Source of the DNA: Blastocatellia bacterium
GTDB taxonomy: Bacteria > Acidobacteriota > Blastocatellia > RBC074
Assembly: GCA_016789725.1 (NCBI GenBank)
Contig: JAEUQN010000001.1
Span: 142,588 to 206,587, forward strand
Reading direction: 5' to 3'
DNA length: 64,000 nucleotides
Shown: positions 1-64,000 of the stretch, piece by piece
Layout: each line of letters begins with the position of its first letter
How positions within the stretch are numbered: the first letter of the stretch is position 1
Program-made: the position numbers and the translations under genes
Notes under the pieces: generated by a model
What the model saw: only the letters and a program-made list of their open reading frames with translations
What the model was told of the DNA's origin: nothing
The model's database searches: none

Positions 1-2555
1 TCGTACTGCCCGCTCCACTCGACGTAATATCCGGTCGGCAGCTTGATCTGTGCGGCGACGGCGCGTTTGGCTTCGTCAATAAATGATCCCGTGTCGCGCC
101 CGCGCACATTGAGCAGCACGAGGCCGCGCAGCAAACTGTTCTCGCTCGAAATCATCGTCGGGCCATTGACTACACGAATGTCCGCGACCTGACCCAATGG
201 AACCTGCGTTCCATTCATCCCGGCGACAAGTACCTTGCTGATTGCTTCGGGCGTGTCGCGCAGTTCGCGCATATAACGCACGCGCACCGGAAAGCGTTGA
301 CGGCCTTCAATCGTCGTCGTCAGGTTGTTGCCGCCGATGGCCGTCTCGATCACGTCCTGCAAATCCTGTTTATTGATGCCGTAGCGCGCGATCTCCTGCG
401 GGCGCGGGACGATTTCGAGATACGGCACGCCGCCAAGTTGTTCGGGATAGACATCCGCCGCGCCGCGAATATTCAGCACGACTGCCGCGACTTCTTTCGA
501 TTTTTGTTCGAGCGTCTTGAGGTCAGAGCCGAAGACTTTGATTCCGACCTGTGTGCGAATGCCGGTCGAAAGCATGTCAATGCGATTGATGATTGGCTGC
601 GTCCAGATGTTCGTCACGCCGGGCATCTGCAAGGCCGCGTCCATTTCGTTGATGAGCATGTCTTTGGTCAGCCCCGGTCGCCATTGGCTTTCCGGTTTCA
701 GGTTGATGATCGTCTCCGTCATATTCACGGGCGCAGGGTCGGTCGAGGTTTCCGCGCGTCCGAGCTTGCCGACCACTGATTCAACTTCGGGGAAACGGCG
801 AATCACCTCGTCTTCCATCCGCAGCAGCTCTTTAGCGCGCGTGATCGAGATTGAGGCGTCCGTCACCGGCATATACATCAGTGTCCCTTCATTGAGCGGC
901 GGCATAAATTCAGAGCCGATGCCGGTGGCGAGATAGAGCGAACCGCCGAAGAGCGCGAGCGCGAGGCCGATGGTGATGATGCGATGGCGCAGCGCGAAGG
1001 CCAGCACAGGCCGATAAATGCCGAGTAGGAAGCGCATCAGATAGTTATCGTCTTCGTCGTGAATCTTCCCGCGGATCAGCAATGTGCAAAGCGCAGGCGT
1101 CAGCGTAATCGCCAGCAGTGTCGCGCCGACCAGTGCGAAAGTTTTCGTGAACGCGAGCGGGTGAAACAGCTTTCCTTCCTGCCCGGTGAGCGAGAAGACC
1201 GGCACGAAGGCCAGAATGATAATTGCCATCGAGAAGAAGATCGGTCGCCCGACCAGCCGTGCCGACTCGATCACCACGTCCTTGATCTTCCGCTCGTAAT
1301 CGGGCGTCTTGCCGGCATAACGCATCGCATTTTCAGTCACGACGATGCCCGCGTCTACCAGCACGCCGATGGCAATGGCGATGCCGCCCAGACTCATAAT
1401 GTTCGAGCTAATCCCGGCGTATTTCATAAACAGGAACGAAATCAGGATGGCGAGCGGCAATGGAATTGTTACGATCAGAATCGAGCGGAAGTGCCAGAGA
1501 AAAAGGATGTGCGCGAGCGTGACCAGGATGATCTCCTCAATCAGCGAATCTTTGAGCGTATTCACGGCGCGCTGAATCAAGTCGGTGCGGTCGTAGAACG
1601 GCACGATCTTGACGCCTTCGGGCAGCCCTTTTTGCAAGTCGGTAATCTTCGCCTTGACGCGGGCGATCACCTCTTGCGTGTTCTCGCCGTAGCGGATGAT
1701 GACCACGCCGCCGACTGCTGCAATGCCCATCTTGTCGAGCGCGCCGCGCCGGAAGTCGGGGCCGGTCGTGACCGAAGCGACTTGCCGCAGATAAACAGGC
1801 GTGCCGTTGCGTTCGGTGAGCACAATCTTTTCCAGGTCGGCCATGCTCTGAATCAGGCCGAGGCCGCGAATCACAAAGTCTTTGCCGCCGCCTTCGATCA
1901 ACTTGCCGCCAACGTTGTTGTTGCTGCGCTCAATCGCCATCTTCACATCAGCGAGCGTCACGTTGTAAGCGCGCAATTTGTTCGGATCAATGTCCACCTG
2001 ATACTGCCGCACGTAGCCGCCGACCGAAGCGACTTCCGCGACACCCGGAACAGAATTGAGTTGATAGCGAATGAACCAATCCTGCAACGAACGCAGTGTT
2101 CCCATATCCTGCCCTTTGCCTTCGACTGTGTACCAATAGACTTGTCCGACGCCCGTCGCATCCGGGCCAAGCGTCGGCACGACACCCGCTGGCATTTGGC
2201 TCATCGCCAGATTCAGCTTTTCCAGCACGCGCGTCCGCGCGAAGTAGAGATTGGTGTCGTCGTTGAAGATGATGTTGATCATTGAGAAGCCGAAGGCCGA
2301 TGACGAGCGGATCACGCGCACCCCGGCCAGCCCCTGCAAGTTGACGGTCAGCGGATACGTGACCTGATCTTCGACTTCCTGCGGCGAACGCCCCGACCAG
2401 TCGGTGAAAACGATCACCTGGTTTTCCGAAAGGTCGGGGATCGCATCAATCGGCGTGCGCAGCAGCGCCCAGTAGCCCCAGCCCGCGATGGCGATATACG
2501 CCAGCAAAACCAGGAACCGATTGCGAACGGAGAATTCGATGATCTGGCCAATCAT
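1..2555 (-). CDS. cusA: CusA/CzcA-type heavy-metal RND efflux pump, C-terminus cut by window edge
   Basis: Inner-membrane proton-driven RND transporter that should export a metal cation through the adaptor and TolC protein encoded just upstream. The reading frame runs open from the ATG at 2555 to the window start, about 851 codons of an expected ~1040. It opens [18 protein letters not shown], the first transmembrane helix of heavy-metal RND pumps, and contains the TM4 motif [13 protein letters not shown] with the conserved Asp and Glu of the proton relay. TM4 resembles CusA more than CzcA, so a monovalent metal (Cu/Ag) is likely, but this is inference. The start overlaps the stop of the adaptor gene (ATGA), so the two are translationally coupled. 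Confidence 0.93.
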
Positions 2556-3805
2556 TGCTGCTCCTTCTTTCCCATCGCGGATTTCAAATTATCGATTTGA
2601 GATTTCAACTGCGTCTCCGAATCAATCAGGTACTGAATATTGCGCGCCACCTTCTCGTCCGCGCGCAGCCCGGAGCGCACGGTGTAAACCTCTTGCCCCT
2701 GCGTGCCGACTTTGATTTCGCGCAAAGAGAATTTGCTGTTGCCGTCGTCTACCAGCACGAGTTGGCGCGCGCCCGTATCAATCACGGCATCGCGCGGCAC
2801 GACCAGTTGCGGCGGCGGCTGCACCGCGAGACTCACGTTGACGAACATGCCCGGCTTGAGGCGCAGGTTCGGATTGCTGAATTCGAGCCGCACCTTCGCC
2901 GTGCGTGTCGTCGGCTCAATCAGTGGATTGATGAACGCCACCCGTCCCGTCTGTGTGCTGCCATCGGGCAGCGTTACTTCACCCCGCATTCCGACGCGCA
3001 CGTTCATCAGGTCACTTTCGTACACGTCGGCTTCCACCCAGATCGTCGAGAGGTCGGCGAGCGTGTAAAGTTCGACGTCCGGCATCACGCGCGTGCCAGG
3101 GAAGGCTTTGCGCGCGATGATGACGCCTGACGCCGGCGCGTAGACGGTGATGGCCTTTTGCACTTGGCCTGTCTGCTCAAGCGCAGCGATCTGCTGTGGC
3201 GTCACATCCCACAACTGCAAGCGGCGGCGCGTGGCTTCCACGAGCGAGCCGCCCGAATTGCGCACGACTTCAAATTCGCTTTTGCCGAAGTCCTGCCGTG
3301 CCTTCAATGCGATCAGATACTCCTGCTGCGTGGCGACGAGTTCCGGGCTGTAGAGGGTGAAGAGCGGCTGCCCCTTCTGAATTTGCTGCCCCTCGAAGTT
3401 GCCCATTGTCTCCTCAATCCAGCCTTCGACTTTCGCCTGCACATGCGTGATGCGCCGCTCGTCGGGCATCACCCGCCCCGTGGTGCTGACTGGTTGATTG
3501 AATGAGCGCCACTCGACCGTCGCCGTTTGCAAACCGAGGAACTGCGCGGTATTGGCATCAATCGTGATGGCATTGGTTTGATTCGCGGCTTCCGCTTGCT
3601 CCATCTCAACGGCGAGTTGTCCGGCAGGAACCGCAGGCGCGGGCGGCGGCGCTTTCTCCCAGAAGCGCAGCTTGCGCGCCATCGTTGTCGCACGCAGGGC
3701 GGGCGCAAAGGCGAAGGCCGCCAGCGTCCCGAACGTCGCCAGCAAGATCGTGAGCGCCAGCAGCAAGCGCCAGCGCCGTTTGAGAAATGCAGTCACTCGT
3801 TTCAT
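2552..3805 (-). CDS. cusB: CusB-like periplasmic adaptor of a metal RND efflux pump
   Basis: Membrane-fusion protein of 417 aa bridging the RND pump and the TolC channel. An N-terminal membrane anchor lies at about residues 13-35. The barrel-sandwich region carries the family signature [13 protein letters not shown] at about 152-164, typical of CusB/CzcB proteins, followed by helical hairpin and beta-barrel segments. It lacks the separate CxxC-type heavy-metal-binding insertion seen in the second CusB at 14242-15840. It is second of three pump genes: TolC-like protein 3 bp upstream, pump overlapping by 4 bp downstream. Confidence 0.92.
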
Positions 3806-3808
3806 CGT

Positions 3809-5116
3809 TTACCTCGTCAATTCGACGCCCGTGAATCGTTCCAGCTCGGCGAGCGCCTTCTGGTAATCACTCAGCAGTTCGTAATAGCGCGTTTCGTAAT
3901 CCAGCGCGCGCTTCAGGGTCGTCAGCAGCGTCAGCATCTCCACCTGCCCGACCTGATACGCCGAGAGTGCGCTTTCGAGCGCCAGCGTCGCCTGCGGAAT
4001 CAATCCCTGCTCGTGCAATTTGATGAGCCGCGCCGCTGTGGTTGCGCGCACGCGCGCCTCACGCAGTTTGTAGCGAATCAGCGAAAGGTTTGTGTTGAGG
4101 CGCGCCTGTGTCGCGGCCAGATTCGCGGCCTGCTCCTTGATCGCGTACCGCTGTTTGGTCGCGGCATAGAGCGGCAGCCGCAGCGTCACGCCGTAGGTGT
4201 AGTAATCCGCAAACAAAGGCCGGTTGTGATAGGTGAAGTTGACGCCGACTTCCGGGTATTTCGCTTCGCGCTCGGCCAGCCGAAGCGATTTGTTGTTGCC
4301 GTCAATTTGATGCCGCAGTTGTTTGAGATCGGGCGCATTCTCTTCGGCCCACTGCGCCAGTTCTTCCAGCGGCGGAGGCGCAGGACTCATCTGCACGGAG
4401 GCGAGTTTCTCAATCGGCGTTTCAGGATCGCGGTAGAGTAATTGATTCAACTGTGCGGCGGTGATCGCACGTTTCGCTTCGAGCGTGCCTTGTTTGTCGA
4501 GCAACTCCGTAATCTCGACGCGCGCATTAATGACATCCACTTGTTGTGCTTTGCCCACGCTGTAGCGCGCTTCTGCCACCTGCGCAATCTTGTCGAGAAT
4601 CTCCTTGTCGCGCGCCAGCACCCTCAGCGCGCGGTCGGTGTAGTAGAGATCGTAGTACGCGGCCTTCACCTCGCTCGTCAGCCGCAATACTGTCGCCGCA
4701 TAGACTTGAAATTTCGCTTCGGCTTCTGCACTTGCCACTTGCCCACGCAGCCGCCGCACGCCGAACCACGGGAAGTCCTGACTGAAACCGAGCGCGATTT
4801 CGCTGAAGTCGTTTCTCAACCCAGCCAATGGAAGCGGATTCGTCACGGTGTTATTGCTGAAGGAAACCATCGGGTCGGGGAGCGCTTTGGCTTGCGGGAT
4901 GCGCGCGCGCGCCGCATCGAATTCGCGTTTCATCGCCGTAATTTCAGGATTCGCCACCAGCGCCGCTTCAATCAGACTGGTCAGGCTGACACCGCCTGCT
5001 TGTGCGTGCTGGGTTTGACTGTGCGGCTGCGCGAAGATTTGCGCCACCGACACAGGAAGAAGAATGGTGAGCAACACGGCAGCCAAAAATCGCCGTGCAG
5101 AGCGTATGACCTTCAT
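3809..5116 (-). CDS. cusC: TolC-family outer-membrane channel (CusC/CzcC-like)
   Basis: Outer-membrane efflux protein giving the exit duct for the adjacent RND pump. The open frame extends upstream to 5233, but I chose the ATG at 5116 because it starts a clear signal peptide (MKVIRSARRFLAAVLLTILL ending near AQIFAQ). The mature protein has the two-fold helical repeat of OEP domains, with the typical SLIEAALVANPEITAMKREF opening helix. About 435 aa, normal for the family. It lies 3 bp from cusB and 129 bp downstream of a Cys-rich secreted protein, the same order as in the second pump operon. Confidence 0.9.
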   Translation of the reverse strand: MKVIRSARRFLAAVLLTILLPVSVAQIFAQPHSQTQHAQAGGVSLTSLIEAALVANPEITAMKREFDAARARIPQAKALPDPMVSFSNNTVTNPLPLAGLRNDFSEIALGFSQDFPWFGVRRLRGQVASAEAEAKFQVYAATVLRLTSEVKAAYYDLYYTDRALRVLARDKEILDKIAQVAEARYSVGKAQQVDVINARVEITELLDKQGTLEAKRAITAAQLNQLLYRDPETPIEKLASVQMSPAPPPLEELAQWAEENAPDLKQLRHQIDGNNKSLRLAEREAKYPEVGVNFTYHNRPLFADYYTYGVTLRLPLYAATKQRYAIKEQAANLAATQARLNTNLSLIRYKLREARVRATTAARLIKLHEQGLIPQATLALESALSAYQVGQVEMLTLLTTLKRALDYETRYYELLSDYQKALAELERFTGVELTR

Positions 5117-5245
5117 TGTTTTTCTGATCTCGCGGCACAGCGCCGCAGTGATTTCTGGTTTCCTGCCAGACGAAGGAACGTTTTCGCACCGCAAGCAGCC
5201 CTTCAGCCGCGTTCCGGTACGTCCACCAGACACACTACGGGTGTG

Positions 5246-5686
5246 TTAAATCAGAAAAGCCGATTGGGAGAGGAAGAGATCAGGCGGATGATGATGCAGC
5301 AGATGACGCTCTGCCGATTGGATTGGAATGGAGGTCTTGGAGGTTGCAGTTTCGCGCGAAGGAACGAGTGAAACGACGCGAATCGTAACAATCGGAGGTG
5401 CAAGCGTGAGTGTCTGGGGCGTGAAATCGAACTGCGCGCCGCCTGTGGACTCGCCACATTTGACTTCGCAGCAGATCATCGCGGCCATTGACCCGGTTGG
5501 CGATTGCCCCAGCGCGCAGCAGGCCATTTCAGCCATTCCCTCGCAATCGCCCTGACTTTGCATCGTGCAAACTGTTGGTTCGCTGAGACTGCTGCTGATC
5601 GCCTCGACCCCGCAGGCAATTCCGCCTGCCATCGCCTGACCAGCGATAACGAGTAAGAGTAGCAATGCAGCAATTCGCCTCAACAT
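5246..5686 (-). CDS. Small Cys-rich secreted protein leading the first cus operon
   Basis: About 146 aa. The ATG at 5686 gives a clean signal peptide (MLRRIAALLLLLVIAGQAMA); an ATG at 5713 in frame lies inside the predicted promoter. The mature part has clustered cysteines including ACC, MICCE and C..C pairs between about residues 25 and 75, a Ser/Thr-rich linker, then a His/Pro patch (HHHPP) and the hydrophobic end LFLSQSAFLI. The ICCE and C-terminal patterns recur in the protein at 17838-18329, which also leads a TolC-CusBA operon. No named family recognised. A periplasmic metal-binding or signalling role (CzcI-like position) is inference. Confidence 0.7.
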   Translation of the reverse strand: MLRRIAALLLLLVIAGQAMAGGIACGVEAISSSLSEPTVCTMQSQGDCEGMAEMACCALGQSPTGSMAAMICCEVKCGESTGGAQFDFTPQTLTLAPPIVTIRVVSLVPSRETATSKTSIPIQSAERHLLHHHPPDLFLSQSAFLI

Positions 5687-5696
5687 AACTTGCTTA

Positions 5697-5726
5697 GAAA
5701 TACACGAGCGCAACCTGCGCTGTCAA
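5697..5726 (-). promoter_or_regulatory. Candidate sigma70 promoter of the first cus operon with a dyad in its spacer
   Basis: Minus-strand TTGACA (5721-5726), an 18-bp spacer and TATTTC (5697-5702). The ATG at 5686 follows the -10 by 10 bp, so the transcript would be nearly leaderless. The spacer holds a perfect 6-3-6 inverted repeat, AGCGCA-ACC-TGCGCT (5707-5721), a plausible operator for an unidentified regulator. Assignment rests on consensus match only. Confidence 0.45.
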
Positions 5727-5924
5727 TCGTTTAATCTCTGGAAGCGCCTTATTTATTCCCCGTCCCTACTCGAAACGTTCCAGTCACCTTCCAGGAGCGG
5801 GACAGCGCAGGAGAAGTTCACGTATTATTGCGACACCGCAAGAAAATCACGTTGGCGGAGCATTTGTCTCATTGCTTTCATCACTTGATCATTTGCCTGA
5901 AGTGCAGTGATTCAGCGGCGAAAC

Positions 5925-6872
5925 CTACTTATGCTCGCGCTTTTTGATCTCTTCAAAGGCTTCCGCCACTTTAGCCCGCTGGCGGTCTTTCAGTTCCGGG
6001 TAACGCTGTAACCATTGATTGAGTGCCTCTTCCGAACTGAAGAGGTTGATGACTCCTCAGCCACCGCCCATAAACAGCATCGCTGATTTCGGCTCCACCT
6101 TGCGCAGCTTGCCTTTGTCGAATTCCACCCGAATGCGCGTGGTGCTTTCGGGTGATGAGTCTTCGAGGATGACTTTTTCTTTCGCATATTTGTTGCTGAC
6201 CAGCAACAGACCGTCTACCGCTCAGTTGACACTCGTGTTACGACCTGACGAAACCGTCATCCGGTGAAAGACAAAGTCCAAGCGCGGCTGCCAGTTCACA
6301 TAACGCGCCGCCGCCAACGAATAGCCTGCGCCTCCGGCGTCGGCATCCCGCCTCAGAATCTGATACCGTTCGAGCATCGCCAGACCGCGTTTCGCATCGC
6401 TCTGTGAAAGGTCAACGGCTTTAGCGATTTCCGCAAGCGTCGGCACTGGCTTCTGTTCGCGCACGGCGTTGCTGATAACGCGGGCAATCAGCTTTTCATT
6501 CGGCGTCAGGACAAGTGTTTCCCAGCCCCAGCGCCTGATGATGAGGTGCAGTTCGGGATGCTGTTTGATGTGCTGACCGATGCGAAAGCGCGTTTCATCT
6601 GACGCGCGCAAGCCTACCATTGCCATCGCCTGATCTACGGTTGCGACGCTGTGGTCTTTGCCCCAAACGCCTTGCAGGTATTCGATCACTTTCTTTTCCG
6701 GCGGACTCAATTCAATGTCGCTTGCAGTGGCTTGGGTTGATTGCCCCTCAGTCTGAGCTTTGGCAACCGGGAGCGTTGTGGTCAGCACAACCGCGCAACA
6801 TATCGCCAGCATCCAGCGCCGGGCGATTACGACTGCGCGGCGGTTGCCGATGTAAAAAGCAGAGTCAATCAT
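5925..6872 (-). CDS. merB: MerB-like organomercurial lyase, predicted selenoprotein with two selenocysteines, exported
   Basis: Read through two in-frame TGA codons (6222-6224 and 6057-6059) this is one 315-aa protein ending in TAG at 5925. Residues 1-40 form a signal peptide (RR n-region, hydrophobic MLAICCAVVLTTTL, cleavage near AKAQ); helical/winged-helix sequence follows. The C-terminal third matches MerB: U217-AVD220 aligns with Cys96-ALD99, and U272-GVINLFSS aligns with Cys159-CHVHFFAS, followed by a MerB-like helix. All three catalytic positions (Cys96, Asp99, Cys159) become Sec, Asp, Sec. Each TGA is followed by a SECIS-like hairpin. Sequence between and after the TGAs keeps normal coding character. 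RBS AAAGGA sits 8 nt before the ATG. MerB cleaves C-Hg bonds; known MerB is cytoplasmic and uses Cys. Alternative: a pseudogene with two nonsense mutations, which their exact placement makes unlikely. Confidence 0.85.
6026..6045 (-). promoter_or_regulatory. Putative bacterial SECIS hairpin for the second TGA of the MerB-like gene
   Basis: Twelve nt after the TGA at 6057-6059 the message reads CCTCTTC-AGTTCG-GAAGAGG, a perfect 7-bp stem with a 6-nt loop whose second base is G. The loop starts 19 nt after the TGA, inside the 16-37 nt range reported for bacterial SECIS elements. SelB would bind this loop to direct Sec insertion. Confidence 0.7.
6191..6208 (-). promoter_or_regulatory. Putative bacterial SECIS hairpin for the first TGA of the MerB-like gene
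   Basis: Fourteen nt after the TGA at 6222-6224 the message forms TGTTGCT-GGTC-AGCAACA, a perfect 7-bp stem with a GGUC tetraloop starting at +21. The same GGUC loop occurs in the hairpin of the neighbouring MerP-TlpA gene, and GGUC also resembles the apical loop of the E. coli fdhF SECIS. Confidence 0.75.
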
Positions 6873-6904
6873 TGCAGTGTTCCTTTCTGTTCGTGTAGCT
6901 CGCT

Positions 6905-7621
6905 TCAGTGAGCAGCGAGCAGGGATTCAATCTCGCGTTCCAGTTCTTTTTGGTCAGGCAGCTTGCCAGTGAATTTTCTGTGAACTTTGAAATCTTTGTC
7001 GAGGATGTAAGTTGTGGGGAATCCGATCACGTCGTACTTCTCGACAACTTCATCATCGCCGATAAGGGTTGAGTATGTGACTTTGTGTTTGTCACGATAA
7101 GGTTTGATGTCCTCAGCCCAGCCCGATTGCACGGCAATCCCAATCACCTTGACCCCACGACTGGCGTACTTCGCGTGCAGGCTGTTGAAGGTCGGAATCT
7201 CCGCCAGACAAGGGCCGCACCACGTCGCCCAGAAATCCAGCACGACGACACGGCCTTTCAAATCCGCCAAGCTTATCTGTTGCCCGTCAAGGCCAGGCAG
7301 CTTGAACTCAGCCGCTGGCTGAGCGGCTTCTTTCACTTTTCCGGCCTTGAAGCCAGTGCTGTTAATAACATCACGCAGCTTGGTGACGGTAGCTTTTTTG
7401 TCATCGTATTTAATCCAAGCCTCAGCCTTCGGATAACTCACCTTCGCATCTATGACGCCATCGGTTTCTTTCAAAGCCTGCTCGACCGAGCGGGCGCAAC
7501 CGTCTCACGTCATCCCCTCAACGCTGAAAGTGATGGTTTTCTCTTCGGCTCGCGCCTTGATTGCGCCAAACGCCAAAAGCGGCGTAGCCAGTAAGAGGCT
7601 CGCGAAATCCCTTCTACGCAT
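6905..7621 (-). CDS. Exported MerP(HMA)-TlpA fusion, predicted selenoprotein (GMT-Sec-DGC)
   Basis: A frame opening with ATG at 7621 (RBS AAGGAG 9 nt upstream) reads through TGA at 7505-7507 and ends at 6905, giving 238 aa. Residues 1-25 are a Tat-like signal (MRRRDFASLLLATPLLAFGA). Residues 30-95 form an HMA/MerP domain whose metal loop reads GMT-U39-DGC, so the first Cys of GMTCxxC is selenocysteine; the following SVEQALKETDGVIDAKVSY is classic HMA. Residues 105-238 are a TlpA/thioredoxin-like domain with the redox motif FWATWCGPC. The gene overlaps the CopZ-like gene by 8 nt and precedes the MerB-like gene by 32 nt. Likely role: periplasmic Hg(II) capture plus thiol/selenol redox upkeep (inference). 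Without recoding only a truncated TlpA-like product would remain. Confidence 0.85.
7476..7495 (-). promoter_or_regulatory. Putative bacterial SECIS hairpin of the MerP-TlpA gene
   Basis: Nine nt after the TGA at 7505-7507 the message reads GCCCGCTC-GGTC-GAGCAGGC: seven base pairs with one C-A mismatch and a GGUC tetraloop starting at +18. Geometry and loop match the first hairpin in the MerB-like gene. Confidence 0.75.
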
Positions 7622-8093
7622 TTTCTATTTCTCCTTTCGCAACCAGTTGTTGCGCGGTTTTATTAACATCGCCCAGACAGCACGCGCCCGCTGGATTGCG
7701 AATCTCACAAGCGCAAATCTTCTCTTTGATAAATCGGCTGATTTGAGCCGGAATCTTTGTCTTTCCGGTCTGCGTCAATTCCTTGCGGATGTCGCCTTCA
7801 GTAAAGCCAAAGCAATAGCAGAGAGGCCGCGCGTCTCCGCTGGTCTTTGGAGTGACAGGCTCACGCACGTCGTTGACGGTGAACACGGCCCCACCCGCGC
7901 CATAGTAAACAACGGTACAGGCCAGAGCAGGACAAAACCGATAATCATCATCACTCACGCGTGCAAGCAGTTCGCTCCTGACATGATGCAGTACCGTTCG
8001 ACGCTCCACGCTGCGCCCCGTTGCGCCGCATTCAGCACAAAGCGCCACGCTTCCGGTTGGTGATGGTTTCGGTGGGCAACAACAGTTACTCAT
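7614..8093 (-). CDS. CopZ-like iron-sulfur metallochaperone of the mer operon
   Basis: 159-aa soluble cytoplasmic protein with eleven or more cysteines in pairs: CCC at 4-6, C19/C22, C54/C59, CYC at 92-94, CAC at 127-129 and CC at 138-139. The spacing of the last pairs resembles the N-terminal Fe-S domain of CopZ-type chaperones and BFD-like [2Fe-2S] proteins; similar genes in mer operons are usually annotated as putative iron-sulfur-binding metallochaperones. It starts 5 bp after merTP and overlaps the start of the MerP-TlpA gene, so it sits inside the operon. Hg(II) handover or redox sensing is inference. Confidence 0.8.
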   Translation of the reverse strand: MSNCCCPPKPSPTGSVALCAECGATGRSVERRTVLHHVRSELLARVSDDDYRFCPALACTVVYYGAGGAVFTVNDVREPVTPKTSGDARPLCYCFGFTEGDIRKELTQTGKTKIPAQISRFIKEKICACEIRNPAGACCLGDVNKTAQQLVAKGEIENA

Positions 8094-8098
8094 GGTTT

Positions 8099-8695
8099 TT
8101 ACCTGGCCTTATATCCGGTTGCGCTAATTGCATTCTTGAGCTTGTCAAGATTTGTTTGCGTTGGGTTGTACTGAATGCGCGCGTTCCCATTTTTGTAACT
8201 CACCTCAGCCGCGCGAACGCCGGGCGTCTGGTCGAGTGCTGCTTTAATCGGTACTTCGCAGCTTTCACATGTCATTCCCTCAACTGCAACCGTCACCGTC
8301 TCAAGCGAGCCTGATTGAGCGGCAGCAACCGGCGCGGATTGTTTCTGACGCACAACCGCCGCCGCGATATAGCCCACGTAATAGGGAGAGAGCGCAAAAG
8401 CTACGACCGCAAACAGCGCCACCCAGAGAGCCGCGTGATTCACTTTGCTGACAGGCACTGTGGCGCACGCCTCGCCGGGCGCACATTGTTCGCAGCGAAA
8501 ATAGACGCGATAAAAGCCAAAGGCTAACGCCAGGCCTGCGACCGTCAGAAGATACGGGCGTAGTGATTCAAAGATGGACGCAGCGCCGAATGCACCTAGC
8601 CCAAAAAGTGCAAATAGCACAGGCCCGAGGCAACAAAGACCCGCGCCGAACGCTGCCGCGATTGCTCCGCCCAGCGCAAACTTTTCTGATCTCAT
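8099..8695 (-). CDS. merTP: MerT-MerP fusion mercuric ion transporter
   Basis: 198-aa fusion. The MerT part (residues 1-115) has three predicted membrane helices, the Cys pair C21-C22 in TM1 and a cytoplasmic Cys cluster at C68, C71 and C77. The C-terminal MerP/HMA part has the standard GMTCESC loop at 141-147. It takes periplasmic Hg(II) into the cytoplasm in characterised systems. The ATG at 8695 overlaps the merR stop (ATGA). It keeps cysteine at the HMA loop, unlike the selenocysteine version two genes downstream. Confidence 0.93.
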   Translation of the reverse strand: MRSEKFALGGAIAAAFGAGLCCLGPVLFALFGLGAFGAASIFESLRPYLLTVAGLALAFGFYRVYFRCEQCAPGEACATVPVSKVNHAALWVALFAVVAFALSPYYVGYIAAAVVRQKQSAPVAAAQSGSLETVTVAVEGMTCESCEVPIKAALDQTPGVRAAEVSYKNGNARIQYNPTQTNLDKLKNAISATGYKAR

Positions 8696-9129
8696 CGCGT
8701 TCCCTCCTTTCTTGTTCGAGTGCGTGAGAGATTCGTGAGCACAGGGCATTGAGCCTTGCTGCCGCGCTCTTGCAGTTCCTTTTTACAGGCCGCCAGATGC
8801 TGCGCAAGGGTGCGGCGAAATTCGCGCATCATCCGCAGCCGCTCATCCAACGCTGACAGCTTAGCGCTGAGCAAATCGCGCACGCGCTGACACTCCGTTG
8901 CACCACCAGTGGTGAGAACTCCTCCGATTTCCTCAAGTGAAAAACCGAGTGCTTGCGCCTGCTTGATGAATTTCACCCGCTCTACCGCCTCCACAGTGAA
9001 GAGACGAAAGCCTCCTTCTGCGCGTGGGGCCGCTGGTAAAAGTTGGCGTCGCTCGTAATAGCGCACCGTGTCAATGCTGACCCCGGCGCGGCGCGCCACC
9101 TCTCCGATGCGAATTGCAGATGAACTCAT
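8692..9129 (-). CDS. merR: MerR, mercury-responsive transcriptional regulator
   Basis: 145 aa with the MerR-family winged helix (IGEVARRAGVSIDTVRYYER), dimerisation helix and three cysteines at 80, 115 and 128, matching the Hg(II)-binding Cys82/117/126 set of Tn21 MerR. It is the first gene of the operon it controls, with a MerR-type promoter immediately upstream, so regulation is autogenous. The stop overlaps the merTP start. Confidence 0.92.
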   Translation of the reverse strand: MSSSAIRIGEVARRAGVSIDTVRYYERRQLLPAAPRAEGGFRLFTVEAVERVKFIKQAQALGFSLEEIGGVLTTGGATECQRVRDLLSAKLSALDERLRMMREFRRTLAQHLAACKKELQERGSKAQCPVLTNLSRTRTRKEGTR

Positions 9130-9135
9130 AAAGAG

Positions 9136-9167
9136 AGTTTACACTCTGGAGCCAAGTCCAGAGTCAA
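9136..9167 (-). promoter_or_regulatory. MerR-type promoter/operator of the mer operon
   Basis: Minus-strand -35 TTGACT (9162-9167) and -10 TAAACT (9136-9141) are separated by 20 bp, the elongated spacer that MerR-family activators untwist. A perfect inverted repeat, ACTCTGGA-6-TCCAGAGT (9143-9164), lies between them. The merR start codon follows at 9129. Confidence 0.88.
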
Positions 9168-9301
9168 GCGAAAAGCTCAGGGTCGGATATTTGTTTGCGA
9201 GAGGGCTAACTTGAGGATCGACATTCACAGACGGACTTTCTTCATTGATACGCTCCTGTAATTTTTGTCCGTGGCTTGGTCATGGTCTTGCGTCATACGG
9301 T

Positions 9302-10039
9302 TTACTCAATTGCTGATTCATTGGATGGTGCCGCCAGCTTTTCCTGACGCTGAAACTTCGACGGATAAACGTGTTCCCATACGTAATCGTAAGCGCCTGC
9401 CGGGAGTTCTTCGCGCAGTTGAAAGTGATACGCTTTCAACCCACCTATTCCATCTTCGTAAGTCACGATTTCAAAACGAAAGCGCTCCGAATGGCTGAAG
9501 TTTTGAATCTCGCTATACCGCCAAGAGCGCGATTCTGTGACCTTACCGGAAGCCTCGTAGACAATGCGGTCGCTATAGATTTTCAGGGTTCCGAGGGAAC
9601 CATTGAGTGGGCGGACGTGTTTGACCAGCACGGTGAAGCGCGGCTCATCTTGCCCTGGAATCAGTACGCTGGTGACGATTGGCCGAGGCGCAGCTTTCAT
9701 CAGCACAGCACTGATCTCTGGCGTGATTTGTCCGGCCAACAGAGTGAATTTGAAAAGACGATCTCTGCCTGCCAGACGTGGTTGATCTTCATACGTCACC
9801 AACTCTAGCGAGATGGGAGAAAGCACTTTGAGTTGGCGCAATTCCGCATACTGCCAGCTTCGCGCATCTTTCTTGTGGTCGGTTTGAAACTCAATCTTGT
9901 CCGGTGTGATGACTAATTTCCCACGACAATTCCGCAGCGTGTGTTCATGTTCAACTTGTAACGTAAAGCTCTGGGCACGGGCGAGTGGCCCGAGCAAGAA
10001 CACGCTTCCGAAAACGACAAACCATCGTAAGATTTGCAT
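9302..10039 (-). CDS. Secreted protein with two copies of a beta-rich (PH-like?) repeat
   Basis: 245 aa, unknown function. The ATG at 10039 directly follows an AAGGAG ribosome site; the in-frame ATG at 10054 would translate that site itself. A signal peptide ends near ARAQ. Two internal repeats are visible: each has a 'kitpDkIefq/kiYsDrIvYe' strand pair, then RSWxYxEI, then an E(L/I)VTYED motif about 20 residues later. The pattern resembles bacterial PH-like domains, which I cannot confirm. It overlaps the transglycosylase gene upstream by coupling (10051-10054) and ends the second cus operon. Confidence 0.7.
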   Translation of the reverse strand: MQILRWFVVFGSVFLLGPLARAQSFTLQVEHEHTLRNCRGKLVITPDKIEFQTDHKKDARSWQYAELRQLKVLSPISLELVTYEDQPRLAGRDRLFKFTLLAGQITPEISAVLMKAAPRPIVTSVLIPGQDEPRFTVLVKHVRPLNGSLGTLKIYSDRIVYEASGKVTESRSWRYSEIQNFSHSERFRFEIVTYEDGIGGLKAYHFQLREELPAGAYDYVWEHVYPSKFQRQEKLAAPSNESAIE

Positions 10040-10050
10040 ACGCACTCCTT

Positions 10051-10932
10051 TCATTTCGTGCGGCGTTGACGCAATTGCTCCCAGGCCGCTAGAACCGCAG
10101 GGACATAATTTCGTGTTTCCAATGGCAACAGGCCTTGCCGCGCTAGTTCGTCGAAATTACGGAGACCAGTTTTGGCAATTATCCGCTGCACCTTTCCCTC
10201 GCCCCAGTTGTAGGCAGCGAGCGCCAGCTTCCAGTCGCCGAACTGCTGGTACAGGTCACGCAGGTATCTGGCTGCCGCGCGTGTCGAGTGTTCGGGATGT
10301 GTGCGATGATCGTTCAGCGGCTCCACGGTCAGGCCATAACGTGCAGCCGTGGCGGGCATCAACTGCCAGATGCCGCGAGCGCCTTTGGGCGAGAGCGCCT
10401 GCGGATTGAAGCCGCTTTCCACCAAAGCCACGGCGAGCAGTTCGATGGGAACCCGTTCTTCAGCCAGAATGCGCCCCAGTGTATTTTGATAATCACCGTA
10501 GCGGGCAACCACATTACGGGTCAGCCTTCGCACAGGCAGAGCATTGGTGAATGGTGTCTGTGGCTTTTCCGGTGGCGCGGGATTCAGTGCGGCGCGCTCG
10601 GCGGCAATTGCGCGTGCCAACTCATCAAGGAGATGATTCTGCTGTGATGGCGCAATCTCTGCGCTGATCGTTTCGGCCTGCTGTAGTGCGGTTTCGGCAC
10701 GCTCGCGTTCACCCTGCTTCCTCGCGGCGCTGCTTTCATTGAGCAGTTTCGAGGCCGCGATAACTCGATCAGCAATGGCAGCGCGCCGCTCAACCACCGT
10801 CCCGATTCTTTCCAGCGCCCGTGCGACGGGATCATTTGTTTCAGCCGGTGACTGCGCGCGCGCTGTCGCCTGCATCGCTGCGAGAACGATTGCAGTCAGC
10901 ACGAATGTCACTATCACCTTTCTAAAGAGCAT
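10051..10932 (-). CDS. Lytic murein transglycosylase, SLT/MltD-like
   Basis: 293 aa. A signal peptide (residues 1-26) is followed by an Ala/Glu-rich coiled region (30-120) and a C-terminal SLT catalytic domain with ALVESGFNPQALSPKGARG, where E172 is the catalytic acid, then the GIWQLMPATAARYG and AYNWGEG motifs. It cleaves peptidoglycan glycan strands in the periplasm. It lies 11 bp after cusA2, suggesting co-transcription; local wall remodelling for assembly of the tripartite pump is a possible reason (inference). Confidence 0.88.
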   Translation of the reverse strand: MLFRKVIVTFVLTAIVLAAMQATARAQSPAETNDPVARALERIGTVVERRAAIADRVIAASKLLNESSAARKQGERERAETALQQAETISAEIAPSQQNHLLDELARAIAAERAALNPAPPEKPQTPFTNALPVRRLTRNVVARYGDYQNTLGRILAEERVPIELLAVALVESGFNPQALSPKGARGIWQLMPATAARYGLTVEPLNDHRTHPEHSTRAAARYLRDLYQQFGDWKLALAAYNWGEGKVQRIIAKTGLRNFDELARQGLLPLETRNYVPAVLAAWEQLRQRRTK

Positions 10933-10943
10933 GGTTGCCTCGC

Positions 10944-13900
10944 TTATCCAGTTGCGCCTTGCAGTGGCAACTCTGCGACCGCCAACTGCTTGACTTCAGA
11001 ATGCCATTTCCAGATCGCGTAGATCGCCGGATAGACGAACAGTTCGAGCGCAAATGAGAAGAACATCCCGGCGATCATCGGCGCAGCAATGCGCTTGGTC
11101 AGGTCTGCGCCCGTGCCCGCCGCCAGCATCACTGGCAGCAGACCGATGAAGTCCACCGCGACGGTCATGAACTTCGGACGCAGCCGCTGCACCGATCCCT
11201 CCAGGATTGCTTTATGCAAGTGCGCCTTCGTTTTCATCCGGCCTTTGGCTTTCATCCCGTCATAAGCCATGTCCAGGTAGAGCAGCATGAAGACGCTCGT
11301 TTCCGCGTCTACTCCGAGGAAGGCGATCAGCCCAACCCAGACTGGAATGCTCAGGTTGTAACCGAGCAGATAGAGCAGCCACATCGCGCCGGCTGCCGAA
11401 AACGGCAGTGACAGCAGGACGATCAGCGTGTACGCCACCGACTTCGTGTTGAAGTACATCAGCAGGAAGATGATGAAGAGGGCAATCGGCACCACGATCA
11501 TTAGCTTTTCGGCGACGCGCACCATATTTTCGTATTGTCCGCTCCAAACCAACGTGAAGCCGACTGGCAGTTGCACCTGTTCTTTGACGGCCCGCTTGGC
11601 ATCGTTCACGTAGCCGCCGATGTCGCGCCCGCCCACGTCCACGTAGACATAACCGCTCAGCCGCCCGTTTTCATCTCGGATCATGCCGGGGCCGGAGAGC
11701 AGCTTGATGTCGGCCAACTGACTCATGGGAATCTGCGCGCCGCTCATCGTCGGCACGAGGGTGCGGTTGAGCCGGTCAACCGTGCTGCGATAATCGCGCA
11801 AGTAACGCACGTTGACCGGGTAGCGTTCGCGCCCTTCGACCGTCGTCGTCACGCCTTCGCCGCCTACCGCCGACATCACCACCATGTTTACTTGGTCAAT
11901 CGTCAGGCCGTAGCGCGCCAACTCTTCGCGCTTGAGGTTGAAGTCGAGGAAGTACCCGCCCGCCGTGCGCTCGGCAAAAACGCTGGTCGTGCCCGGCACG
12001 TCTTTCAGCGCCATCTCAAGGTGTTGGCCGATCTCCTGAATCTTGGTGAGATCGGGGCCGAGCACCTTGATGCCAACCGGCGTGCGCACGCCTGTGGTGA
12101 GCATATCCACGCGCGCCTTGATCGGCATCGTCCACGCGTTGACCACGCCGGGCAGTTGCACTTTCTCATTCAGCCCGCCGGGGCCGTAGATCAGTTCTTC
12201 GGTGCTTTGGTGATCCGGCCATCCCACTCGCAGGATTTTTTGCAACCACTCCGGCGCGCGGTCTGAATACCAACGCTTCACTTTCGGCCATTGATCCTTT
12301 GGCTTGAGCGTAACCACTGTTTCCATCATCGAGAAGGGCGCGGGATCGGTCGCCGTCTCAGCCCGTCCCGCCTTGCCGAAGACGCGGTCAACTTCGGGGA
12401 AGGATTTGATGAGCTTGTCTTGCACTTGCAGCAACCGCTGCGCTTCGGTGACGGAGATGCCGGGCAGTGTCGTCGGCATGTAAAGCAGCACGCCTTCATC
12501 AAGCGGCGGCATGAATTCAGAGCCAAGCCGCAGGTAAATCGGAATGGTGAGCAGCACGACCAGCACTGCGCCAATCACTATCGCCCAGCGGAACCGCAGC
12601 ACGAACTCGACGACAGGCTGATAGAGCCAGTGCAGAAAGCGGCTCAAGGGGTGTTGCTCTTCAGGATGGATTTTGCCGGCGATGATTTTGTTGGTGAGCC
12701 AGCACAGCCAGCGCGGGCGGAAGTCGAACCGCTGCGGACGAATGAACAGAATGATCAGGGCCGGAACCAGCGTGACGGAGAGCACGGCGGCAATGGCGAT
12801 GGCAAAGATTTTGGTGAAGGCGAGCGGCTTGAAGAGCTTCCCTTCCTGCGCTTCGAGCGCGAAGATCGGCGTGAAGGCGATTGCGATCACCAGCAGTGAA
12901 TAGAAACACGGCGGGCCGACCTCTTTGGCCGCGCTGATGACCACGTCCCTGAAATCGCCCGGCGAGCCTTGCGCCAGCCATGCTTCCAGCTTCTTGTGCG
13001 TCTGCTCGACGGTCACGATGGATGAATCCACCATCGAGCCAATCGCAATCGCGATGCCGCCGAGCGACATGATGTTGGCTGTGATGTCCAGCCCCAGCAT
13101 TGGAATGAAGGAGAGGATGACCGCAATCGTAATCGTGACGATTGGGATGGCCGCGCTAGTCAGATGCCAGAGGAAGATGATGATGACCAGGCTGACGACG
13201 ATCAGTTCCTCGCTCAGCGATTCCGACACCGTGGCAATCGCGCCCTCGATCAACTCGCCCCGGTCGTAGGTGGTCACAACCTTCACGCCTTCAGGCAAGG
13301 TCGGTTCGATGTCGGCCAACTTCACTCTGACTTTTTCGATCACCCGCATTGCGTTCTCGCCGGAACGCATAATGACAATCCCGCCGACGGTTTCGCCCTG
13401 GCCGTCAAGTTCCGCGATGCCGCGCCGCAGGTCAGGGCCGAGCGTCACCGTGCCGAGATTTTTCACCAGCACCGGCGTGCCGCTTTCATTCGTGGCGACG
13501 ACGGTGTGCTCGACATCAGCGGTCGAACGAAGGTAGCCGCGTCCGCGCACCATGTATTCGCGGCCCGTGAATTCCACCAGACGGCCACCGACATCATTGT
13601 TGCCCGCTCTGATTGCTGCGACGACTTTATCGAGCGGAATTTTGTACGACGACAATTTGTTGGGATCGAGATTGACCTGATACTGCCGCACGAAGCCGCC
13701 AATCGGCGCGACCTCTGCTACGCCCGGCAGCGCTTGCAGTTCGTATCTCAGCCGCCAGTCCTGGAGCGAGCGCAGTTCCGCCAGATTGTGTTTGCCTGTG
13801 GTATCAATCAGCGCGTACTGAAAGACCCAACCAACAGCAGTTTCGTCACGTCCCAGTTCGACACTCACTCCCTGCGGCAGCTTGGGCGTGATGTTGCTTA

Positions 13901-14237
13901 GATATTCGAGCGTGCGCGAGCGCGCCCAGTAGATGTCCGTGCCGTCCTCAAAGATGATGTAGACGTAGGAGAACCCGAAATCAGAAAACCCGCGAATGTC
14001 CTTCACTTTCGGCACGCCGAGCAGCGAGGAGATAATCGGGTAGGTCACCTGATCTTCCATGATGTCCGGGCTGCGATCCCAGCGCGAGTAAATGATGACT
14101 TGTGTATCGGAAATGTCCGGGATGGCATCAAGCTTGATGTTCTTCATTGACCACAGCCCGACGAGCGTCGCCATCCCGACAAAGAGCAGGACGATGAATT
14201 TATTGAGCGCACAGAATTCAATCAATTTGCCGATCAT
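10944..14237 (-). CDS. cusA: CusA-type heavy-metal RND efflux pump (second system)
   Basis: Complete 1097-aa RND transporter with the two-fold arrangement of twelve helices and two large periplasmic loops. TM4 reads GSMVDSSIVTVEQTHKKL, closest to the CusA (Cu/Ag) class; Asp and Glu are retained, with VEQ replacing the more usual VEN/IEN. Starts MIGKLIEFCALNKFIVLL. It lies 4 bp from the adaptor gene upstream and 11 bp from the transglycosylase downstream. Substrate assignment is by motif only. Confidence 0.93.
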   Translation of the reverse strand: MIGKLIEFCALNKFIVLLFVGMATLVGLWSMKNIKLDAIPDISDTQVIIYSRWDRSPDIMEDQVTYPIISSLLGVPKVKDIRGFSDFGFSYVYIIFEDGTDIYWARSRTLEYLSNITPKLPQGVSVELGRDETAVGWVFQYALIDTTGKHNLAELRSLQDWRLRYELQALPGVAEVAPIGGFVRQYQVNLDPNKLSSYKIPLDKVVAAIRAGNNDVGGRLVEFTGREYMVRGRGYLRSTADVEHTVVATNESGTPVLVKNLGTVTLGPDLRRGIAELDGQGETVGGIVIMRSGENAMRVIEKVRVKLADIEPTLPEGVKVVTTYDRGELIEGAIATVSESLSEELIVVSLVIIIFLWHLTSAAIPIVTITIAVILSFIPMLGLDITANIMSLGGIAIAIGSMVDSSIVTVEQTHKKLEAWLAQGSPGDFRDVVISAAKEVGPPCFYSLLVIAIAFTPIFALEAQEGKLFKPLAFTKIFAIAIAAVLSVTLVPALIILFIRPQRFDFRPRWLCWLTNKIIAGKIHPEEQHPLSRFLHWLYQPVVEFVLRFRWAIVIGAVLVVLLTIPIYLRLGSEFMPPLDEGVLLYMPTTLPGISVTEAQRLLQVQDKLIKSFPEVDRVFGKAGRAETATDPAPFSMMETVVTLKPKDQWPKVKRWYSDRAPEWLQKILRVGWPDHQSTEELIYGPGGLNEKVQLPGVVNAWTMPIKARVDMLTTGVRTPVGIKVLGPDLTKIQEIGQHLEMALKDVPGTTSVFAERTAGGYFLDFNLKREELARYGLTIDQVNMVVMSAVGGEGVTTTVEGRERYPVNVRYLRDYRSTVDRLNRTLVPTMSGAQIPMSQLADIKLLSGPGMIRDENGRLSGYVYVDVGGRDIGGYVNDAKRAVKEQVQLPVGFTLVWSGQYENMVRVAEKLMIVVPIALFIIFLLMYFNTKSVAYTLIVLLSLPFSAAGAMWLLYLLGYNLSIPVWVGLIAFLGVDAETSVFMLLYLDMAYDGMKAKGRMKTKAHLHKAILEGSVQRLRPKFMTVAVDFIGLLPVMLAAGTGADLTKRIAAPMIAGMFFSFALELFVYPAIYAIWKWHSEVKQLAVAELPLQGATG

Positions 14238-14241
14238 CGCC

Positions 14242-15840
14242 TCACTCCTTCCTCTTCGGCTGATGCTGCGAGTGGTCTTCAGATTTGGACTGCGGTGTTG
14301 CCGTCGCGCCCGGCTGATGCCCTGAATGATCCGCTTGCTTGGGCGGAAACGATGGTTTGCCCGTTGCCGGGGAGTTGGACGCAGGAGCTTTGCTCTCGCC
14401 GTGATTCATGCCAGGCATGCCCATTCCGCCCGCTGCCGCTTTCAATTTGCTTTCGGAATCAATCAGGAAGTTGGCTGAAGTCACGATGCGTTCGCCTGCT
14501 TTTAGCCCACTCAGCACGATGAATTCGTGATCCACCTTTGCGCCCAGTTGTACCTTGCGCGGCTCGAAATAACCGCCATCGTGGGCCACAAAGACCAGTT
14601 GCTCTGCGCCTGAATCCAGCACGGCTTCCTGCGACACCACGACCTGTTTGCCGTAGCCGATGCCCAGTTCGACGTTCACGAACATATCGGGTTTCAGCGC
14701 GAAACCAGAATTGGCAAGCTCCACGCGCACTTTCAAGGTGCGCGTCGTGTTGTCGAGTTGCGGATTGATATAAGTGACTTTGCCCCGGTAGGAACGACCG
14801 GGAGCATACGAAAGGGTGACCGTAGCTGCTTGCCCAACTTTGATTTCAGGCGCTTCGGATTCGTAGATGTCGGCGATTACCCAGATCGTCGCAAGGTCGG
14901 CAATCGCATAAAGCTCGGTTTCCGGCGTCACACGCTGTTTCGGAAACGCATTGCGCGTGAGCACAAAGCCGTCCGAGGGCGCGTACAGTGTGAGCGCCTT
15001 GAACGGCTTGCCGGTGTGTTCGAGATGTTCGAGTTGCGCCATTTCAATGTCCCATAGCTCCAGCCGCTTGCGCGCCGCTTCCAGCAGCGAGGCGCTGCTT
15101 GCCACAGCTTCACGAAACGGGCTGTTCGCCAGTTCGTTGCGGCCTTTGAGCGCCAGCAAATACTCCTGCTGTGTCTGCCAAAGTTCTGGACTGTAGATGC
15201 TGATGAGCGGCTGTCCCTTGCCGACCTGTTTGCCGATGAAATCCACGAAGACCTGTTCGACCCAGCCTTCAACTCTGGAATGGACGCGCACAATCTTTGT
15301 CTCGTCCCAGGTTAGACGTCCTACCGCGCGCAAGGTTCTGCTGATGGCCTTGAACCCCACTGTGCTGTACTGCACACCGATTAACTGCTGTTTTTCCGGG
15401 CTGATCTGAATCGTGCCTTCCGGCAGGTTCGGTTTGACTGCGGTGGTTTCCTCTGCATAAACGGGCACTAAATCCATGCCGCAGTCTGGTGCCTTGCCGG
15501 GCTTGTCGGATTTGTAGGCCGGGTGCATCGGATCAACCCAGTATTGCACTTTCTTCTCGGCGATCTGTGCGGTGGTGTCTTTTGCAATGAGCCTGAGCAA
15601 GCGCGTTCGATACGCATAGCCTGCGCTTGCCAACCCGATGAGCAGGAGTAATACAACCCAACGAAACATTGGTCGTTTCTTCGCTGGCCGGGCAGCTTCA
15701 CCTTCACCAGGTTCCTCTGTTTTCACAGAAGGCTGTCCGGCCTCTATCTCAATGCGAGCTTCCTCCTGCTTTGGTTCAACTGCCGGGGGAACTGGGCCGG
15801 TTTGCTTTTCTTCCGGTTGTTTGTCTGTGACCGACATCAT
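14242..15840 (-). CDS. cusB: CusB-like adaptor with N-terminal heavy-metal-binding domain
   Basis: About 532 aa using the ATG at 15840, which has AAAGAGG 5 nt upstream (an in-frame ATG at 15885 exists). Order: charged N-terminus, one membrane helix, a heavy-metal-binding domain (YWVDPMHPAYKSDKPG ... CGMDLVPVY, about 99-130), the barrel-sandwich with IYSPELWQTQQEYLLAL, a beta-barrel, then a Met/His/Pro-rich tail with repeated HSGHQ and HSQHQ. Both ends could bind Cu or Ag. It differs from the tail-less CusB at 2552-3805. Confidence 0.92.
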   Translation of the reverse strand: MMSVTDKQPEEKQTGPVPPAVEPKQEEARIEIEAGQPSVKTEEPGEGEAARPAKKRPMFRWVVLLLLIGLASAGYAYRTRLLRLIAKDTTAQIAEKKVQYWVDPMHPAYKSDKPGKAPDCGMDLVPVYAEETTAVKPNLPEGTIQISPEKQQLIGVQYSTVGFKAISRTLRAVGRLTWDETKIVRVHSRVEGWVEQVFVDFIGKQVGKGQPLISIYSPELWQTQQEYLLALKGRNELANSPFREAVASSASLLEAARKRLELWDIEMAQLEHLEHTGKPFKALTLYAPSDGFVLTRNAFPKQRVTPETELYAIADLATIWVIADIYESEAPEIKVGQAATVTLSYAPGRSYRGKVTYINPQLDNTTRTLKVRVELANSGFALKPDMFVNVELGIGYGKQVVVSQEAVLDSGAEQLVFVAHDGGYFEPRKVQLGAKVDHEFIVLSGLKAGERIVTSANFLIDSESKLKAAAGGMGMPGMNHGESKAPASNSPATGKPSFPPKQADHSGHQPGATATPQSKSEDHSQHQPKRKE

Positions 15841-15911
15841 CGCAGCCTCTTTCTTCCCACAGAAAATGGCTGACGCTGATTTCAATGAAACCAGCGCCAG
15901 TGGAAAGCGGT

Positions 15912-16313
15912 TTATTTGCCTTCCATCTCCTTCGCTCGCATCGTGTGGAACTTCGCCATGTCTTCGGCTTCCTCTGCGAGTGCCTCAGCCGCCCTGCTAT
16001 ACTTCTGGCAATGCAGCCGCATCTTCTTGATGTAGCCGCTCTCTCCCGTGTCCTTCGGATTTCGGGCGACCGTCTTGCTGTAATCAGCCAGCATCTTTTT
16101 ATGCGCTGCGGCCTCCTTGCGATATTCTTCGGCCTTCTTCTGATACTGTTCAGCGCGCGCTCGGTGTTCTTGCGCGGTCTGCGGAGCCTTCATCTCCTGC
16201 CCGTGATCGTGGTGATCTTGCGCGACGGCCAGGACGCTCAGCGTGCCGATAGTTAGGAGTAAAAACGCGAGTTTGGCGATGGTGTTGTGAATCGTTGTCA
16301 TGTTGTTTTTCAT
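15912..16313 (-). CDS. Small secreted coiled-coil protein in the second cus operon
   Basis: 133 aa from the ATG at 16313 (AAAGG upstream; an in-frame ATG at 16358 lacks a signal). The signal peptide is followed by a HDHG metal-binding-like patch and a long charged helix rich in Ala, Lys and Glu with heptad spacing (about 45-125), containing a single Cys. No family recognised. It is inserted between the TolC and CusB genes, where some operons carry small periplasmic metal chaperones; that role is inference. Confidence 0.75.
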   Translation of the reverse strand: MKNNMTTIHNTIAKLAFLLLTIGTLSVLAVAQDHHDHGQEMKAPQTAQEHRARAEQYQKKAEEYRKEAAAHKKMLADYSKTVARNPKDTGESGYIKKMRLHCQKYSRAAEALAEEAEDMAKFHTMRAKEMEGK

Positions 16314-16403
16314 ATTTGCCTTTCTTGAAATAAGTTGTTTAGTTTCCCTTGCGGGCATTAGTTTGAGTGCTTAGTTGATGAACGTTTTCGCGTGCGCTAA
16401 TCG

Positions 16404-17741
16404 TTAGGGTCTCAAGGTGATTCCGACCAGTGGTTCCAGCGCCGCAATAGCTTTCTCCACGTTGGCGAGTTGTTCGTAATAACTCAGTTCGTAATTGAGC
16501 AGCGTTACCAGATTGTCGAGCAGGGTCAGAAAATCTACTTTCCCGACTTCATACCCGGCGATGGCGGATTCGAGCGATAATGATGATTGCGGAATAATCG
16601 TCGTGCCGTACAGTTTCAACAATCGCTGGGCCGTCATTGCCAACAAGTAGCGATCCTTGATGCGGAAGAAAAGCCGCGTCGTGATGTTGTCCAATCGCTG
16701 CTTTTCCAGCGCCGCGCTGGCCGTCGCTTCCGCCACTGCGGGACGTTGCTTTTGTCCCCAATAAAGCGGCAGTTTCATCCCGACATTCACGCCGTACATT
16801 TCTGGCATCCCAGGGCGATTGAAGTACGTGACGCCAACTGAAAAATCGGGATAGAAATCTTTTTTCGCCAGTTCGACGCCGTATTGCTCGCGGTCAATTC
16901 TGCGTCGTTGCGCTTTCAACGTCGGAAAGTTCGTGAGCGCCAGTTCTCTGAGTTCCAGCAAACCCATCGTGAAGTCCTGCGGCTTGATTTCTGCTGGTTT
17001 TCCGACTGGGGTTTCCGGCTCGCGGAAGAGCAAACTATTGAGTTGCGCCTCTGCCGTTTGTTTGCGCTGTTCCAGCACCGTCAGTTGGTCAATCAGCTTG
17101 GAGACTTCGACCTGCGCTTTCAGCACGTCTTGCTGGATGCCTTTGCCAACGGCATAGCTGGCTTCAGCGATCCTGGTGAATTTCTCCAGCAGGTCTTTGT
17201 TCTTGGTGACAACTTCGATGGCTTTGTGCAGGTAATACAAATCGTAGTAGGTGTCTTTGACTTCGGCGACGACGTTCCACTGCACCTGTTCGTAGTTCCA
17301 CCACTCCGATTCCGCTGCGACGTTAGCCATCTTGCCCTTAATCGCCAGTTTGCCGGGATACGGAATTTCCTGCGTTACACTGACCACACGCGCACTGGCA
17401 GGATCGCCTTTTTGAATATCAAAGGGCGGGAGCGGAACAGCATTGCCGGTGTAACTGTAACTGAGCATCGGTTCCGGTAAAGCTTTCGCTTGTGGCACGC
17501 GCGCGCGCATCAGGTCGAAGTTGCGCCGCATCGCAATAATTTCCGGGTTCTGCGCCAACGCCTCTTCAATCAACGCGCGCAGCGATAACACGGCAGGACG
17601 TTGCGGCTTGGCAGGCGGGCGAATGGCTGCTGTCTTCGCGGGCGGAGAAATATTGTGGGAAGCGAGTTGTGCCGTAACCTTCTCAGACAATGAGAGAAGC
17701 CCGACCAACGCGAGCATTGCAAGTGCTGCGAGTCTCATCAC
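16404..17741 (-). CDS. cusC: TolC-family outer-membrane channel (second cus system)
   Basis: 445-aa outer-membrane efflux protein with signal peptide and two OEP repeats; SLRALIEEALAQNPEIIAMR opens the first helix. It is similar in architecture to the channel at 3809-5116. It lies 90 bp upstream of the small coiled-coil protein and 96 bp downstream of the Cys-rich leader gene, and should pair with the CusBA at 10944-15840. Confidence 0.92.
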   Translation of the reverse strand: MMRLAALAMLALVGLLSLSEKVTAQLASHNISPPAKTAAIRPPAKPQRPAVLSLRALIEEALAQNPEIIAMRRNFDLMRARVPQAKALPEPMLSYSYTGNAVPLPPFDIQKGDPASARVVSVTQEIPYPGKLAIKGKMANVAAESEWWNYEQVQWNVVAEVKDTYYDLYYLHKAIEVVTKNKDLLEKFTRIAEASYAVGKGIQQDVLKAQVEVSKLIDQLTVLEQRKQTAEAQLNSLLFREPETPVGKPAEIKPQDFTMGLLELRELALTNFPTLKAQRRRIDREQYGVELAKKDFYPDFSVGVTYFNRPGMPEMYGVNVGMKLPLYWGQKQRPAVAEATASAALEKQRLDNITTRLFFRIKDRYLLAMTAQRLLKLYGTTIIPQSSLSLESAIAGYEVGKVDFLTLLDNLVTLLNYELSYYEQLANVEKAIAALEPLVGITLRP

Positions 17742-17837
17742 AAATCCTTCAGATATGAATTACGATCCATCCTTGCGGTGGCTTTGCTCGCCACAGACAA
17801 AGGTATCTATCAAGAAAGCAACGTTGTGATGGACGGC

Positions 17838-18329
17838 TTAGATCAACCAACAGGACAGGGCCAGATACAATGGTCGTTGCGTCTGTCGCGGCGGTTTATG
17901 AATGAATGCAGGTGCTTGAGAGACGTGCTGATAATAAGCGATAGGAAGCGGCTGACTCTCTTCTGCCCCCATTGGCGGCGCAGACGATAATTCAGCATTC
18001 TCCAACTCCCGTGGCGGAGCTGGTTCACAACACGTCATCGCGTAATGCGCAAATTTCCGCACTTGAGAATTTGCGGAAGGCATCTGCGTAGTTTGACAAT
18101 GCGAAGCGCTTTTGCCGCGGGTGTGATCCTGGTGTTTGTTTTCAGACGGCTTGGCGGACTTCATTGTCTGACAACAGACATGAAGCGATTCCAGTTCAGG
18201 CGGACAGTTGCAAATCATCGCTGCCCACGTAGGAGGTACGCACAAGAGCAATATCACTAACCCTGTGACTGCTACCTGCCAATGGGGCAGGGTGAAAATT
18301 CCTCCTCGTTGTGCCGTTGTCTGAAACAT
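17838..18329 (-). CDS. Small Cys-rich secreted protein leading the second cus operon
   Basis: 163 aa from the ATG at 18329; the frame stays open upstream to a TTG at 18404 with a purine-rich stretch, so the start is uncertain. A hydrophobic export segment (VAVTGLVILLLCVPPTWA) precedes a Cys/His-rich region with CNC, HVCCQ, HC and MTCCEP motifs, and the protein ends PLYLALSCWLI. The CCE motif and hydrophobic LxLxxSxxLI end match the leader protein of the first cus operon. Likely a periplasmic metal-binding or sensing protein (inference). Confidence 0.7.
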   Translation of the reverse strand: MFQTTAQRGGIFTLPHWQVAVTGLVILLLCVPPTWAAMICNCPPELESLHVCCQTMKSAKPSENKHQDHTRGKSASHCQTTQMPSANSQVRKFAHYAMTCCEPAPPRELENAELSSAPPMGAEESQPLPIAYYQHVSQAPAFIHKPPRQTQRPLYLALSCWLI

Positions 18330-18552
18330 TTTCTTTTTCCGCGTTCCCCTTGCGCTAAGTGAAAATTCCTCTACGCAAGAAGTAATTACTGTTACCCACT
18401 TCAATTTCCTTCACCTATCTCCTCAATGGCAAGCGGCGTTCCAGAATGAGTTCGGCTTCAATACTCAGGTTTTTTGTGTGAAACGGGGATTTTTACGCTG
18501 TTGGCTGAATTCGTTGGCTGCGTGAATTTCCCCAGCCTGAATGTTTGTTGTT

Positions 18553-20187
18553 TCATGACCGCACCTGATAATTGCGCATCATGCCTGCGTCTTCGTGTTC
18601 GAGGTTATGACAATGATAGACGTACATTCCAGTAAAGTCCTCGAACCGGAGTAAGACCTTGATCCGTTCCCCTGGCATTATCATCACGGTGTCTTTCCAG
18701 CCCTCATCCACATAGCCATAGCGCACAGTTTCATACCCTGCGGTGAATTGAGAGTTAATACTGCGTTCGATCACCTGAAATTGCAGCCCGTGAATGTGAA
18801 TCGGATGCACCATGCTCATCCCGCCTGTGTTGGTATTGCTCAATTCCCAGACTTCCGTCGTGTTGAGTCGGACGACTTCATTGATGGCAAGCTCGCTCTC
18901 CTGATACGGACGCCCATTGAGTACCCAGCGCATGCCGCCGCTGATCATGCCAATGGAAACAGCAAAGCTGCGCGGCGCATTACGATTGATGGCGTCTTCG
19001 ATGCGATTGCGGTTGAGGGTGGAAAGTTGTGCGGGCAACAGTCCCGTCTGGCTGGTTCTCCCTGTCATTTGCACTCGCATCACTGTAAACGGCGCGCCAT
19101 TGGGTAAAGCTTGTCCGCCGCCGCCCATGCCTACTTCAACCCCGGAAAATTGCAGACTGCGCAATTGCAAAATTGAATCAATGGGGCGACCACTGAAATC
19201 CGCCCACAACTCGACGCGCTCGCCCGGAGCCAGCATTACATAATTGCGTTGCACCGCGCGCTCCAACAAGCCGCCATCCGTCCCGATGACAGTTAAAGGC
19301 GTGCCATCGTCCCACGCCAATTTGTACACCCGCGAATTAGAGCCATTGAGTAAACGCAAGCGATACGCCCGTCGCTCTACAGTCAAGATGTACTCTGGTT
19401 TCCCATTGACAAAAATGCGGTCTCCCAGAAAGCCATCGTTCCCCATCATCCCGCCACCCGCTTGATATACGAACTGATTCGCCGCATCTACCATTCGATC
19501 TTGAAGCACTAACGGCACATCATAGCTTCCGGTTGGCAAGCCCGCCGCTGTCTCTTCCTCATCCGTGACAATGAACAAACCGGCCAGCCCGTTATACACT
19601 TGGCGTGCGGTACGTTCGTCAGGATGTGGGTGAAACCAGTATGTCCCGGCGCGATTGGCTACTACGAATTTGTAAACATAGCTTTGTCCCGGCTGCACCA
19701 AATAACTTGGATGAGCGTCCATCTCCGGTGGAATATGCAAGCCGTGCCAATGCATCACCGTTACTTCTGGAAGTTGGTTGGTAAAATTGATGCGCACGCG
19801 TTGTCCTTTGCGCACGCGAATGATTGGCCCCAAGTATGTTGAGGGCGGCGGCGGTTCGGCTTCTGCTGCGGTGAGTGAGTTGGAGAGTGCAGTTCGACTG
19901 CTGATATTGCGCCGTCTTGTGCGGCGCGTGCCTAAACTCTCGTTGAATTGATCCAACGTTTGCAGGCTGCGGGGATCGCCTTTGAGAACTTCTCCTTGAT
20001 ACATCCAAACGCGCGTGGTTTGGCGGGAGAGCAAGGGAATATCCGCTGGCACGGCACGGAGTGATAGAATCACATCCGGCTCCTCTGCTGCTCGGACAAT
20101 TGAAAACGGGATGACGTTAGCTGCGATGGCAGAAGCACTAATACTGGTAACACATAAAAACTCACGGCGGCTCTTTGTCCGGCTCAT
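18553..20187 (-). CDS. Tat-exported multicopper oxidase (CueO/bilirubin-oxidase-like)
   Basis: 544 aa with an N-terminal Tat motif (SRREFLC). Copper ligand motifs are complete: HWHG (146-149), HPHP (186-189), HPIHIHG (about 465) and YHCHNLEHEDAGMM near 525-538, which supplies the T1 Cys, His and axial Met. A Met/Gly stretch (VGMGGGGQ) sits in the middle. It probably oxidises periplasmic Cu(I). The start overlaps by 4 nt the small gene at 20184-20465. Confidence 0.9.
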   Translation of the reverse strand: MSRTKSRREFLCVTSISASAIAANVIPFSIVRAAEEPDVILSLRAVPADIPLLSRQTTRVWMYQGEVLKGDPRSLQTLDQFNESLGTRRTRRRNISSRTALSNSLTAAEAEPPPPSTYLGPIIRVRKGQRVRINFTNQLPEVTVMHWHGLHIPPEMDAHPSYLVQPGQSYVYKFVVANRAGTYWFHPHPDERTARQVYNGLAGLFIVTDEEETAAGLPTGSYDVPLVLQDRMVDAANQFVYQAGGGMMGNDGFLGDRIFVNGKPEYILTVERRAYRLRLLNGSNSRVYKLAWDDGTPLTVIGTDGGLLERAVQRNYVMLAPGERVELWADFSGRPIDSILQLRSLQFSGVEVGMGGGGQALPNGAPFTVMRVQMTGRTSQTGLLPAQLSTLNRNRIEDAINRNAPRSFAVSIGMISGGMRWVLNGRPYQESELAINEVVRLNTTEVWELSNTNTGGMSMVHPIHIHGLQFQVIERSINSQFTAGYETVRYGYVDEGWKDTVMIMPGERIKVLLRFEDFTGMYVYHCHNLEHEDAGMMRNYQVRS

Positions 20188-20465
20188 AAAAATCCCCCAG
20201 CGTCATGAATCGTCACGCTACCTTCTTTGTGACAGCGCGCAATTTTGCGCAAGACCTGATGATTCTCACCAAACTTGCACATCGCCTCACAATGGTCGCG
20301 GAGTTCACTGAACGGAATGAACGCGAGAGAAAGATCGTGCAAATCACGCTTGAATGCGGGACGCGCAAGCTGCGCCATCACTTCCTTTTCTCGACCATTC
20401 GGCGCGACCAGATACCAATGACAGGCGCAACTTTCACTTGGCAATGAGCGTGCCAAGTCTTCCAA
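20184..20465 (-). CDS. Small Cys/His-containing hypothetical protein coupled to the multicopper oxidase
   Basis: About 93 aa from a TTG at 20465; the frame is open further upstream, so the start is uncertain. It contains SCACHW, RDHCEAMC and ARCHK, spaced like metal ligands, and a mixed helical body. The stop overlaps the oxidase start (ATGA), which supports translation of this frame. Function unknown. A competing frame (20378-20620) overlaps it but has no coupling. Confidence 0.5.
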   Translation of the reverse strand: MEDLARSLPSESCACHWYLVAPNGREKEVMAQLARPAFKRDLHDLSLAFIPFSELRDHCEAMCKFGENHQVLRKIARCHKEGSVTIHDAGGFL

Positions 20466-20607
20466 GCGTAAAATCCCACCGTAAATGGATGTGCTTTTTT
20501 CGCCCGCGTGATTTGACGAGTAATTTCGTAGTTTGCTGTTGATATGTATGCGTTGCGGCTGGTGAGAGTTTCTATATTTTCAATTTTGTTTTGGTTTGCC
20601 TGATAAA

Positions 20608-20671
20608 TGTTAGGTGTCACGACATCGTGGACACTTTCTTAATTGAAGGAAGTGTCACGACATCGTAGACA
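20608..20671. repeat. Left IS end with two copies of a 20-bp motif
   Basis: Copies of GTGTCACGACATCGTAGACA lie at 20614-20633 (one mismatch) and 20652-20671, in direct orientation. They are likely transposase-binding sites. Confidence 0.85.
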
Positions 20672-20834
20672 AATTTGCATGAATTTCGCCTTCACAAATC
20701 GCCGAACTGCGTTTCGCCCTTATTTGATCGGGGTGCTACGCCGTTCGGACGCTTTCAATTCGCTCCCAAAAAAGAGTCCGTTTTTCCCTTTTTTGTGTCC
20801 CCGCTTGGATGTCGCCCGGGGCGCAAGCACAGCG

Positions 20835-22091
20835 TCAAAACAAGTTCTCGGCCGGGAGCACGCGCTTGCTGCGACGATAACGCTCCTGCAAGGGCAGCAC
20901 TTTTTCCCCCACTTCATAGGCATACTCTTGGAGCAGTTGCACGGCGTGGCGCGGACTCGCACGATAATAAATTTGCAAGCGCTCTGGGCCCGTGTTGACT
21001 ATCGCCCAGACGTAACGACCCGCCAACCAGCGCGACACTTTCCCTTTCTCTTTCAGGATTTCGATCTCCCCCCTAGGGCTCACTTGCCGGATGAAATGGA
21101 GGCGTCCTGTGGTCAGCGGCAACGCCGCGGGCAACGCCGCGACCTCGCTGGCGCGCAACTTTCGTCTCTTTCCTTTCCGCCGCGCGGCTTTGATACTCAA
21201 CCCCGCCAGTGCGGGGGGCTCATAGTCCTGATACCAGCGCAGAAACTTGCCGCGGCGGCGTTCCACCGCGCGAAAATTGGCGAAATGGTTCTTCTCCCAG
21301 AAACTCCGACTGAACAGATGATTGACCCCTTCGACCCGATGATTGCGTTGCGGCTCGGACGGGGGAATGAACATCAACTCAATGCCCAAGTACAAGGCCA
21401 GCCGCACAAATTGCCCGAAAATCCGCCCTTTTCTCCCCAAACCGGTGAACGCGGCATCGTTATCGATTTGCAAAAAGTCCGGCAACCCCACCGCTTGCCA
21501 CACCTGCAAGGCATGCGCGCGCACCGCTGCCACACTCTTGTTGTGGGCCAGCGTTTGCGCCAATTCGTGGGTCTGGAGATCAATCGTGTGGAAGATGAAT
21601 ACTTTCTCGCCACCTTCCAAATACCGCAACATCCAATCCATCGCATGAAAGACCCGCTCCGCCGACAGTTGTGGGGCGGGATAGGAGCTTTCTTTTTTTG
21701 GCCGCGCGGCGGTCGCCACCAAACCGTGCCTTTTGAGGATGCGGTGGATGGTCGAGATACTGGGCAAGTCGCGCAGCAAGCGCCGGCGTTGCAACTCGCG
21801 GCGGATGGCCTTGGCCCCAATCAGACCGACAGTTTCTCGTTGCAACCGCTGCCGCACCTGCAGCACCAGGCGGATCACCGCTGGGGGATAAGCCTGCGGC
21901 GAATGCCGCGGGGTGGTCGGCGCGCCCGGTGCGGCCCGCGCCCCGTGGTGCTGGTACCGCGCGCGCCATTTGTAGAGCCAAGCCCGCGAGCGCGGAATGA
22001 GTTTCAGAATATGGCGAATGGATTTCCCTTTGTCAAAGAGCCTAAAGAGCTTGCGGCGCAAGCCGCTTTCGTCCGATTTTTCATGCTTCAT
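20835..22091 (-). CDS. DDE transposase of the insertion sequence
   Basis: 418 aa: N-terminal helix-turn-helix (SIRHILKLIPRSRAWLYKW), a second HTH_29/32-like region (about 85-130), and an rve integrase core with D-D-E motifs seen as HTIDLQTHE, QIDNDAAF and HRVEGVNH. A C-terminal beta-rich extension (about 330-400, KVSRWLAGRYVWAIVNTG) resembles the Mu-transposase C-terminal fold. It catalyses element excision and integration. Confidence 0.9.
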   Translation of the reverse strand: MKHEKSDESGLRRKLFRLFDKGKSIRHILKLIPRSRAWLYKWRARYQHHGARAAPGAPTTPRHSPQAYPPAVIRLVLQVRQRLQRETVGLIGAKAIRRELQRRRLLRDLPSISTIHRILKRHGLVATAARPKKESSYPAPQLSAERVFHAMDWMLRYLEGGEKVFIFHTIDLQTHELAQTLAHNKSVAAVRAHALQVWQAVGLPDFLQIDNDAAFTGLGRKGRIFGQFVRLALYLGIELMFIPPSEPQRNHRVEGVNHLFSRSFWEKNHFANFRAVERRRGKFLRWYQDYEPPALAGLSIKAARRKGKRRKLRASEVAALPAALPLTTGRLHFIRQVSPRGEIEILKEKGKVSRWLAGRYVWAIVNTGPERLQIYYRASPRHAVQLLQEYAYEVGEKVLPLQERYRRSKRVLPAENLF

Positions 22092-22156
22092 GCGACCAGG
22101 ATAAAGGTCGCCAGGAAGCCGCTCGAACCCCGATGTTTATTGCCGTTTGAGAAAAG

Positions 22157-22243
22157 TGTCTACGATGTCGTGACACTTCGGCTCAATTAAACTGTCTACG
22201 ATGTCGTGACACTTTTTTGTCTACGATGTCGTGACACCTAACA
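22157..22243. repeat. Right IS end with three copies of the 20-bp motif
   Basis: Inverted copies TGTCTACGATGTCGTGACAC lie at 22157-22176, 22193-22212 and 22218-22237, the last within the terminal repeat. With the left end this makes a 2+3 arrangement. Confidence 0.85.
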
Positions 22244-22342
22244 GATAAAGCTTAATTTGCCAAAGTATTTTCTGCTTAGAGCGAGGGTTATTACGGCTAA
22301 TCCTGTGGCCCCAAGGAATCCCCATAGTAGCTGGAGATCAAC

Positions 22343-22471
22343 CTAGCGAATATACAAGTAAATGATTACCGCGCAAAAGGCACAAAAGATAAATATGCCC
22401 AGAGCATATAATGCTCCGATCAATAATCCCTGCCCAATCATGGTTAATTCTTTACCTGGTTTCATTGCCAT
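22343..22471 (-). CDS. Possible 42-aa single-helix membrane protein
   Basis: Frame starting MAMKPGKELTMIGQ followed by a hydrophobic helix (LLIGALYALGIFIFCAFCAV) and a short basic end, TAG at 22343. It begins 17 bp after the end of the FAD oxidoreductase gene and would be co-transcribed. There is no strong ribosome site. A membrane-topology pattern of this quality in such a short frame is suggestive only. Confidence 0.4.
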   Translation of the reverse strand: MAMKPGKELTMIGQGLLIGALYALGIFIFCAFCAVIIYLYIR

Positions 22472-22488
22472 AATTCAAGGTAATAGGC

Positions 22489-23865
22489 TTATCCCATTTG
22501 CGTTTTGGGCGATAACACAGGGAAAAACGAAGTGCATTTTTGCGCCGCCAATGACATCGTTAATTGCTCTATTTTCCTCTTCGTTCGTTCATAAACGTCT
22601 TCCATAAAAATGTGCATAAATTCGCCATTGCGCCCAACGCTGTATAAATTCTCAATACCCGTCCCGGTCGCAAATTTTTCTCGCTCCATTTCGTATTCCC
22701 GCAGAAAAACGGGATACGCTACCGGTGTGCGCATGACGCGACAGCCTTCGTAACGTTGTCTGACATCGGCAATAAGGGGTTGCAGATGAGCTATACAAAA
22801 TTCACCTAATCGCTCATCGTCCATCTGCCAAAATTCGCTTTCTTTTTCGCACCCGATGTCAACCGTGATAATGGTTTTATTGGTAGGAGCAAGCCAGGGC
22901 ATGGAGAGCGGTGTTTCGGTTAAGCGGAAAAAAGGAAACTGCTTTTCCGGTGTCCAGGTCACGACATCCGGCAAAAGCCCACGCCCGTTCAATCGCAGGT
23001 TAACGAACACCATCGGGCGATAACGAAACTGGGAAAGATGTTCTAAACGATCTGTACCTGCGACAATTTTGCCCAAGACGTTAATCGGCGCAGTGCTGAT
23101 GACTGCGGAAGCTTCGATTTCGCGCCCGTTCGCACGAATGCCCGTCACTTTGTTGTCATCAACTAAAATCTTTTCCACCGGAGATTCAAGTTGAATCACA
23201 CCGTGCAAATCTGCGGCTAATACCTGGCACAAAGTCCCGATGCCGCCTTCAGGATATACATGATAGACGCTCGCATTTTCCGGGAGTTCGCGGCTGTACC
23301 CGCAAGAAACGGCACGGCGCGTCAGCCGCGATGCCAGCTTGAGCCAGAGCGTTCGGGCGACACTATTCGCAATCCCATCACCCACAGCCGGAGAGAGTTG
23401 ATCGGCTGCTGCGCCAGACCAGGCTTCAGTCAAAGGAATAGCTACTTCGTCGGCCAAGGCACGTCCGTAACTGGCACGAAACCACTCGGCGGCGGTAGCG
23501 GGTGTTCCCTGAGAATAATTCAATTGTGAAACAATTCCACCCGCAGCAATGCGTGGGATACGCAACAAGCCAAACGGATAGCTATAAGATGTTCCGCCCA
23601 GCCAAACCGTCTCGGCGTAATGCCGAACCGTGCGACATTTGTCCAGGATGCCGACCGCTTTCGCCAACCGGTTGGTAATAAAATGCGCGCCGAAATCGTA
23701 AGTAAATCCGTCTTCGTCGTGAAAACTTTGGCAGAGGCCAGCGATCTTGTTACCCGCTTCAAACAAAAGCACGGGAACATTGTTCTGTTGTAAAAAGTGA
23801 GCGGCGGTCAAGCCAGCCAAACCAGCACCAAGAATCACGACAGGCTTCTGAGAAGATACTTTCAT
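22489..23865 (-). CDS. FAD-dependent oxidoreductase, amine-oxidase/UDP-galactopyranose-mutase-like
   Basis: 458 aa with the N-terminal dinucleotide-binding motif VVILGAGLAGLTAAHFL (9-25), an acidic residue ending strand 2 (FEAGNKIAGLCQSF), a middle substrate domain and a C-terminal FAD contact (LYSVGRNGEFMHIFMEDV). Similar proteins sit in polysaccharide and glycolipid gene clusters. Substrate unknown. It overlaps the methyltransferase upstream by 4 nt. Confidence 0.82.
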   Translation of the reverse strand: MKVSSQKPVVILGAGLAGLTAAHFLQQNNVPVLLFEAGNKIAGLCQSFHDEDGFTYDFGAHFITNRLAKAVGILDKCRTVRHYAETVWLGGTSYSYPFGLLRIPRIAAGGIVSQLNYSQGTPATAAEWFRASYGRALADEVAIPLTEAWSGAAADQLSPAVGDGIANSVARTLWLKLASRLTRRAVSCGYSRELPENASVYHVYPEGGIGTLCQVLAADLHGVIQLESPVEKILVDDNKVTGIRANGREIEASAVISTAPINVLGKIVAGTDRLEHLSQFRYRPMVFVNLRLNGRGLLPDVVTWTPEKQFPFFRLTETPLSMPWLAPTNKTIITVDIGCEKESEFWQMDDERLGEFCIAHLQPLIADVRQRYEGCRVMRTPVAYPVFLREYEMEREKFATGTGIENLYSVGRNGEFMHIFMEDVYERTKRKIEQLTMSLAAQKCTSFFPVLSPKTQMG

Positions 23866-24872
23866 AGCGGTTCTGTAGCAGGACGCTTGAGGACAGCATT
23901 GAGTAGTGCGCCGCGCCCGGCAAGATTGTGTAAGGTGTCAAAAAGGGTAAATGCGCCGAGCGCAAGTGAGGATTTCAAACTAAACAGTTCAACGAGCCAC
24001 GATGGGGCATGGCGATCCGCCAACGCATTGCGCACCGAATATGTCCAATTCACGGGACTCACTTGGGTCGTCAGCTTCTCGACCTCAAAGCCCGTTTTCT
24101 CAGCCAGTTTGTGCAGCGTGTGCGGATTGAAGAGATTCCAGTGGCGTGGAAAATGATAGCCGCCCCAATTCCGTTGCTTGAAGAGACGAAAATCCAGCGA
24201 GTCGGTGTTATCTGTGACAATGACGAAACGCCCGCCCGGACGCAACAATTTCCGCACGTCGGTGAGCAGTTGCGGAGGGGAAGCCAAATGCTCAATGGTT
24301 TGCAAGGAAATCGCCAGATCGTAGGTTTCCTGCGGTAAAGCCAGATGTTCGAGTAAGCCGTGATGAATCGTTAAGCCTTTACGACGCGCCATCGCCACCG
24401 CCCGTTCATCGGCATCCACACCTTCCAGTTGCCAGGTCTTGGGGCCAAAATCTTTCAGAATTTCGAGGTGAAACCCATCGCCGCAACCAATGTCAATAAT
24501 GCGTGCGGAGGCGGGCAAGCTCTCACACCAACGCAACAGACGCCGGGCTTCGAGCCGTCGCCGCGCTTGGAATACAAAGCCGAACTCAGTTTCAGAAAAG
24601 GCAAAGGCGTGATAGCTGGATGGGTAAATACGACCAAGTTCTTCCAATGTGGGGCGTGGATTCAGATAAACCAATCCACACGCGCGACACTGCATCACCG
24701 TGAATTGGTCGGCACTGGTGCGGTATTCAAAATCTTCGCCTGTGCCGATGATTGTTGCGTCTTCTTGCTCACATAAACAGCAGTTCGCTGCCTCCATTTT
24801 CAGCGGCAATTCATCTCCGCGAGAAGCAGCAGAAAGAGTCGCATTCATTGGTATAATCGCATCTGATGCCAT
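23862..24872 (-). CDS. Class I SAM-dependent methyltransferase with N-terminal zinc-ribbon-like motif
   Basis: 336 aa from the ATG at 24872; the frame is open to 24980 but that part is basic and low-complexity. N-terminal CxxC...CxxC (CCLCEQED ... CRACGLVYLNPRP) precedes the Rossmann domain with IIDIGCGDGFHLEILK (SAM binding) and LRPGGRFVIVTDN. This is the Methyltransf_11/23 layout common in cell-surface polysaccharide loci. A C-terminal hydrophobic segment may associate with the membrane. Coupled to the FAD oxidoreductase. Confidence 0.82.
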   Translation of the reverse strand: MASDAIIPMNATLSAASRGDELPLKMEAANCCLCEQEDATIIGTGEDFEYRTSADQFTVMQCRACGLVYLNPRPTLEELGRIYPSSYHAFAFSETEFGFVFQARRRLEARRLLRWCESLPASARIIDIGCGDGFHLEILKDFGPKTWQLEGVDADERAVAMARRKGLTIHHGLLEHLALPQETYDLAISLQTIEHLASPPQLLTDVRKLLRPGGRFVIVTDNTDSLDFRLFKQRNWGGYHFPRHWNLFNPHTLHKLAEKTGFEVEKLTTQVSPVNWTYSVRNALADRHAPSWLVELFSLKSSLALGAFTLFDTLHNLAGRGALLNAVLKRPATEPL

Positions 24873-25111
24873 TTCTTTTTCTGGCTCTCTTTCCTGAAGC
24901 TTGTTCTTAAGACGCTCTGTTTTTCGACCTTGGGGCTGGTGGAGGCACATCTCAGCAACATGCCCAATTATTCTAAGCATCGAGAATGCGAATTCTGTGA
25001 TTAAATTCTTTCAGTTCAGATGTGAACTGGCAGGGACGATGGCTTGTCTTACTGCTTGTAGGGGATTCTGATATTGCGTTAGCGGCACGAGGTGGTTTAG
25101 GACGATCAACC

Positions 25112-25181
25112 ATAGCGGGATCAATCCGACGTTTGTCACCAATGCCGTCATCAAGATTGGGCTGAGCCGTTCCATCGAACT
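25112..25181 (-). pseudogene. Remnant of a CzcA-type RND pump gene
   Basis: About 65-70 bp match the sequence at 26872-26938 in the intact czcA, including 41 bp with very few differences. Translated, it gives MERLSPILMTALVTNVGLIPL, against MERLSPILMTALVTGVGLIPL in the intact pump; identity ends on both sides. It lies in the 469-bp gap 24873-25341, where I see no other convincing gene. Confidence 0.65.
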
Positions 25182-25341
25182 TTGACACGCGCGCGGGCGT
25201 TGAGGGCAGCGAATACGTCAGCGATCACACTGCCCCGCAACGAGACGGATTGCGCGCTGAACCACACCTTATCAAAGGCACGATTGAGCGCGCGTGGCGT
25301 TTCATTCATTGCTGACAGGCAAGGGCGTCGCTGCCCCGCTG

Positions 25342-25926
25342 TTACATCCGCTTGATGCTTTTGTAATCGCCGGACGTTTTGAGCGTGATGGTCACGTCCT
25401 TGCTGTTGCGATTGCGCCAGAACCAGCCGTGATAACCGTCGCTCACCGCCGTGATTTCCCCAGCGTCGCGTTCGACACCCGTGCCTTTGCTGTAAGAATG
25501 CGAACCACCTGCGCCGTCAGTGTGCAGGTTGTGATTTACTGGGCCGCCCACGCTCGTCCATTCATATTTGGCTTTAGCGCCTTTCGCCATTTCCAGCTTG
25601 TATTCGACGCCTTCGTTCGGCTTGAGCGTGATGGTCGTGGTATCGGATTTCTGCGGCGTAGGTTCCGGCGTGGCGACGACCGCTGCGGCACTCGCAGCTT
25701 GTTCGGCGTTGTGTTTCGCGGCTTCTTCGGCGAGTTGCATTTTGATCATACCCATTTCTTTCAGTCCCAGCACTCGTCCGACGCCGGTCGGGTCAATGCC
25801 GTATTCCGCCGGTAAGACGGTCGTCACCAGCAAGACGGCCCCTGTGATCAAGGCGATGATGGTCGAGCGCAGCAGTTGCTGGCTGCTGGGCAATTCGTTT
25901 TCGTTGGGCAGTTCGGTGTTATACAT
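25342..25926 (-). CDS. Transmembrane anchor protein of metal-efflux operons
   Basis: 194 aa. A short cytoplasmic N-terminus, one membrane helix (about 24-44, TIIALITGAVLLVTTVLPAEY), an Ala/Glu coiled stretch (60-90), and a periplasmic beta-rich domain with EYKLEMAKGAKAKYEWTS, NHNLHTDG and GYHGWFWRN. Such proteins are annotated as transmembrane anchor proteins and follow czc operons with HupE. Its biochemical role is not established. It starts 18 bp after the end of the broken hupE. Confidence 0.8.
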   Translation of the reverse strand: MYNTELPNENELPSSQQLLRSTIIALITGAVLLVTTVLPAEYGIDPTGVGRVLGLKEMGMIKMQLAEEAAKHNAEQAASAAAVVATPEPTPQKSDTTTITLKPNEGVEYKLEMAKGAKAKYEWTSVGGPVNHNLHTDGAGGSHSYSKGTGVERDAGEITAVSDGYHGWFWRNRNSKDVTITLKTSGDYKSIKRM

Positions 25927-25944
25927 GCGTTTTTTCCTCGAAAG

Positions 25945-26646
25945 TTATTGGGCGAAATGGCCCTTGAGTTGATAGCCAATGAGTAATAAACCCGCCAGGA
26001 AAATGGCGACATTGGCCAGCGATGCGTAACGATAAAAACTTTGGGTGCGTCGCCAATATCCCATCACGATCAAAATGGCGGCGAGCGCCAGCAGTTGTCC
26101 GATTTAGACGCCTACGTTGAAGGCCAGCAGGTTGGCGAGCAAGCCGTCTTTGGAAACTTCGTAATCCTGAATTTTTGTCGCCAGTCCGAAGCCATGAAAC
26201 AAACCGAAAATCAACGTAGCCACTTTTGTGTTGGGTTGAAAGCCGAACCAGCGGCGAAACGCGCCCAGATTGTCGAGCGCCTTATAAGCGACCGACAGCC
26301 CGATGATCGCGTCAATCAGATAGCCGCTGATGTTCGTGCCGAAATACACGCCCAGCAACATCGTCGTCGAATGCCCCAGCGCAAACAGGCTGACGTAAAT
26401 GGCAATGTCCTTGAGCCGATAAAGAAAGAAAATCACCGCCAGCAAAAACAAAATGTGATCGTAACCGGTGAACATGTGCTTCGCGCCGAGATAAATAAAA
26501 GGCACGATATGCACGCCAGTGATTTCTTGAATGTAGCCTTTGTCGCCTTCGGCTACGCCGTGCGCGTAAGCCGCCGCGCCCGTGAGCAAGCAAAGCGACA
26601 GTGTGAGACAGATCAACCAAAGGAAGCGGATGTTGAGTTTTTTCAT
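25945..26646 (-). pseudogene. hupE: HupE/UreJ-like metal permease interrupted by a nonsense codon
   Basis: The frame starts at 26646 with a signal-like helix and the HupE_UreJ_2 pattern (YLGAKHMFTGYDHILFLLAVIF, ALGHSTTM, FGLFHGFGLA), then stops at TAA (26104-26106) after FNVGV. The same frame continues for 52 more codons, IGQLLALAAILIVMGYW and two further helices, to TAA at 25945. Homologues read FNxGVExGQL, so a Glu codon (GAA) has become TAA. Either a recent inactivation or a sequencing error. No hairpin or TGA supports recoding. Confidence 0.75.
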
Positions 26647-26674
26647 AAGGATAAAGGGTGACGGTTACGGCTCA

Positions 26675-29600
26675 TCAATCTCCGGGTGAAATAATCGCGT
26701 TCTCAGTTGGGTACGCTGACGAAGGTTGCCGCGTCGTCGCGTGTCCGTATTTCAAATAGAGCGCCGGAATCACAATCATATTCAATAACGTCGAAGTCAC
26801 AATTCCACCGAGGATGACGACGGCCATCGGCTGCTGAATTTCACGTCCCGGTTCGCCTGCGCCAAGCGCCAAAGGAATCAAGCCGACGCCAGTGACGAGC
26901 GCCGTCATCAAAATCGGGCTGAGCCGTTCCATCGAGCCTTGCACAATCGCTTCGCGGAAGCTCACGCCTTCTTCTTCCATCAGGTGACGATAGTGTGTGA
27001 TGAGCATGATGCCGTTGCGCGTGGCGATGCCGAACAGTGTGATGAAGCCGATCAACGAGGCTACCGACAACGTGCCGCCGGAAAGGAACACCATCACTAC
27101 GCCACCAATCAACGACAGCGGCAGATTCGCCATCACGAGCAGCGCCGCGTGCGCCGTTCTGAGCGCGATATAGAGCAACAGAAAGATGCCACCGATGGTG
27201 ATGAGCGAGAGCAGCGTGATTTGTTGCGAGGCTTTTTCCTGCGCCTCGAATTGTCCGCCGTACTGCACGAAATAACCTTGAGGCAAGGCGACTTTCGTAG
27301 CGATGGCCCGGCGCACGTCATTGATGACGCCGCCGAGATCACGATTGGCGACGTTGGCTTGCACAATGATGCGGCGTTGCACGTTTTCGCGGTTGATCGT
27401 GTTCGGTCCCTGATCGGTGTGAATTTCGGCAATCTGACTGATCGGCACTTTTGCGCCCGTAGGCGTGTCAATCAGCGTGCGACTGATGGTTTCGATGGAT
27501 TGCCGCGCCGAGTCATTCAAGCGCACCATCACATCGTAGGTGCGTTGCTCTTCGAGGATTTGTGAAACGACTTCGCCGTTGAAGGCGATTTCAATCGTCT
27601 GTGCCAAATCGTCGGCGCTGACGCCGAGCGCGGCAGCCGCAGAGCGATTCAAATTGATCTGTACTTGCGGCACGCCGACTTGTGGTTCGACCATCAAATC
27701 AACGATGCCGGGAACGGTCGCCATCGCCGCTTCGATTTCATTGGCTTTCGTGCGCAGTGTAGCGAGGTCGGGGCCGAAAAGCTTGATCGCAATTTGCGCG
27801 CGCGTGCCTGACAGCAAATGGTCAATGCGGTGCGAGATGGGCTGCCCGACTTCGACCGAAACGCCGGGGATGATAGCGAGTTTTTGCCGCGCGTCTTCCA
27901 TCACTTCGGTGTGACGACGCTCGCCTTCTTTGGTGACGACTTCGATTTCACTGGTGTTGACGCCCGCTGCGTGTTCGTCCAATTCGGCGCGTCCGGTGCG
28001 GCGTGTGGTCGAAGTGATTTCGGGAACTTCGTGCAAGGCGGTTTCGATCAAATTGCCGATGCGACCCGATTCTTGCAGCGAAGTGCCGGGCGGCAGATTC
28101 GCATTGATGTTGAGCGTGCCTTCGTTGAATGGCGGCAGGAATTCGCGCCCCATTAGCGGAAAGAGCGCCAACGCGGTGACAAGCAGAATCGCCGATGCGG
28201 CGATGATTTCTGCCGGATGTCGCAGCGTCCAATTGAGAATGCGCGCGTAATGTCGTTTGAGCCAGGCCACCAGCCGCGAGTCTTTTTCATCTTCGAGCAA
28301 TTTCGATTTGCCCAGCAGGAAATAACACAGCACGGGCGTAACCGTGAGCGCGACCACCAGCGAAGCGGTAATCGAGATGATGTACGCGAACGCGAGCGGC
28401 GCAAACATCCGACCTTCAAAACCGCCGAGCGCAAACAACGGCAGAAAGACCAGCACGATAATCAGCGTGGCGAAAACAATCGAACTGCGAATCTCGCTCG
28501 ACGCGCGAAAGATGACGCTCAGCACCGGCTCTGGCGAAGTGGAATGCGCGTTCTGTTTCAAGCGCCGGAACACGTTCTCAACATCTACAATCGCATCGTC
28601 TACCAATTCGCCAATGGCAATCGCCAAGCCGCCCAGCGTCATCGTGTTGATCGTGATGCCGAACCAACTCATCGCCAGAATTGCCGTGACCAGCGACAGC
28701 GGAATCGCCGTCAGGCTGATGAACGTCGTGCGGAAGTTCCACAGGAAGAGAAACAGAATCACGACGACGAGAATGCCGCCTTCAATCAGCGCGCTTTGCA
28801 CATTGCCGATGGCGCGCCGGATAAAATCAGCCTGCTGAAAAGCTTTGGTGTTGATGACGACATCAGCGGGCAAAGTGCTTTTCAGGTCGGCGAGCGTCTT
28901 TTCGATTTGTTCGGTGACTTCGAGCGTGTTCGCGTTCGGTTGTTTTTGAATTGTAGCGACAACGGAAGGCTGCATATTGAAACTGCCGTCGCCGCGTTTG
29001 AGCGCCGCACCTGCCTGCACGGTCGCTACGTTTTTGACCAGTATCGGCGCACCTTCGCGCACGGCCAGCACGGAATTGCCGATGTCTTCCGCTGTGTAGG
29101 CGCGTCCCCGCGCGCGAATCAAAAATTCGTCATTCGGTCGTTCGAGAAAACCGCCCGAAGCATTCACGTTGCCCGCGCCAGCCGCTTTCGTGACTTCGGC
29201 GAGTGTCAGCTTATAGTCGCTCAGCTTCGCCGGATCAACCAGCACCTGATATTGCTTGCGTTGCCCGCCGATGATCGTCACCTGCGCCACGCCCGCGACG
29301 CCGAGCAAGCGCGGACGCACGACCCAATCGGCGACGCTGCGCAATTCCATCGGCGTAGTCTGCTTGCCCGTCAGCGAGATCAGCATGATTTCGCCCATCG
29401 TTGAGGAAATCGGCCCCAGCACGGGCGGCGAGACGCCGGAAGGCAAGCGCACCTGTTGCAGCTTTTCCGTCACCAGTTGGCGCGCGCGATAAATGTCCGT
29501 GTCGAAATTGAATTCGACAAACACGATGGAAATGCCGACCGCCGAATTCGACCGCACGCGAAACACGCCGGAGGTTCCGTTCATCGCCGATTCAATCGGC

Positions 29601-29800
29601 AAGGTGACGAGCGATTCGACTTCTTCGGGCGCGAGGCCGTGCGATTCGGTCAGGATGGTGACGGTAGGCGCGGTCAGATCGGGGAAGACATCCACCGGCG
29701 AACGAAACGCGACGTAACCGCCGTAAACCAACAGCGCGACAGCGCCGACGATGACGAGCAGCCGATTATGCAACGACCATTGAATGATTTTATTGAGCAT
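26675..29800 (-). CDS. czcA: CzcA-type heavy-metal RND efflux pump (third system)
   Basis: 1041-aa RND transporter. TM4 is GELVDDAIVDVENVFRRL, with two extra acidic residues compared with the two CusA-like pumps, a pattern associated with other HME classes; the substrate may be a divalent metal (Zn/Co/Cd/Ni), supported by the CDF transporter in the same operon. Ends with the usual cytoplasmic tail. It starts inside the end of the DUF4198 gene (11-nt overlap). Confidence 0.93.
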   Translation of the reverse strand: MLNKIIQWSLHNRLLVIVGAVALLVYGGYVAFRSPVDVFPDLTAPTVTILTESHGLAPEEVESLVTLPIESAMNGTSGVFRVRSNSAVGISIVFVEFNFDTDIYRARQLVTEKLQQVRLPSGVSPPVLGPISSTMGEIMLISLTGKQTTPMELRSVADWVVRPRLLGVAGVAQVTIIGGQRKQYQVLVDPAKLSDYKLTLAEVTKAAGAGNVNASGGFLERPNDEFLIRARGRAYTAEDIGNSVLAVREGAPILVKNVATVQAGAALKRGDGSFNMQPSVVATIQKQPNANTLEVTEQIEKTLADLKSTLPADVVINTKAFQQADFIRRAIGNVQSALIEGGILVVVILFLFLWNFRTTFISLTAIPLSLVTAILAMSWFGITINTMTLGGLAIAIGELVDDAIVDVENVFRRLKQNAHSTSPEPVLSVIFRASSEIRSSIVFATLIIVLVFLPLFALGGFEGRMFAPLAFAYIISITASLVVALTVTPVLCYFLLGKSKLLEDEKDSRLVAWLKRHYARILNWTLRHPAEIIAASAILLVTALALFPLMGREFLPPFNEGTLNINANLPPGTSLQESGRIGNLIETALHEVPEITSTTRRTGRAELDEHAAGVNTSEIEVVTKEGERRHTEVMEDARQKLAIIPGVSVEVGQPISHRIDHLLSGTRAQIAIKLFGPDLATLRTKANEIEAAMATVPGIVDLMVEPQVGVPQVQINLNRSAAAALGVSADDLAQTIEIAFNGEVVSQILEEQRTYDVMVRLNDSARQSIETISRTLIDTPTGAKVPISQIAEIHTDQGPNTINRENVQRRIIVQANVANRDLGGVINDVRRAIATKVALPQGYFVQYGGQFEAQEKASQQITLLSLITIGGIFLLLYIALRTAHAALLVMANLPLSLIGGVVMVFLSGGTLSVASLIGFITLFGIATRNGIMLITHYRHLMEEEGVSFREAIVQGSMERLSPILMTALVTGVGLIPLALGAGEPGREIQQPMAVVILGGIVTSTLLNMIVIPALYLKYGHATTRQPSSAYPTENAIISPGD

Positions 29801-30611
29801 ACTTCTTCATCTCGAACGTGAGCGTCGCCCAGTTCGATTCGTAATTCACGGGCGGATCGTTGACCGGCGTCATGTGAATGAATTTGACGTACCAACGCCC
29901 CGCGCCCGTGAGCGGAATGCGTGCGATGCCGTCTTTATCGCTGCGTGTTTTGAGATGTGAGAAGCGCGTCGCACCTTTCGCCTGCATGCCATACAGCACG
30001 TATTGATTCCCAATCGGCTTGCCGTCGCGCACGCACTGCACCGTCAGCGCATCGCCGACTTTCAAGCTGTAAGGATTCTGTTGCGGGATGATTTCGACCG
30101 GATAACCAAGCGGCGTTTTGTAAGCATCGCTGCGCGTGTCGCCGACCTGAAAGATGGCTTTGACGTGTTTGGAATAACGCTCGGTCGCAGGCACGGCCAA
30201 CTGTTTGTTCTTGCGGCGTTCGATAAAGGTGTCGAGCACGCCTTCGAGTTGCAGGTAGCGATTGAAATCCGCCGCCTTCATCGAAAGCTCTTTCGATTTG
30301 GTCGAAGTGCCCGCGACATACGTGCCCGCCGCGCCGGTCTTGAAACGCAGGTAAGAAGTCTTGCCTTCATCGCGCCAATCCGATTCGGGCGGATGTGACA
30401 AGCCCGCCGGCGTGATGAGCGATACGTCGCGCATGCGGTCGCGCGTGATGGTGTTCTCGCTGTGGTCGAATTCGCCGTTGAGCAGCGGCGCTTCGGCCTG
30501 CGCGTTGGGCGCGAGAAAGTAAGTGTCGAGTTTGAGAAACATGTCGTGCGCGCTTGCCGCCGCGACGATGAGCAACAACGACAGGGTGATTTTAATCGGG
30601 GCAGTTTTCAT
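29790..30611 (-). CDS. DUF4198 secreted protein of the czc operon
   Basis: 273 aa from the ATG at 30611 (AGAGGAA ribosome site; an in-frame ATG at 30638 is upstream). Signal peptide ends at ASA, and the mature protein begins HDMFLKL, a candidate amino-terminal His-x-x metal site. The rest is beta-sandwich-rich: GDALTVQCVRDGKPIGNQYVLYG then TRSDKDGIARIPLTGAGRWYVKF, as in DUF4198/NikM-like domains linked to metal uptake or handling. It sits between the CDF transporter and CzcA. Confidence 0.82.
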   Translation of the reverse strand: MKTAPIKITLSLLLIVAAASAHDMFLKLDTYFLAPNAQAEAPLLNGEFDHSENTITRDRMRDVSLITPAGLSHPPESDWRDEGKTSYLRFKTGAAGTYVAGTSTKSKELSMKAADFNRYLQLEGVLDTFIERRKNKQLAVPATERYSKHVKAIFQVGDTRSDAYKTPLGYPVEIIPQQNPYSLKVGDALTVQCVRDGKPIGNQYVLYGMQAKGATRFSHLKTRSDKDGIARIPLTGAGRWYVKFIHMTPVNDPPVNYESNWATLTFEMKKYAQ

Positions 30612-30634
30612 GGGATGTTCCTCTTTGGGTGTAT

Positions 30635-31654
30635 TCAAGCGTGATGATGTTTCTCACCCGCTTCATTGATTGGGTCAACGTGAATGGTTGCGTGCGCAAG
30701 GTAACGCACGTCATGTAACAAACGCTGCTCGACGGCGACTGCAATCTGATGGCTTTCGGCCACCGTGAGCGCAGGGTTGACCGCGATGTTGACTTCAGCG
30801 TGCAGCCGATGCCCCAGCCAGCGAACGCGCGCTTCGGTCACCGCTTCCACGCGCGGCGTCTGGCGCGCCGCCTGTTTGATCTCGCCGATGACTTCGGGGT
30901 CTACGCCGTCGAGCAGCCGCGTGAACACCACCTTCACCGAATCCCAGACAATTTTGAAGATCGCCAGCGTAATTAGCAGCCCGACGATGGGATCGGCCAG
31001 CGGGTAACCCAGCCAGACGCCGAGCGCGCCAAACAGCACGGCCAGGCTGGTGAAGCCGTCCACACGTGCGTGGTAACCGTCGGCAATCAGCGCGGCGCTG
31101 CCGATTTCGCGCCCGACCTTGATGCGAAAAAGCGCCACCGCTTCATTACCCGCGAAGCCAACTAACGAAGCCACGACGACCGCCCAGAGATAAGTCACTT
31201 CCTGCGGATGGAAAAAGCGGTTGATGGATTCGTACCCGGCGATGAGGGCGCTCAGCAAAATCACCAACACGACGCTGACGCCCGCCAGGTCTTCGACGCG
31301 GCCATAGCCGTAGGTGAACCGCTTGCTCGGCTTCCAACGCGCGAGCCGGAACGCAATCCACAACGGAACCGCCGTCGCCGCATCGCCGACGTTGTGAATC
31401 GTATCGGCCAGCAACGCTACGCTGCCGCTAAACCAGACGACGATGAGTTGAAACACGGCGGTTGCGAACAAGCCGGCGAATGACCACTTCACAGCCCAGA
31501 TGCCCCGCTCAGTCGTCAGAATGGACGGGTCTACCGCGCCGTGTACGTGACCGTGCGCACCACCTGCTTGGTCGTGTGAAGCTTCGTGCGGATGCGGATG
31601 GTCGTGTCCGTGCGCGTGAGCGGATTCGTGTGAATGTTGGTCTTGATGATTCAT
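30635..31654 (-). CDS. czcD: CzcD-like cation diffusion facilitator
   Basis: 339 aa. The N-terminus is His-rich (residues 6-39), followed by six predicted helices. Metal-site motifs are HNVGD (87-91) in TM2 and HARVD in TM5, the HxxxD pair typical of Zn-class CDF proteins, then a C-terminal cytoplasmic dimerisation domain (about 250-335) ending in EKHHHA. It exports divalent cations from cytoplasm to periplasm by proton antiport, feeding the CzcCBA pump. Embedded in the operon 18 bp from czcB. Confidence 0.92.
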   Translation of the reverse strand: MNHQDQHSHESAHAHGHDHPHPHEASHDQAGGAHGHVHGAVDPSILTTERGIWAVKWSFAGLFATAVFQLIVVWFSGSVALLADTIHNVGDAATAVPLWIAFRLARWKPSKRFTYGYGRVEDLAGVSVVLVILLSALIAGYESINRFFHPQEVTYLWAVVVASLVGFAGNEAVALFRIKVGREIGSAALIADGYHARVDGFTSLAVLFGALGVWLGYPLADPIVGLLITLAIFKIVWDSVKVVFTRLLDGVDPEVIGEIKQAARQTPRVEAVTEARVRWLGHRLHAEVNIAVNPALTVAESHQIAVAVEQRLLHDVRYLAHATIHVDPINEAGEKHHHA

Positions 31655-31672
31655 AACGGTTTTGCGCGGCGC

Positions 31673-33019
31673 TTAGGTTTCGTGCGAGTGCGCTCCTGCC
31701 GATGCCGGATTCAGTTCCTGCAATTTCAGTTGCAACGCGCCTTGTGTGACGACGCGCTCGCCTGCTTTGAGGCCGTCCAGCACCGCGATGCGCTCGCCGT
31801 ATTCGTCGCCCAGCTTCACTTCGCGCCGCTCAAATTCCTCGCCCGAAAGCAACACGTAGACAATCTTCTTCCCTTCGTTGTCGAGGACGGCTTCGCGCGG
31901 AATCATCATCGCTGTGACGGATTCGCTGGCATCGAGCCGCACGCTGGCTTGCATTCCGACACGCAAGGCACGACCAGGATTCGGGACGGAGAAAATTGCG
32001 TGGGCGGCGCGTTTTTCTTCTTCGATGATCTCGCCCACATCCAGCAACGTGCCGTGAAATTCGCGGTCGGGAAAGGCTGTGGTCGTGAAGCTCGCTTTGC
32101 CACTGGTTCTGACTAAATTCAACTCGCGCTCAAAGATCGGCGCTTCGACCCAGACCGTCTCGAAATTCGTGATTTCCAAAATCGCTTCGCCGGGCGCAAC
32201 CTGTTCGCCGATGCTTTTGTTGACCTTGGTTACCATGCCGCTGATGGGTGCGCGCACGGTATAACTGGCATTGGCGCTGCCGACATCAATTGGCACAGGT
32301 GGGTCAGAGCGAGCCGCGTCCAATACTTTGAGCCGCGCTTCCGCAGCAGTGGCGGCGGCCTGCGCTGTTTTGAGATTCGCTTCTGCCGTCTCTACCTGAC
32401 GTTGTGAATACGCCTTTTGCTCAAACAGGCGTCGCGCGCGTTCCACTTCTTTGCGGGCTAAGTCGAGTTGCGTGTTGGTGGCGTCTCGTTCCCCTACGGC
32501 AGCACGTCGTTCTGCCTCAAGTCGGGCGGCTTCAATTGCCAGTTGCGTGTTCTGTGCCTGTGCTGCTGCTGCTGCTGCGCGCAACTGCGCTTGTTCGGCG
32601 GAAGTCGCCGTTTGTTGCAACGTAGCGATGACCTGACCTTGCGCAATGCGCTGTCCGACACGAGGCAGGTTGCCGCGCTGAATGATGCCGCTGACAGGCG
32701 GAGAAACCATTGCTTGATGATTCGCGGCAGGAATCACGCGACCTGTGGCTGTAACCTGACGCGCAACGGTTTGTTGCTCGACGAGCGCGAGCTTCATCTT
32801 GATGCGCCATTGCTGCTCCATCAGAAATTTGACCGTACCCGTGGAAGCAGCTTCCGGCTCTGCCGCCGTTTCCGTTTGACTCCCGCGTCGCGCGTACAAA
32901 AGCGTGACGATCACCGCAGCGATCAGCGCCAGCGCGCCGAGGATGAACCATCCTTTGCGGCGTGGTGCGCCAGATTCAGGATTGATTTCGGGGCGTTCGT
33001 TGGTGATGGATGAATTCAT
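31673..33019 (-). CDS. czcB: CzcB-like periplasmic adaptor
   Basis: 448-aa membrane-fusion protein with an N-terminal membrane helix (25-43), biotinyl-lipoyl-like halves (MVSPPVSGIIQRGNLPRVGQ and YTVRAPISGMVTKVNKSIGE), a long alpha-hairpin (about 150-245, Ala/Glu/Arg-rich) and beta-barrel and membrane-proximal domains. The Ala-rich hairpin includes a run of GCT/GCC codons at 32562-32580. It overlaps czcC by 4 nt. Confidence 0.9.
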   Translation of the reverse strand: MNSSITNERPEINPESGAPRRKGWFILGALALIAAVIVTLLYARRGSQTETAAEPEAASTGTVKFLMEQQWRIKMKLALVEQQTVARQVTATGRVIPAANHQAMVSPPVSGIIQRGNLPRVGQRIAQGQVIATLQQTATSAEQAQLRAAAAAAQAQNTQLAIEAARLEAERRAAVGERDATNTQLDLARKEVERARRLFEQKAYSQRQVETAEANLKTAQAAATAAEARLKVLDAARSDPPVPIDVGSANASYTVRAPISGMVTKVNKSIGEQVAPGEAILEITNFETVWVEAPIFERELNLVRTSGKASFTTTAFPDREFHGTLLDVGEIIEEEKRAAHAIFSVPNPGRALRVGMQASVRLDASESVTAMMIPREAVLDNEGKKIVYVLLSGEEFERREVKLGDEYGERIAVLDGLKAGERVVTQGALQLKLQELNPASAGAHSHET

Positions 33020-34311
33020 GGTTTGATCTCCGTCCCGGTGGCTTGTTCGAGCGTGAACAGGCTGTTCTGATAATCAAAAAGTGCTTTGAGATAATTGCTG
33101 CGCACTTCGGCGCGCGTGCGTTGTGCGTCGAGCAGCGCGATGAGCGGCGTCACGCCTTCGCGGTACGCGGCCAGCGTGATGGCAACGGATTCCTGCGCCT
33201 GACTGAGAAAGCCGGACTCGTAAGCCTGCACCTGTGCGCGCGCCGTTTCGTAAGCACGATACGCGGCCTCGACTTCGGCCAGCACGCGGTTGCGCACGAG
33301 TTGCCGATTGGTTGCGGCAACCGGAAGCTGCGCCGCTGTGCGTGCAATTGCGCCTTGATTGCGATTGCCGAACGGCAGCGGCAGCGTCACGCCTGCTGTG
33401 AGCGTATCGTCTACGCCGACGCGCCGATAGCCCACGAACGGTATGATCTCGCCTTTGCCGCGTGACTCTTCCAAGCGCAGTTCAGCTTCGGCCAATGCCT
33501 GCTCCGCTTCGGCAACTTTCAATTCCGGGCGCTTGGTCAGTGCCAGTTCCCGCAGTTGCATGAGTTCCACCGTCACCGGGCGATACTGCAACAAGCCACG
33601 CAAATCGAGCGTGGTGGCGCGGGTGAAATCGCTTTCGCCGAGTTGTTCGAGCAGGCGGATTTTGGTTTGCTCGTAGGCCAACGCAGCGGCAGCCAGTGCC
33701 GAATCAAATTTGACCTGTTCCAGGCGCGTGCGAAGCAACTCACCTTCCGCTACATCGCCTTCACGCAATCGGACGGTATTGAGCCGCACCAATTCTTCCG
33801 CGCCCGCACGGTTCTCGCGGGTGATTTCCAGATTGGCGCGCGCCAACACCGCCTCAAAATACGCGCGGCGCAAATCCAGCAACCGCCGTTGCAATGTATC
33901 CGTCAGCCGCGCTTCCGCTGCTGTCACCATCCGCTCGGCAACTTCGCGGCGACGGGTAGCGCGTCCGCCAAGTTCCAGCGGTTGCTGAATCGTCACAGCG
34001 GTTTCATATAACCGATTGAATTGCGTCGGCCCACGCACGCCCAGATTTTCGCCCACAATGATTGCACTCGGACGCGGGCGCAAATTGGCGGCGACCCGTT
34101 CTGCGGCGGCCACATTGATTTCCAAACGGGCGGCTTCAACGGCGAGATTGCGTTGTAGAAACAGTTCGGTTGCGGCTTCGAGTGTCAACACATCCGGCAC
34201 AGTTGGTCTTGACGTTCGCTCTGAAACTTGCGCCGCTTCCGGTGTCGGAGTTTGCGCCCAGGCTGTACACACGAAGCTGACGATGATTGCCAATTGATAA
34301 AATCTCGTCAC
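33016..34311 (-). CDS. czcC: CzcC-like TolC-family outer-membrane channel
   Basis: 431 aa with signal peptide (ends near TAWAQ) and two OEP repeats; LTLEAATELFLQRNLAVEAARLEI marks the start of the channel helices. Closer in layout to the TolC at 55543-56988 than to the two CusC proteins. It lies 5 bp after the lipoprotein gene. Confidence 0.9.
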   Translation of the reverse strand: MTRFYQLAIIVSFVCTAWAQTPTPEAAQVSERTSRPTVPDVLTLEAATELFLQRNLAVEAARLEINVAAAERVAANLRPRPSAIIVGENLGVRGPTQFNRLYETAVTIQQPLELGGRATRRREVAERMVTAAEARLTDTLQRRLLDLRRAYFEAVLARANLEITRENRAGAEELVRLNTVRLREGDVAEGELLRTRLEQVKFDSALAAAALAYEQTKIRLLEQLGESDFTRATTLDLRGLLQYRPVTVELMQLRELALTKRPELKVAEAEQALAEAELRLEESRGKGEIIPFVGYRRVGVDDTLTAGVTLPLPFGNRNQGAIARTAAQLPVAATNRQLVRNRVLAEVEAAYRAYETARAQVQAYESGFLSQAQESVAITLAAYREGVTPLIALLDAQRTRAEVRSNYLKALFDYQNSLFTLEQATGTEIKP

Positions 34312-34316
34312 AATCT

Positions 34317-34736
34317 TTACTCCACTTTGAATCCAGTCAGCGGCAGTTGTTCATCGAGTTTCTCGGCTTTAACCCGAAATTCGATGTCATAGTCTCCGGC
34401 TTTCGGGATGGTCACTTCCGCCACATAGATTCCCGTCACTTTACCGACTTTGGCTTTGGTTTCTGCTGGTGTGCCGCCGCCTTTGGGCTGGATGTTCAAT
34501 GTCACTTCGGCCTTCTCGACCGGAGAGCCATCGTTCAGATCAGTCAGGTGGATCAGAAACTGACTGGCTTTGCCTGCCTTCAGCGGTTCGTACTCAAAGA
34601 AGTTCTCGATGCGGTTGGTGAACTCGGTGCGCGCGAGGGCTTCTTCTTCCGCTTCCGCTGCGGCGTGGTGGGCCTTGCGCGAACAACTCGCCACTAATAA
34701 CAGCAGCAAAAGCAGTGCGGTCATCCTGGATCGCAT
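34317..34736 (-). CDS. Small lipoprotein with FixH-like beta domain, first gene of the czc operon
   Basis: 139 aa; an adjacent ATG at 34739 is equally possible. Signal peptide with lipobox LLVASC (Cys at about 18), so it is membrane-anchored. Then a short His/Glu segment (HHAAAEAEEE) and an immunoglobulin-like domain (FLIHLTDLNDGSPVEKAEVTL ... IPKAGDYDIEFRV) like FixH/YtkA domains. It may bind metal or copper in the periplasm (inference). Confidence 0.8.
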   Translation of the reverse strand: MRSRMTALLLLLLLVASCSRKAHHAAAEAEEEALARTEFTNRIENFFEYEPLKAGKASQFLIHLTDLNDGSPVEKAEVTLNIQPKGGGTPAETKAKVGKVTGIYVAEVTIPKAGDYDIEFRVKAEKLDEQLPLTGFKVE

Positions 34737-34762
34737 CATGGTTATTCCCTACGATAGTTCTG

Positions 34763-34781
34763 TGACTACCATTGATAGTCA
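34763..34781 (-). promoter_or_regulatory. BlaI/CopY-type operator in front of the czc operon
   Basis: Inverted repeat TGACTA-N7-TAGTCA. The same GACTA-N7-TAGTC dyad occurs in front of blaI (36403-36419). It lies 27 bp upstream of the lipoprotein start, between the terminator and the gene. Confidence 0.7.
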
Positions 34782-34791
34782 TAAGATGGAT

Positions 34792-34827
34792 AAAAAAGCC
34801 GCCCCCATCTCATTGAATGCGAGCGGC
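34792..34827 (-). terminator. Rho-independent terminator after the blaI-M56 unit
   Basis: On the minus strand, GCCGCTC pairs with GGGCGGC across a 15-22 nt loop and is followed by TTTTTT. It separates the regulator transcript from the czc operon. Confidence 0.75.
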
Positions 34828-34839
34828 CTGTAACCCACG

Positions 34840-35928
34840 TCACATGACGCGGAGGATTTCTTCCAGAATCTTGTGAACCGCTAACGGCGCAACCGAAAAC
34901 AATACGAGCAGCGAAAGCGCGAAAGCCAGACTTGTCGTCGTGGCAAACGCAAGCGACGAACGGGCGAGTTCTCCCGTTGCACCTTCACCTACCTCTAGGT
35001 TGGTTTTATCGGCCAGCGACAGCACTCGCTCGACGCGGCGCTGGAAATTTTCTTTGCCATCGCCAAACAACCCGGAAGTGGCTGTCAGCGACGCCGTCAC
35101 AAGCGTCAGTCGTTTGAGCCGCACCAGCGCCCCGGCTAGTTCTTCTGGAGACTGGGTGCGATGTACAGCAATCTCATCACAAATCATTTCTACCTGTTCG
35201 CTCCACCAGCGATACAGCAAGCCAGTCAGCGGGAACGCCGGGGAAAGATACCGCCCGATCAACAGCGCCAGTTTGGTGAGATTATCGCGGCGCGCGTGAT
35301 GTGCAGCTTCGTGTTCCAGCACGCTCGTCAATTCTGCTTTGGAAAGCGCATTGAGCAAGCCCGTCGAGACGACCAGCTTCGAGTCCAGATAGCCCCAGAC
35401 AAAAGAGAACGGATAGTCGCTGGCGACCAGCCCGACTGCGATTCCATGCTGGCGGCAGGTTTCCGCCACGTTGCTGACCTGTTCGGTTTGCGCCGGAGCC
35501 GCGCCAATTTCCAGTTGCCGAATCACGCGATTGATGCGGAAGTACGCGCTCATCGCGGCGTAAATCGCCACGAGCGCCGTTAAGACGGTAAAGAGCAAGG
35601 TCAGATAGCCGAGTGTTGGATCAAGCGGGAGCGTGAAGGCGTTCAGCAAGTGCCGCGTATGTTCGTGTTCCGCTTGCCACTCTCCGCCCAGCCACATCGC
35701 AGGCAGAAATGAGGCTAAGATCAGCCAGGCAGAAATAAGCGGGGGAAACATCAGCGCACGGGCATACAGACGGGCGCGTTGACGCGGATGCCAAAGTTGT
35801 ACAGATCGGTTAGCGCGAATGAAGGCGGTCAGGCAGAAACTGACGACCGAAAGAACCGTGTTCAGAAGAATGAAATTCTCCACGCTCGCCAGTGCGAGTG
35901 TCCATCCAGATAAGCTGTACGAATTCAT
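34840..35928 (-). CDS. M56 (BlaR1-type) membrane metalloprotease
   Basis: 362 aa with four to five membrane helices and the zinc motif HEAAHH (206-211) followed by a downstream Glu (EQVEMICDEIAVHR). It matches the protease part of BlaR1/MecR1 but has no C-terminal penicillin-binding sensor domain, so the signal is not a beta-lactam. In known systems such a protease triggers removal of the BlaI repressor. Coupled to blaI by a 4-nt overlap. A metal or envelope-stress signal is inferred from the neighbouring efflux operon. Confidence 0.88.
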   Translation of the reverse strand: MNSYSLSGWTLALASVENFILLNTVLSVVSFCLTAFIRANRSVQLWHPRQRARLYARALMFPPLISAWLILASFLPAMWLGGEWQAEHEHTRHLLNAFTLPLDPTLGYLTLLFTVLTALVAIYAAMSAYFRINRVIRQLEIGAAPAQTEQVSNVAETCRQHGIAVGLVASDYPFSFVWGYLDSKLVVSTGLLNALSKAELTSVLEHEAAHHARRDNLTKLALLIGRYLSPAFPLTGLLYRWWSEQVEMICDEIAVHRTQSPEELAGALVRLKRLTLVTASLTATSGLFGDGKENFQRRVERVLSLADKTNLEVGEGATGELARSSLAFATTTSLAFALSLLVLFSVAPLAVHKILEEILRVM

Positions 35929-36356
35929 CGCTTCCGACCCTCTCGTTTCTCTTTGATGAGAGCTTCAAGGCGATCCAGATGCGCGTCGTCTTCCCCCACC
36001 AATTCGACAAAGGTAGACAGCACTGGTTCACCAATCCCACCGAGCAATGCGCCTAGCACTTCTTGCGCCATTGCGCGCTCGAACTGTTCACGGGTGTAGC
36101 GGGGAGAATAGACAAACGCTTTGCCCTGCTTTTCGCGCGTTAGATAGCCTTTGCGGTGCATTCGATCCAGGGTTGTTAGCACGGTCGTGTGCGCAATCTC
36201 GCGTTTGTGGCGGAGCGTTTCTTCGACTTCGTTGACGGTCTGCGCAGGTTGTTGCCAGAGGACACGCATCACCTCGGCTTCCAATTTGCCCAGCACCTGT
36301 TTCAGTCCGCGACCGGCAGGGCGAAATCCACGCAATGCAATCTTTGACATTTTCAT
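35925..36356 (-). CDS. blaI: BlaI/MecI/CopY-family repressor
   Basis: 143 aa. Winged helix: LGKLEAEVMRVLWQQPAQTV then AHTTVLTTLDRMHRKGYLTRE, with the C-terminal dimerisation helices. ATG at 36356 has AAAGG 9 nt upstream; a TTG at 36365 is in frame but too close to it. It lacks the C-terminal CxCxxxxCxC of CopY, so it does not sense copper directly and probably relies on the M56 protease. It should bind the two GACTA-N7-TAGTC sites. Confidence 0.9.
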   Translation of the reverse strand: MKMSKIALRGFRPAGRGLKQVLGKLEAEVMRVLWQQPAQTVNEVEETLRHKREIAHTTVLTTLDRMHRKGYLTREKQGKAFVYSPRYTREQFERAMAQEVLGALLGGIGEPVLSTFVELVGEDDAHLDRLEALIKEKREGRKR

Positions 36357-36385
36357 ATCTGACAACCTTTCACCAAGGTGCAGGA

Positions 36386-36419
36386 AGAGTAATCTGCTTT
36401 CTGACTACCGTCAATAGTC
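36386..36419 (-). promoter_or_regulatory. Promoter and operator of the blaI-M56 unit
   Basis: -35 TTGACG (36409-36414) and -10 TACTCT (36386-36391) with a 17-bp spacer. The dyad GACTA-N7-TAGTC (36403-36419) covers the -35 element, so binding would block polymerase and give autorepression. Confidence 0.7.
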
Positions 36420-36495
36420 GTTAGTGAAGCAAGCTATCATCTATGCGTTTCTCAAATCCTCGGTCTGCACGGCTGGATAGAAAAATAGAATTGCC

Positions 36496-38172
36496 CTATT
36501 TCTCGACCGTCTTCTCCATAGACATCAATTGAAAAAGAATATACCCCTCACATTCTGCCAGCACCGGATAGATTCGGCGCAGATCAGCTTCAAGATTGCC
36601 CCTTCGATGCAGCGTGCTTTTGGCGGCGAGGTAGTAATTGGCTCCACGTTTGACGAACGAAGCGACGGCTGCAAGCGATTGCTCTTCGATGCAAATATTG
36701 AAGCCCTTGCGATCCGTCCAGTACAGCATGAATGACGCATTGTACGCTGCTGGGTAGCCCGTTTCGTTCACACACGAACCGCCTGTTATTAAGACCAAAG
36801 TAGAGGCGGGAATTTGTGCCGCAAATGACGGGGCACAGCTTCGCAATTCAGACGCTTTCCAGTTATGCGCGTCCACAACAATTTGACGAGTCTGAAAGAG
36901 AAACACGCTGCAAAGGCTGATGACGCCAATAGACAAGAGAAATGTTTGCGAGACTGCTCCACCTTCAGCCCCGTTTTTTATCCGTTCTATCAGTACAAGA
37001 GTCGTCAAGACCAGCGTTGCAGAAGTAACGAAGCCGATCTCAAATCTTATTCCCGATAGTGGTAAGTAACTCGAAATCAGGAGAACCAGCGCGGAGATTG
37101 CAGAGAGAGCTGCTAGTCGTTTGAGCCATCGCTTATCGCTCTGGAGATGAAGGATCGCTGCCGCCCCATTCCCCAATAACAGAGCGACGGCAGGCACAGA
37201 AGCGATGTGATAGTACGCCGCCCATTGTGCGGCAGTTGTGCGAGCCGCAATAAGGTAGTACACGGCAACAGCGATTCCCCAATAGACGCCATATTTGACA
37301 GCCTTCTCGCGCCGGTTCAGCCAGATACCGAGGGCAATAATCAAGAATCCCAAAGGCATCCAGACATAGAAAGCTTCTGTGCGAGCAAGTCCCTTTACAA
37401 AAAAAGGATTTGTAAACAAATCCCAGCCTACCCAATGGTATTCGTTGGAAAGCCCCAAGGAGAGTTGATTCTGTTTCCAGAACTGATGTGCGTGCGAATA
37501 CCAGAGTACGCCAGGAATCAACGCAATCGCGCCAAAGCCCCAAAATCTTAGTTTCGTCAACGCCGCGAAACCGACTTTTTCTATAATCAGCAATCCAAAA
37601 AACACGCCTAAATGCGCCGCTGTTGCTTTTGCCAGGATCGCCATTGAGATAGCAATCGCACTGCCCCAAAAGAATTTCTCTCCCTGATCCCGATGCCAAC
37701 AGATGAACCAATAACCGGCTAAGAGATAGAACAAAAACATCAACGCTTCCGGTTGTAAGGATGAGGAGATATTGATAACCAGCGGGCTGAGAGCAAAAAA
37801 CAGAGCCGCGCATTGCGCGCCCAGTGGCGGCATCAAATCCCGTGCTAAGCGAATAAAAATCCATAGCGTCAGCAGGGAAAATAGAAATGAAATGACTCTG
37901 CCAATAAATTCATGGAAGCCGAAGATTTTATAGCTGAGCGCGATAAGCCAGGGGTACAGCGGAAACTCCATCTCTGCATACCCTGCGGTGTCACCGCGCC
38001 AATCTACTCTGGGGTAAAAGATATTCATTCCTTCGCGGTAGTAATTGCGCGCAATCCCTGCTTCATCAGACTCGCGCCAGGTAGGGCGATCCACTGGCCT
38101 CCAAATGTTGATCGCACGCACACCGGCCCCAAGAATGAAGATGAACAAACAAATAGACGACAACTTTTTCAT
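36496..38172 (-). CDS. GT-C membrane glycosyltransferase (ArnT/PMT family 39-like)
   Basis: 558 aa with about 11-12 predicted helices. The first periplasmic loop has the WRESDEAGIARNYYR region with the acidic residue pair expected in family 39/83 enzymes, and a C-terminal soluble domain of about 150 aa. It would move a sugar from a polyprenyl-phosphate donor to a lipid or protein acceptor outside the inner membrane. It overlaps by 4 nt the nucleotidyltransferase-glycosyltransferase gene, which may supply the donor. Confidence 0.85.
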   Translation of the reverse strand: MKKLSSICLFIFILGAGVRAINIWRPVDRPTWRESDEAGIARNYYREGMNIFYPRVDWRGDTAGYAEMEFPLYPWLIALSYKIFGFHEFIGRVISFLFSLLTLWIFIRLARDLMPPLGAQCAALFFALSPLVINISSSLQPEALMFLFYLLAGYWFICWHRDQGEKFFWGSAIAISMAILAKATAAHLGVFFGLLIIEKVGFAALTKLRFWGFGAIALIPGVLWYSHAHQFWKQNQLSLGLSNEYHWVGWDLFTNPFFVKGLARTEAFYVWMPLGFLIIALGIWLNRREKAVKYGVYWGIAVAVYYLIAARTTAAQWAAYYHIASVPAVALLLGNGAAAILHLQSDKRWLKRLAALSAISALVLLISSYLPLSGIRFEIGFVTSATLVLTTLVLIERIKNGAEGGAVSQTFLLSIGVISLCSVFLFQTRQIVVDAHNWKASELRSCAPSFAAQIPASTLVLITGGSCVNETGYPAAYNASFMLYWTDRKGFNICIEEQSLAAVASFVKRGANYYLAAKSTLHRRGNLEADLRRIYPVLAECEGYILFQLMSMEKTVEK

Positions 38173-39674
38173 TGTGGAGAGTTGGAGGAAATGGTGGTTT
38201 GATGGGCAAGTTCTTGCAGCAACTGAAAATCCGTCCGCCCGAATCGCTGTCGCAAAATCGTGCGCAGCATCCTGAGCGCCGTTTGCGAAATCTTGAAGTA
38301 ATTCGCCGAATGCTTCGATTCGCCGCCGATGCGTTCGTGATACGACACGGGCACTTCGATGATGCGTTTGTTAACTTGTAAGACGGCAATCATCATCTCC
38401 GGCGACAATTCCGGCCCGACGCCGCGCAGCAATGGGCGAATTGCTTGGTACGTTTCGCGCCACAACGCGCGGTAGGTGCAGCCGACATCGGTAAAGCGAG
38501 GCTGTTGTTTCCACCACAACGCTTCGACGCCTTTGGCAACGAATACATTGCCCCAACGCACGGGGCCGCGCATGTTTGTGCTTTGCTCGACCAACTCGCG
38601 CGTCGTGCGTGTGCCGACGACCATGTCCGCGTCTTTCAAGTATTCCAGTAGCTTGCTCAGGTCGCGCGATTTGAAGGAGTGATCCGCTTCGACAACGACG
38701 AGGATGTCGCCAATAGCGCGATCCAAGCCGTAGCGAATCGTGTCGCCATAGCCAATGAGTTTTGCCGTTTCGACGCGCGCGCCTGCTGCTGCTGCGACCT
38801 GTGCGGTGTTGTCGCGCGAGGAGTTGTTGACGACCAATACCTCGTCTACCTGATCTTTGAAATCGTCCACAACAAAGCCGATAGATTGCTCTTCGTTGTA
38901 AGCGGGAATCACGACGCTGACTTTGCAATTGGCAAAACGTTCCGCGCGAATTTTGTATTGCGCATAGTTGTAATCGTCTACGGTGTTGATGTTGAAGTAT
39001 TTGCCTGCGAGATAAAACGGACGCACAGCTTTGTCGGATTGCGCCAACAAATTGATTGCATCAATCAACTCAATGCGACCGGAGCGCGGCGAAACGGGCG
39101 TGTTGCGAATCGCGGTGAAGATGTCGGGCGTGAAAACGAATGTGCCGCAGCCGAGCAAATTGTTTTCGATAGTTTGCGGCTTTTCAATCAAAGACGTGAT
39201 CGCGCCATCGTTGATGTTCAGCGCGTAATTTTTCTTGATCTGATGCAGGTCTTTCGTCGCCAGCACACTGCAAATCGCTTTGGTTGTGGCGTCGAATTGG
39301 TTCAGCAACTGCGTGTGATTTGCCCGATGATACAGTTCATCGCCGAGAATCGTGACGAACGGTTGTTGCATCACTTCTTCCGCGAGCAACATGCCGCGCG
39401 CCAGACCAATGTCTGGCTCATCGCATTTCAAATAGCGCAGCGACACGCCAAGAGACTTCCCGCTCCCGTATCGGCTGATGAGCTGTTCACCTTCATAGCC
39501 AACGATGATCGTGATGTCTTTAATTGCTAAGGCATCGCGCAGGATTTCGATGTTTCGTTGCAGCAACGTCTTCCCGTCAATTTCGAGTAAGGGCTTAGGC
39601 GTATATTGGGTTTTGGGATAGGCACGGAGACCACGACCAGCCGCAGGAATCAGTGCCTGAGAGATAGAGTACAT
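38169..39674 (-). CDS. Fusion of sugar nucleotidyltransferase and family 2 glycosyltransferase
   Basis: 501 aa. Residues 1-245 form a nucleotidyltransferase: LIPAAGRGLRAYPKTQYTPK with the nucleotide loop and Lys, GDELYHR and the EKP motif. Residues 250-480 form a GT-A domain with VSVVIPAYNEEQSIG (252-266), an acidic metal-binding site around VVVEADHSF (326-334), and a C-terminal SYHERIGGESK motif as in dolichol/polyprenyl-phosphate mannosyltransferase-like enzymes. The fusion could both activate a sugar and load it onto a lipid carrier (inference). Confidence 0.87.
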   Translation of the reverse strand: MYSISQALIPAAGRGLRAYPKTQYTPKPLLEIDGKTLLQRNIEILRDALAIKDITIIVGYEGEQLISRYGSGKSLGVSLRYLKCDEPDIGLARGMLLAEEVMQQPFVTILGDELYHRANHTQLLNQFDATTKAICSVLATKDLHQIKKNYALNINDGAITSLIEKPQTIENNLLGCGTFVFTPDIFTAIRNTPVSPRSGRIELIDAINLLAQSDKAVRPFYLAGKYFNINTVDDYNYAQYKIRAERFANCKVSVVIPAYNEEQSIGFVVDDFKDQVDEVLVVNNSSRDNTAQVAAAAGARVETAKLIGYGDTIRYGLDRAIGDILVVVEADHSFKSRDLSKLLEYLKDADMVVGTRTTRELVEQSTNMRGPVRWGNVFVAKGVEALWWKQQPRFTDVGCTYRALWRETYQAIRPLLRGVGPELSPEMMIAVLQVNKRIIEVPVSYHERIGGESKHSANYFKISQTALRMLRTILRQRFGRTDFQLLQELAHQTTISSNSPQ

Positions 39675-39764
39675 TGGTTGATTTAGAGGTTACCGATATG
39701 ATTGCGTTTGCCGGAATCAGCAAACGCAATGAATTCTTTAGCAATGGCTGTGCCAAAGCCGCAC

Positions 39765-40436
39765 TTATGTGCGCCCTGGCTTCAACGCACAATGTAAGCG
39801 GATGGTGCCGAAAAGGGTGTTGAAGTGGCTGGTTTCCTGTACATGAGTAAAGCCTGCCTGCTCAATAAAAGCGGGCAGCCGTCCGGCAAAGTTATCTATT
39901 GTCGTTGCCCCATCGAACCTGACAATTGCTTGTGAGGCCACTTTCATTAGCCCATTCTGCGGCATGCCCCAATCGGCAACATGAAATTCGCCACCCGGTT
40001 TCAGCACGCGCCAGACTTCGGTCAGCGTTCGCCGCTTATTTTCGGGCGTGAGATGATGAAAGAAGAGGCTTGATAACACGCGGTCGAAAGATTCATTGGC
40101 GTAGGGCAATTCATACGATAACCCTTCATCAAGCTGCACCTCGACGTTTGCCTGGTGCGCTTTGGTGCGGGCCAAGTGAAGAATCGCCGGATCGCCATCA
40201 ATGCCCACGACGGTAGCACCCGCGTGCGCTTGCTTGATCGCAATAGTCAGCGTTGCTGTGCCACAGGCCAAATCAAGCACGCGGTGTCCGCGATAAATCC
40301 GCGCTTGAGCCAGCAACGCCGATTTGAACGCGGCCTCGCGTGTCGTCAGCCGGACAACCGGGTCATAGAGAAACGTTAGCCCGTCATAGCTGAGGGCGGG
40401 AATATAATTTTCATCTTTGTGCTTCATCGTCACCAT
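39765..40436 (-). CDS. SAM-dependent methyltransferase (UbiE/ArsM-like class I)
   Basis: 223 aa from the ATG at 40436, which overlaps the upstream stop (TGATG). SAM motif VLDLACGTATLTIAIKQA, then GIDGDPAILHLARTKA and VLKPGGEFHVADWG. The substrate is unknown. There is no ArsM-type Cys triad. It closes the copper-linked operon after the two sialidase-like genes. Confidence 0.85.
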   Translation of the reverse strand: MVTMKHKDENYIPALSYDGLTFLYDPVVRLTTREAAFKSALLAQARIYRGHRVLDLACGTATLTIAIKQAHAGATVVGIDGDPAILHLARTKAHQANVEVQLDEGLSYELPYANESFDRVLSSLFFHHLTPENKRRTLTEVWRVLKPGGEFHVADWGMPQNGLMKVASQAIVRFDGATTIDNFAGRLPAFIEQAGFTHVQETSHFNTLFGTIRLHCALKPGRT

Positions 40437-41590
40437 CAGTAGATAATTGTGAAGCTGCCATCTTTCTCCACGACAACGGCAGCAAAGCTCCAAACCGGAA
40501 TCCCCGGCATCTCGCTTTTTGCGCCGACGGGCTTTCCGTTTGCATCGTAACGCTGCCACGCCAGCGAGCCGCCTTTCTTCCACCCCGTGCCTTCTGTCCA
40601 GACCAGCATTGTCTCCTTGCGTGCATTTGTGGCAATCACGGGATGCTTACTTTTTCCCGCCATACCAGTTGCTGGAACGGGAAGAATTGACTGCGGCTTT
40701 TTCAGATCAAGTGCAGCAAAATAGACTTGCCCTTGTGTCTCCCACGCCGCGAGTAACCCATTTGCTCCATCAGCCAACGTTGCCGAACTCATGGGACAGA
40801 CGTCCAGCTTCCACTTGTCGAGCAGTGTTCCTGAGAAACTCTGCCCGTGATTTTCGGAAGTCAGCAGATACATATCGCGGTTTACGTTCTCTCTGGCAGC
40901 GCGATACAACAAATGTACACGCCCTTGCTGATCGCTGAAAGCACGCATTCCGCAGCAACCACAAGCGCCGGTCGGCTCGTTCCACGCGGGAACTTCGCGC
41001 GCGAACGTCTTTCCGTCATCCGTCGAACGAGCAACCCAAACGCGGCGATGCTCTTCGCCGGTCTGCTCTCCCTTGCCGTGCCACACGACAAACACGTTGC
41101 CCGATTTATCCGCCGCGACCGACCCGCCGCCATCCAGCCCGCCAGAGAATTGCATCACGTTGCGCTGGGATTCAAAGGCTGTGCGCGCATCGTTCATTCG
41201 CGCGTAAAACATTGCTGCCTCGTGACCGGGTTTGTGTGGCCCGTTCCAGGCAACATGAACGCGCCCATTTTTTCCAATCGCTAAATGTGCCCCGCGAATC
41301 GTTCCAGTAGCGATGGCAGTATTCGGCTCGCTGTTAATGCGAAGAGGCACAGTGAATTCCGTTTTGCCAGCATCACGCCGCACGTAATAGAGATCGCCGC
41401 CACCCGGCTCGCCCACAAAATAGATGAGTTGAAGCGTGCCGCGTGCATCTATCACGGCCTGTGGTTGCAGCCCATTGTTGGGAACACGAAGTAGCTTTAC
41501 GCCGCCACCCGATTGCGCATTGAGGTGAACTGTCAAAGCAACCAGGAAAAGCGTAAGGGAAAAGAATTTCTGGTAAGGTCGGTGTTTCAT
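40436..41590 (-). CDS. Secreted sialidase-like beta-propeller protein with CxCC motif
   Basis: 384 aa with signal peptide (ends near LNAQ). BNR/Asp-box-like repeats are visible (STDDGKTF, SENHGQSF) and indicate a propeller. C210-x-C212-C213 is followed 52 residues later by C265-P, a pattern shared with the adjacent paralogue and absent from true sialidases as far as I know. Sialidase activity is therefore doubtful; copper binding or an electron-transfer role is an alternative. It lies in the CopA/TonB operon. Confidence 0.75.
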   Translation of the reverse strand: MKHRPYQKFFSLTLFLVALTVHLNAQSGGGVKLLRVPNNGLQPQAVIDARGTLQLIYFVGEPGGGDLYYVRRDAGKTEFTVPLRINSEPNTAIATGTIRGAHLAIGKNGRVHVAWNGPHKPGHEAAMFYARMNDARTAFESQRNVMQFSGGLDGGGSVAADKSGNVFVVWHGKGEQTGEEHRRVWVARSTDDGKTFAREVPAWNEPTGACGCCGMRAFSDQQGRVHLLYRAARENVNRDMYLLTSENHGQSFSGTLLDKWKLDVCPMSSATLADGANGLLAAWETQGQVYFAALDLKKPQSILPVPATGMAGKSKHPVIATNARKETMLVWTEGTGWKKGGSLAWQRYDANGKPVGAKSEMPGIPVWSFAAVVVEKDGSFTIIY

Positions 41591-41600
41591 CTAATCCTCT

Positions 41601-42785
41601 CTATTTGAGCGGCAATGTTGCCGTTAGTACGCGCGCGCCAGTCCACGCAAAAACCAGAGTTTTGCCGACGCGCGCCATTTGTGGGAAGCCATTCGAGCGT
41701 GCCGCCCCAGTCGTAGAAACAACCATTGCCGGATCGAATTTGCCATCCGGTTTCACACGCCGCACACGGACTTCGCCACCGCCTTGTATCTTTTCCAGCC
41801 AACAAACCAGCGCGCTGCCGTCCGCCAAAAGCAACGTTTCCACACGTCCTGCGGGGTTGCCATCATCCACCGTAATCGGCTCGCCGAAGTTCACGCCAGC
41901 ATCATTGGAAAAAGCCAGTTTTACGTGCGGCTTATTGTTGACGCCTGTATACCAAGCCACTGCGACGCGGCGACCAGCAGCCGCTACCGATGGGCCGTTC
42001 ACCGGGCAGCCATTGATCTGCCAGCCATCTTTGAAAACGGAGACGGGTTGGCTCCATTTGCCGTCGCGCAGGCGCACGATGGAGTTATCACGAATCTCTT
42101 GCTCGGAGCGGTCACGATAAACGACAACCGGGCCATCTGCCGTCATCGCCGCCGAGGTCTGACAGCATTCACACACGCGCGTATCCAGTACCGCTTCATC
42201 GGTCAGAGTGCCGTCGCGTTTGATCTTCACATAACGCAGCGTCATATTACCGTGACCATGATCATGGCTGCCCTCGCCCGGTTTCATCTCGCGCCCATCG
42301 AGCCACACCGCCGCCAGATTGCCGTCCTTTGCTGCGAACAGTGAAACAAAACCATGTTCCGCCTTCACTCCGTCACGATGTGGTACGAACGGTTTACCCC
42401 ACGTTTTGCCGCCATCGAATGACCGTGAAATCGTCACATCGTACTCAAACGTCCCTGGCCCGCTCTTCGCCAGCCAATGCGCTGCCAGCGAACCGTCCGG
42501 CAAGGCAATCATCGAAGGAAAGTCCGCCCAGTTGACGAACCAATTCGAGCCTTCCGCAATGGTTTGCGGCGCTGACCATTTTTCTTTTTCCAGCACGGAA
42601 AACCGTAGTGAGACCCGCCCTTCGCCGAGCCGCTCAATCCAACTCAAGTAGACGCGACCGTTCGGCGAGACGGTCAGGTTTGGTTGACCGCTGCCTTGCC
42701 CCGCAGGCGAAGGCAGCTCGCGGACTTGTGCAAATCCAAGCGTCGAGAACAGCAAGACACTGGCAATCATCAATAATTTGTTCAT
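41601..42785 (-). CDS. Secreted sialidase-like beta-propeller protein with CxCC and His motifs
   Basis: 394 aa with signal peptide (ends near FAQ). Asp-box-like SFDGGKTWG and SNDAGVNFG mark a propeller. SHDHGHGN (173-180) precedes C205-x-C207-C208, and C260-P follows 52 residues later. Paralogue of the next gene, 10 bp apart. The Cys and His cluster suggests metal binding rather than glycan hydrolysis (inference). Confidence 0.75.
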
Positions 42786-42816
42786 TTCTGTGATTCCTTT
42801 CCTTTGTGTGATTCGC

Positions 42817-45800
42817 TCAAAACTGTAGCTTCAGCGCCAGTTGTAGTGAACGCGGCCCGCCGATTTGATAGAGCGGACTCATGCCGCCCAGCCCGCTGCT
42901 CAACATCTGCGACGCGCGCCCAAAGATCGCGCTCGTCAGAATGCCGTTGGGATTGGCGAAGTTCGCATGGTTGAAAAGATTGAAAGCGTCCAGACGGAAT
43001 TGCAGATTCAGCGATTCGACCAGTTTGAAGTCGCGGCGCAAGGCTACGTCAAGCTGATTCGCCCCAAAGCCGCGCAGTACGTTGCGTCCGAGCGTGCCTT
43101 GCCGTCCTTGCGCAATGGGCGTCACTCCGTCAAAGGCCGCCGGATTGAAGCGCCTGCCGCCCGCGAATGACGGGTCATTCAGATAGAGCGGCCGCCCCGC
43201 TACCAAATCAGGGCGCGAAACCGTCGTGAAGCCCAGACCGAAGGGGTCGCGCCCTGACAGGACATTGACCGGCGTGGCCGAACGCGCGCGAATAATCGTA
43301 TCAAGCCCGAAGCCGCCGAAGATGGCTTTGCCCGCGCCATCGGCAAACGGTGATGGAATGGCATAGCTGATGGCCGCATTGAAGGCGTGCCGCAGATCGA
43401 AGCTCGAAGGGCCACGATCCTGTTTCGGATCGAAGCGGCCCGTCGGCGATTGCCGGTTCTGAAACGACTCTTCGGACACGATGTCGAGCGATTTGGCAAA
43501 GGTGTAGGAAACCAATGCCTGCAATCCTTTTGACAGCCGCCGCTGATATTGCAACTGCAAACTGTGGTAATCCGACGTGGCATCGTTTGTCACTGCATCA
43601 ATGCGCGTGAAGAAGCCTGGGTTGACCAGTGTCGTCACACGTCCCATGCGTCTGCCGTTCGCGCCAACGTAGGTCGCTTTGACCACGTTGCTCGCGCCGA
43701 TGGCCTGCTCGATGGCTACGTTGTATTGCAGCGTGTAAGGCAGTTTGAAATCGCGTTGATAAGCGAAGATGCGCGGATAAGGGGGGTTGGGATTGACGGC
43801 GGGCGGCTGCACGGCTGCGGTGGCTGCCGTGAACGTCTGATTGGTCAACCCCAGCGTGCGCGCGTTCGGATAAAGCGTCGTGCTGAATGCCGTCCCGGTG
43901 AAGTTGTAACCCAGATCGTAAAACACGCCGAAGCCGCCGCGTAAGACCGTGCCGCGCTTTTGTGAAAGCTGATAAGAAACGCCTACGCGCGGTGAGATGT
44001 TATTGAAGGTCGTTTCGTAAAAGCGCGTCCCGCGCGGCGCAAGGGCGGTCGGGTTATTCAAGGTCAAGACCGTCACCGGTTCGCGCCCGTCTTTCTCTGA
44101 AGGCGCGGGGTTGACCTCGTAACGCAAACCGTAAGTGAACGTCAGCCGGCTGTTCGTCCGCCAGGTGTCTTGTGCATACGCCGAAAAGTTTTGATAGACC
44201 GGGCGCAACACCGCGTCTATGCCGACGAGAGAGGCTGTCGGCGCTATGCCGCCCACAAGTGACGTGATATTCGGAAAGATGAAATTCCGCCGATACGTGC
44301 CGCTGTCGGCGGTGGGTGCGAGGCGGCGGTAATCTACGCCGAATTTCAGCGCGTGCCCGCCCACCGTGTAAGACAGATTGTTGACGAGATTGAATTGCCG
44401 CTGTTTTTGATCGGAAAACAAGCCGTCGCTGATGGTGTTCTCGCCCGATGGATCAACTTCGATGTAAATGTACCCTTGCGGCCCCGAAGTGAACGACGGA
44501 TACAAGCTCGATTGCGGCGGGATAATCGCGCCGCCGAAATTGTCAATGAAGTACGATTGGTTGACCCCCGCTTTACTGTAATTAACGCGCAGATCATTGT
44601 TGAGGCGCGGGCCGAACGTCATGGTCGCTCCTGCCGTGTAAGTGTCGGTTTTATGATCCAGCCGCGCTACGCAACTGGCCGCACAGAAGCGCGCGCGTTC
44701 ATCCGTCACCGAAGGCGCGTGGTTGACGCGCCCGAACAGCGACAGTTTCGGGCCGAAGTTCTGGTCAATGCGAAAGCTGGTGGCGTCAAGCGAAGAAGGT
44801 TTGGAGAACGCGGCCTGATACGGCGCGGCGTTCGGCGTAGCCGCCAGAGGCGCGCCCGTCGGCAGCGGGAAAGCGTTGAGAATATCGCGCAAGACACCGG
44901 TCGCGTTTTGCCGCGCTGCCAGCGAAGGAACTTGCAAGGGCACGGTCACAAAGGGCGTTCGCAGCCGCACGCCTTCATACGAAAAGAAAAAGAACGTCCG
45001 ATTGCGCCCGTCATAAGCGAACGGCCCAAATGCAGATTTCGGTAAAAGCACGGGGCCGCCCACTACGCCGCCGAAATCGTTTTGCTGAATCGGGGGACGT
45101 TTCAGATTGTTGGCATTGGCGAAAAAGTTGTTGGCGTCGAACTTGTCGTTGCGCAGGTATTCAAAAATCGAACCATGAAAATCGTTCGTGCCAGAGCGCG
45201 TGACAAGCTGAACCTGCGCGCCCGGTTGCCGCCCGAATTCCGGCGCGTAGGTCGAAGTCTGAATCGAAAACTCCTGCACGGCATCCACCGAAGCCAGACT
45301 GGCCGTGCTGCCCTGCGAAGAATACGAAGGCACGCCGCCTCCGGCAGTTTCATACAGCGTCGTTGAGGCCGACGAACCGAAATTCGCGCTGACGCCGTCC
45401 ACCGTGAAGTAATTCGATCCCGCGCGCTGCCCGTTGACCGAAAACTGTCCCGGCGTGACCAGATTCGATGGCGTGATGACGACGCCCGGCGAAAGCTCGA
45501 CCAGCGTCTGGAAGCTGCGCCCGTTGAGCGGCTGGTTCTCTACGAACTGGCGATTGACCAGCGTCGCCACCGCAGGTGCTTCGCTGACGAGCGAGGCTTC
45601 GGTGATCGTGACGGTTTCGCCGACCTGCGCGACCTTCAATTGAATCCTGATCGAACTCTGATCGCCTACGTTCAGCGCCACGTCAGGCAATTCCGCCGTA
45701 GCGAAGCCGGAGCGCTGCACCCTGATTTTGTAATGGCTCGGCAGCAGTTGCGGCACGATGAAAAAGCCGTCGCTGTTGGTGGTCGTTTGTCGCTCCACCT

Positions 45801-45966
45801 GCTTTGACAAATCGGTGACGACAACGGTCGCACCGGCTACGACAGCGCCAGTTTCGTCGGTTACGGTTCCGGTCAATGTCGCGGTGGCCGATTGCGCCAA
45901 GACCGGTATCAACGAAAGGGCGAACAGTAGAATCTGTAGGGTTGCGTTCGCAGTGAATCTCAACAT
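42817..45966 (-). CDS. TonB-dependent receptor with carboxypeptidase-regulatory-like N-terminus
   Basis: 1049 aa. Signal peptide; a CarboxypepD_reg domain ([21 protein letters not shown], about 30-110); a plug domain (about 120-230); and a 22-strand barrel ending with aromatic-type LQLALKLQF. This OAR-like type is abundant in Acidobacteriota. It imports or binds a large ligand at the outer membrane using TonB. Its place between a copper ATPase operon and Cys-rich propellers suggests a metal-related ligand, but this is not shown. Confidence 0.92.
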
Positions 45967-46030
45967 GGGGCGTCTCCTGGGAAAAGGTTATGGGTGATTG
46001 TAGTTTGTTCAGTAGCAGCAGACACACGCT

Positions 46031-46492
46031 TTATTGCGGTTGCGCGGCGGGTCTGGGGCAAGGGTGCGAATAGTGAATATGGGCGAGCTTCCACTCTTTA
46101 CCCACTTTCTTCCACACCATTGTTTCATTGCCCGCCGCCGTGATCTCCTTGCCTCGCATCTTGCCTTGAATTTTGTATTGCCGCGTGACCAGTGCCATTT
46201 CTTTGCCTGATGTAGTGCGCACATCGGTGAATTCTGCCTTCAGGTCTTCAAACTCGATGATCTCCGGTTTGAGATGATTCTCGAAGACATCCGCCAGCCC
46301 TATGTTGCGCACGCTATGCTCATAGAGCAGCACGTCGTCGGCCAGCAGTTTTCTGATCGTCGTCACGTCTTTGCTCCGAAAAGCCGAGTTGTATTTCTCG
46401 ACCGCTGCCTTCACATCTGACTGAGCTTGGGCCGGAAAGGAAAGACAGCCGAGAGCGACAACGGCGAGAAAAAGTTTCGTGACAGTGTTCAT
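46031..46492 (-). CDS. Secreted SnoaL/DUF4440-like protein
   Basis: 153 aa with signal peptide (ends AQAQ) and an NTF2-like fold signature: VEKYNSAFRSKDVTTIRKLL then VWKKVGKEWKLAHIHYS, with tail HPCPRPAAQPQ. The conserved cone fold does not define a reaction. It lies between copA and the TonB receptor, so it is probably co-transcribed. Confidence 0.82.
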   Translation of the reverse strand: MNTVTKLFLAVVALGCLSFPAQAQSDVKAAVEKYNSAFRSKDVTTIRKLLADDVLLYEHSVRNIGLADVFENHLKPEIIEFEDLKAEFTDVRTTSGKEMALVTRQYKIQGKMRGKEITAAGNETMVWKKVGKEWKLAHIHYSHPCPRPAAQPQ

Positions 46493-46511
46493 GGTCGGAA
46501 CCTCCTAGTCT

Positions 46512-49214
46512 TCATAAAGCCAGCTTCCGCAATCGCAGTGCGTTGGCGATGACCGAAACGGAACTGAACGTCATGGCGGCACTGGCGATCATCGGGCTGA
46601 GCAATAGCCCCACAAACGGATACAAAACGCCTGCGGCAATGGGTACGCCCAGGACGTTGTACAAAAAGGCGAAGAACAAATTTTGCCGAATATTGCGCAT
46701 CACGGCCTGGCTCAAGTGGCGCGCCCGAACAATGCCACGTAGATCGCCTTTGATGAGAGTAATGCCAGCACTCTCCATTGCGACATCTGTGCCTGTTCCC
46801 ATCGCCAGACTAACATGCGCTTGCGCGAGAGCAGGCGCATCGTTGATGCCATCCCCAGCCATCGCCACAATCCTGCCTTCAGCTTGCAGTTGTTTGATAA
46901 CTTTGCTTTTTTGTTGCGGCAACACCTCCGCGATTTCTTCATCCAAGCCCAGCTTGGCTGCAACGGCGCGCGCAGTTGCTTTGGAATCTCCAGTCAGCAT
47001 CACAATTCGCACACCATCGGCGCGTAAGGTATTGATGGCCTCTTGCGCAGATTCTTTGATGGGGTCGGCCACACCGAGCAATCCGGCCAAGCGATTCGCT
47101 ACTGCCAAGAACATCACCGTTTGCCCTTGTCGGCGGAGTTGGTCAGCCTGCACATCCAAGGCAGCGTCTATCGTGATCGCAAGATCGTCCATTAACTTGC
47201 GATTGCCGAGTGTAAGGCTCTTGCCATTGATTTTCCCGTTGACTCCTTTGCCTGTGACAGACTGAAAATCGGTGACTTCGACTGATTCGATCTGGCGATC
47301 CTGTGCTGCCGCCAAAATCGCAGCGGCCAGCGGATGTTCGCTGCTTCGTTCAAGACTGGCGGCGAGACTGAGAATTTGCGCTTCGCTGTAACTCGCTTGC
47401 GGAAGGATGGAAACCAATTTCGGGCGACCTTCCGTCAACGTGCCGGTTTTATCTACTACCAGCGTATCTACTTTCTCCATCGCTTCCAACGCCTCGGCAT
47501 TTTTGATGAGAACGCCTGCGATTGCACCGCGTCCCGTACCCACCATAATGCTCATCGGCGTGGCAAGTCCGAGCGCGCACGGACAGGCAATAATCAACAC
47601 TGCCACCGCATTCACGAGCGCATACACAAAGCGCGGCTCCGGCCCGACGACAGCCCACACGATGAAGGTCAGGATTGCTACCAACACAACCAGCGGTACG
47701 AACCAGGCGGAAACCAAATCGGCGAGCCGTTGAATCGGTGCGCGGCTGCGCTGTGCTTCCCCGACCATCCGCACAATCTGCGCGAGCAGGGTGTCGCTGC
47801 CGACCCGTTCCGCCTGCATCACGAATCCGCCTGTCCCGTTGACCGTTCCGCCCGTGACCTGGCTGCCTGTCGTTTTCTCAACCGGGATTGGCTCGCCCGT
47901 CACCATAGATTCGTCCACGCTGCTTGTGCCTTCGGTGACGATGCCATCCACAGGGATTTTCTCGCCGGGACGCACGCGCAACAGATTTCCCGACTGCACT
48001 TGTTCGAGCGGAATGTCTTCTTCGCTGCCGCCGGGCTTGATGAGGCGCGCGGTCTTTGGCGCAAGACCCAGCAGCATGCGGATCGCACTACTTGTGCGGC
48101 TGCGCGCTCGGAGTTCCAGCACCTGACCGAGCAAGACAAGCGTGGTGATTACCGCTGCCGCTTCAAAATAAACTGCTACTTCGCCGCTATGCCCGCGAAA
48201 CGAGGCAGGGAAGATGCCCGGCATGAGCAGCGCGACCACACTGAATAAATAGGCCGCGCCTGTGCCAATGGCAATCAGCGTGAACATGTTCGGACTGCGA
48301 TTGATGATGGAAGCCCAGCCGCGCTGAAAGAACGGCCAGCCGCCCCACAACACAACGGGCGTGGAAAGCGCGAATTGCAGCCGGTTGATCAAGCGCGGCG
48401 AGAGAGCGTGCTGCACCGGCTGACCCGGAATCATCTCTGACATTGCGAGGATCAGAACAGGCAGCGAGAGCGCCACACTCCACCAGAAGCGTCGTGTCAT
48501 GTCGGTTAATTCAGCATTGGGCTGCTCTTCCAGCATCACTGTACGTGGTTCCAGCGCCATTCCGCAAATCGGACAATTGCCCGGTTCATCGCGGATGATT
48601 TCCGGGTGCATCGGGCAGGTATATTCGACTTTAGTCAGTGGCGCAGCAGGCATCTCAGGTTCAAGTGCCATCCCGCATTTCGGACACGCGCCGGGCTTAT
48701 CGGAAACGACCTCCGCATCCATTGGGCAGATATATTTCACACCTATCTGCGCGTGAGACGGAGTGGTCGTCACCTGAGCTTGCGCTAGCAAAAACGCTTC
48801 AGGATCGGCCTTGAATTTATGCAGACAATGTGTGCTGCAAAAATGATAGGTCTTGCCGTTGTGGTCATAACTGCCTGCCGCTTTCTCTTGTACGACAGTC
48901 ATGCCACAAACCGGGTCAATGTGCTTCGCGTCAGCAGTGGATGGTAGCGCCGTCATGACAGGCAGCGATTTCGAGCGTGGGGTAAGCTGCACCATCGGCT
49001 GCGACATCGTGTGCGCCATTGGCTGTGGGGATTGATTCAAATAGGCGGCAGGATCAGTCTTGAATTTATGCAGACAGCCCGTGCTGCAAAAATAATAGGT
49101 TGTTCCGTCATACTCGTGCTGGCCGGCTGCCGTTTCGGGATGAACGGTCATGCCGCAGACCGGGTCAATGACGAGCCGATGCTGTGAATGGTGCGCGTGT
49201 TCTGGCTGGTTCAT
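46512..49214 (-). CDS. copA: Copper-translocating P1B-type ATPase with two YHS and two metal-binding N-terminal modules
   Basis: 900 aa. Order: YHS domains at about 17-58 and 98-140 (DPVCGMTV in each), two heavy-metal-binding modules at 161-184 ([10 protein letters not shown] ... CGMALEP) and 198-222 ([10 protein letters not shown] ... CGMALEP), membrane helices, actuator TGE at 439-441, [10 protein letters not shown] (544-553), phosphorylation DKTGTLTEG (588-596) and [10 protein letters not shown]. The CPC motif indicates Cu(I)/Ag(I) export. It lacks classical HMA domains. It overlaps the MerR-family gene by 4 nt. Confidence 0.95.
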
Positions 49215-49717
49215 TTTTTGCTCCTTTCCGGTCGGCGTGTGACAGGTTTGTGAGCATCCAGTTCCGCTGCTTCAATCAGCCCGCAAAAATGCCCATCGGC
49301 CTGTTTCTTTTCATCCCACTGTTGCAAGGTTCGCGCCAACGCATTGCGATACCGACGCATTTGCTTCAGCCGTTCATCAAGTTCTGTGAGACGTGCGCGC
49401 ACGATCTCACGCACTTCCGCGCAGGGGCGTTCACCGGCACGGCTTTCCGCCATAATGCGTTTGATTTCTTCAAGCGTGAACCCCAGCGTTTGCGCACGTT
49501 TGATGAATTCGAGTCGCAGCAATTCTTCCGCGCTATAAAGCCGATAACCGCCTTCGGTGCGCGCGGGGCGTCCTAACAAGCCACTGCGTTCATAGAACCG
49601 GAGCGTCTCAATGCCGATGCCGGTACGTCGGGCGACTTCTCCAATCTTGAGCAATCGTCCTCTGACCGCAGCGTTCTCTTCCTCCCTCCGATGAGTTTTG
49701 TACTGTAGTTGAGCCAT
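49211..49717 (-). CDS. MerR-family metal regulator of the copA operon
   Basis: 168 aa from the ATG at 49717 (AAGGA upstream). The frame is open to 49765, but that region is at the -10 element. DNA-binding [21 protein letters not shown], long dimerisation helix, a Cys at the ZntR/MerR Cys79-82 position (RPCAEV) and one C-terminal Cys (HFCGLIE). It lacks the two-Cys CueR loop, so metal selectivity is uncertain; copA downstream argues for copper. Confidence 0.88.
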
Positions 49718-49765
49718 ACGATGTTTTCCTTTCCGGCTATTGGCTCCTCGCAAACAGCCAGGCAA

Positions 49766-49797
49766 AGGTTACACTCTGTAGTCGGCTACAGAGTCAA
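49766..49797 (-). promoter_or_regulatory. MerR-type promoter/operator of the copA operon
   Basis: -35 TTGACT (49792-49797), 20-bp spacer, -10 TAACCT (49766-49771). Perfect dyad ACTCTGTAG-4-CTACAGAGT (49773-49794). The geometry is the same as in the mer promoter. Confidence 0.85.
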
Positions 49798-49970
49798 GCA
49801 GCAATGAAAAATTTTCTTTACCCGTTGAAATTCCGCTTACCAACGCTGCTTGTTTCTCTGCCCAAAAGAAGGAACGGAAGAGCATCCTGCCTTTACGATC
49901 AGATTCTGGGTTCTTGAGCAAGCAACATGCCAGAGGCGTTGAGGCGAACAAGTTTGTTCACCAGCAACTG

Positions 49971-49986
49971 CGGCACACGAGATGCC
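49971..49986 (+). promoter_or_regulatory. Weak sigma54 promoter candidate upstream of the 50071 gene
   Basis: CGGCACACGAGATGCC has GG-N10-GC spacing and matches most of TGGCAC-N5-TTGC. It lies 85 bp before the start, in the otherwise gene-free 49798-50070 stretch, and an NtrC-type regulator is encoded 500 bp away. Tentative. Confidence 0.3.
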
Positions 49987-50070
49987 TATTACTGCATTTC
50001 GCTGTTTCCCATAATTTCGGGCGAAGATCATCTGAATCTGTCCCCCCTAACTTTTCAAGGAGTCTATTCA

Positions 50071-50451
50071 ATGCAAAAGAAATTTTCAGTTTTCCTCATC
50101 CTCTCTCTTTTTGTGATTGCCGTCACGACTGCGTGGGCACACGAGAAAGTGAAGCTGACTGGCTATGTGGTAGATGTCATGTGCTTTGCGGATCATCTCA
50201 AAGACAAACCAGAAGATGCGCTGAAAGCCGCGCAAGATCACGATAAGGAATGCGCGCTGATGGAGCATTGCGTGAAAAGCGGCTATGGCATTTATGCAGA
50301 AGGCAAATGGTATCCCTTCGACGCCAAAGGCAACGACTTGGCGAAAGCGATTTTTGAAAAATCAAAGCGGAACAAAGAATTCAAAATGACCGTCGAAGGC
50401 ATGAAACACGACGGCAAAATTTTGGTTACGACACTGACCGAAGCGGAATAA
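50071..50451 (+). CDS. Small secreted protein of unknown function
   Basis: 126 aa, the only supported plus-strand gene. ATG at 50071 with AAGGAG 8 nt upstream. Signal peptide (ends WAHEK, giving an N-terminal His after cleavage). The mature part contains GYVVDVMCFADHL, CALMEHCVKSGYGIY and KWYPFDAKGNDLAKAIF; three Cys residues could form a site. I do not recognise a named family. It is divergent from the MerR operon and convergent with the two-component genes. Confidence 0.82.
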   Translation: MQKKFSVFLILSLFVIAVTTAWAHEKVKLTGYVVDVMCFADHLKDKPEDALKAAQDHDKECALMEHCVKSGYGIYAEGKWYPFDAKGNDLAKAIFEKSKRNKEFKMTVEGMKHDGKILVTTLTEAE

Positions 50452-50513
50452 TCTAACTTCCGGTGGCTGTTTTCAGACAGTCAGGTGTTTGAAAATAGAC
50501 AATTACTTTGGCT

Positions 50514-50550
50514 CTCGCAGTGATGTTTACGCTTTCGGCATCACTGCGGG
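50514..50550. terminator. Long hairpin between convergent genes, probable bidirectional terminator
   Basis: CGCAGTGATG and CATCACTGCG form a perfect 10-bp stem with a 13-nt loop, extendable by two pairs. It lies between the stops at 50451 (+) and 50560 (-). No U-run follows on either side, so function is inferred from position. Confidence 0.5.
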
Positions 50551-50559
50551 AACCCCGAT

Positions 50560-51951
50560 TCAAACTTCATCTGAATTTTCTGTGATGGTTGATCCCAAGC
50601 CGAATTTTTGCATGCGATAAATCAGGGCGCTGCGGGTAATGTTCAGATAACTTGCGGCGCGCGTCTGATTCCACCCATTCTTTTCTAACGCCTGGCGCAA
50701 AATCTCCCGCTCCACTTCTTCTAAGTCAATTCCGTCTTCCGGCAACTGAAGTAATACATTCGCCGCATGACTGGTTTCCGCTGTCAGATTTTCGGGCAAA
50801 TCGTTGACCGTGATTTCATCGGCATCGGAGATCACGGCTAAGCGTTCGATAGTATGCTTCAGTTCCCGCACGTTGCCCGGCCAGGCGTATGCCTGTAAAT
50901 AGCGAAACACCTCTTTACTGAATCGCAAGGACGGACGCGCGACTTTTTGCGCGATGTCCCGTAAAAAATATTCTGCCAAAAGCGGAATATCAGCGCGCCG
51001 CTCGCGCAAGGGAGGCAAGTGAACGGGGATGACTTTGAGCCGAAAGTATAGGTCTTCGCGGAAGCGCCCATCTTCGACCATCTTGGTCAGATCACGGTTT
51101 GTGGCAGCGAGAAAACGCACATCTGCCTGGCGCGTCTCCGCCTCGCCCACGCGCGTGAATTCGCCGCTTTCAATCACGCGCAGAAGTTTGACTTGCAAGG
51201 ACAGTGGCAAATCGCCGATTTCATCCAGCAGCACTGACCCTTTGTCAGCCGCTTCAATCTTGCCACGAGTATTCGCCACAGCGCCGGTAAACGCGCCTTT
51301 GCGCGCACCGAACAACTCAGATTCGAGTAAGCCTTCGGGAATTGCACCGCTGTTGATCGTAACAAAAGAAGCATCACGCCGGGCACTTTGCTGATGCAGT
51401 GCTTTGGCAATCAATTCTTTGCCCGTGCCGCTCTCACCCGTTATCAATACCGCCAGATCAGTCCGCGCGACTTTCTCGACCAGATTGAAAACGCGCTGCA
51501 TCGCTACCGAAGAACCGATGATGTTATGCAGCGAGAATTTGCTTTCGATGAATTGTTTGAGTGAGCGGTTTTCACGCACCAGCGTCGTATACTCCAAGCC
51601 TTTGGCGACGGTCAAAAGCAGTTCTTCGCGGTTGAATGGCTTGGTGATGTAATCATACGCGCCGAGTTTCATCGCCGTGACTGCCGTTTCAATGGAACCA
51701 AATGCGGTGATGACCAGCACAACTGTATCAGGACTCATCACCGTAATGCGTCGCAGCAGTTCGAGTCCGTCCATCTCTGCCATTTGAATATCCGTAATGA
51801 CCAAATCAACTGACTCTTCGGTGAAGAGTTCCAATCCGGCTTTTCCGTCTATCGCTATCAAGACCCGATAACCTGCTTCTGTCAGGTGATGGGCAAGCAC
51901 TCGACGTAAGCTATCATCGTCATCCACGAGCAGAATGGTTTTATCCGCCAT
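50560..51951 (-). CDS. NtrC-family sigma54-dependent response regulator
   Basis: 463 aa from the ATG at 51951 (GGAG ribosome site; upstream in-frame starts at 51966 and 51957). Receiver domain with phospho-acceptor D54 (VITDIQMAEMDG); AAA+ domain with Walker A GESGTGKE (172-179), GAFTGA (219-224) for sigma54 contact and LLDEIGDLP; C-terminal Fis-type HTH. Activates sigma54 promoters. Pairs with the kinase whose stop it overlaps by 11 nt. ZraR-like organisation suggests metal response. Confidence 0.93.
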   Translation of the reverse strand: MADKTILLVDDDDSLRRVLAHHLTEAGYRVLIAIDGKAGLELFTEESVDLVITDIQMAEMDGLELLRRITVMSPDTVVLVITAFGSIETAVTAMKLGAYDYITKPFNREELLLTVAKGLEYTTLVRENRSLKQFIESKFSLHNIIGSSVAMQRVFNLVEKVARTDLAVLITGESGTGKELIAKALHQQSARRDASFVTINSGAIPEGLLESELFGARKGAFTGAVANTRGKIEAADKGSVLLDEIGDLPLSLQVKLLRVIESGEFTRVGEAETRQADVRFLAATNRDLTKMVEDGRFREDLYFRLKVIPVHLPPLRERRADIPLLAEYFLRDIAQKVARPSLRFSKEVFRYLQAYAWPGNVRELKHTIERLAVISDADEITVNDLPENLTAETSHAANVLLQLPEDGIDLEEVEREILRQALEKNGWNQTRAASYLNITRSALIYRMQKFGLGSTITENSDEV

Positions 51952-53098
51952 GACCATCTTCTCCACGAACTTTTGCTCTGAACTGGGAACTAATCATCGT
52001 TTCGGCTTGGGAAACATTTAGCGGGAGCCAGATTTCAAATTTCGCTCCGCCTGCTACTCCCGCAGAAACGTGAATGCGACCACCATGCTGACTCACCAGC
52101 CGATGCGCAATTGCCAAGCCCAGACCGGTGCCGCGTGTTTTGGTCGTCACAAATGGACTGAACAGCTTATCGCGCACTATGGCATCAATTCCCTTGCCGC
52201 TGTCTTGCACAGCAAGAACGAAATGCCCTTCTTGCTCCGCCAAGTTGATTTGCAGCGTTCCGCCTTGTGGCATGGCATCCAGCGCATTGAGAATCAGATT
52301 GAGCAAAACCTGTTTCATCTGCTCTGCATCCATCATCACTGTCGGCAGATAATTCGCCTCGTGAACAGTGATGGAAACGTGCGCTTGCGCAGCTTGCTTC
52401 TGTATCAGCTTGACGACGGAATCCACCACCTCACGCGGCGGCAGCAAGAGCATTTCTGGCGAACGCGGGCGTGCGAATTGGAGGAAGTCTGTCACCAGCC
52501 GATTGAGCCGTTCCACTTCGCGCTTGATGATATCGAGAAATTCCGCCCGTTCTTGGGGAATCTTTGTTTCCAAAGCTTCTGCCGCACCTTTGATCGCTCC
52601 CAGAGGATTACGAATCTCGTGAACGATAGCTGCTGACATCTGCCCTAATGAAGCATGCCGATCTGCGAGCAACAATTGATCCATTGTCGAACGCAGTTCC
52701 TCATACGCATGCTTCAACTCCAAATTAGTCTGCTCTTTTTGCGCACGTTCGCGCTGCTCGCGCTCTGCCAATAAACCAGTCACGACCCCGATGACAAGGA
52801 ACAGGATGGTTTCGGCAAATTGATTGATGGTAGAATGCTGATTCGCCCAATGCTGCACGATGTGCGGCAGGTACATCGCGGCGCTCACCACGGAAGCCAT
52901 CAAGCCGCCCCGAAACCCATAACTATACGCCGCATAAATGATCGGCAAGTAATACAGTCGCTGCGAGATTTCGTGCCATAAACTGCTCCTGCCGACCGTC
53001 TGGTAATGCAGTATCGTGATCACAACGATTGCGATAAGCAGGACGAACGGCTGCCAATGGCGCGTTTGTTTTTCGCGTGATGAAAAAGGATTACTCAT
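51941..53098 (-). CDS. Membrane sensor histidine kinase
   Basis: 385 aa from the ATG at 53098 (AGAGGA 7 nt upstream; another ATG at 53131 is possible). Four predicted N-terminal helices (LLIAIVVITILHYQ ... TILFLVIGVVTGLLA) with only short periplasmic loops, a coiled linker, HisKA with VHEIRNPLGAIKGAAE, and HATPase_c with N box NLILNALDA, then DSGKGID and GTGLGLAI. No obvious Met/His metal-binding loop is present, so the signal may come from the membrane or a partner protein. Confidence 0.92.
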   Translation of the reverse strand: MSNPFSSREKQTRHWQPFVLLIAIVVITILHYQTVGRSSLWHEISQRLYYLPIIYAAYSYGFRGGLMASVVSAAMYLPHIVQHWANQHSTINQFAETILFLVIGVVTGLLAEREQRERAQKEQTNLELKHAYEELRSTMDQLLLADRHASLGQMSAAIVHEIRNPLGAIKGAAEALETKIPQERAEFLDIIKREVERLNRLVTDFLQFARPRSPEMLLLPPREVVDSVVKLIQKQAAQAHVSITVHEANYLPTVMMDAEQMKQVLLNLILNALDAMPQGGTLQINLAEQEGHFVLAVQDSGKGIDAIVRDKLFSPFVTTKTRGTGLGLAIAHRLVSQHGGRIHVSAGVAGGAKFEIWLPLNVSQAETMISSQFRAKVRGEDGHGG

Positions 53099-53182
53099 CA
53101 CTAATTCCTCTTTGATCTGCTTTGCCATCACGTACCTTGATGAATAACCGCTTCATCAGGAATTGCCTTTCTATTTCGCAAC

Positions 53183-53734
53183 TCAGGGAGCCTTCGTAAT
53201 TTTCGTTGTATCTCCCGTTCGATGATCGGCGATTTGAAAGCGCAGGAATTTGTGAATGGCCGTAATCGCTTTGGAGTTGCTTGTCACTAAGCGCACTTGA
53301 CCACCGCGCGCCGTTTCCTCAAATTGATATTTAATGGCGGTCTTCAATTGCTTCATCGTTGGCACGCCAGGCGGTGTTTTGGCGTGAATCAGCATCGGCG
53401 CGGTGAAATCGCCTGCTGTAAACTTTTGCGCGATATGTTGCAGGTGTGTCCTGATCTGATCGCGGCTCTTCGTATCATCTGGGTCTTTAGCTTCGACTTC
53501 GATTAGCCCTCCATCTGTTCGCAACCGAAAATGATGCGTCGTCTTATCGTGTGCGAAGCCCATCACCTTATCGCCTCGCTTGTTGACCCCAGCGTGATGG
53601 TCGTCATGTTGGTGTGTTGCCCCCTGACCAGTTTGCGGCGTTGCGCCGCTGGCAGAAGCCGTGTTGATAGCCCATAGCGTTGCCAGTAAGCCACTGGTGC
53701 AAAGAGCCAAACGAAGATAATGTTTGGTAGTCAT
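53183..53734 (-). CDS. Secreted His-rich hypothetical protein of the copper oxidase operon
   Basis: 183 aa with signal peptide (ends SASG). The mature N-terminus carries HQHDDHHAG, and KTTHHFRL follows. A conserved-looking tail reads PPGVPTMKQLKTAIKYQFEET. It resembles small periplasmic proteins found beside copper oxidases, but I cannot name a family. Its location between the multicopper oxidase and the kinase supports a role in periplasmic copper. Confidence 0.72.
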   Translation of the reverse strand: MTTKHYLRLALCTSGLLATLWAINTASASGATPQTGQGATHQHDDHHAGVNKRGDKVMGFAHDKTTHHFRLRTDGGLIEVEAKDPDDTKSRDQIRTHLQHIAQKFTAGDFTAPMLIHAKTPPGVPTMKQLKTAIKYQFEETARGGQVRLVTSNSKAITAIHKFLRFQIADHRTGDTTKITKAP

Positions 53735-53789
53735 TCTATCGTCTCCTTGAAAAGGGCGGCGCAGTGTGAATAGCCGCGCTGCCTAAATT

Positions 53790-55511
53790 TTAATCACCGT
53801 GTTTGTGTTCGGGCGTAGCTTTCGGTTTGTCAGTTTTTCCTTCTTTGATCATCGCCATGATCTTGTTGTATTTGTCTTCCGGCAGCACACGCACCAGATT
53901 CATCATGCCCATCATCGAAGCTGTCCAGCCGGGCGCGAGTCCCGACGTCTCCGGCTTGACCACTTCGTCATCCACAATCATCATCATCATTTCGTCTTGC
54001 GGATAACCGGGAACTTTCTTCTTCTCCTCTTCCGTCAGCGCGACTGCGGTGCGCTGTTTCTTGACCAGCTTCATATTGCATTTGGGGCAGGAGCCTTCTT
54101 TGGTCGAAACCACTTCCGGGTGCATGGGGCAGGCATAGATTTCAGGCGCTTTCTGCTTGACCAGTTTCATATTGCACTTCGGACAATTGCCCTCTTTGTT
54201 GGAACGCACTTCCGGGTGCATCGGACAAGCGTACATCTCCGCCTGCGCTGGTGCTGATTGCGCTACCAGATTGGAAACATTCGTTTCTGCCGAAGTGATG
54301 CCCATGCCGCGTCCCATGCCGGGGCCTAAGTCTTCGCTGAGCGCGTGGCCCTGGCGCACCACGCCCATGCCTTCTTCCATCCCTTTACCCGTTTCGGAAC
54401 CGCTACCGTGTGACATCGCCATCGGCCCGACCATCGAAACCATCTGATTCATCATGTGATGTGGCAAATGACAATGCAGCATCCAGTCGCCTTCGTATTG
54501 CGCGACGAATTCGACATCGCGCGCCTGCGCCACGCCAACGATGACCGTATTGCCCGGAAACCACGCCACTTCAGGAATGCGCCCGCCTTCTGTTCCTGTC
54601 ACGTAAAACTGATGGCCGTGCAAGTGAATCGGGTGATGATCCATGCCGAGATTGACTAGGCGAATGCGCACGCGCTCGCCTTTCTTTACAATCAAGGGGG
54701 TGGTTGCGGGCGCGGATTTGCCGTTGAGCGTCAGCCAGTTGAATTCCATCGCAAATGTGTTCGGTACATCGTTATTTGGCAAGAGCGCCCAGCCCTGCAA
54801 AATCATCGCAAAATCCTTGTCGCAACGCGGCGTGTGCGGCGTTTTGGGATGAATGACGAACATCCCAATCATCCCCAGCATCTCCTGCATTGCGCCGTGT
54901 GAATGATAGAAAAACGTGCCGTGCTGATTGACTGTGAATTCGTAAATGAAGATGCCGCCCGGTTCAACCATCGGCTGGCTGATGTACGGCGTGCCATCCA
55001 TCTCAATCGGGATTTCCAGACCGTGCCAATGCACGGTTGTTGCTTCCGGCAATTTGTTTTCAAAGATGACGCGCACGCGGTCGCCTTCGACGACTTCGAT
55101 CATCGGCCCCGGCACACTGCCGTTATAGCCCCACGCCCACATCTTGCGCGCTGGCCCCATGTGTGTTTTCGGCATGATCTCGCAATGGACAACTTCGGCG
55201 CGCAGGTTGAAGACCTTGACGCCGTTGTCCATTGTGTATTCCAGTTTTGGCAAATCTGGTGTTTGCACTGGCACGTATTGCGCGGGCGCTTGTTTGGCCT
55301 GCTCTGCCATCATCTTTGCGTGATCGTGGTCAGGCATCGTCGGTTTCGGTGGTTGATTGGGTTTTGGCTTAGCGGGCGTCGCCTTCTGCTCCCTCTTCGG
55401 CATCTGATGCCCCTCGTGTTGCGCTGAAGCGGCGCGGCCTAAAAGCCAACTCGCGCCCAGCAAACTCGAACCTTGCAAAAACTTTCTCCGCATCCAATTC
55501 ATGTTTTCCAT
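53790..55511 (-). CDS. copA: Tat-exported multicopper oxidase (PcoA/CopA type) with two C-terminal metal-binding modules
   Basis: 573 aa. Tat motif RRKFLQG. Copper ligands: HWHG (161-164), HSHG (203-206), HPIHLHGH (293-300), HCHLPHHMMNQM (346-357). A Met/Gly/His-rich region (363-404) precedes two repeats of YACPMHPEV...CPKCNMKLVK (427-452 and 459-484), the same module class as in the CopA ATPase. Likely oxidises Cu(I) in the periplasm. Second gene after TolC in this operon. Confidence 0.92.
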   Translation of the reverse strand: MENMNWMRRKFLQGSSLLGASWLLGRAASAQHEGHQMPKREQKATPAKPKPNQPPKPTMPDHDHAKMMAEQAKQAPAQYVPVQTPDLPKLEYTMDNGVKVFNLRAEVVHCEIMPKTHMGPARKMWAWGYNGSVPGPMIEVVEGDRVRVIFENKLPEATTVHWHGLEIPIEMDGTPYISQPMVEPGGIFIYEFTVNQHGTFFYHSHGAMQEMLGMIGMFVIHPKTPHTPRCDKDFAMILQGWALLPNNDVPNTFAMEFNWLTLNGKSAPATTPLIVKKGERVRIRLVNLGMDHHPIHLHGHQFYVTGTEGGRIPEVAWFPGNTVIVGVAQARDVEFVAQYEGDWMLHCHLPHHMMNQMVSMVGPMAMSHGSGSETGKGMEEGMGVVRQGHALSEDLGPGMGRGMGITSAETNVSNLVAQSAPAQAEMYACPMHPEVRSNKEGNCPKCNMKLVKQKAPEIYACPMHPEVVSTKEGSCPKCNMKLVKKQRTAVALTEEEKKKVPGYPQDEMMMMIVDDEVVKPETSGLAPGWTASMMGMMNLVRVLPEDKYNKIMAMIKEGKTDKPKATPEHKHGD

Positions 55512-55542
55512 TGCAATTACTCCTTATGATTATTAGTGCGTT

Positions 55543-56988
55543 CTACTCTCGGTCATCCGCATTGGCTGGATTGCCGCCTTCCATCGTCATGCCGCCCGGT
55601 GCATCGAGCGCCCCGTTCAGCAAATAGCCTTGCAGCAGCACAGCGCTCTGCCAGGTGTTGATTAACGCCGTGACATAATCCGCCCGGACTTGAAAGAGCG
55701 TGCGTTGTGCGATCAGCACTTGTGGATAGGCCGCTGCCATGCCGCGAAAGTTCTTGAGATAGGTGTCATAGGCGTTTTGAGCTTGCGGCACAATTTGCTT
55801 TTCGTATTGCGATGCGATGCGCAACGCATTCAGGTAGCTGCGATAGGCTGAGGCAAACCGTGTGCGCAATAACAATTCCACCCGCTGCACTTCGCGTTCG
55901 GCGATATCGAGTTCAGCGGTCGCCGCTGCAATACCGCCTTGATTGCGATTAAAGAGCGGGATACGCAACCCAACTTCAACCTGTGCTTCCGGGCCAGTGC
56001 GTCTGGCATTCGGAATTTCCTTTTCCAGCAATTCGCGGTTGTAGCCAAAACCACCACGCAGAAAGAGATCGGGTGTGACCTCCGCCTTGGCGCGTGAAAT
56101 CACGGCTCTGGCACGTTCGACGCCAGTTTGCGCACGCTTAATTTCGGGGCTGTTCGTGAGCAGTTGCTGCAACAACGATTGCTGCTCCAGCACGGGCAAA
56201 TTCTTTTCCAACTCCCCAACCAGCCGCGCGGGTTTGAGTGACGGATTGCCGACAACTGCCGCCAATTCCAGCCAAACTTGTGCTTGTTCGTTCTCAGCTA
56301 TAATTAAATCCAGGTCGGCGCGTTCGGCCTCGATGCGGATTTGTGCGACATCCGGGCGATCCGCTTGCCCGACATTGAATAATTCGCCCGTGACTTTGAC
56401 CGCGTCACGCGAAAGCTTGGCGAGTTCGGTGCGCACTTCCACCAATTGCTGTGCGCCCAGCGCGCGATAAAACAACACGCGGACGCCGTTCAGGATTCGT
56501 TGTTTTTGCGCGGCGGCGACTTGCTCAGTTTGCAGTTTTTCCTGTGCGGCAATGGCGCGGCTTTTCTTCAGCTTGCCGCCGAGCGGAATCGTTTGCTCAA
56601 TGAATCCCAGATGTTCGCTCTTTTCGCCAATCGCACGAAACGCCAATTCCTCGCCCGCGTAGCCGATAATTGGATTCGGCATCAACCCGGCCTGCACACG
56701 GTTTCCTTCTGCCGCACGAATTGCCGCTTCAGCTTGCGCCAATGTTGGGTTCGACTTGAGCGCCATTTGTTCCAGGTCTTCCAAACGCAAAGGGGTTCCG
56801 GTGTTTGCCGATTGAGTTTGAGAGAAGAAATGATTTAGTAGTTGGTTCTGTGGTGAAGTCGTGGTTATCACCGGCACAGGGGTTTGGGCGAATGACATGG
56901 ACGGCAAAGCGAATATAAATAGTAGTGCGCAAAAATAGACGGAGCTTGTTGTGTGAAACATCCATCTCTGCGGACAGTCAAAAGACAT
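55543..56988 (-). CDS. TolC-family outer-membrane protein of the copper oxidase operon
   Basis: 481 aa from the ATG at 56988, which has AGGAGGA upstream; the frame is open to 57057. Signal peptide ends near SFAQ. Two OEP repeats: LRLEDLEQMALKSNPTLAQAE opens, with the long helical pairs typical of the family, and the C-terminal part has GYLLNGALDAPGG. No RND pump or adaptor follows, so it must partner with one of the other systems or act without one (CopB-like position). Confidence 0.88.
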   Translation of the reverse strand: MSFDCPQRWMFHTTSSVYFCALLFIFALPSMSFAQTPVPVITTTSPQNQLLNHFFSQTQSANTGTPLRLEDLEQMALKSNPTLAQAEAAIRAAEGNRVQAGLMPNPIIGYAGEELAFRAIGEKSEHLGFIEQTIPLGGKLKKSRAIAAQEKLQTEQVAAAQKQRILNGVRVLFYRALGAQQLVEVRTELAKLSRDAVKVTGELFNVGQADRPDVAQIRIEAERADLDLIIAENEQAQVWLELAAVVGNPSLKPARLVGELEKNLPVLEQQSLLQQLLTNSPEIKRAQTGVERARAVISRAKAEVTPDLFLRGGFGYNRELLEKEIPNARRTGPEAQVEVGLRIPLFNRNQGGIAAATAELDIAEREVQRVELLLRTRFASAYRSYLNALRIASQYEKQIVPQAQNAYDTYLKNFRGMAAAYPQVLIAQRTLFQVRADYVTALINTWQSAVLLQGYLLNGALDAPGGMTMEGGNPANADDRE

Positions 56989-57056
56989 GATCTGATCCTC
57001 CTGTTTTCTGAATAGAGATTGTTGGGTGTCTTGCAAAAGACGTACCAAGACCGACA

Positions 57057-57078
57057 CGTAGGCACACTTTTGCCTACG
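57057..57078. repeat. Inverted repeat between Cys-rich leader and TolC gene
   Basis: CGTAGGCA-CACTTT-TGCCTACG, perfect 8-bp arms with a 6-bp spacer, 69 bp upstream of the TolC start. It could be an operator or an attenuating hairpin; no U-run is present. Confidence 0.5.
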
Positions 57079-57103
57079 CTTCTTAATCAGATTAAAAGGC
57101 GGA

Positions 57104-57520
57104 TTAAATTCTCAGGATGGCGCGTTGGGGTAAGGGTGGCGGTGAACGAAGTGGCTTCCACTTGCCCACTTCTTGAGGAGAGGGATAGAGAGAAGTAGCG
57201 AAAAAGAACGGCTCGGCAAGAACAGGTTGCAGATTTAATTGATCTATAACATCAGCTTGTAAATAGTTTGCTGCTTGGAGCGCGTCTGAGTCGTGATTTG
57301 GGCATTGATGCGAGTCATTTGCCGGGGGCTGGGCTGGTGCTGCTGGTGACGAATGGCAATGGCTTTGCTTCTTCGTTTTGGTTTGCTGGGTGACAAGATT
57401 CTTCGGAGAAACCCCACAACCAGAGAGCAGGCAAAGTGTGCTACAGACCTGTACCAACAGCAAGCTTGCTGCCAAGGCGATTGAACCAGTAACGATGAAT
57501 GAGCGGTTAACCATTCGCAT
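57104..57520 (-). CDS. Small Cys/His secreted protein leading the copper oxidase operon
   Basis: 138 aa; ATG at 57520 with AGGA upstream (a second ATG is two codons later). Hydrophobic signal segment, then CSTLCLLSGC, HCHSS and HQCPNHDSD, and a Pro-rich end (SPPPLPQRAILRI). It has the same place and size class as the leader proteins at 5246-5686 and 17838-18329, though the sequence similarity is weak. Probable periplasmic metal-binding protein (inference). Confidence 0.7.
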   Translation of the reverse strand: MRMVNRSFIVTGSIALAASLLLVQVCSTLCLLSGCGVSPKNLVTQQTKTKKQSHCHSSPAAPAQPPANDSHQCPNHDSDALQAANYLQADVIDQLNLQPVLAEPFFFATSLYPSPQEVGKWKPLRSPPPLPQRAILRI

Positions 57521-57584
57521 CTGCCGTAATCCTATCCCAACTACGTCTCAATTGAAAGACACGGCCTCTTGGCTTTCGAGGCAG

Positions 57585-59216
57585 TCAATGTAGTGTTGGT
57601 GGTTTGCGACGCAATAATCTGACCTTCGAGCGGTAAAAGTTCTGAGTGACTTCAACGTCGTAATATTTCTCAACGAAGGATTCCAGCACTCTGCAATTCA
57701 GGTCAAGATTCACACTCCGGCACAGTTCATCCGTCACCAGCCAGAGGCACTCCTGCTTTCCAGGTATTTGCGCAAGGATGGCATGAAGCTGCGCCTCGCT
57801 CTTCAGCACGCTATCAGGATGGTTGAAGGCTTGAAATTGTTCTGCTTGTGGGATGGGGAGAAGACGATTGACTCCTGCATAGTAATGCGAGAGCGGCGCG
57901 GCACTGATGGCCTGAAAGATGAGGATGGGTTGCTCGCGTTGTTCCGCTGCCATTAAGTGGCTGGCAACTCGCTCCCAATCCCCCGTTTTGGCCGGATAAG
58001 CGTAGGTCGCCATTAGCGATGTCAGGGAAAAGAAACACAGCACCAGCACTCCTCCGACAATAGCGCCTCTGTGGGTAAAGAGCGTAAAAATTGCAAAGAC
58101 AGAGAGAATCGCTGGCAAAAATAATACGGTGGAATGGCGCGCTTCGAGAAACTCTGCCGAAGTCAATAAATAGGCAGCCAGCAAACATACCGAAGTAATG
58201 ACGCCAGTCGTCCAGATGACATAATGTGCAGGCGTCGCTGTTTGTCGGATGCGCCGCACAACGAAAACGAGCGCAAGCAGACCGAAGACGATCAGCACGC
58301 CCCGTCGTCCTACCTCTAGTGAGGGCCACCCGACGGGCAGAAGCTGTTCCTGAAGCCGCCAGGAAAGCATCTGCACGCCTGCCTTAAAGCTTTGCTGTTG
58401 TGTCACTGCGCCCGTATATCCAGTCATCTGTCCAGGTATCTGTGCCAGCAGCGGTGCAAACCCTATCCCAACCATTAACATTGCACCCAGAAAAGCGCCT
58501 GCCGTTCGCCAGCGTCGTAGCAACAGTAAAGAACAACCATGCGCAAAAAGCAGAAAGCCAAGATAGTAATACGTGTAGAGTGCAAGAAGGGCTACCAGCC
58601 CATACTCCCAACGTACGCTCCGTCGCGGAGACTCCGCAACATACCCTTCAAAGAAGAGCCAGAAAAGCAAGGCCCCCAGCAATAGCACCAGCGCATAAAC
58701 CCGCGCTTCTGTTGCCGCCCAGATAGTGAAAGGATTGAAGGCAATCGCCAACACGACCCATTTGGGGTGGATGGTAGGCAGGTAGCGCCGCGCGACTCCG
58801 ACCAGCACCACCAGCATGCCTACGATACAGAGGACGGAAAAAAGACGAGCGTGAAAAACGGTATTGCTGAGCATCCGCCAACCGGCGAGGAGGACGAAAT
58901 AGAGTGGAGCTTGCAGTTCATAAGACAAGGCCATGCCGACTGCATTGCGCAGACCCCGACTCGTCGTTTGTAACGTCGAAGCCTCATCAATCCAGAGATT
59001 CAGCTTCCAGGCGAGCGGAAGTGTCAGGCCGAGATAACACGCAAGGAATAGGCCGAACCAGCTTCTGGCCAAGTGGCTTACTTCTACTGTCCATACTTTA
59101 AGGCCGTTGGTTAACTTACGCTTGCTTTTGAAGACATGCCGATCTTCCAGATCAGGAGCGGCGGGAAGTCCTGCGCGTCCGAGACTTGCCAGAGTTTGCC
59201 ATACGTTGTGATTCAT
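57585..59216 (-). CDS. GT-C family 39-like membrane glycosyltransferase
   Basis: 543 aa from the ATG at 59216; the frame is open upstream to 59336. About 10-12 helices. First-loop LWIDEASTLQTT carries the expected Asp-Glu, with ATEARVYAL and a short C-terminal soluble domain with LVTDELCRSVNLDLNCR. Distant from the enzyme at 36496. Acceptor unknown. It stands between the copper operon and the right-hand element genes. Confidence 0.8.
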   Translation of the reverse strand: MNHNVWQTLASLGRAGLPAAPDLEDRHVFKSKRKLTNGLKVWTVEVSHLARSWFGLFLACYLGLTLPLAWKLNLWIDEASTLQTTSRGLRNAVGMALSYELQAPLYFVLLAGWRMLSNTVFHARLFSVLCIVGMLVVLVGVARRYLPTIHPKWVVLAIAFNPFTIWAATEARVYALVLLLGALLFWLFFEGYVAESPRRSVRWEYGLVALLALYTYYYLGFLLFAHGCSLLLLRRWRTAGAFLGAMLMVGIGFAPLLAQIPGQMTGYTGAVTQQQSFKAGVQMLSWRLQEQLLPVGWPSLEVGRRGVLIVFGLLALVFVVRRIRQTATPAHYVIWTTGVITSVCLLAAYLLTSAEFLEARHSTVLFLPAILSVFAIFTLFTHRGAIVGGVLVLCFFSLTSLMATYAYPAKTGDWERVASHLMAAEQREQPILIFQAISAAPLSHYYAGVNRLLPIPQAEQFQAFNHPDSVLKSEAQLHAILAQIPGKQECLWLVTDELCRSVNLDLNCRVLESFVEKYYDVEVTQNFYRSKVRLLRRKPPTLH

Positions 59217-59339
59217 TGCATTCCTTGGATGGCCGGGGAAATCATCACACAGAATAAGGGTCGCAAGACGGTGACAAACTGATGATATTTCCTGACACGA
59301 TAGAGGCGCAATTTTCCGTGCGGGCTGACATCTCAAAGA

Positions 59340-59549
59340 CTATCTCTGACAGAGAGCATCTCCACGCCGGCACAGTTGGGCCATCAACTGCGAAAAGTTT
59401 TCCGAGCTGCCTTCGTTGAGCCGGACGGAATAGATAGGCGAGAGTTGACGCTTTACGTCGTCAGGAAAAAGAGTGAAAGAGACGATTTTGGCGGTAACTG
59501 TTCGGCAGCGTCTTTGAGTTGTGGCAATAATTTTAGTCCATAGATTCAC
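59340..59549 (-). CDS. Small gene translationally coupled to the PAPS-reductase-like gene
   Basis: 69 aa starting with GTG at 59549, which overlaps the upstream TGA stop (GTGA). Reads VNLWTKIIATTQRR at the start and FPDDVKRQLSPIYSVRLNEG in the middle, with three Cys. Amino-acid composition looks coded. Function unknown; the coupling is the main support. Confidence 0.5.
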   Translation of the reverse strand: MNLWTKIIATTQRRCRTVTAKIVSFTLFPDDVKRQLSPIYSVRLNEGSSENFSQLMAQLCRRGDALCQR

Positions 59550-60883
59550 ACAAACATTTTGAGTTGAGCGCGGTCTATCGCCTCCCACCGTTGATTGAAT
59601 GAGGCAAGGCCGTGGCGGGTTTTGGCAGCGATCCAGGCAGGCGCAACGACATAGAAACATTCGCGCGTTGGGTAAATCTTTTCATCGCGCGTGGTCTCAT
59701 ACAAATAGCGGACGCCACGCGCTTCTTTCCATTCTGCTTTGATTTGGTTGGCAAGATATTCCAATGCACGTTTCATTGCTTCTTGGCTGCCAGTTGCCAG
59801 ATGCTCAGTGCAGCGATCTGCCTTGCCTTTGGTCGAATAGATTCGACGCACACGAAACAATGCCTGTGGCGCTGCTGCGATGATTTGCTTGTATTCAGCA
59901 ATGCCGTCTGAGATACCGTTTCTGTCAAGCATTTCCCAAAAGGACTCGTTTCGATAGAGCGTTCCACGCGGGTTCATGCATAGTGCGCCATGTTCCAGAA
60001 TTAAGGTTTCTGCCACAGCTTGCGGGTACCGTCGTAAGCGCGCAATGCGTTCCTCATCAGGCTTGGCAAAGGGGCAAAACACGCAACACGACCGTTGCCA
60101 GGTCACGCCGAAAGTTTCCTCTAAAAACGTCACACAATCCTGCCGCGACCAATTCCATTGCGAGGCTTGCAACGGATAATGACCTTCCCGATAGGCCACG
60201 TCGTAGAGCTTGGCTTTGGCAATGCGCCGTTCTTCTTCTGCGTTGTAGCCAAAGGTCAATCGGTAGTATTGCGGTTTGCGAGTTTGGTTGTGCGAAGCGA
60301 ATGCCGCTTCGGATTTTTGGATTCGTGTTGTTTCGTCACGGTTGTAGCCAATGATGCGATGGATGCGTTCAGGCTTGGCGCGCTCGCGGTCACAGAGATA
60401 GGCGATAATCTCTTCAATCACGGCGGCTTTATGCTTGAGGGCGCACAAGTGGTCACCGGCAAATGATGGCAACACGCCAGCCGTTTTCAACTCATCGAAG
60501 AGGCGATATGCCCCTCCTTGATGAAGCTGTATCGGGTTGGTGGTGTCTTGCAGCACGATGACACCATCCCCAAGGGTTGGCCCCGCCTTCGCCACTTCAA
60601 GAAAGCGAATTTTCAGCAAGCGCAATAACGGAAATAGCCAACGTTCGCAATGCTCAGTAGTATCGTCGTGTTCGCTGCCGAGTTGGGCCGTGATGACGGT
60701 GAGATGTTCAGGTTGAAAGCCCGGATCTACAGCGAAGCGGGCAAGCTTAGTGAGTGGATGCGCGAATAGTCCTTGTGCTGGCAGCTTGTGTTGGAGAATC
60801 CAAGACAGACACCAGCGCGCGAGAATGGCGGAGGATTCTGTGCCCAGTCCCCAACTGAGTATAACGTGAGGATGTGATCGCAT
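59546..60883 (-). CDS. PAPS-reductase-like PP-loop protein
   Basis: 445 aa. N-terminal SWGLGTESSAI (10-20) is a modified PP-loop (SxGxxS) as in PAPS reductase and phage or DndC-like relatives. RIIGYNRDETTR is internal, and CCVFCPF looks like an Fe-S or zinc-type Cys cluster. Much larger than CysH and without its C-terminal catalytic Cys. Proteins of this class are common in phages and plasmids. Probable ATP-dependent activating enzyme; reaction not known. Confidence 0.75.
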   Translation of the reverse strand: MRSHPHVILSWGLGTESSAILARWCLSWILQHKLPAQGLFAHPLTKLARFAVDPGFQPEHLTVITAQLGSEHDDTTEHCERWLFPLLRLLKIRFLEVAKAGPTLGDGVIVLQDTTNPIQLHQGGAYRLFDELKTAGVLPSFAGDHLCALKHKAAVIEEIIAYLCDRERAKPERIHRIIGYNRDETTRIQKSEAAFASHNQTRKPQYYRLTFGYNAEEERRIAKAKLYDVAYREGHYPLQASQWNWSRQDCVTFLEETFGVTWQRSCCVFCPFAKPDEERIARLRRYPQAVAETLILEHGALCMNPRGTLYRNESFWEMLDRNGISDGIAEYKQIIAAAPQALFRVRRIYSTKGKADRCTEHLATGSQEAMKRALEYLANQIKAEWKEARGVRYLYETTRDEKIYPTRECFYVVAPAWIAAKTRHGLASFNQRWEAIDRAQLKMFV

Positions 60884-60942
60884 TTGCGAATATCTTTGTC
60901 GTCGAAATCAAATTAAGAGCTGTCTAATACGTCCTGAGTCGC

Positions 60943-61704
60943 TCATAGGGAAGCTACCTCTGGTACGACTAGAAGGTTGATTTTCTGTGCGAGTTTTTTG
61001 TCGCAGTGCAATAACTGGTAGGCAATCTGGCGGGTCAGTACATGCAGATCATACGTCAATTGCTGATCTTTGGTGTCGGTGTTGTTCTCTGGGTCGTAGC
61101 CAATCAGCGTGCCACACATTTCCAAAAATGAATCACAATCTGACGGGCAGGTTGGATCGAAGCTGTGTTCCGCAAAATGGCGTAATTCCTGTTCGCACGC
61201 GAAATTTGTAAAGCTGTTGTCGAGTGCAGAGCCGCATGTATGACAAAATTCTTGGGAATCCTCTTCGCTCCCCCAACCGCCGTCTACGAAGAATTCATCA
61301 TTCGGAAATTTCTTCTGTAACCGACGGACTTCTTTTTCCGCACAGGAGTAGCAACAGGAAAGCCCTTCATCGCCGCCCTGCACCCAATGGAGCGATTTCT
61401 TGCGAAACTTCTTCGCCGTAGGACGGAGGGCTTCTTCGATGAGATTGCGCAAGTCGTATGGGGCAATGTTGTCAATGATCTGATAGGCATCGCGAATGCG
61501 TCGTGCGGTAGCATTCCAGGCTTCGGCTTGCGTTTCGGCATTGCTAATGAGCAGCGGGCGGTCGTAAGGAAAAGGGTAAATATTCCAATGGCGCGCGTTA
61601 GAGCTGTGCTTTTCCTGCGCAACAGCCCCAGGGTAATAGTGGCGCACAAATTCTTGGTCGGGGCTGGCGAAGGGGATAAGTTTATGGATGCTTCGCTTTG
61701 TCAT
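60943..61704 (-). CDS. Hypothetical protein with two CxxC zinc-like pairs
   Basis: 253 aa. CCYSCAEKEV and FCHTCGSALDN provide two CxxC pairs about 35 residues apart, consistent with a zinc ribbon. Further Cys occur in CPSDCDSFLEMC. Otherwise soluble and mixed. No family recognised. It lies 40 bp downstream of the next hypothetical and 59 bp upstream of the PP-loop gene, in the element-like cluster. Confidence 0.7.
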   Translation of the reverse strand: MTKRSIHKLIPFASPDQEFVRHYYPGAVAQEKHSSNARHWNIYPFPYDRPLLISNAETQAEAWNATARRIRDAYQIIDNIAPYDLRNLIEEALRPTAKKFRKKSLHWVQGGDEGLSCCYSCAEKEVRRLQKKFPNDEFFVDGGWGSEEDSQEFCHTCGSALDNSFTNFACEQELRHFAEHSFDPTCPSDCDSFLEMCGTLIGYDPENNTDTKDQQLTYDLHVLTRQIAYQLLHCDKKLAQKINLLVVPEVASL

Positions 61705-61743
61705 AAGAAAGAGGACTCATTGTAGAAGCGGCGTGTAGACAGG

Positions 61744-62520
61744 TTAGATGGGAAGCTTCTGAAAGGCAGCCTGAAGCTTCGCGAAGAAGAATGCCTCGCA
61801 GTCTGCCTGCGCCTCGCCGACGCAAGAATAGGGCTCGTTTGATTGGTAGCCGAGTCCTTCCCAATGGAATTGGTTTTCCCGCGTTTTCAGGATGGAGAAG
61901 GTGATTGCGCCGTAGTTCGCAACAAAGCGATCCCCTTGTTGTTGCCACGCGAAGCGTGATTCTGCCAGAAGCGTAATCCGATAAACGCAATGGGGATTGT
62001 GTACACGCGGCAGTTCAAGCGAAGAGCAGGGAAGCCAATGATGCGCTGCCGGATGCTCCTCGAAGTAAAAATAATAGCCTGCCGAAGGGAAGAGGTTGTC
62101 GGCTTTATGCCAGCGAATACCGAGATAGGTGACTGAAATTCTTTGTCGTCCATCGTTGCGGCGCAGTTGATACCGTTGGAGAAATTTTAGGTGGAGTCTG
62201 ACTTCAATGTTGTGGGCTGCTTGATAGGTGTGCATCGCTATCTCCCGGAAATGTTTGGCGACGCGCCAAGACGGAAGGTGGCAAATTTGGATTTCATATT
62301 GCCGATACCCAATCGTTTGTCCCAAGTAAGTGTAGAGTTTTTGCGCGGCCTGTAAAGCCTGCTCCCAAGAATAGGCTTGGGCTTTGGCCTTCGCTTGTCG
62401 GAGGAGCGTTTGATTGCTGTAAGAGCCGTCGCCGTGACAAATATACAAATCTGTCGTGTGACTTGGGGCAATCACACGATAGCGAAGGCCGAACGAAGCG
62501 GTGGTTTTGGCTGGTTGCAT
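61744..62520 (-). CDS. Hypothetical protein
   Basis: 258 aa, soluble, rich in aromatic, His and Gln residues. A region of predicted helices (about 30-115) precedes a beta-rich half with YYFYFEEHPAAHHWLPC. No motif recognised. It starts 19 bp after dnaN, so it is co-transcribed. Confidence 0.68.
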   Translation of the reverse strand: MQPAKTTASFGLRYRVIAPSHTTDLYICHGDGSYSNQTLLRQAKAKAQAYSWEQALQAAQKLYTYLGQTIGYRQYEIQICHLPSWRVAKHFREIAMHTYQAAHNIEVRLHLKFLQRYQLRRNDGRQRISVTYLGIRWHKADNLFPSAGYYFYFEEHPAAHHWLPCSSLELPRVHNPHCVYRITLLAESRFAWQQQGDRFVANYGAITFSILKTRENQFHWEGLGYQSNEPYSCVGEAQADCEAFFFAKLQAAFQKLPI

Positions 62521-62539
62521 GATTGATGATGTCTTCGAG

Positions 62540-63643
62540 TTAGAACCGCATGGGCATAATCACGTAACGGAAATCGTAGGCGGTTTCTGTGGTCGGTCGC
62601 ACCTGGATTTGAGAAACCCCGTCCTTCAACTCAATGCGGACTTCCTCGCCGTTGACGATGCCTAATAAATCCACCAGATACTCCGCATTGAAGCCAGTCG
62701 CAAGGGCCGGATGCTTCCATTCGATGGGCAAGGTTTCGCCCGCTTCCCCGATATCCGACGCTTGAGCGGAAATGGTCAGTTGATTGTCTGCCAGGGCGAA
62801 TTTGATCGCTCGACTCCGCTCATCAGCCATTAAAGCAACCCGCTTCACCGCCGCCGCCAAGCATCCCGTACCCACGGTGAATTGCAGATGGTTCTGTTGG
62901 GGCAAGACCATCTCGTAATTGGGGAAGTTCCCACTTAATAAGCGCGTGGTCAGCGTGCGGTGACCGAGGCGGAAGAAGAAGTGATGGTCGTCTTTCGCAA
63001 ACGCAATGGTCGTATCGGCTTCGTCGGCAAGTTTGCCGAGTTCCACCAACGTCTTTTTGGGAATGATGGCTTCCACCGGATCGGTGATATTGAAAGAGTC
63101 TTTTTTCTCCAGGAAGGCCAGCCGATGTCCGTCGGTGGCGACCATACGGAGGTTTTCGCGGTTCAACTCGAATTTGGCCCCATTGAGGGCATAGCGTGAT
63201 TCCTCATTGGTGGCGGCGAATGCTGTGCGTTCGATGAAGGCTTGCAAGATTGGCGCGGACAATTCAATCAAGGCGGCTTTCCATGTGGGGATGTCAGGGA
63301 AGTTTTGTTTGGGCTGCGTGGGCAACTTGAATTTTGCTTGTTCACACGTCAGCAGCAGATGATCTTTTTTATCGAGTTTGAGCGTGATCGGTGCCTCTGG
63401 GAGCGCGCGCACAACTTCAAAGAGCTTCTTGGCGAGGACGCAAACGGCTCCGGGGGCGCGGACTTCGGCGGTCAACGAGGTGGTTAACGAAACATCCAAG
63501 TCGGTGCCCGTGATGACAAGCTCATTGTCTTTGGTCTCAAGCAAGAGACTGGCAAGAATTGGTAGCGCATTCTTTTTCTCGACGATGCGTTGGATGGCGT
63601 TCAGTTCTTTGAGAATGGCAGATTTGCTGGTGATGATATGCAT
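62540..63643 (-). CDS. dnaN: DNA polymerase III sliding clamp (beta subunit)
   Basis: 367 aa from the ATG at 63643, the family's usual length; the frame is open to 63805 but that part is not clamp-like. Three clamp repeats: LKELNAIQRIVEKKNALPIL opens, EESRYALNGAKFEL and ATDGHRLAFLEKK mark the middle domain, and the end is YVIMPMRF, matching the P-M-R-hydrophobic C-terminus. It keeps the replicase on DNA. There is no dnaA or recF beside it; a helicase loader is instead, which suggests an accessory or plasmid-borne clamp. Confidence 0.92.
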   Translation of the reverse strand: MHIITSKSAILKELNAIQRIVEKKNALPILASLLLETKDNELVITGTDLDVSLTTSLTAEVRAPGAVCVLAKKLFEVVRALPEAPITLKLDKKDHLLLTCEQAKFKLPTQPKQNFPDIPTWKAALIELSAPILQAFIERTAFAATNEESRYALNGAKFELNRENLRMVATDGHRLAFLEKKDSFNITDPVEAIIPKKTLVELGKLADEADTTIAFAKDDHHFFFRLGHRTLTTRLLSGNFPNYEMVLPQQNHLQFTVGTGCLAAAVKRVALMADERSRAIKFALADNQLTISAQASDIGEAGETLPIEWKHPALATGFNAEYLVDLLGIVNGEEVRIELKDGVSQIQVRPTTETAYDFRYVIMPMRF

Positions 63644-63707
63644 GTAAGGTCTTCTTTCTTGCCGTGTCGGCAGTGAGATTGGTGGGGGAGAAAATTTCTG
63701 ACGTGAA

Positions 63708-64000
63708 TTATGCTTCCCGCTCTTTTTTCGCGCGATAATCCATTCCACACAGTTCGAGAGTGCGACACATTTCGCGCAACCGAGAGCGAATGCGCGGACC
63801 CACACGCTCGGTCAGCGATTGGGGATGTTCTGGTGTGGGTGTGTCCGCGTAATTGCTCGTGAATAGGGTCAATTGGCAATGATTGTAGCGATGGTTGATG
63901 ATCTGGGTCATGGTGTCGAGCGCCCAATCGGTTGGACGGGCTGCGCCGATTTCGTCCAGGATCAGCACCTCAGCGTTGCGCACAGGCGCGAGGACTTTCC
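63708..64000 (-). CDS. DnaC/IstB-like ATPase (helicase loader), N-terminus beyond window
   Basis: About 97 C-terminal codons, open at the window edge. Walker B EVLILDEIGA, then sensor-like TLFTSNY and the arginine region ERVGPRIRSRLRE. This matches DnaC/DnaI helicase loaders and IstB-type ATPases. With dnaN 64 bp away, a replication role is more likely than IS21 transposition. The Walker A region is off the window. Confidence 0.8.
   Translation of the reverse strand, partial: KVLAPVRNAEVLILDEIGAARPTDWALDTMTQIINHRYNHCQLTLFTSNYADTPTPEHPQSLTERVGPRIRSRLREMCRTLELCGMDYRAKKEREA

Follow-up and report, generated by a model that had tools for sequence, protein, structure and literature searches.

Gene content of the locus

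The analysed window is a stretch of 64,000 nt from a Blastocatellia bacterium (contig JAEUQN010000001.1 of assembly GCA_016789725.1, positions 142,588-206,587). It carries a mer-type operon on the minus strand, in the order merR, merT-merP, a CopZ-type gene, a gene for an HMA-TlpA fusion, a gene for a MerB-like protein with two in-frame UGA codons, a gene for a short Cys-rich protein, and TolC-like and CusB-like genes. The features are as follows, with Sec (U) standing for the selenocysteine predicted at a UGA.

8692..9129 (-), MerR-family regulator
8099..8749 (-), MerT-MerP (HMA) fusion transporter
7614..8093 (-), CopZ N-terminal-type iron-sulfur metallochaperone (NF047645)
6905..7621 (-), predicted exported HMA-TlpA fusion with Sec39 (GMT-U-DGC) and the TlpA motif WCGPC
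7505..7507 (-), in-frame UGA (Sec39) of the HMA domain
7480..7491 (-), SECIS-like hairpin core of Sec39, GGUC loop, 17 nt after the UGA
5925..6872 (-), predicted di-selenocysteine MerB-like protein, 315 aa on read-through (from the ORF, Pfam, orthologues and a structure model)
6756..6872 (-), predicted signal peptide of the MerB-like protein (RRW-MLAICCAVVLTTTLPV-AKA/Q), read by eye
6222..6224 (-), UGA codon 217, predicted Sec217, in the place of MerB Cys96 (U-A-V-D220)
6191..6208 (-), SECIS-like hairpin of Sec217 with a stem of 7 bp and a GGUC loop, 20 nt past the UGA
6057..6059 (-), UGA codon 272, predicted Sec272, in the place of MerB Cys159 (GGG-U-GVINLF)
6026..6045 (-), SECIS-like hairpin of Sec272, 7-bp stem, AGUUCG loop
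3809..5233 (-), TolC/CusC-like outer-membrane efflux protein, downstream
2552..3805 (-), CusB-like membrane-fusion protein, downstream

The UGA of HMA-TlpA converts the GMTCxxC metal motif of its HMA domain to GMT-U-DGC. Together with the di-Sec MerB, this would give an operon with two selenoproteins and three Sec residues. A second Cus-type efflux set (an RND pump, a CusB with a heavy-metal-binding domain, and TolC) lies beside the mer-like operon at 10944-17741 (-).

A MerB relative with UGA at both catalytic cysteines

The MerB-like frame, 6872..5925 (-), starts with ATG, ends with TAG and has exactly two internal stops, both TGA. A sequence-only reading of this DNA had described one frame with in-frame TGAs at 6222 and 6057 that stays MerB-like across them, and both parts of that description stand. 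The read-through protein matches PF03243 (MerB) over residues 203-306 (5955-6266, E=3e-11); the score is 43.8 bits, the cut-off 27, and both TGAs lie inside the matched region. When a profile of eight orthologues (see below) is aligned to the MerB chains in the PDB, U217 pairs with the Cys of WCALD (Cys96), D220 with Asp99, and U272 with Cys159, which is the first Cys of SFCCHVHFF, in agreement with the earlier assignment of U217-AVD220 to Cys96-ALD99 and of U272 to Cys159. Counting Sec as the selenium equivalent of Cys, U217/D220/U272 is the catalytic set Cys96/Asp99/Cys159 of the MerB superfamily. The AlphaFold model of the read-through protein has a pLDDT of 80, and its top 11 PDB matches are all MerB or MerB2 (E 1.6e-7 to 1.4e-4); no other PDB match has an E below 0.001, and the TM-scores are moderate at 0.44-0.49 of the target.

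The protein is a distant relative of the curated enzymes. It scores 21.2 bits against the NCBIfam equivalogs NF009710 and NF033555, which have cut-offs of 193 and 200, and this low score makes its substrate identity uncertain. The structural Cys117 is absent, with SSPE in its place, and is present in the distant members L057-L060 (SCAH). The predicted signal peptide suggests that the protein is probably periplasmic.

Conservation and selection in orthologues

Pfam MerB and a profile of the window clade served to search for relatives within the class (162 genomes) and across the phylum (396 genomes). Seven further members of the clade were found, from three other host genera in three families, with 28-57% identity to the window protein. 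A scan of genome contigs with the single protein gave no relative, and an alignment-based scan gave three; the host contigs of three orthologues come from public MAGs that bear the labels Blastocatellia, Pyrinomonadaceae and Acidobacteria, and the window genome belongs to the same class. A tblastn search of plasmids matched only an alkylmercury lyase family protein of Pseudomonas sp. K-62 (29%).

All eight orthologues have UGA at both codons, in complete frames without any other internal TGA, and all eight have a hydrophobic N-terminus like that of a signal peptide. Asp99 is invariant among them, as are both Sec. Across a 13-sequence alignment the only invariant columns are M1, L167, C/U217, D220, C/U272, F278 and S280. 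No Cys orthologue of the window's exact clade was found in the genomes searched. In each of the three segments that the two UGAs delimit, codon position 3 changes roughly two to four times as often as positions 1 and 2, and the excess past both UGAs argues that the downstream sequence is translated. Amino-acid identity after U272 is also as high as before U217. Purifying selection thus persists beyond both UGAs in these orthologues. At the level of sequence the gene is confirmed to encode a MerB relative in which both catalytic cysteines are exchanged for predicted selenocysteine, and the double exchange is judged real because it is conserved in seven related genomes.

UGA in MerB homologues across Acidobacteriota

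MerB family matches occur in 29 of the 396 Acidobacteriota genomes searched. In an alignment set of 44 Acidobacteriota MerB homologues, the residues at positions 96/159 are Sec/Sec in 13, Cys/Sec in 20, Cys/Cys in 10 and Ser/Trp in one, so that 33 of the 44 have at least one catalytic UGA. The UGAs within the matched MerB regions all fall in the two catalytic columns (46/46), a count that covers the Pfam-matched segments, since extraction ended at any TGA outside them. This placement, like the sharing of both UGA codons by all eight orthologues, is far beyond chance.

The commonest type is a mono-Sec MerB with Cys96 retained and UGA exactly at the Cys159 position (L041-L044, L046-L048, L063-L071, L073, L074, L077 and L081). 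The 13 di-Sec sequences form two separate clades in the tree, the window clade, predicted to be exported, and a clade of five (L032, also L032/L040, with L083, L084, L085 and L089) with the motif AAUAED...YUxxxxFFWSEEH. L040, the member of this second clade whose full frame was examined, has no evident signal peptide, and the neighbours of the second-clade genes are unlike mer operons. The data neither establish nor reject a single origin for all di-Sec MerBs (AU test, p=0.21).

Several homologues depart from these patterns. L076, L079 and L082 keep both Cys and have Val or Ile in place of Asp99; they adjoin a di-Sec gene or sit a few kb from one (in genomes G190, G177 and G162). In L075 and L080, Asp99 is replaced by Cys (CLWCAFG) and both catalytic positions are Cys; SelA does not reach the cut-off in one of their hosts, G475, whose genome is 100% complete. 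L078, from genome G312, which has selA, carries Ser in place of Cys96 and Trp where Sec159 would be, and is possibly a decayed former mono-Sec MerB.

Sec machinery of the host

The sequence-only reading had named the Sec genes of the host and the residues of homologues at positions 217 and 272 as points on which it could fail, and both came out in its favour. The host assembly (7.77 Mb, 88.6% complete) has a tRNA-Sec with a UCA anticodon, SelB, SelA and SelD. The host selD (L020, G000:C233) appears to be a selenoprotein gene itself, with an in-frame TGA near its N-terminus followed by a strong hairpin that has a GUU loop and not GGUC. Of the 37 genomes that carry a MerB homologue, 34 have SelA over the cut-off; the other three are G119 (a fragmented MAG, partial match), G257 (a MAG, no match) and G475 (a complete genome with a Cys-only MerB, nothing over the cut-off). 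It is likewise over the cut-off in 143 of 158 genomes of the class, so SelA does not discriminate MerB carriers.

A gene interrupted by two in-frame stops in a draft assembly could suggest a pseudogene, an assembly error, or a UGA reassigned to another amino acid. The same two codons recur in eight genomes, whose independence excludes an assembly error, and the frame is under purifying selection. UGA affects only the catalytic columns, the Sec machinery is complete, and UGA is an ordinary stop elsewhere. Any explanation of this kind is therefore extremely improbable.

SECIS-like hairpins

At 19-20 nt on the 3' side of nearly every UGA examined lies a hairpin whose apical loop is GGUC, as in the E. 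coli fdhF element. By the SECIS rule of a G in the first two loop bases, the GGUC loop of U217 conforms, and the AGUUCG loop of U272 is atypical, within the rule. In the window the loop of the Sec272 hairpin is GUUC and its closing pair is broken, where the 15 other compared homologues have AGGUCU/GGUC; the window hairpin still folds, at -12.2 kcal/mol.

The hairpins covary. At site 2, in 16 sequences, 98.2% of stem cells are paired, the closing pair appears as U-A, A-U or C-G with six double changes, and the covariation score was reached in 0 of 500 shuffles. At site 1, in eight sequences, all stem cells are paired (100%), five cells show double changes, and the score was reached in 2 of 500 shuffles. 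These sites also code conserved residues, but the double changes span codon boundaries, and among them are synonymous changes of Ser codons. The window holds 14 GGUC hairpins with a stem of at least 4, among which only those of Sec217 and Sec39 lie 17-20 nt past a TGA inside a long frame. The fold energies of single hairpins are modestly better than those of shuffled sequences (z -0.8 to -1.9), and a general scan by single-hairpin SECIS energy separated UGA codons poorly from background. The fixed distance of the GGUC loop together with covariation did separate them.

The departure of the U272 hairpin from the GGUC consensus would fit a shorter product, in which Sec is inserted at the first UGA alone, or insertion depends on selenium supply, and translation usually ends at UGA217 or UGA272. 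Bacterial Sec insertion is often incomplete. Against a usual product of this kind, both UGAs are kept in 8/8 orthologues, selection persists past them with identity after U272 as high as that before U217, and the selD UGA of the same host also has a GUU-loop hairpin. A shorter usual product is thus quite improbable, and a di-Sec protein of full length is the preferred reading.

Proposed function

The whole explanation that we consider probable is that the gene encodes an exported di-Sec MerB selenoprotein that cleaves organomercurials with an HMA-TlpA partner. It builds on the UGAs at the catalytic columns, the family match, conservation, selection, the hairpins, the Sec machinery, the operon and the TlpA neighbour, all of which are features of sequence; from this anatomy we infer the mechanism, including Sec insertion, export, substrate, catalysis and transfer to the partner. 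The sequence-only reading, which suggested that a di-Sec active site could make a stronger organomercurial lyase, did not mention the signal peptide or the SECIS hairpins, nor the TlpA partner, the other selenoprotein gene just upstream or the SaoL precedent (below).

SelB and tRNA-Sec would read UGA217 and UGA272 as Sec, directed by the hairpins, whose apical loops lie about 18-20 nt 3' of the UGAs. The active site would then be Sec96/Asp99/Sec159 in MerB numbering. In MerB, Cys96 and Cys159 bind Hg and Asp99 assists protonolysis (PMC4525700), and this chemistry would carry over directly to Sec/Asp/Sec. After export, the two selenolates may bind the organomercurial in the periplasm, and the Asp would protonate the leaving carbon as in MerB, so that the hydrocarbon is released and Hg(II) stays on the two Sec.

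An exported TlpA-like thioredoxin gene lies immediately 5' of the MerB gene at 8/8 loci. Two Sec in an oxidising periplasm would otherwise form a diselenide, so the pair should need a reductant, and the TlpA domain of HMA-TlpA may keep it reduced. The Sec/Cys HMA domain may relieve the enzyme of Hg(II), the part that MerA plays for cytoplasmic MerB, and Hg(II) could then pass either to the MerT-MerP fusion or to the products of the Cus-type efflux genes.

It is also possible, if unlikely, that this is a genuine di-Sec protein and not a lyase, serving in the periplasm for metal binding, sensing or as a chaperone, or that it cleaves another organometal or organometalloid. The low score to the curated MerB equivalogs, the missing Cys117 and the extra N-terminal domain agree with such a role, and D99S variants of MerB bind other metals (PMC8261052). 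A canonical merA was also not found in the 88.6% complete host assembly, which has only MerA-like flavoproteins, none over the cut-off; the four best lack a terminal vicinal Cys pair. MerB occurs without MerA in about half of the genomes that have MerB (PMC8261052). Yet Asp99 is invariant alongside both Sec in the eight orthologues, and a pure metal binder would not need it; the operon also contains merR and merTP. An organomercurial lyase remains the favoured role.

Relation to known systems

The window protein shares with MerB (PF03243; R831b MerB, PDB 1S6L/3F0O; MerB2, PDB 5C17) the fold match and the places of Cys96/Asp99/Cys159. It differs in having predicted selenols for both thiols, no Cys117, a predicted signal peptide and a longer N-terminal region. 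The closest described protein is SaoL (NF040728), a MerB-like selenoprotein of the SAO (selenocysteine-assisted organometallic) system (Haft and Gwadz 2023, as cited in PMC13188914). As described there, SaoL is likewise a MerB-related selenoprotein in an organometal context, but has one Sec where the window protein has two. The model NF040728 does not match the window protein at E<=0.1, and gives 14 and 21 bits to two orthologues, with a cut-off of 140. Unlike the setting of SaoL, the window neighbourhood is a mer-type operon, in which no SAO transport genes were recognised. HMA-TlpA resembles the Sec-containing HMA and MerP-type proteins (NF041115, UxxU; the Sec MerP of the GOS survey, PMC2398784) in having Sec in GMTCxxC, but its motif is UxxC, and it combines HMA with TlpA and stands beside a di-Sec MerB.

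The sequence-only reading knew of no described di-Sec MerB, and no such description turned up among 5.39 million open papers either; the work of Haft from 2023 and 2025 enters here as represented in a 2026 review. In that review, which covers prokaryotic selenoproteins, the single MerB relative listed is SaoL, which has one Sec in a CU motif (PMC13188914). What appears to be new is a MerB-superfamily protein with both catalytic thiols replaced, predicted to be exported and with a conserved redox neighbour.

Implications

We lean somewhat towards a selenium-based organomercurial detoxification in Acidobacteriota, in which an exported di-Sec MerB and a Sec-HMA-TlpA or TlpA protein would act outside the cytoplasm, with a second di-Sec clade that has no signal peptide and a large mono-Sec clade. 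Mercury binds selenolates far more tightly than thiolates. For this reason, cleavage of methylmercury by two selenols with turnover would test how Hg(II) is released, a step that is only partly understood even in ordinary MerB (PMC4525700). No MerB is listed for Acidobacteria in the largest MerB survey that was found, which covers 84,032 genomes (PMC8261052). If the reading is correct, gene finders end such genes at UGA, and surveys that demand the catalytic Cys overlook them. The matches in 29 of 396 genomes, and the UGA in 33 of 44 homologues, suggest that abundant soil bacteria may have a hidden capacity to degrade methylmercury.
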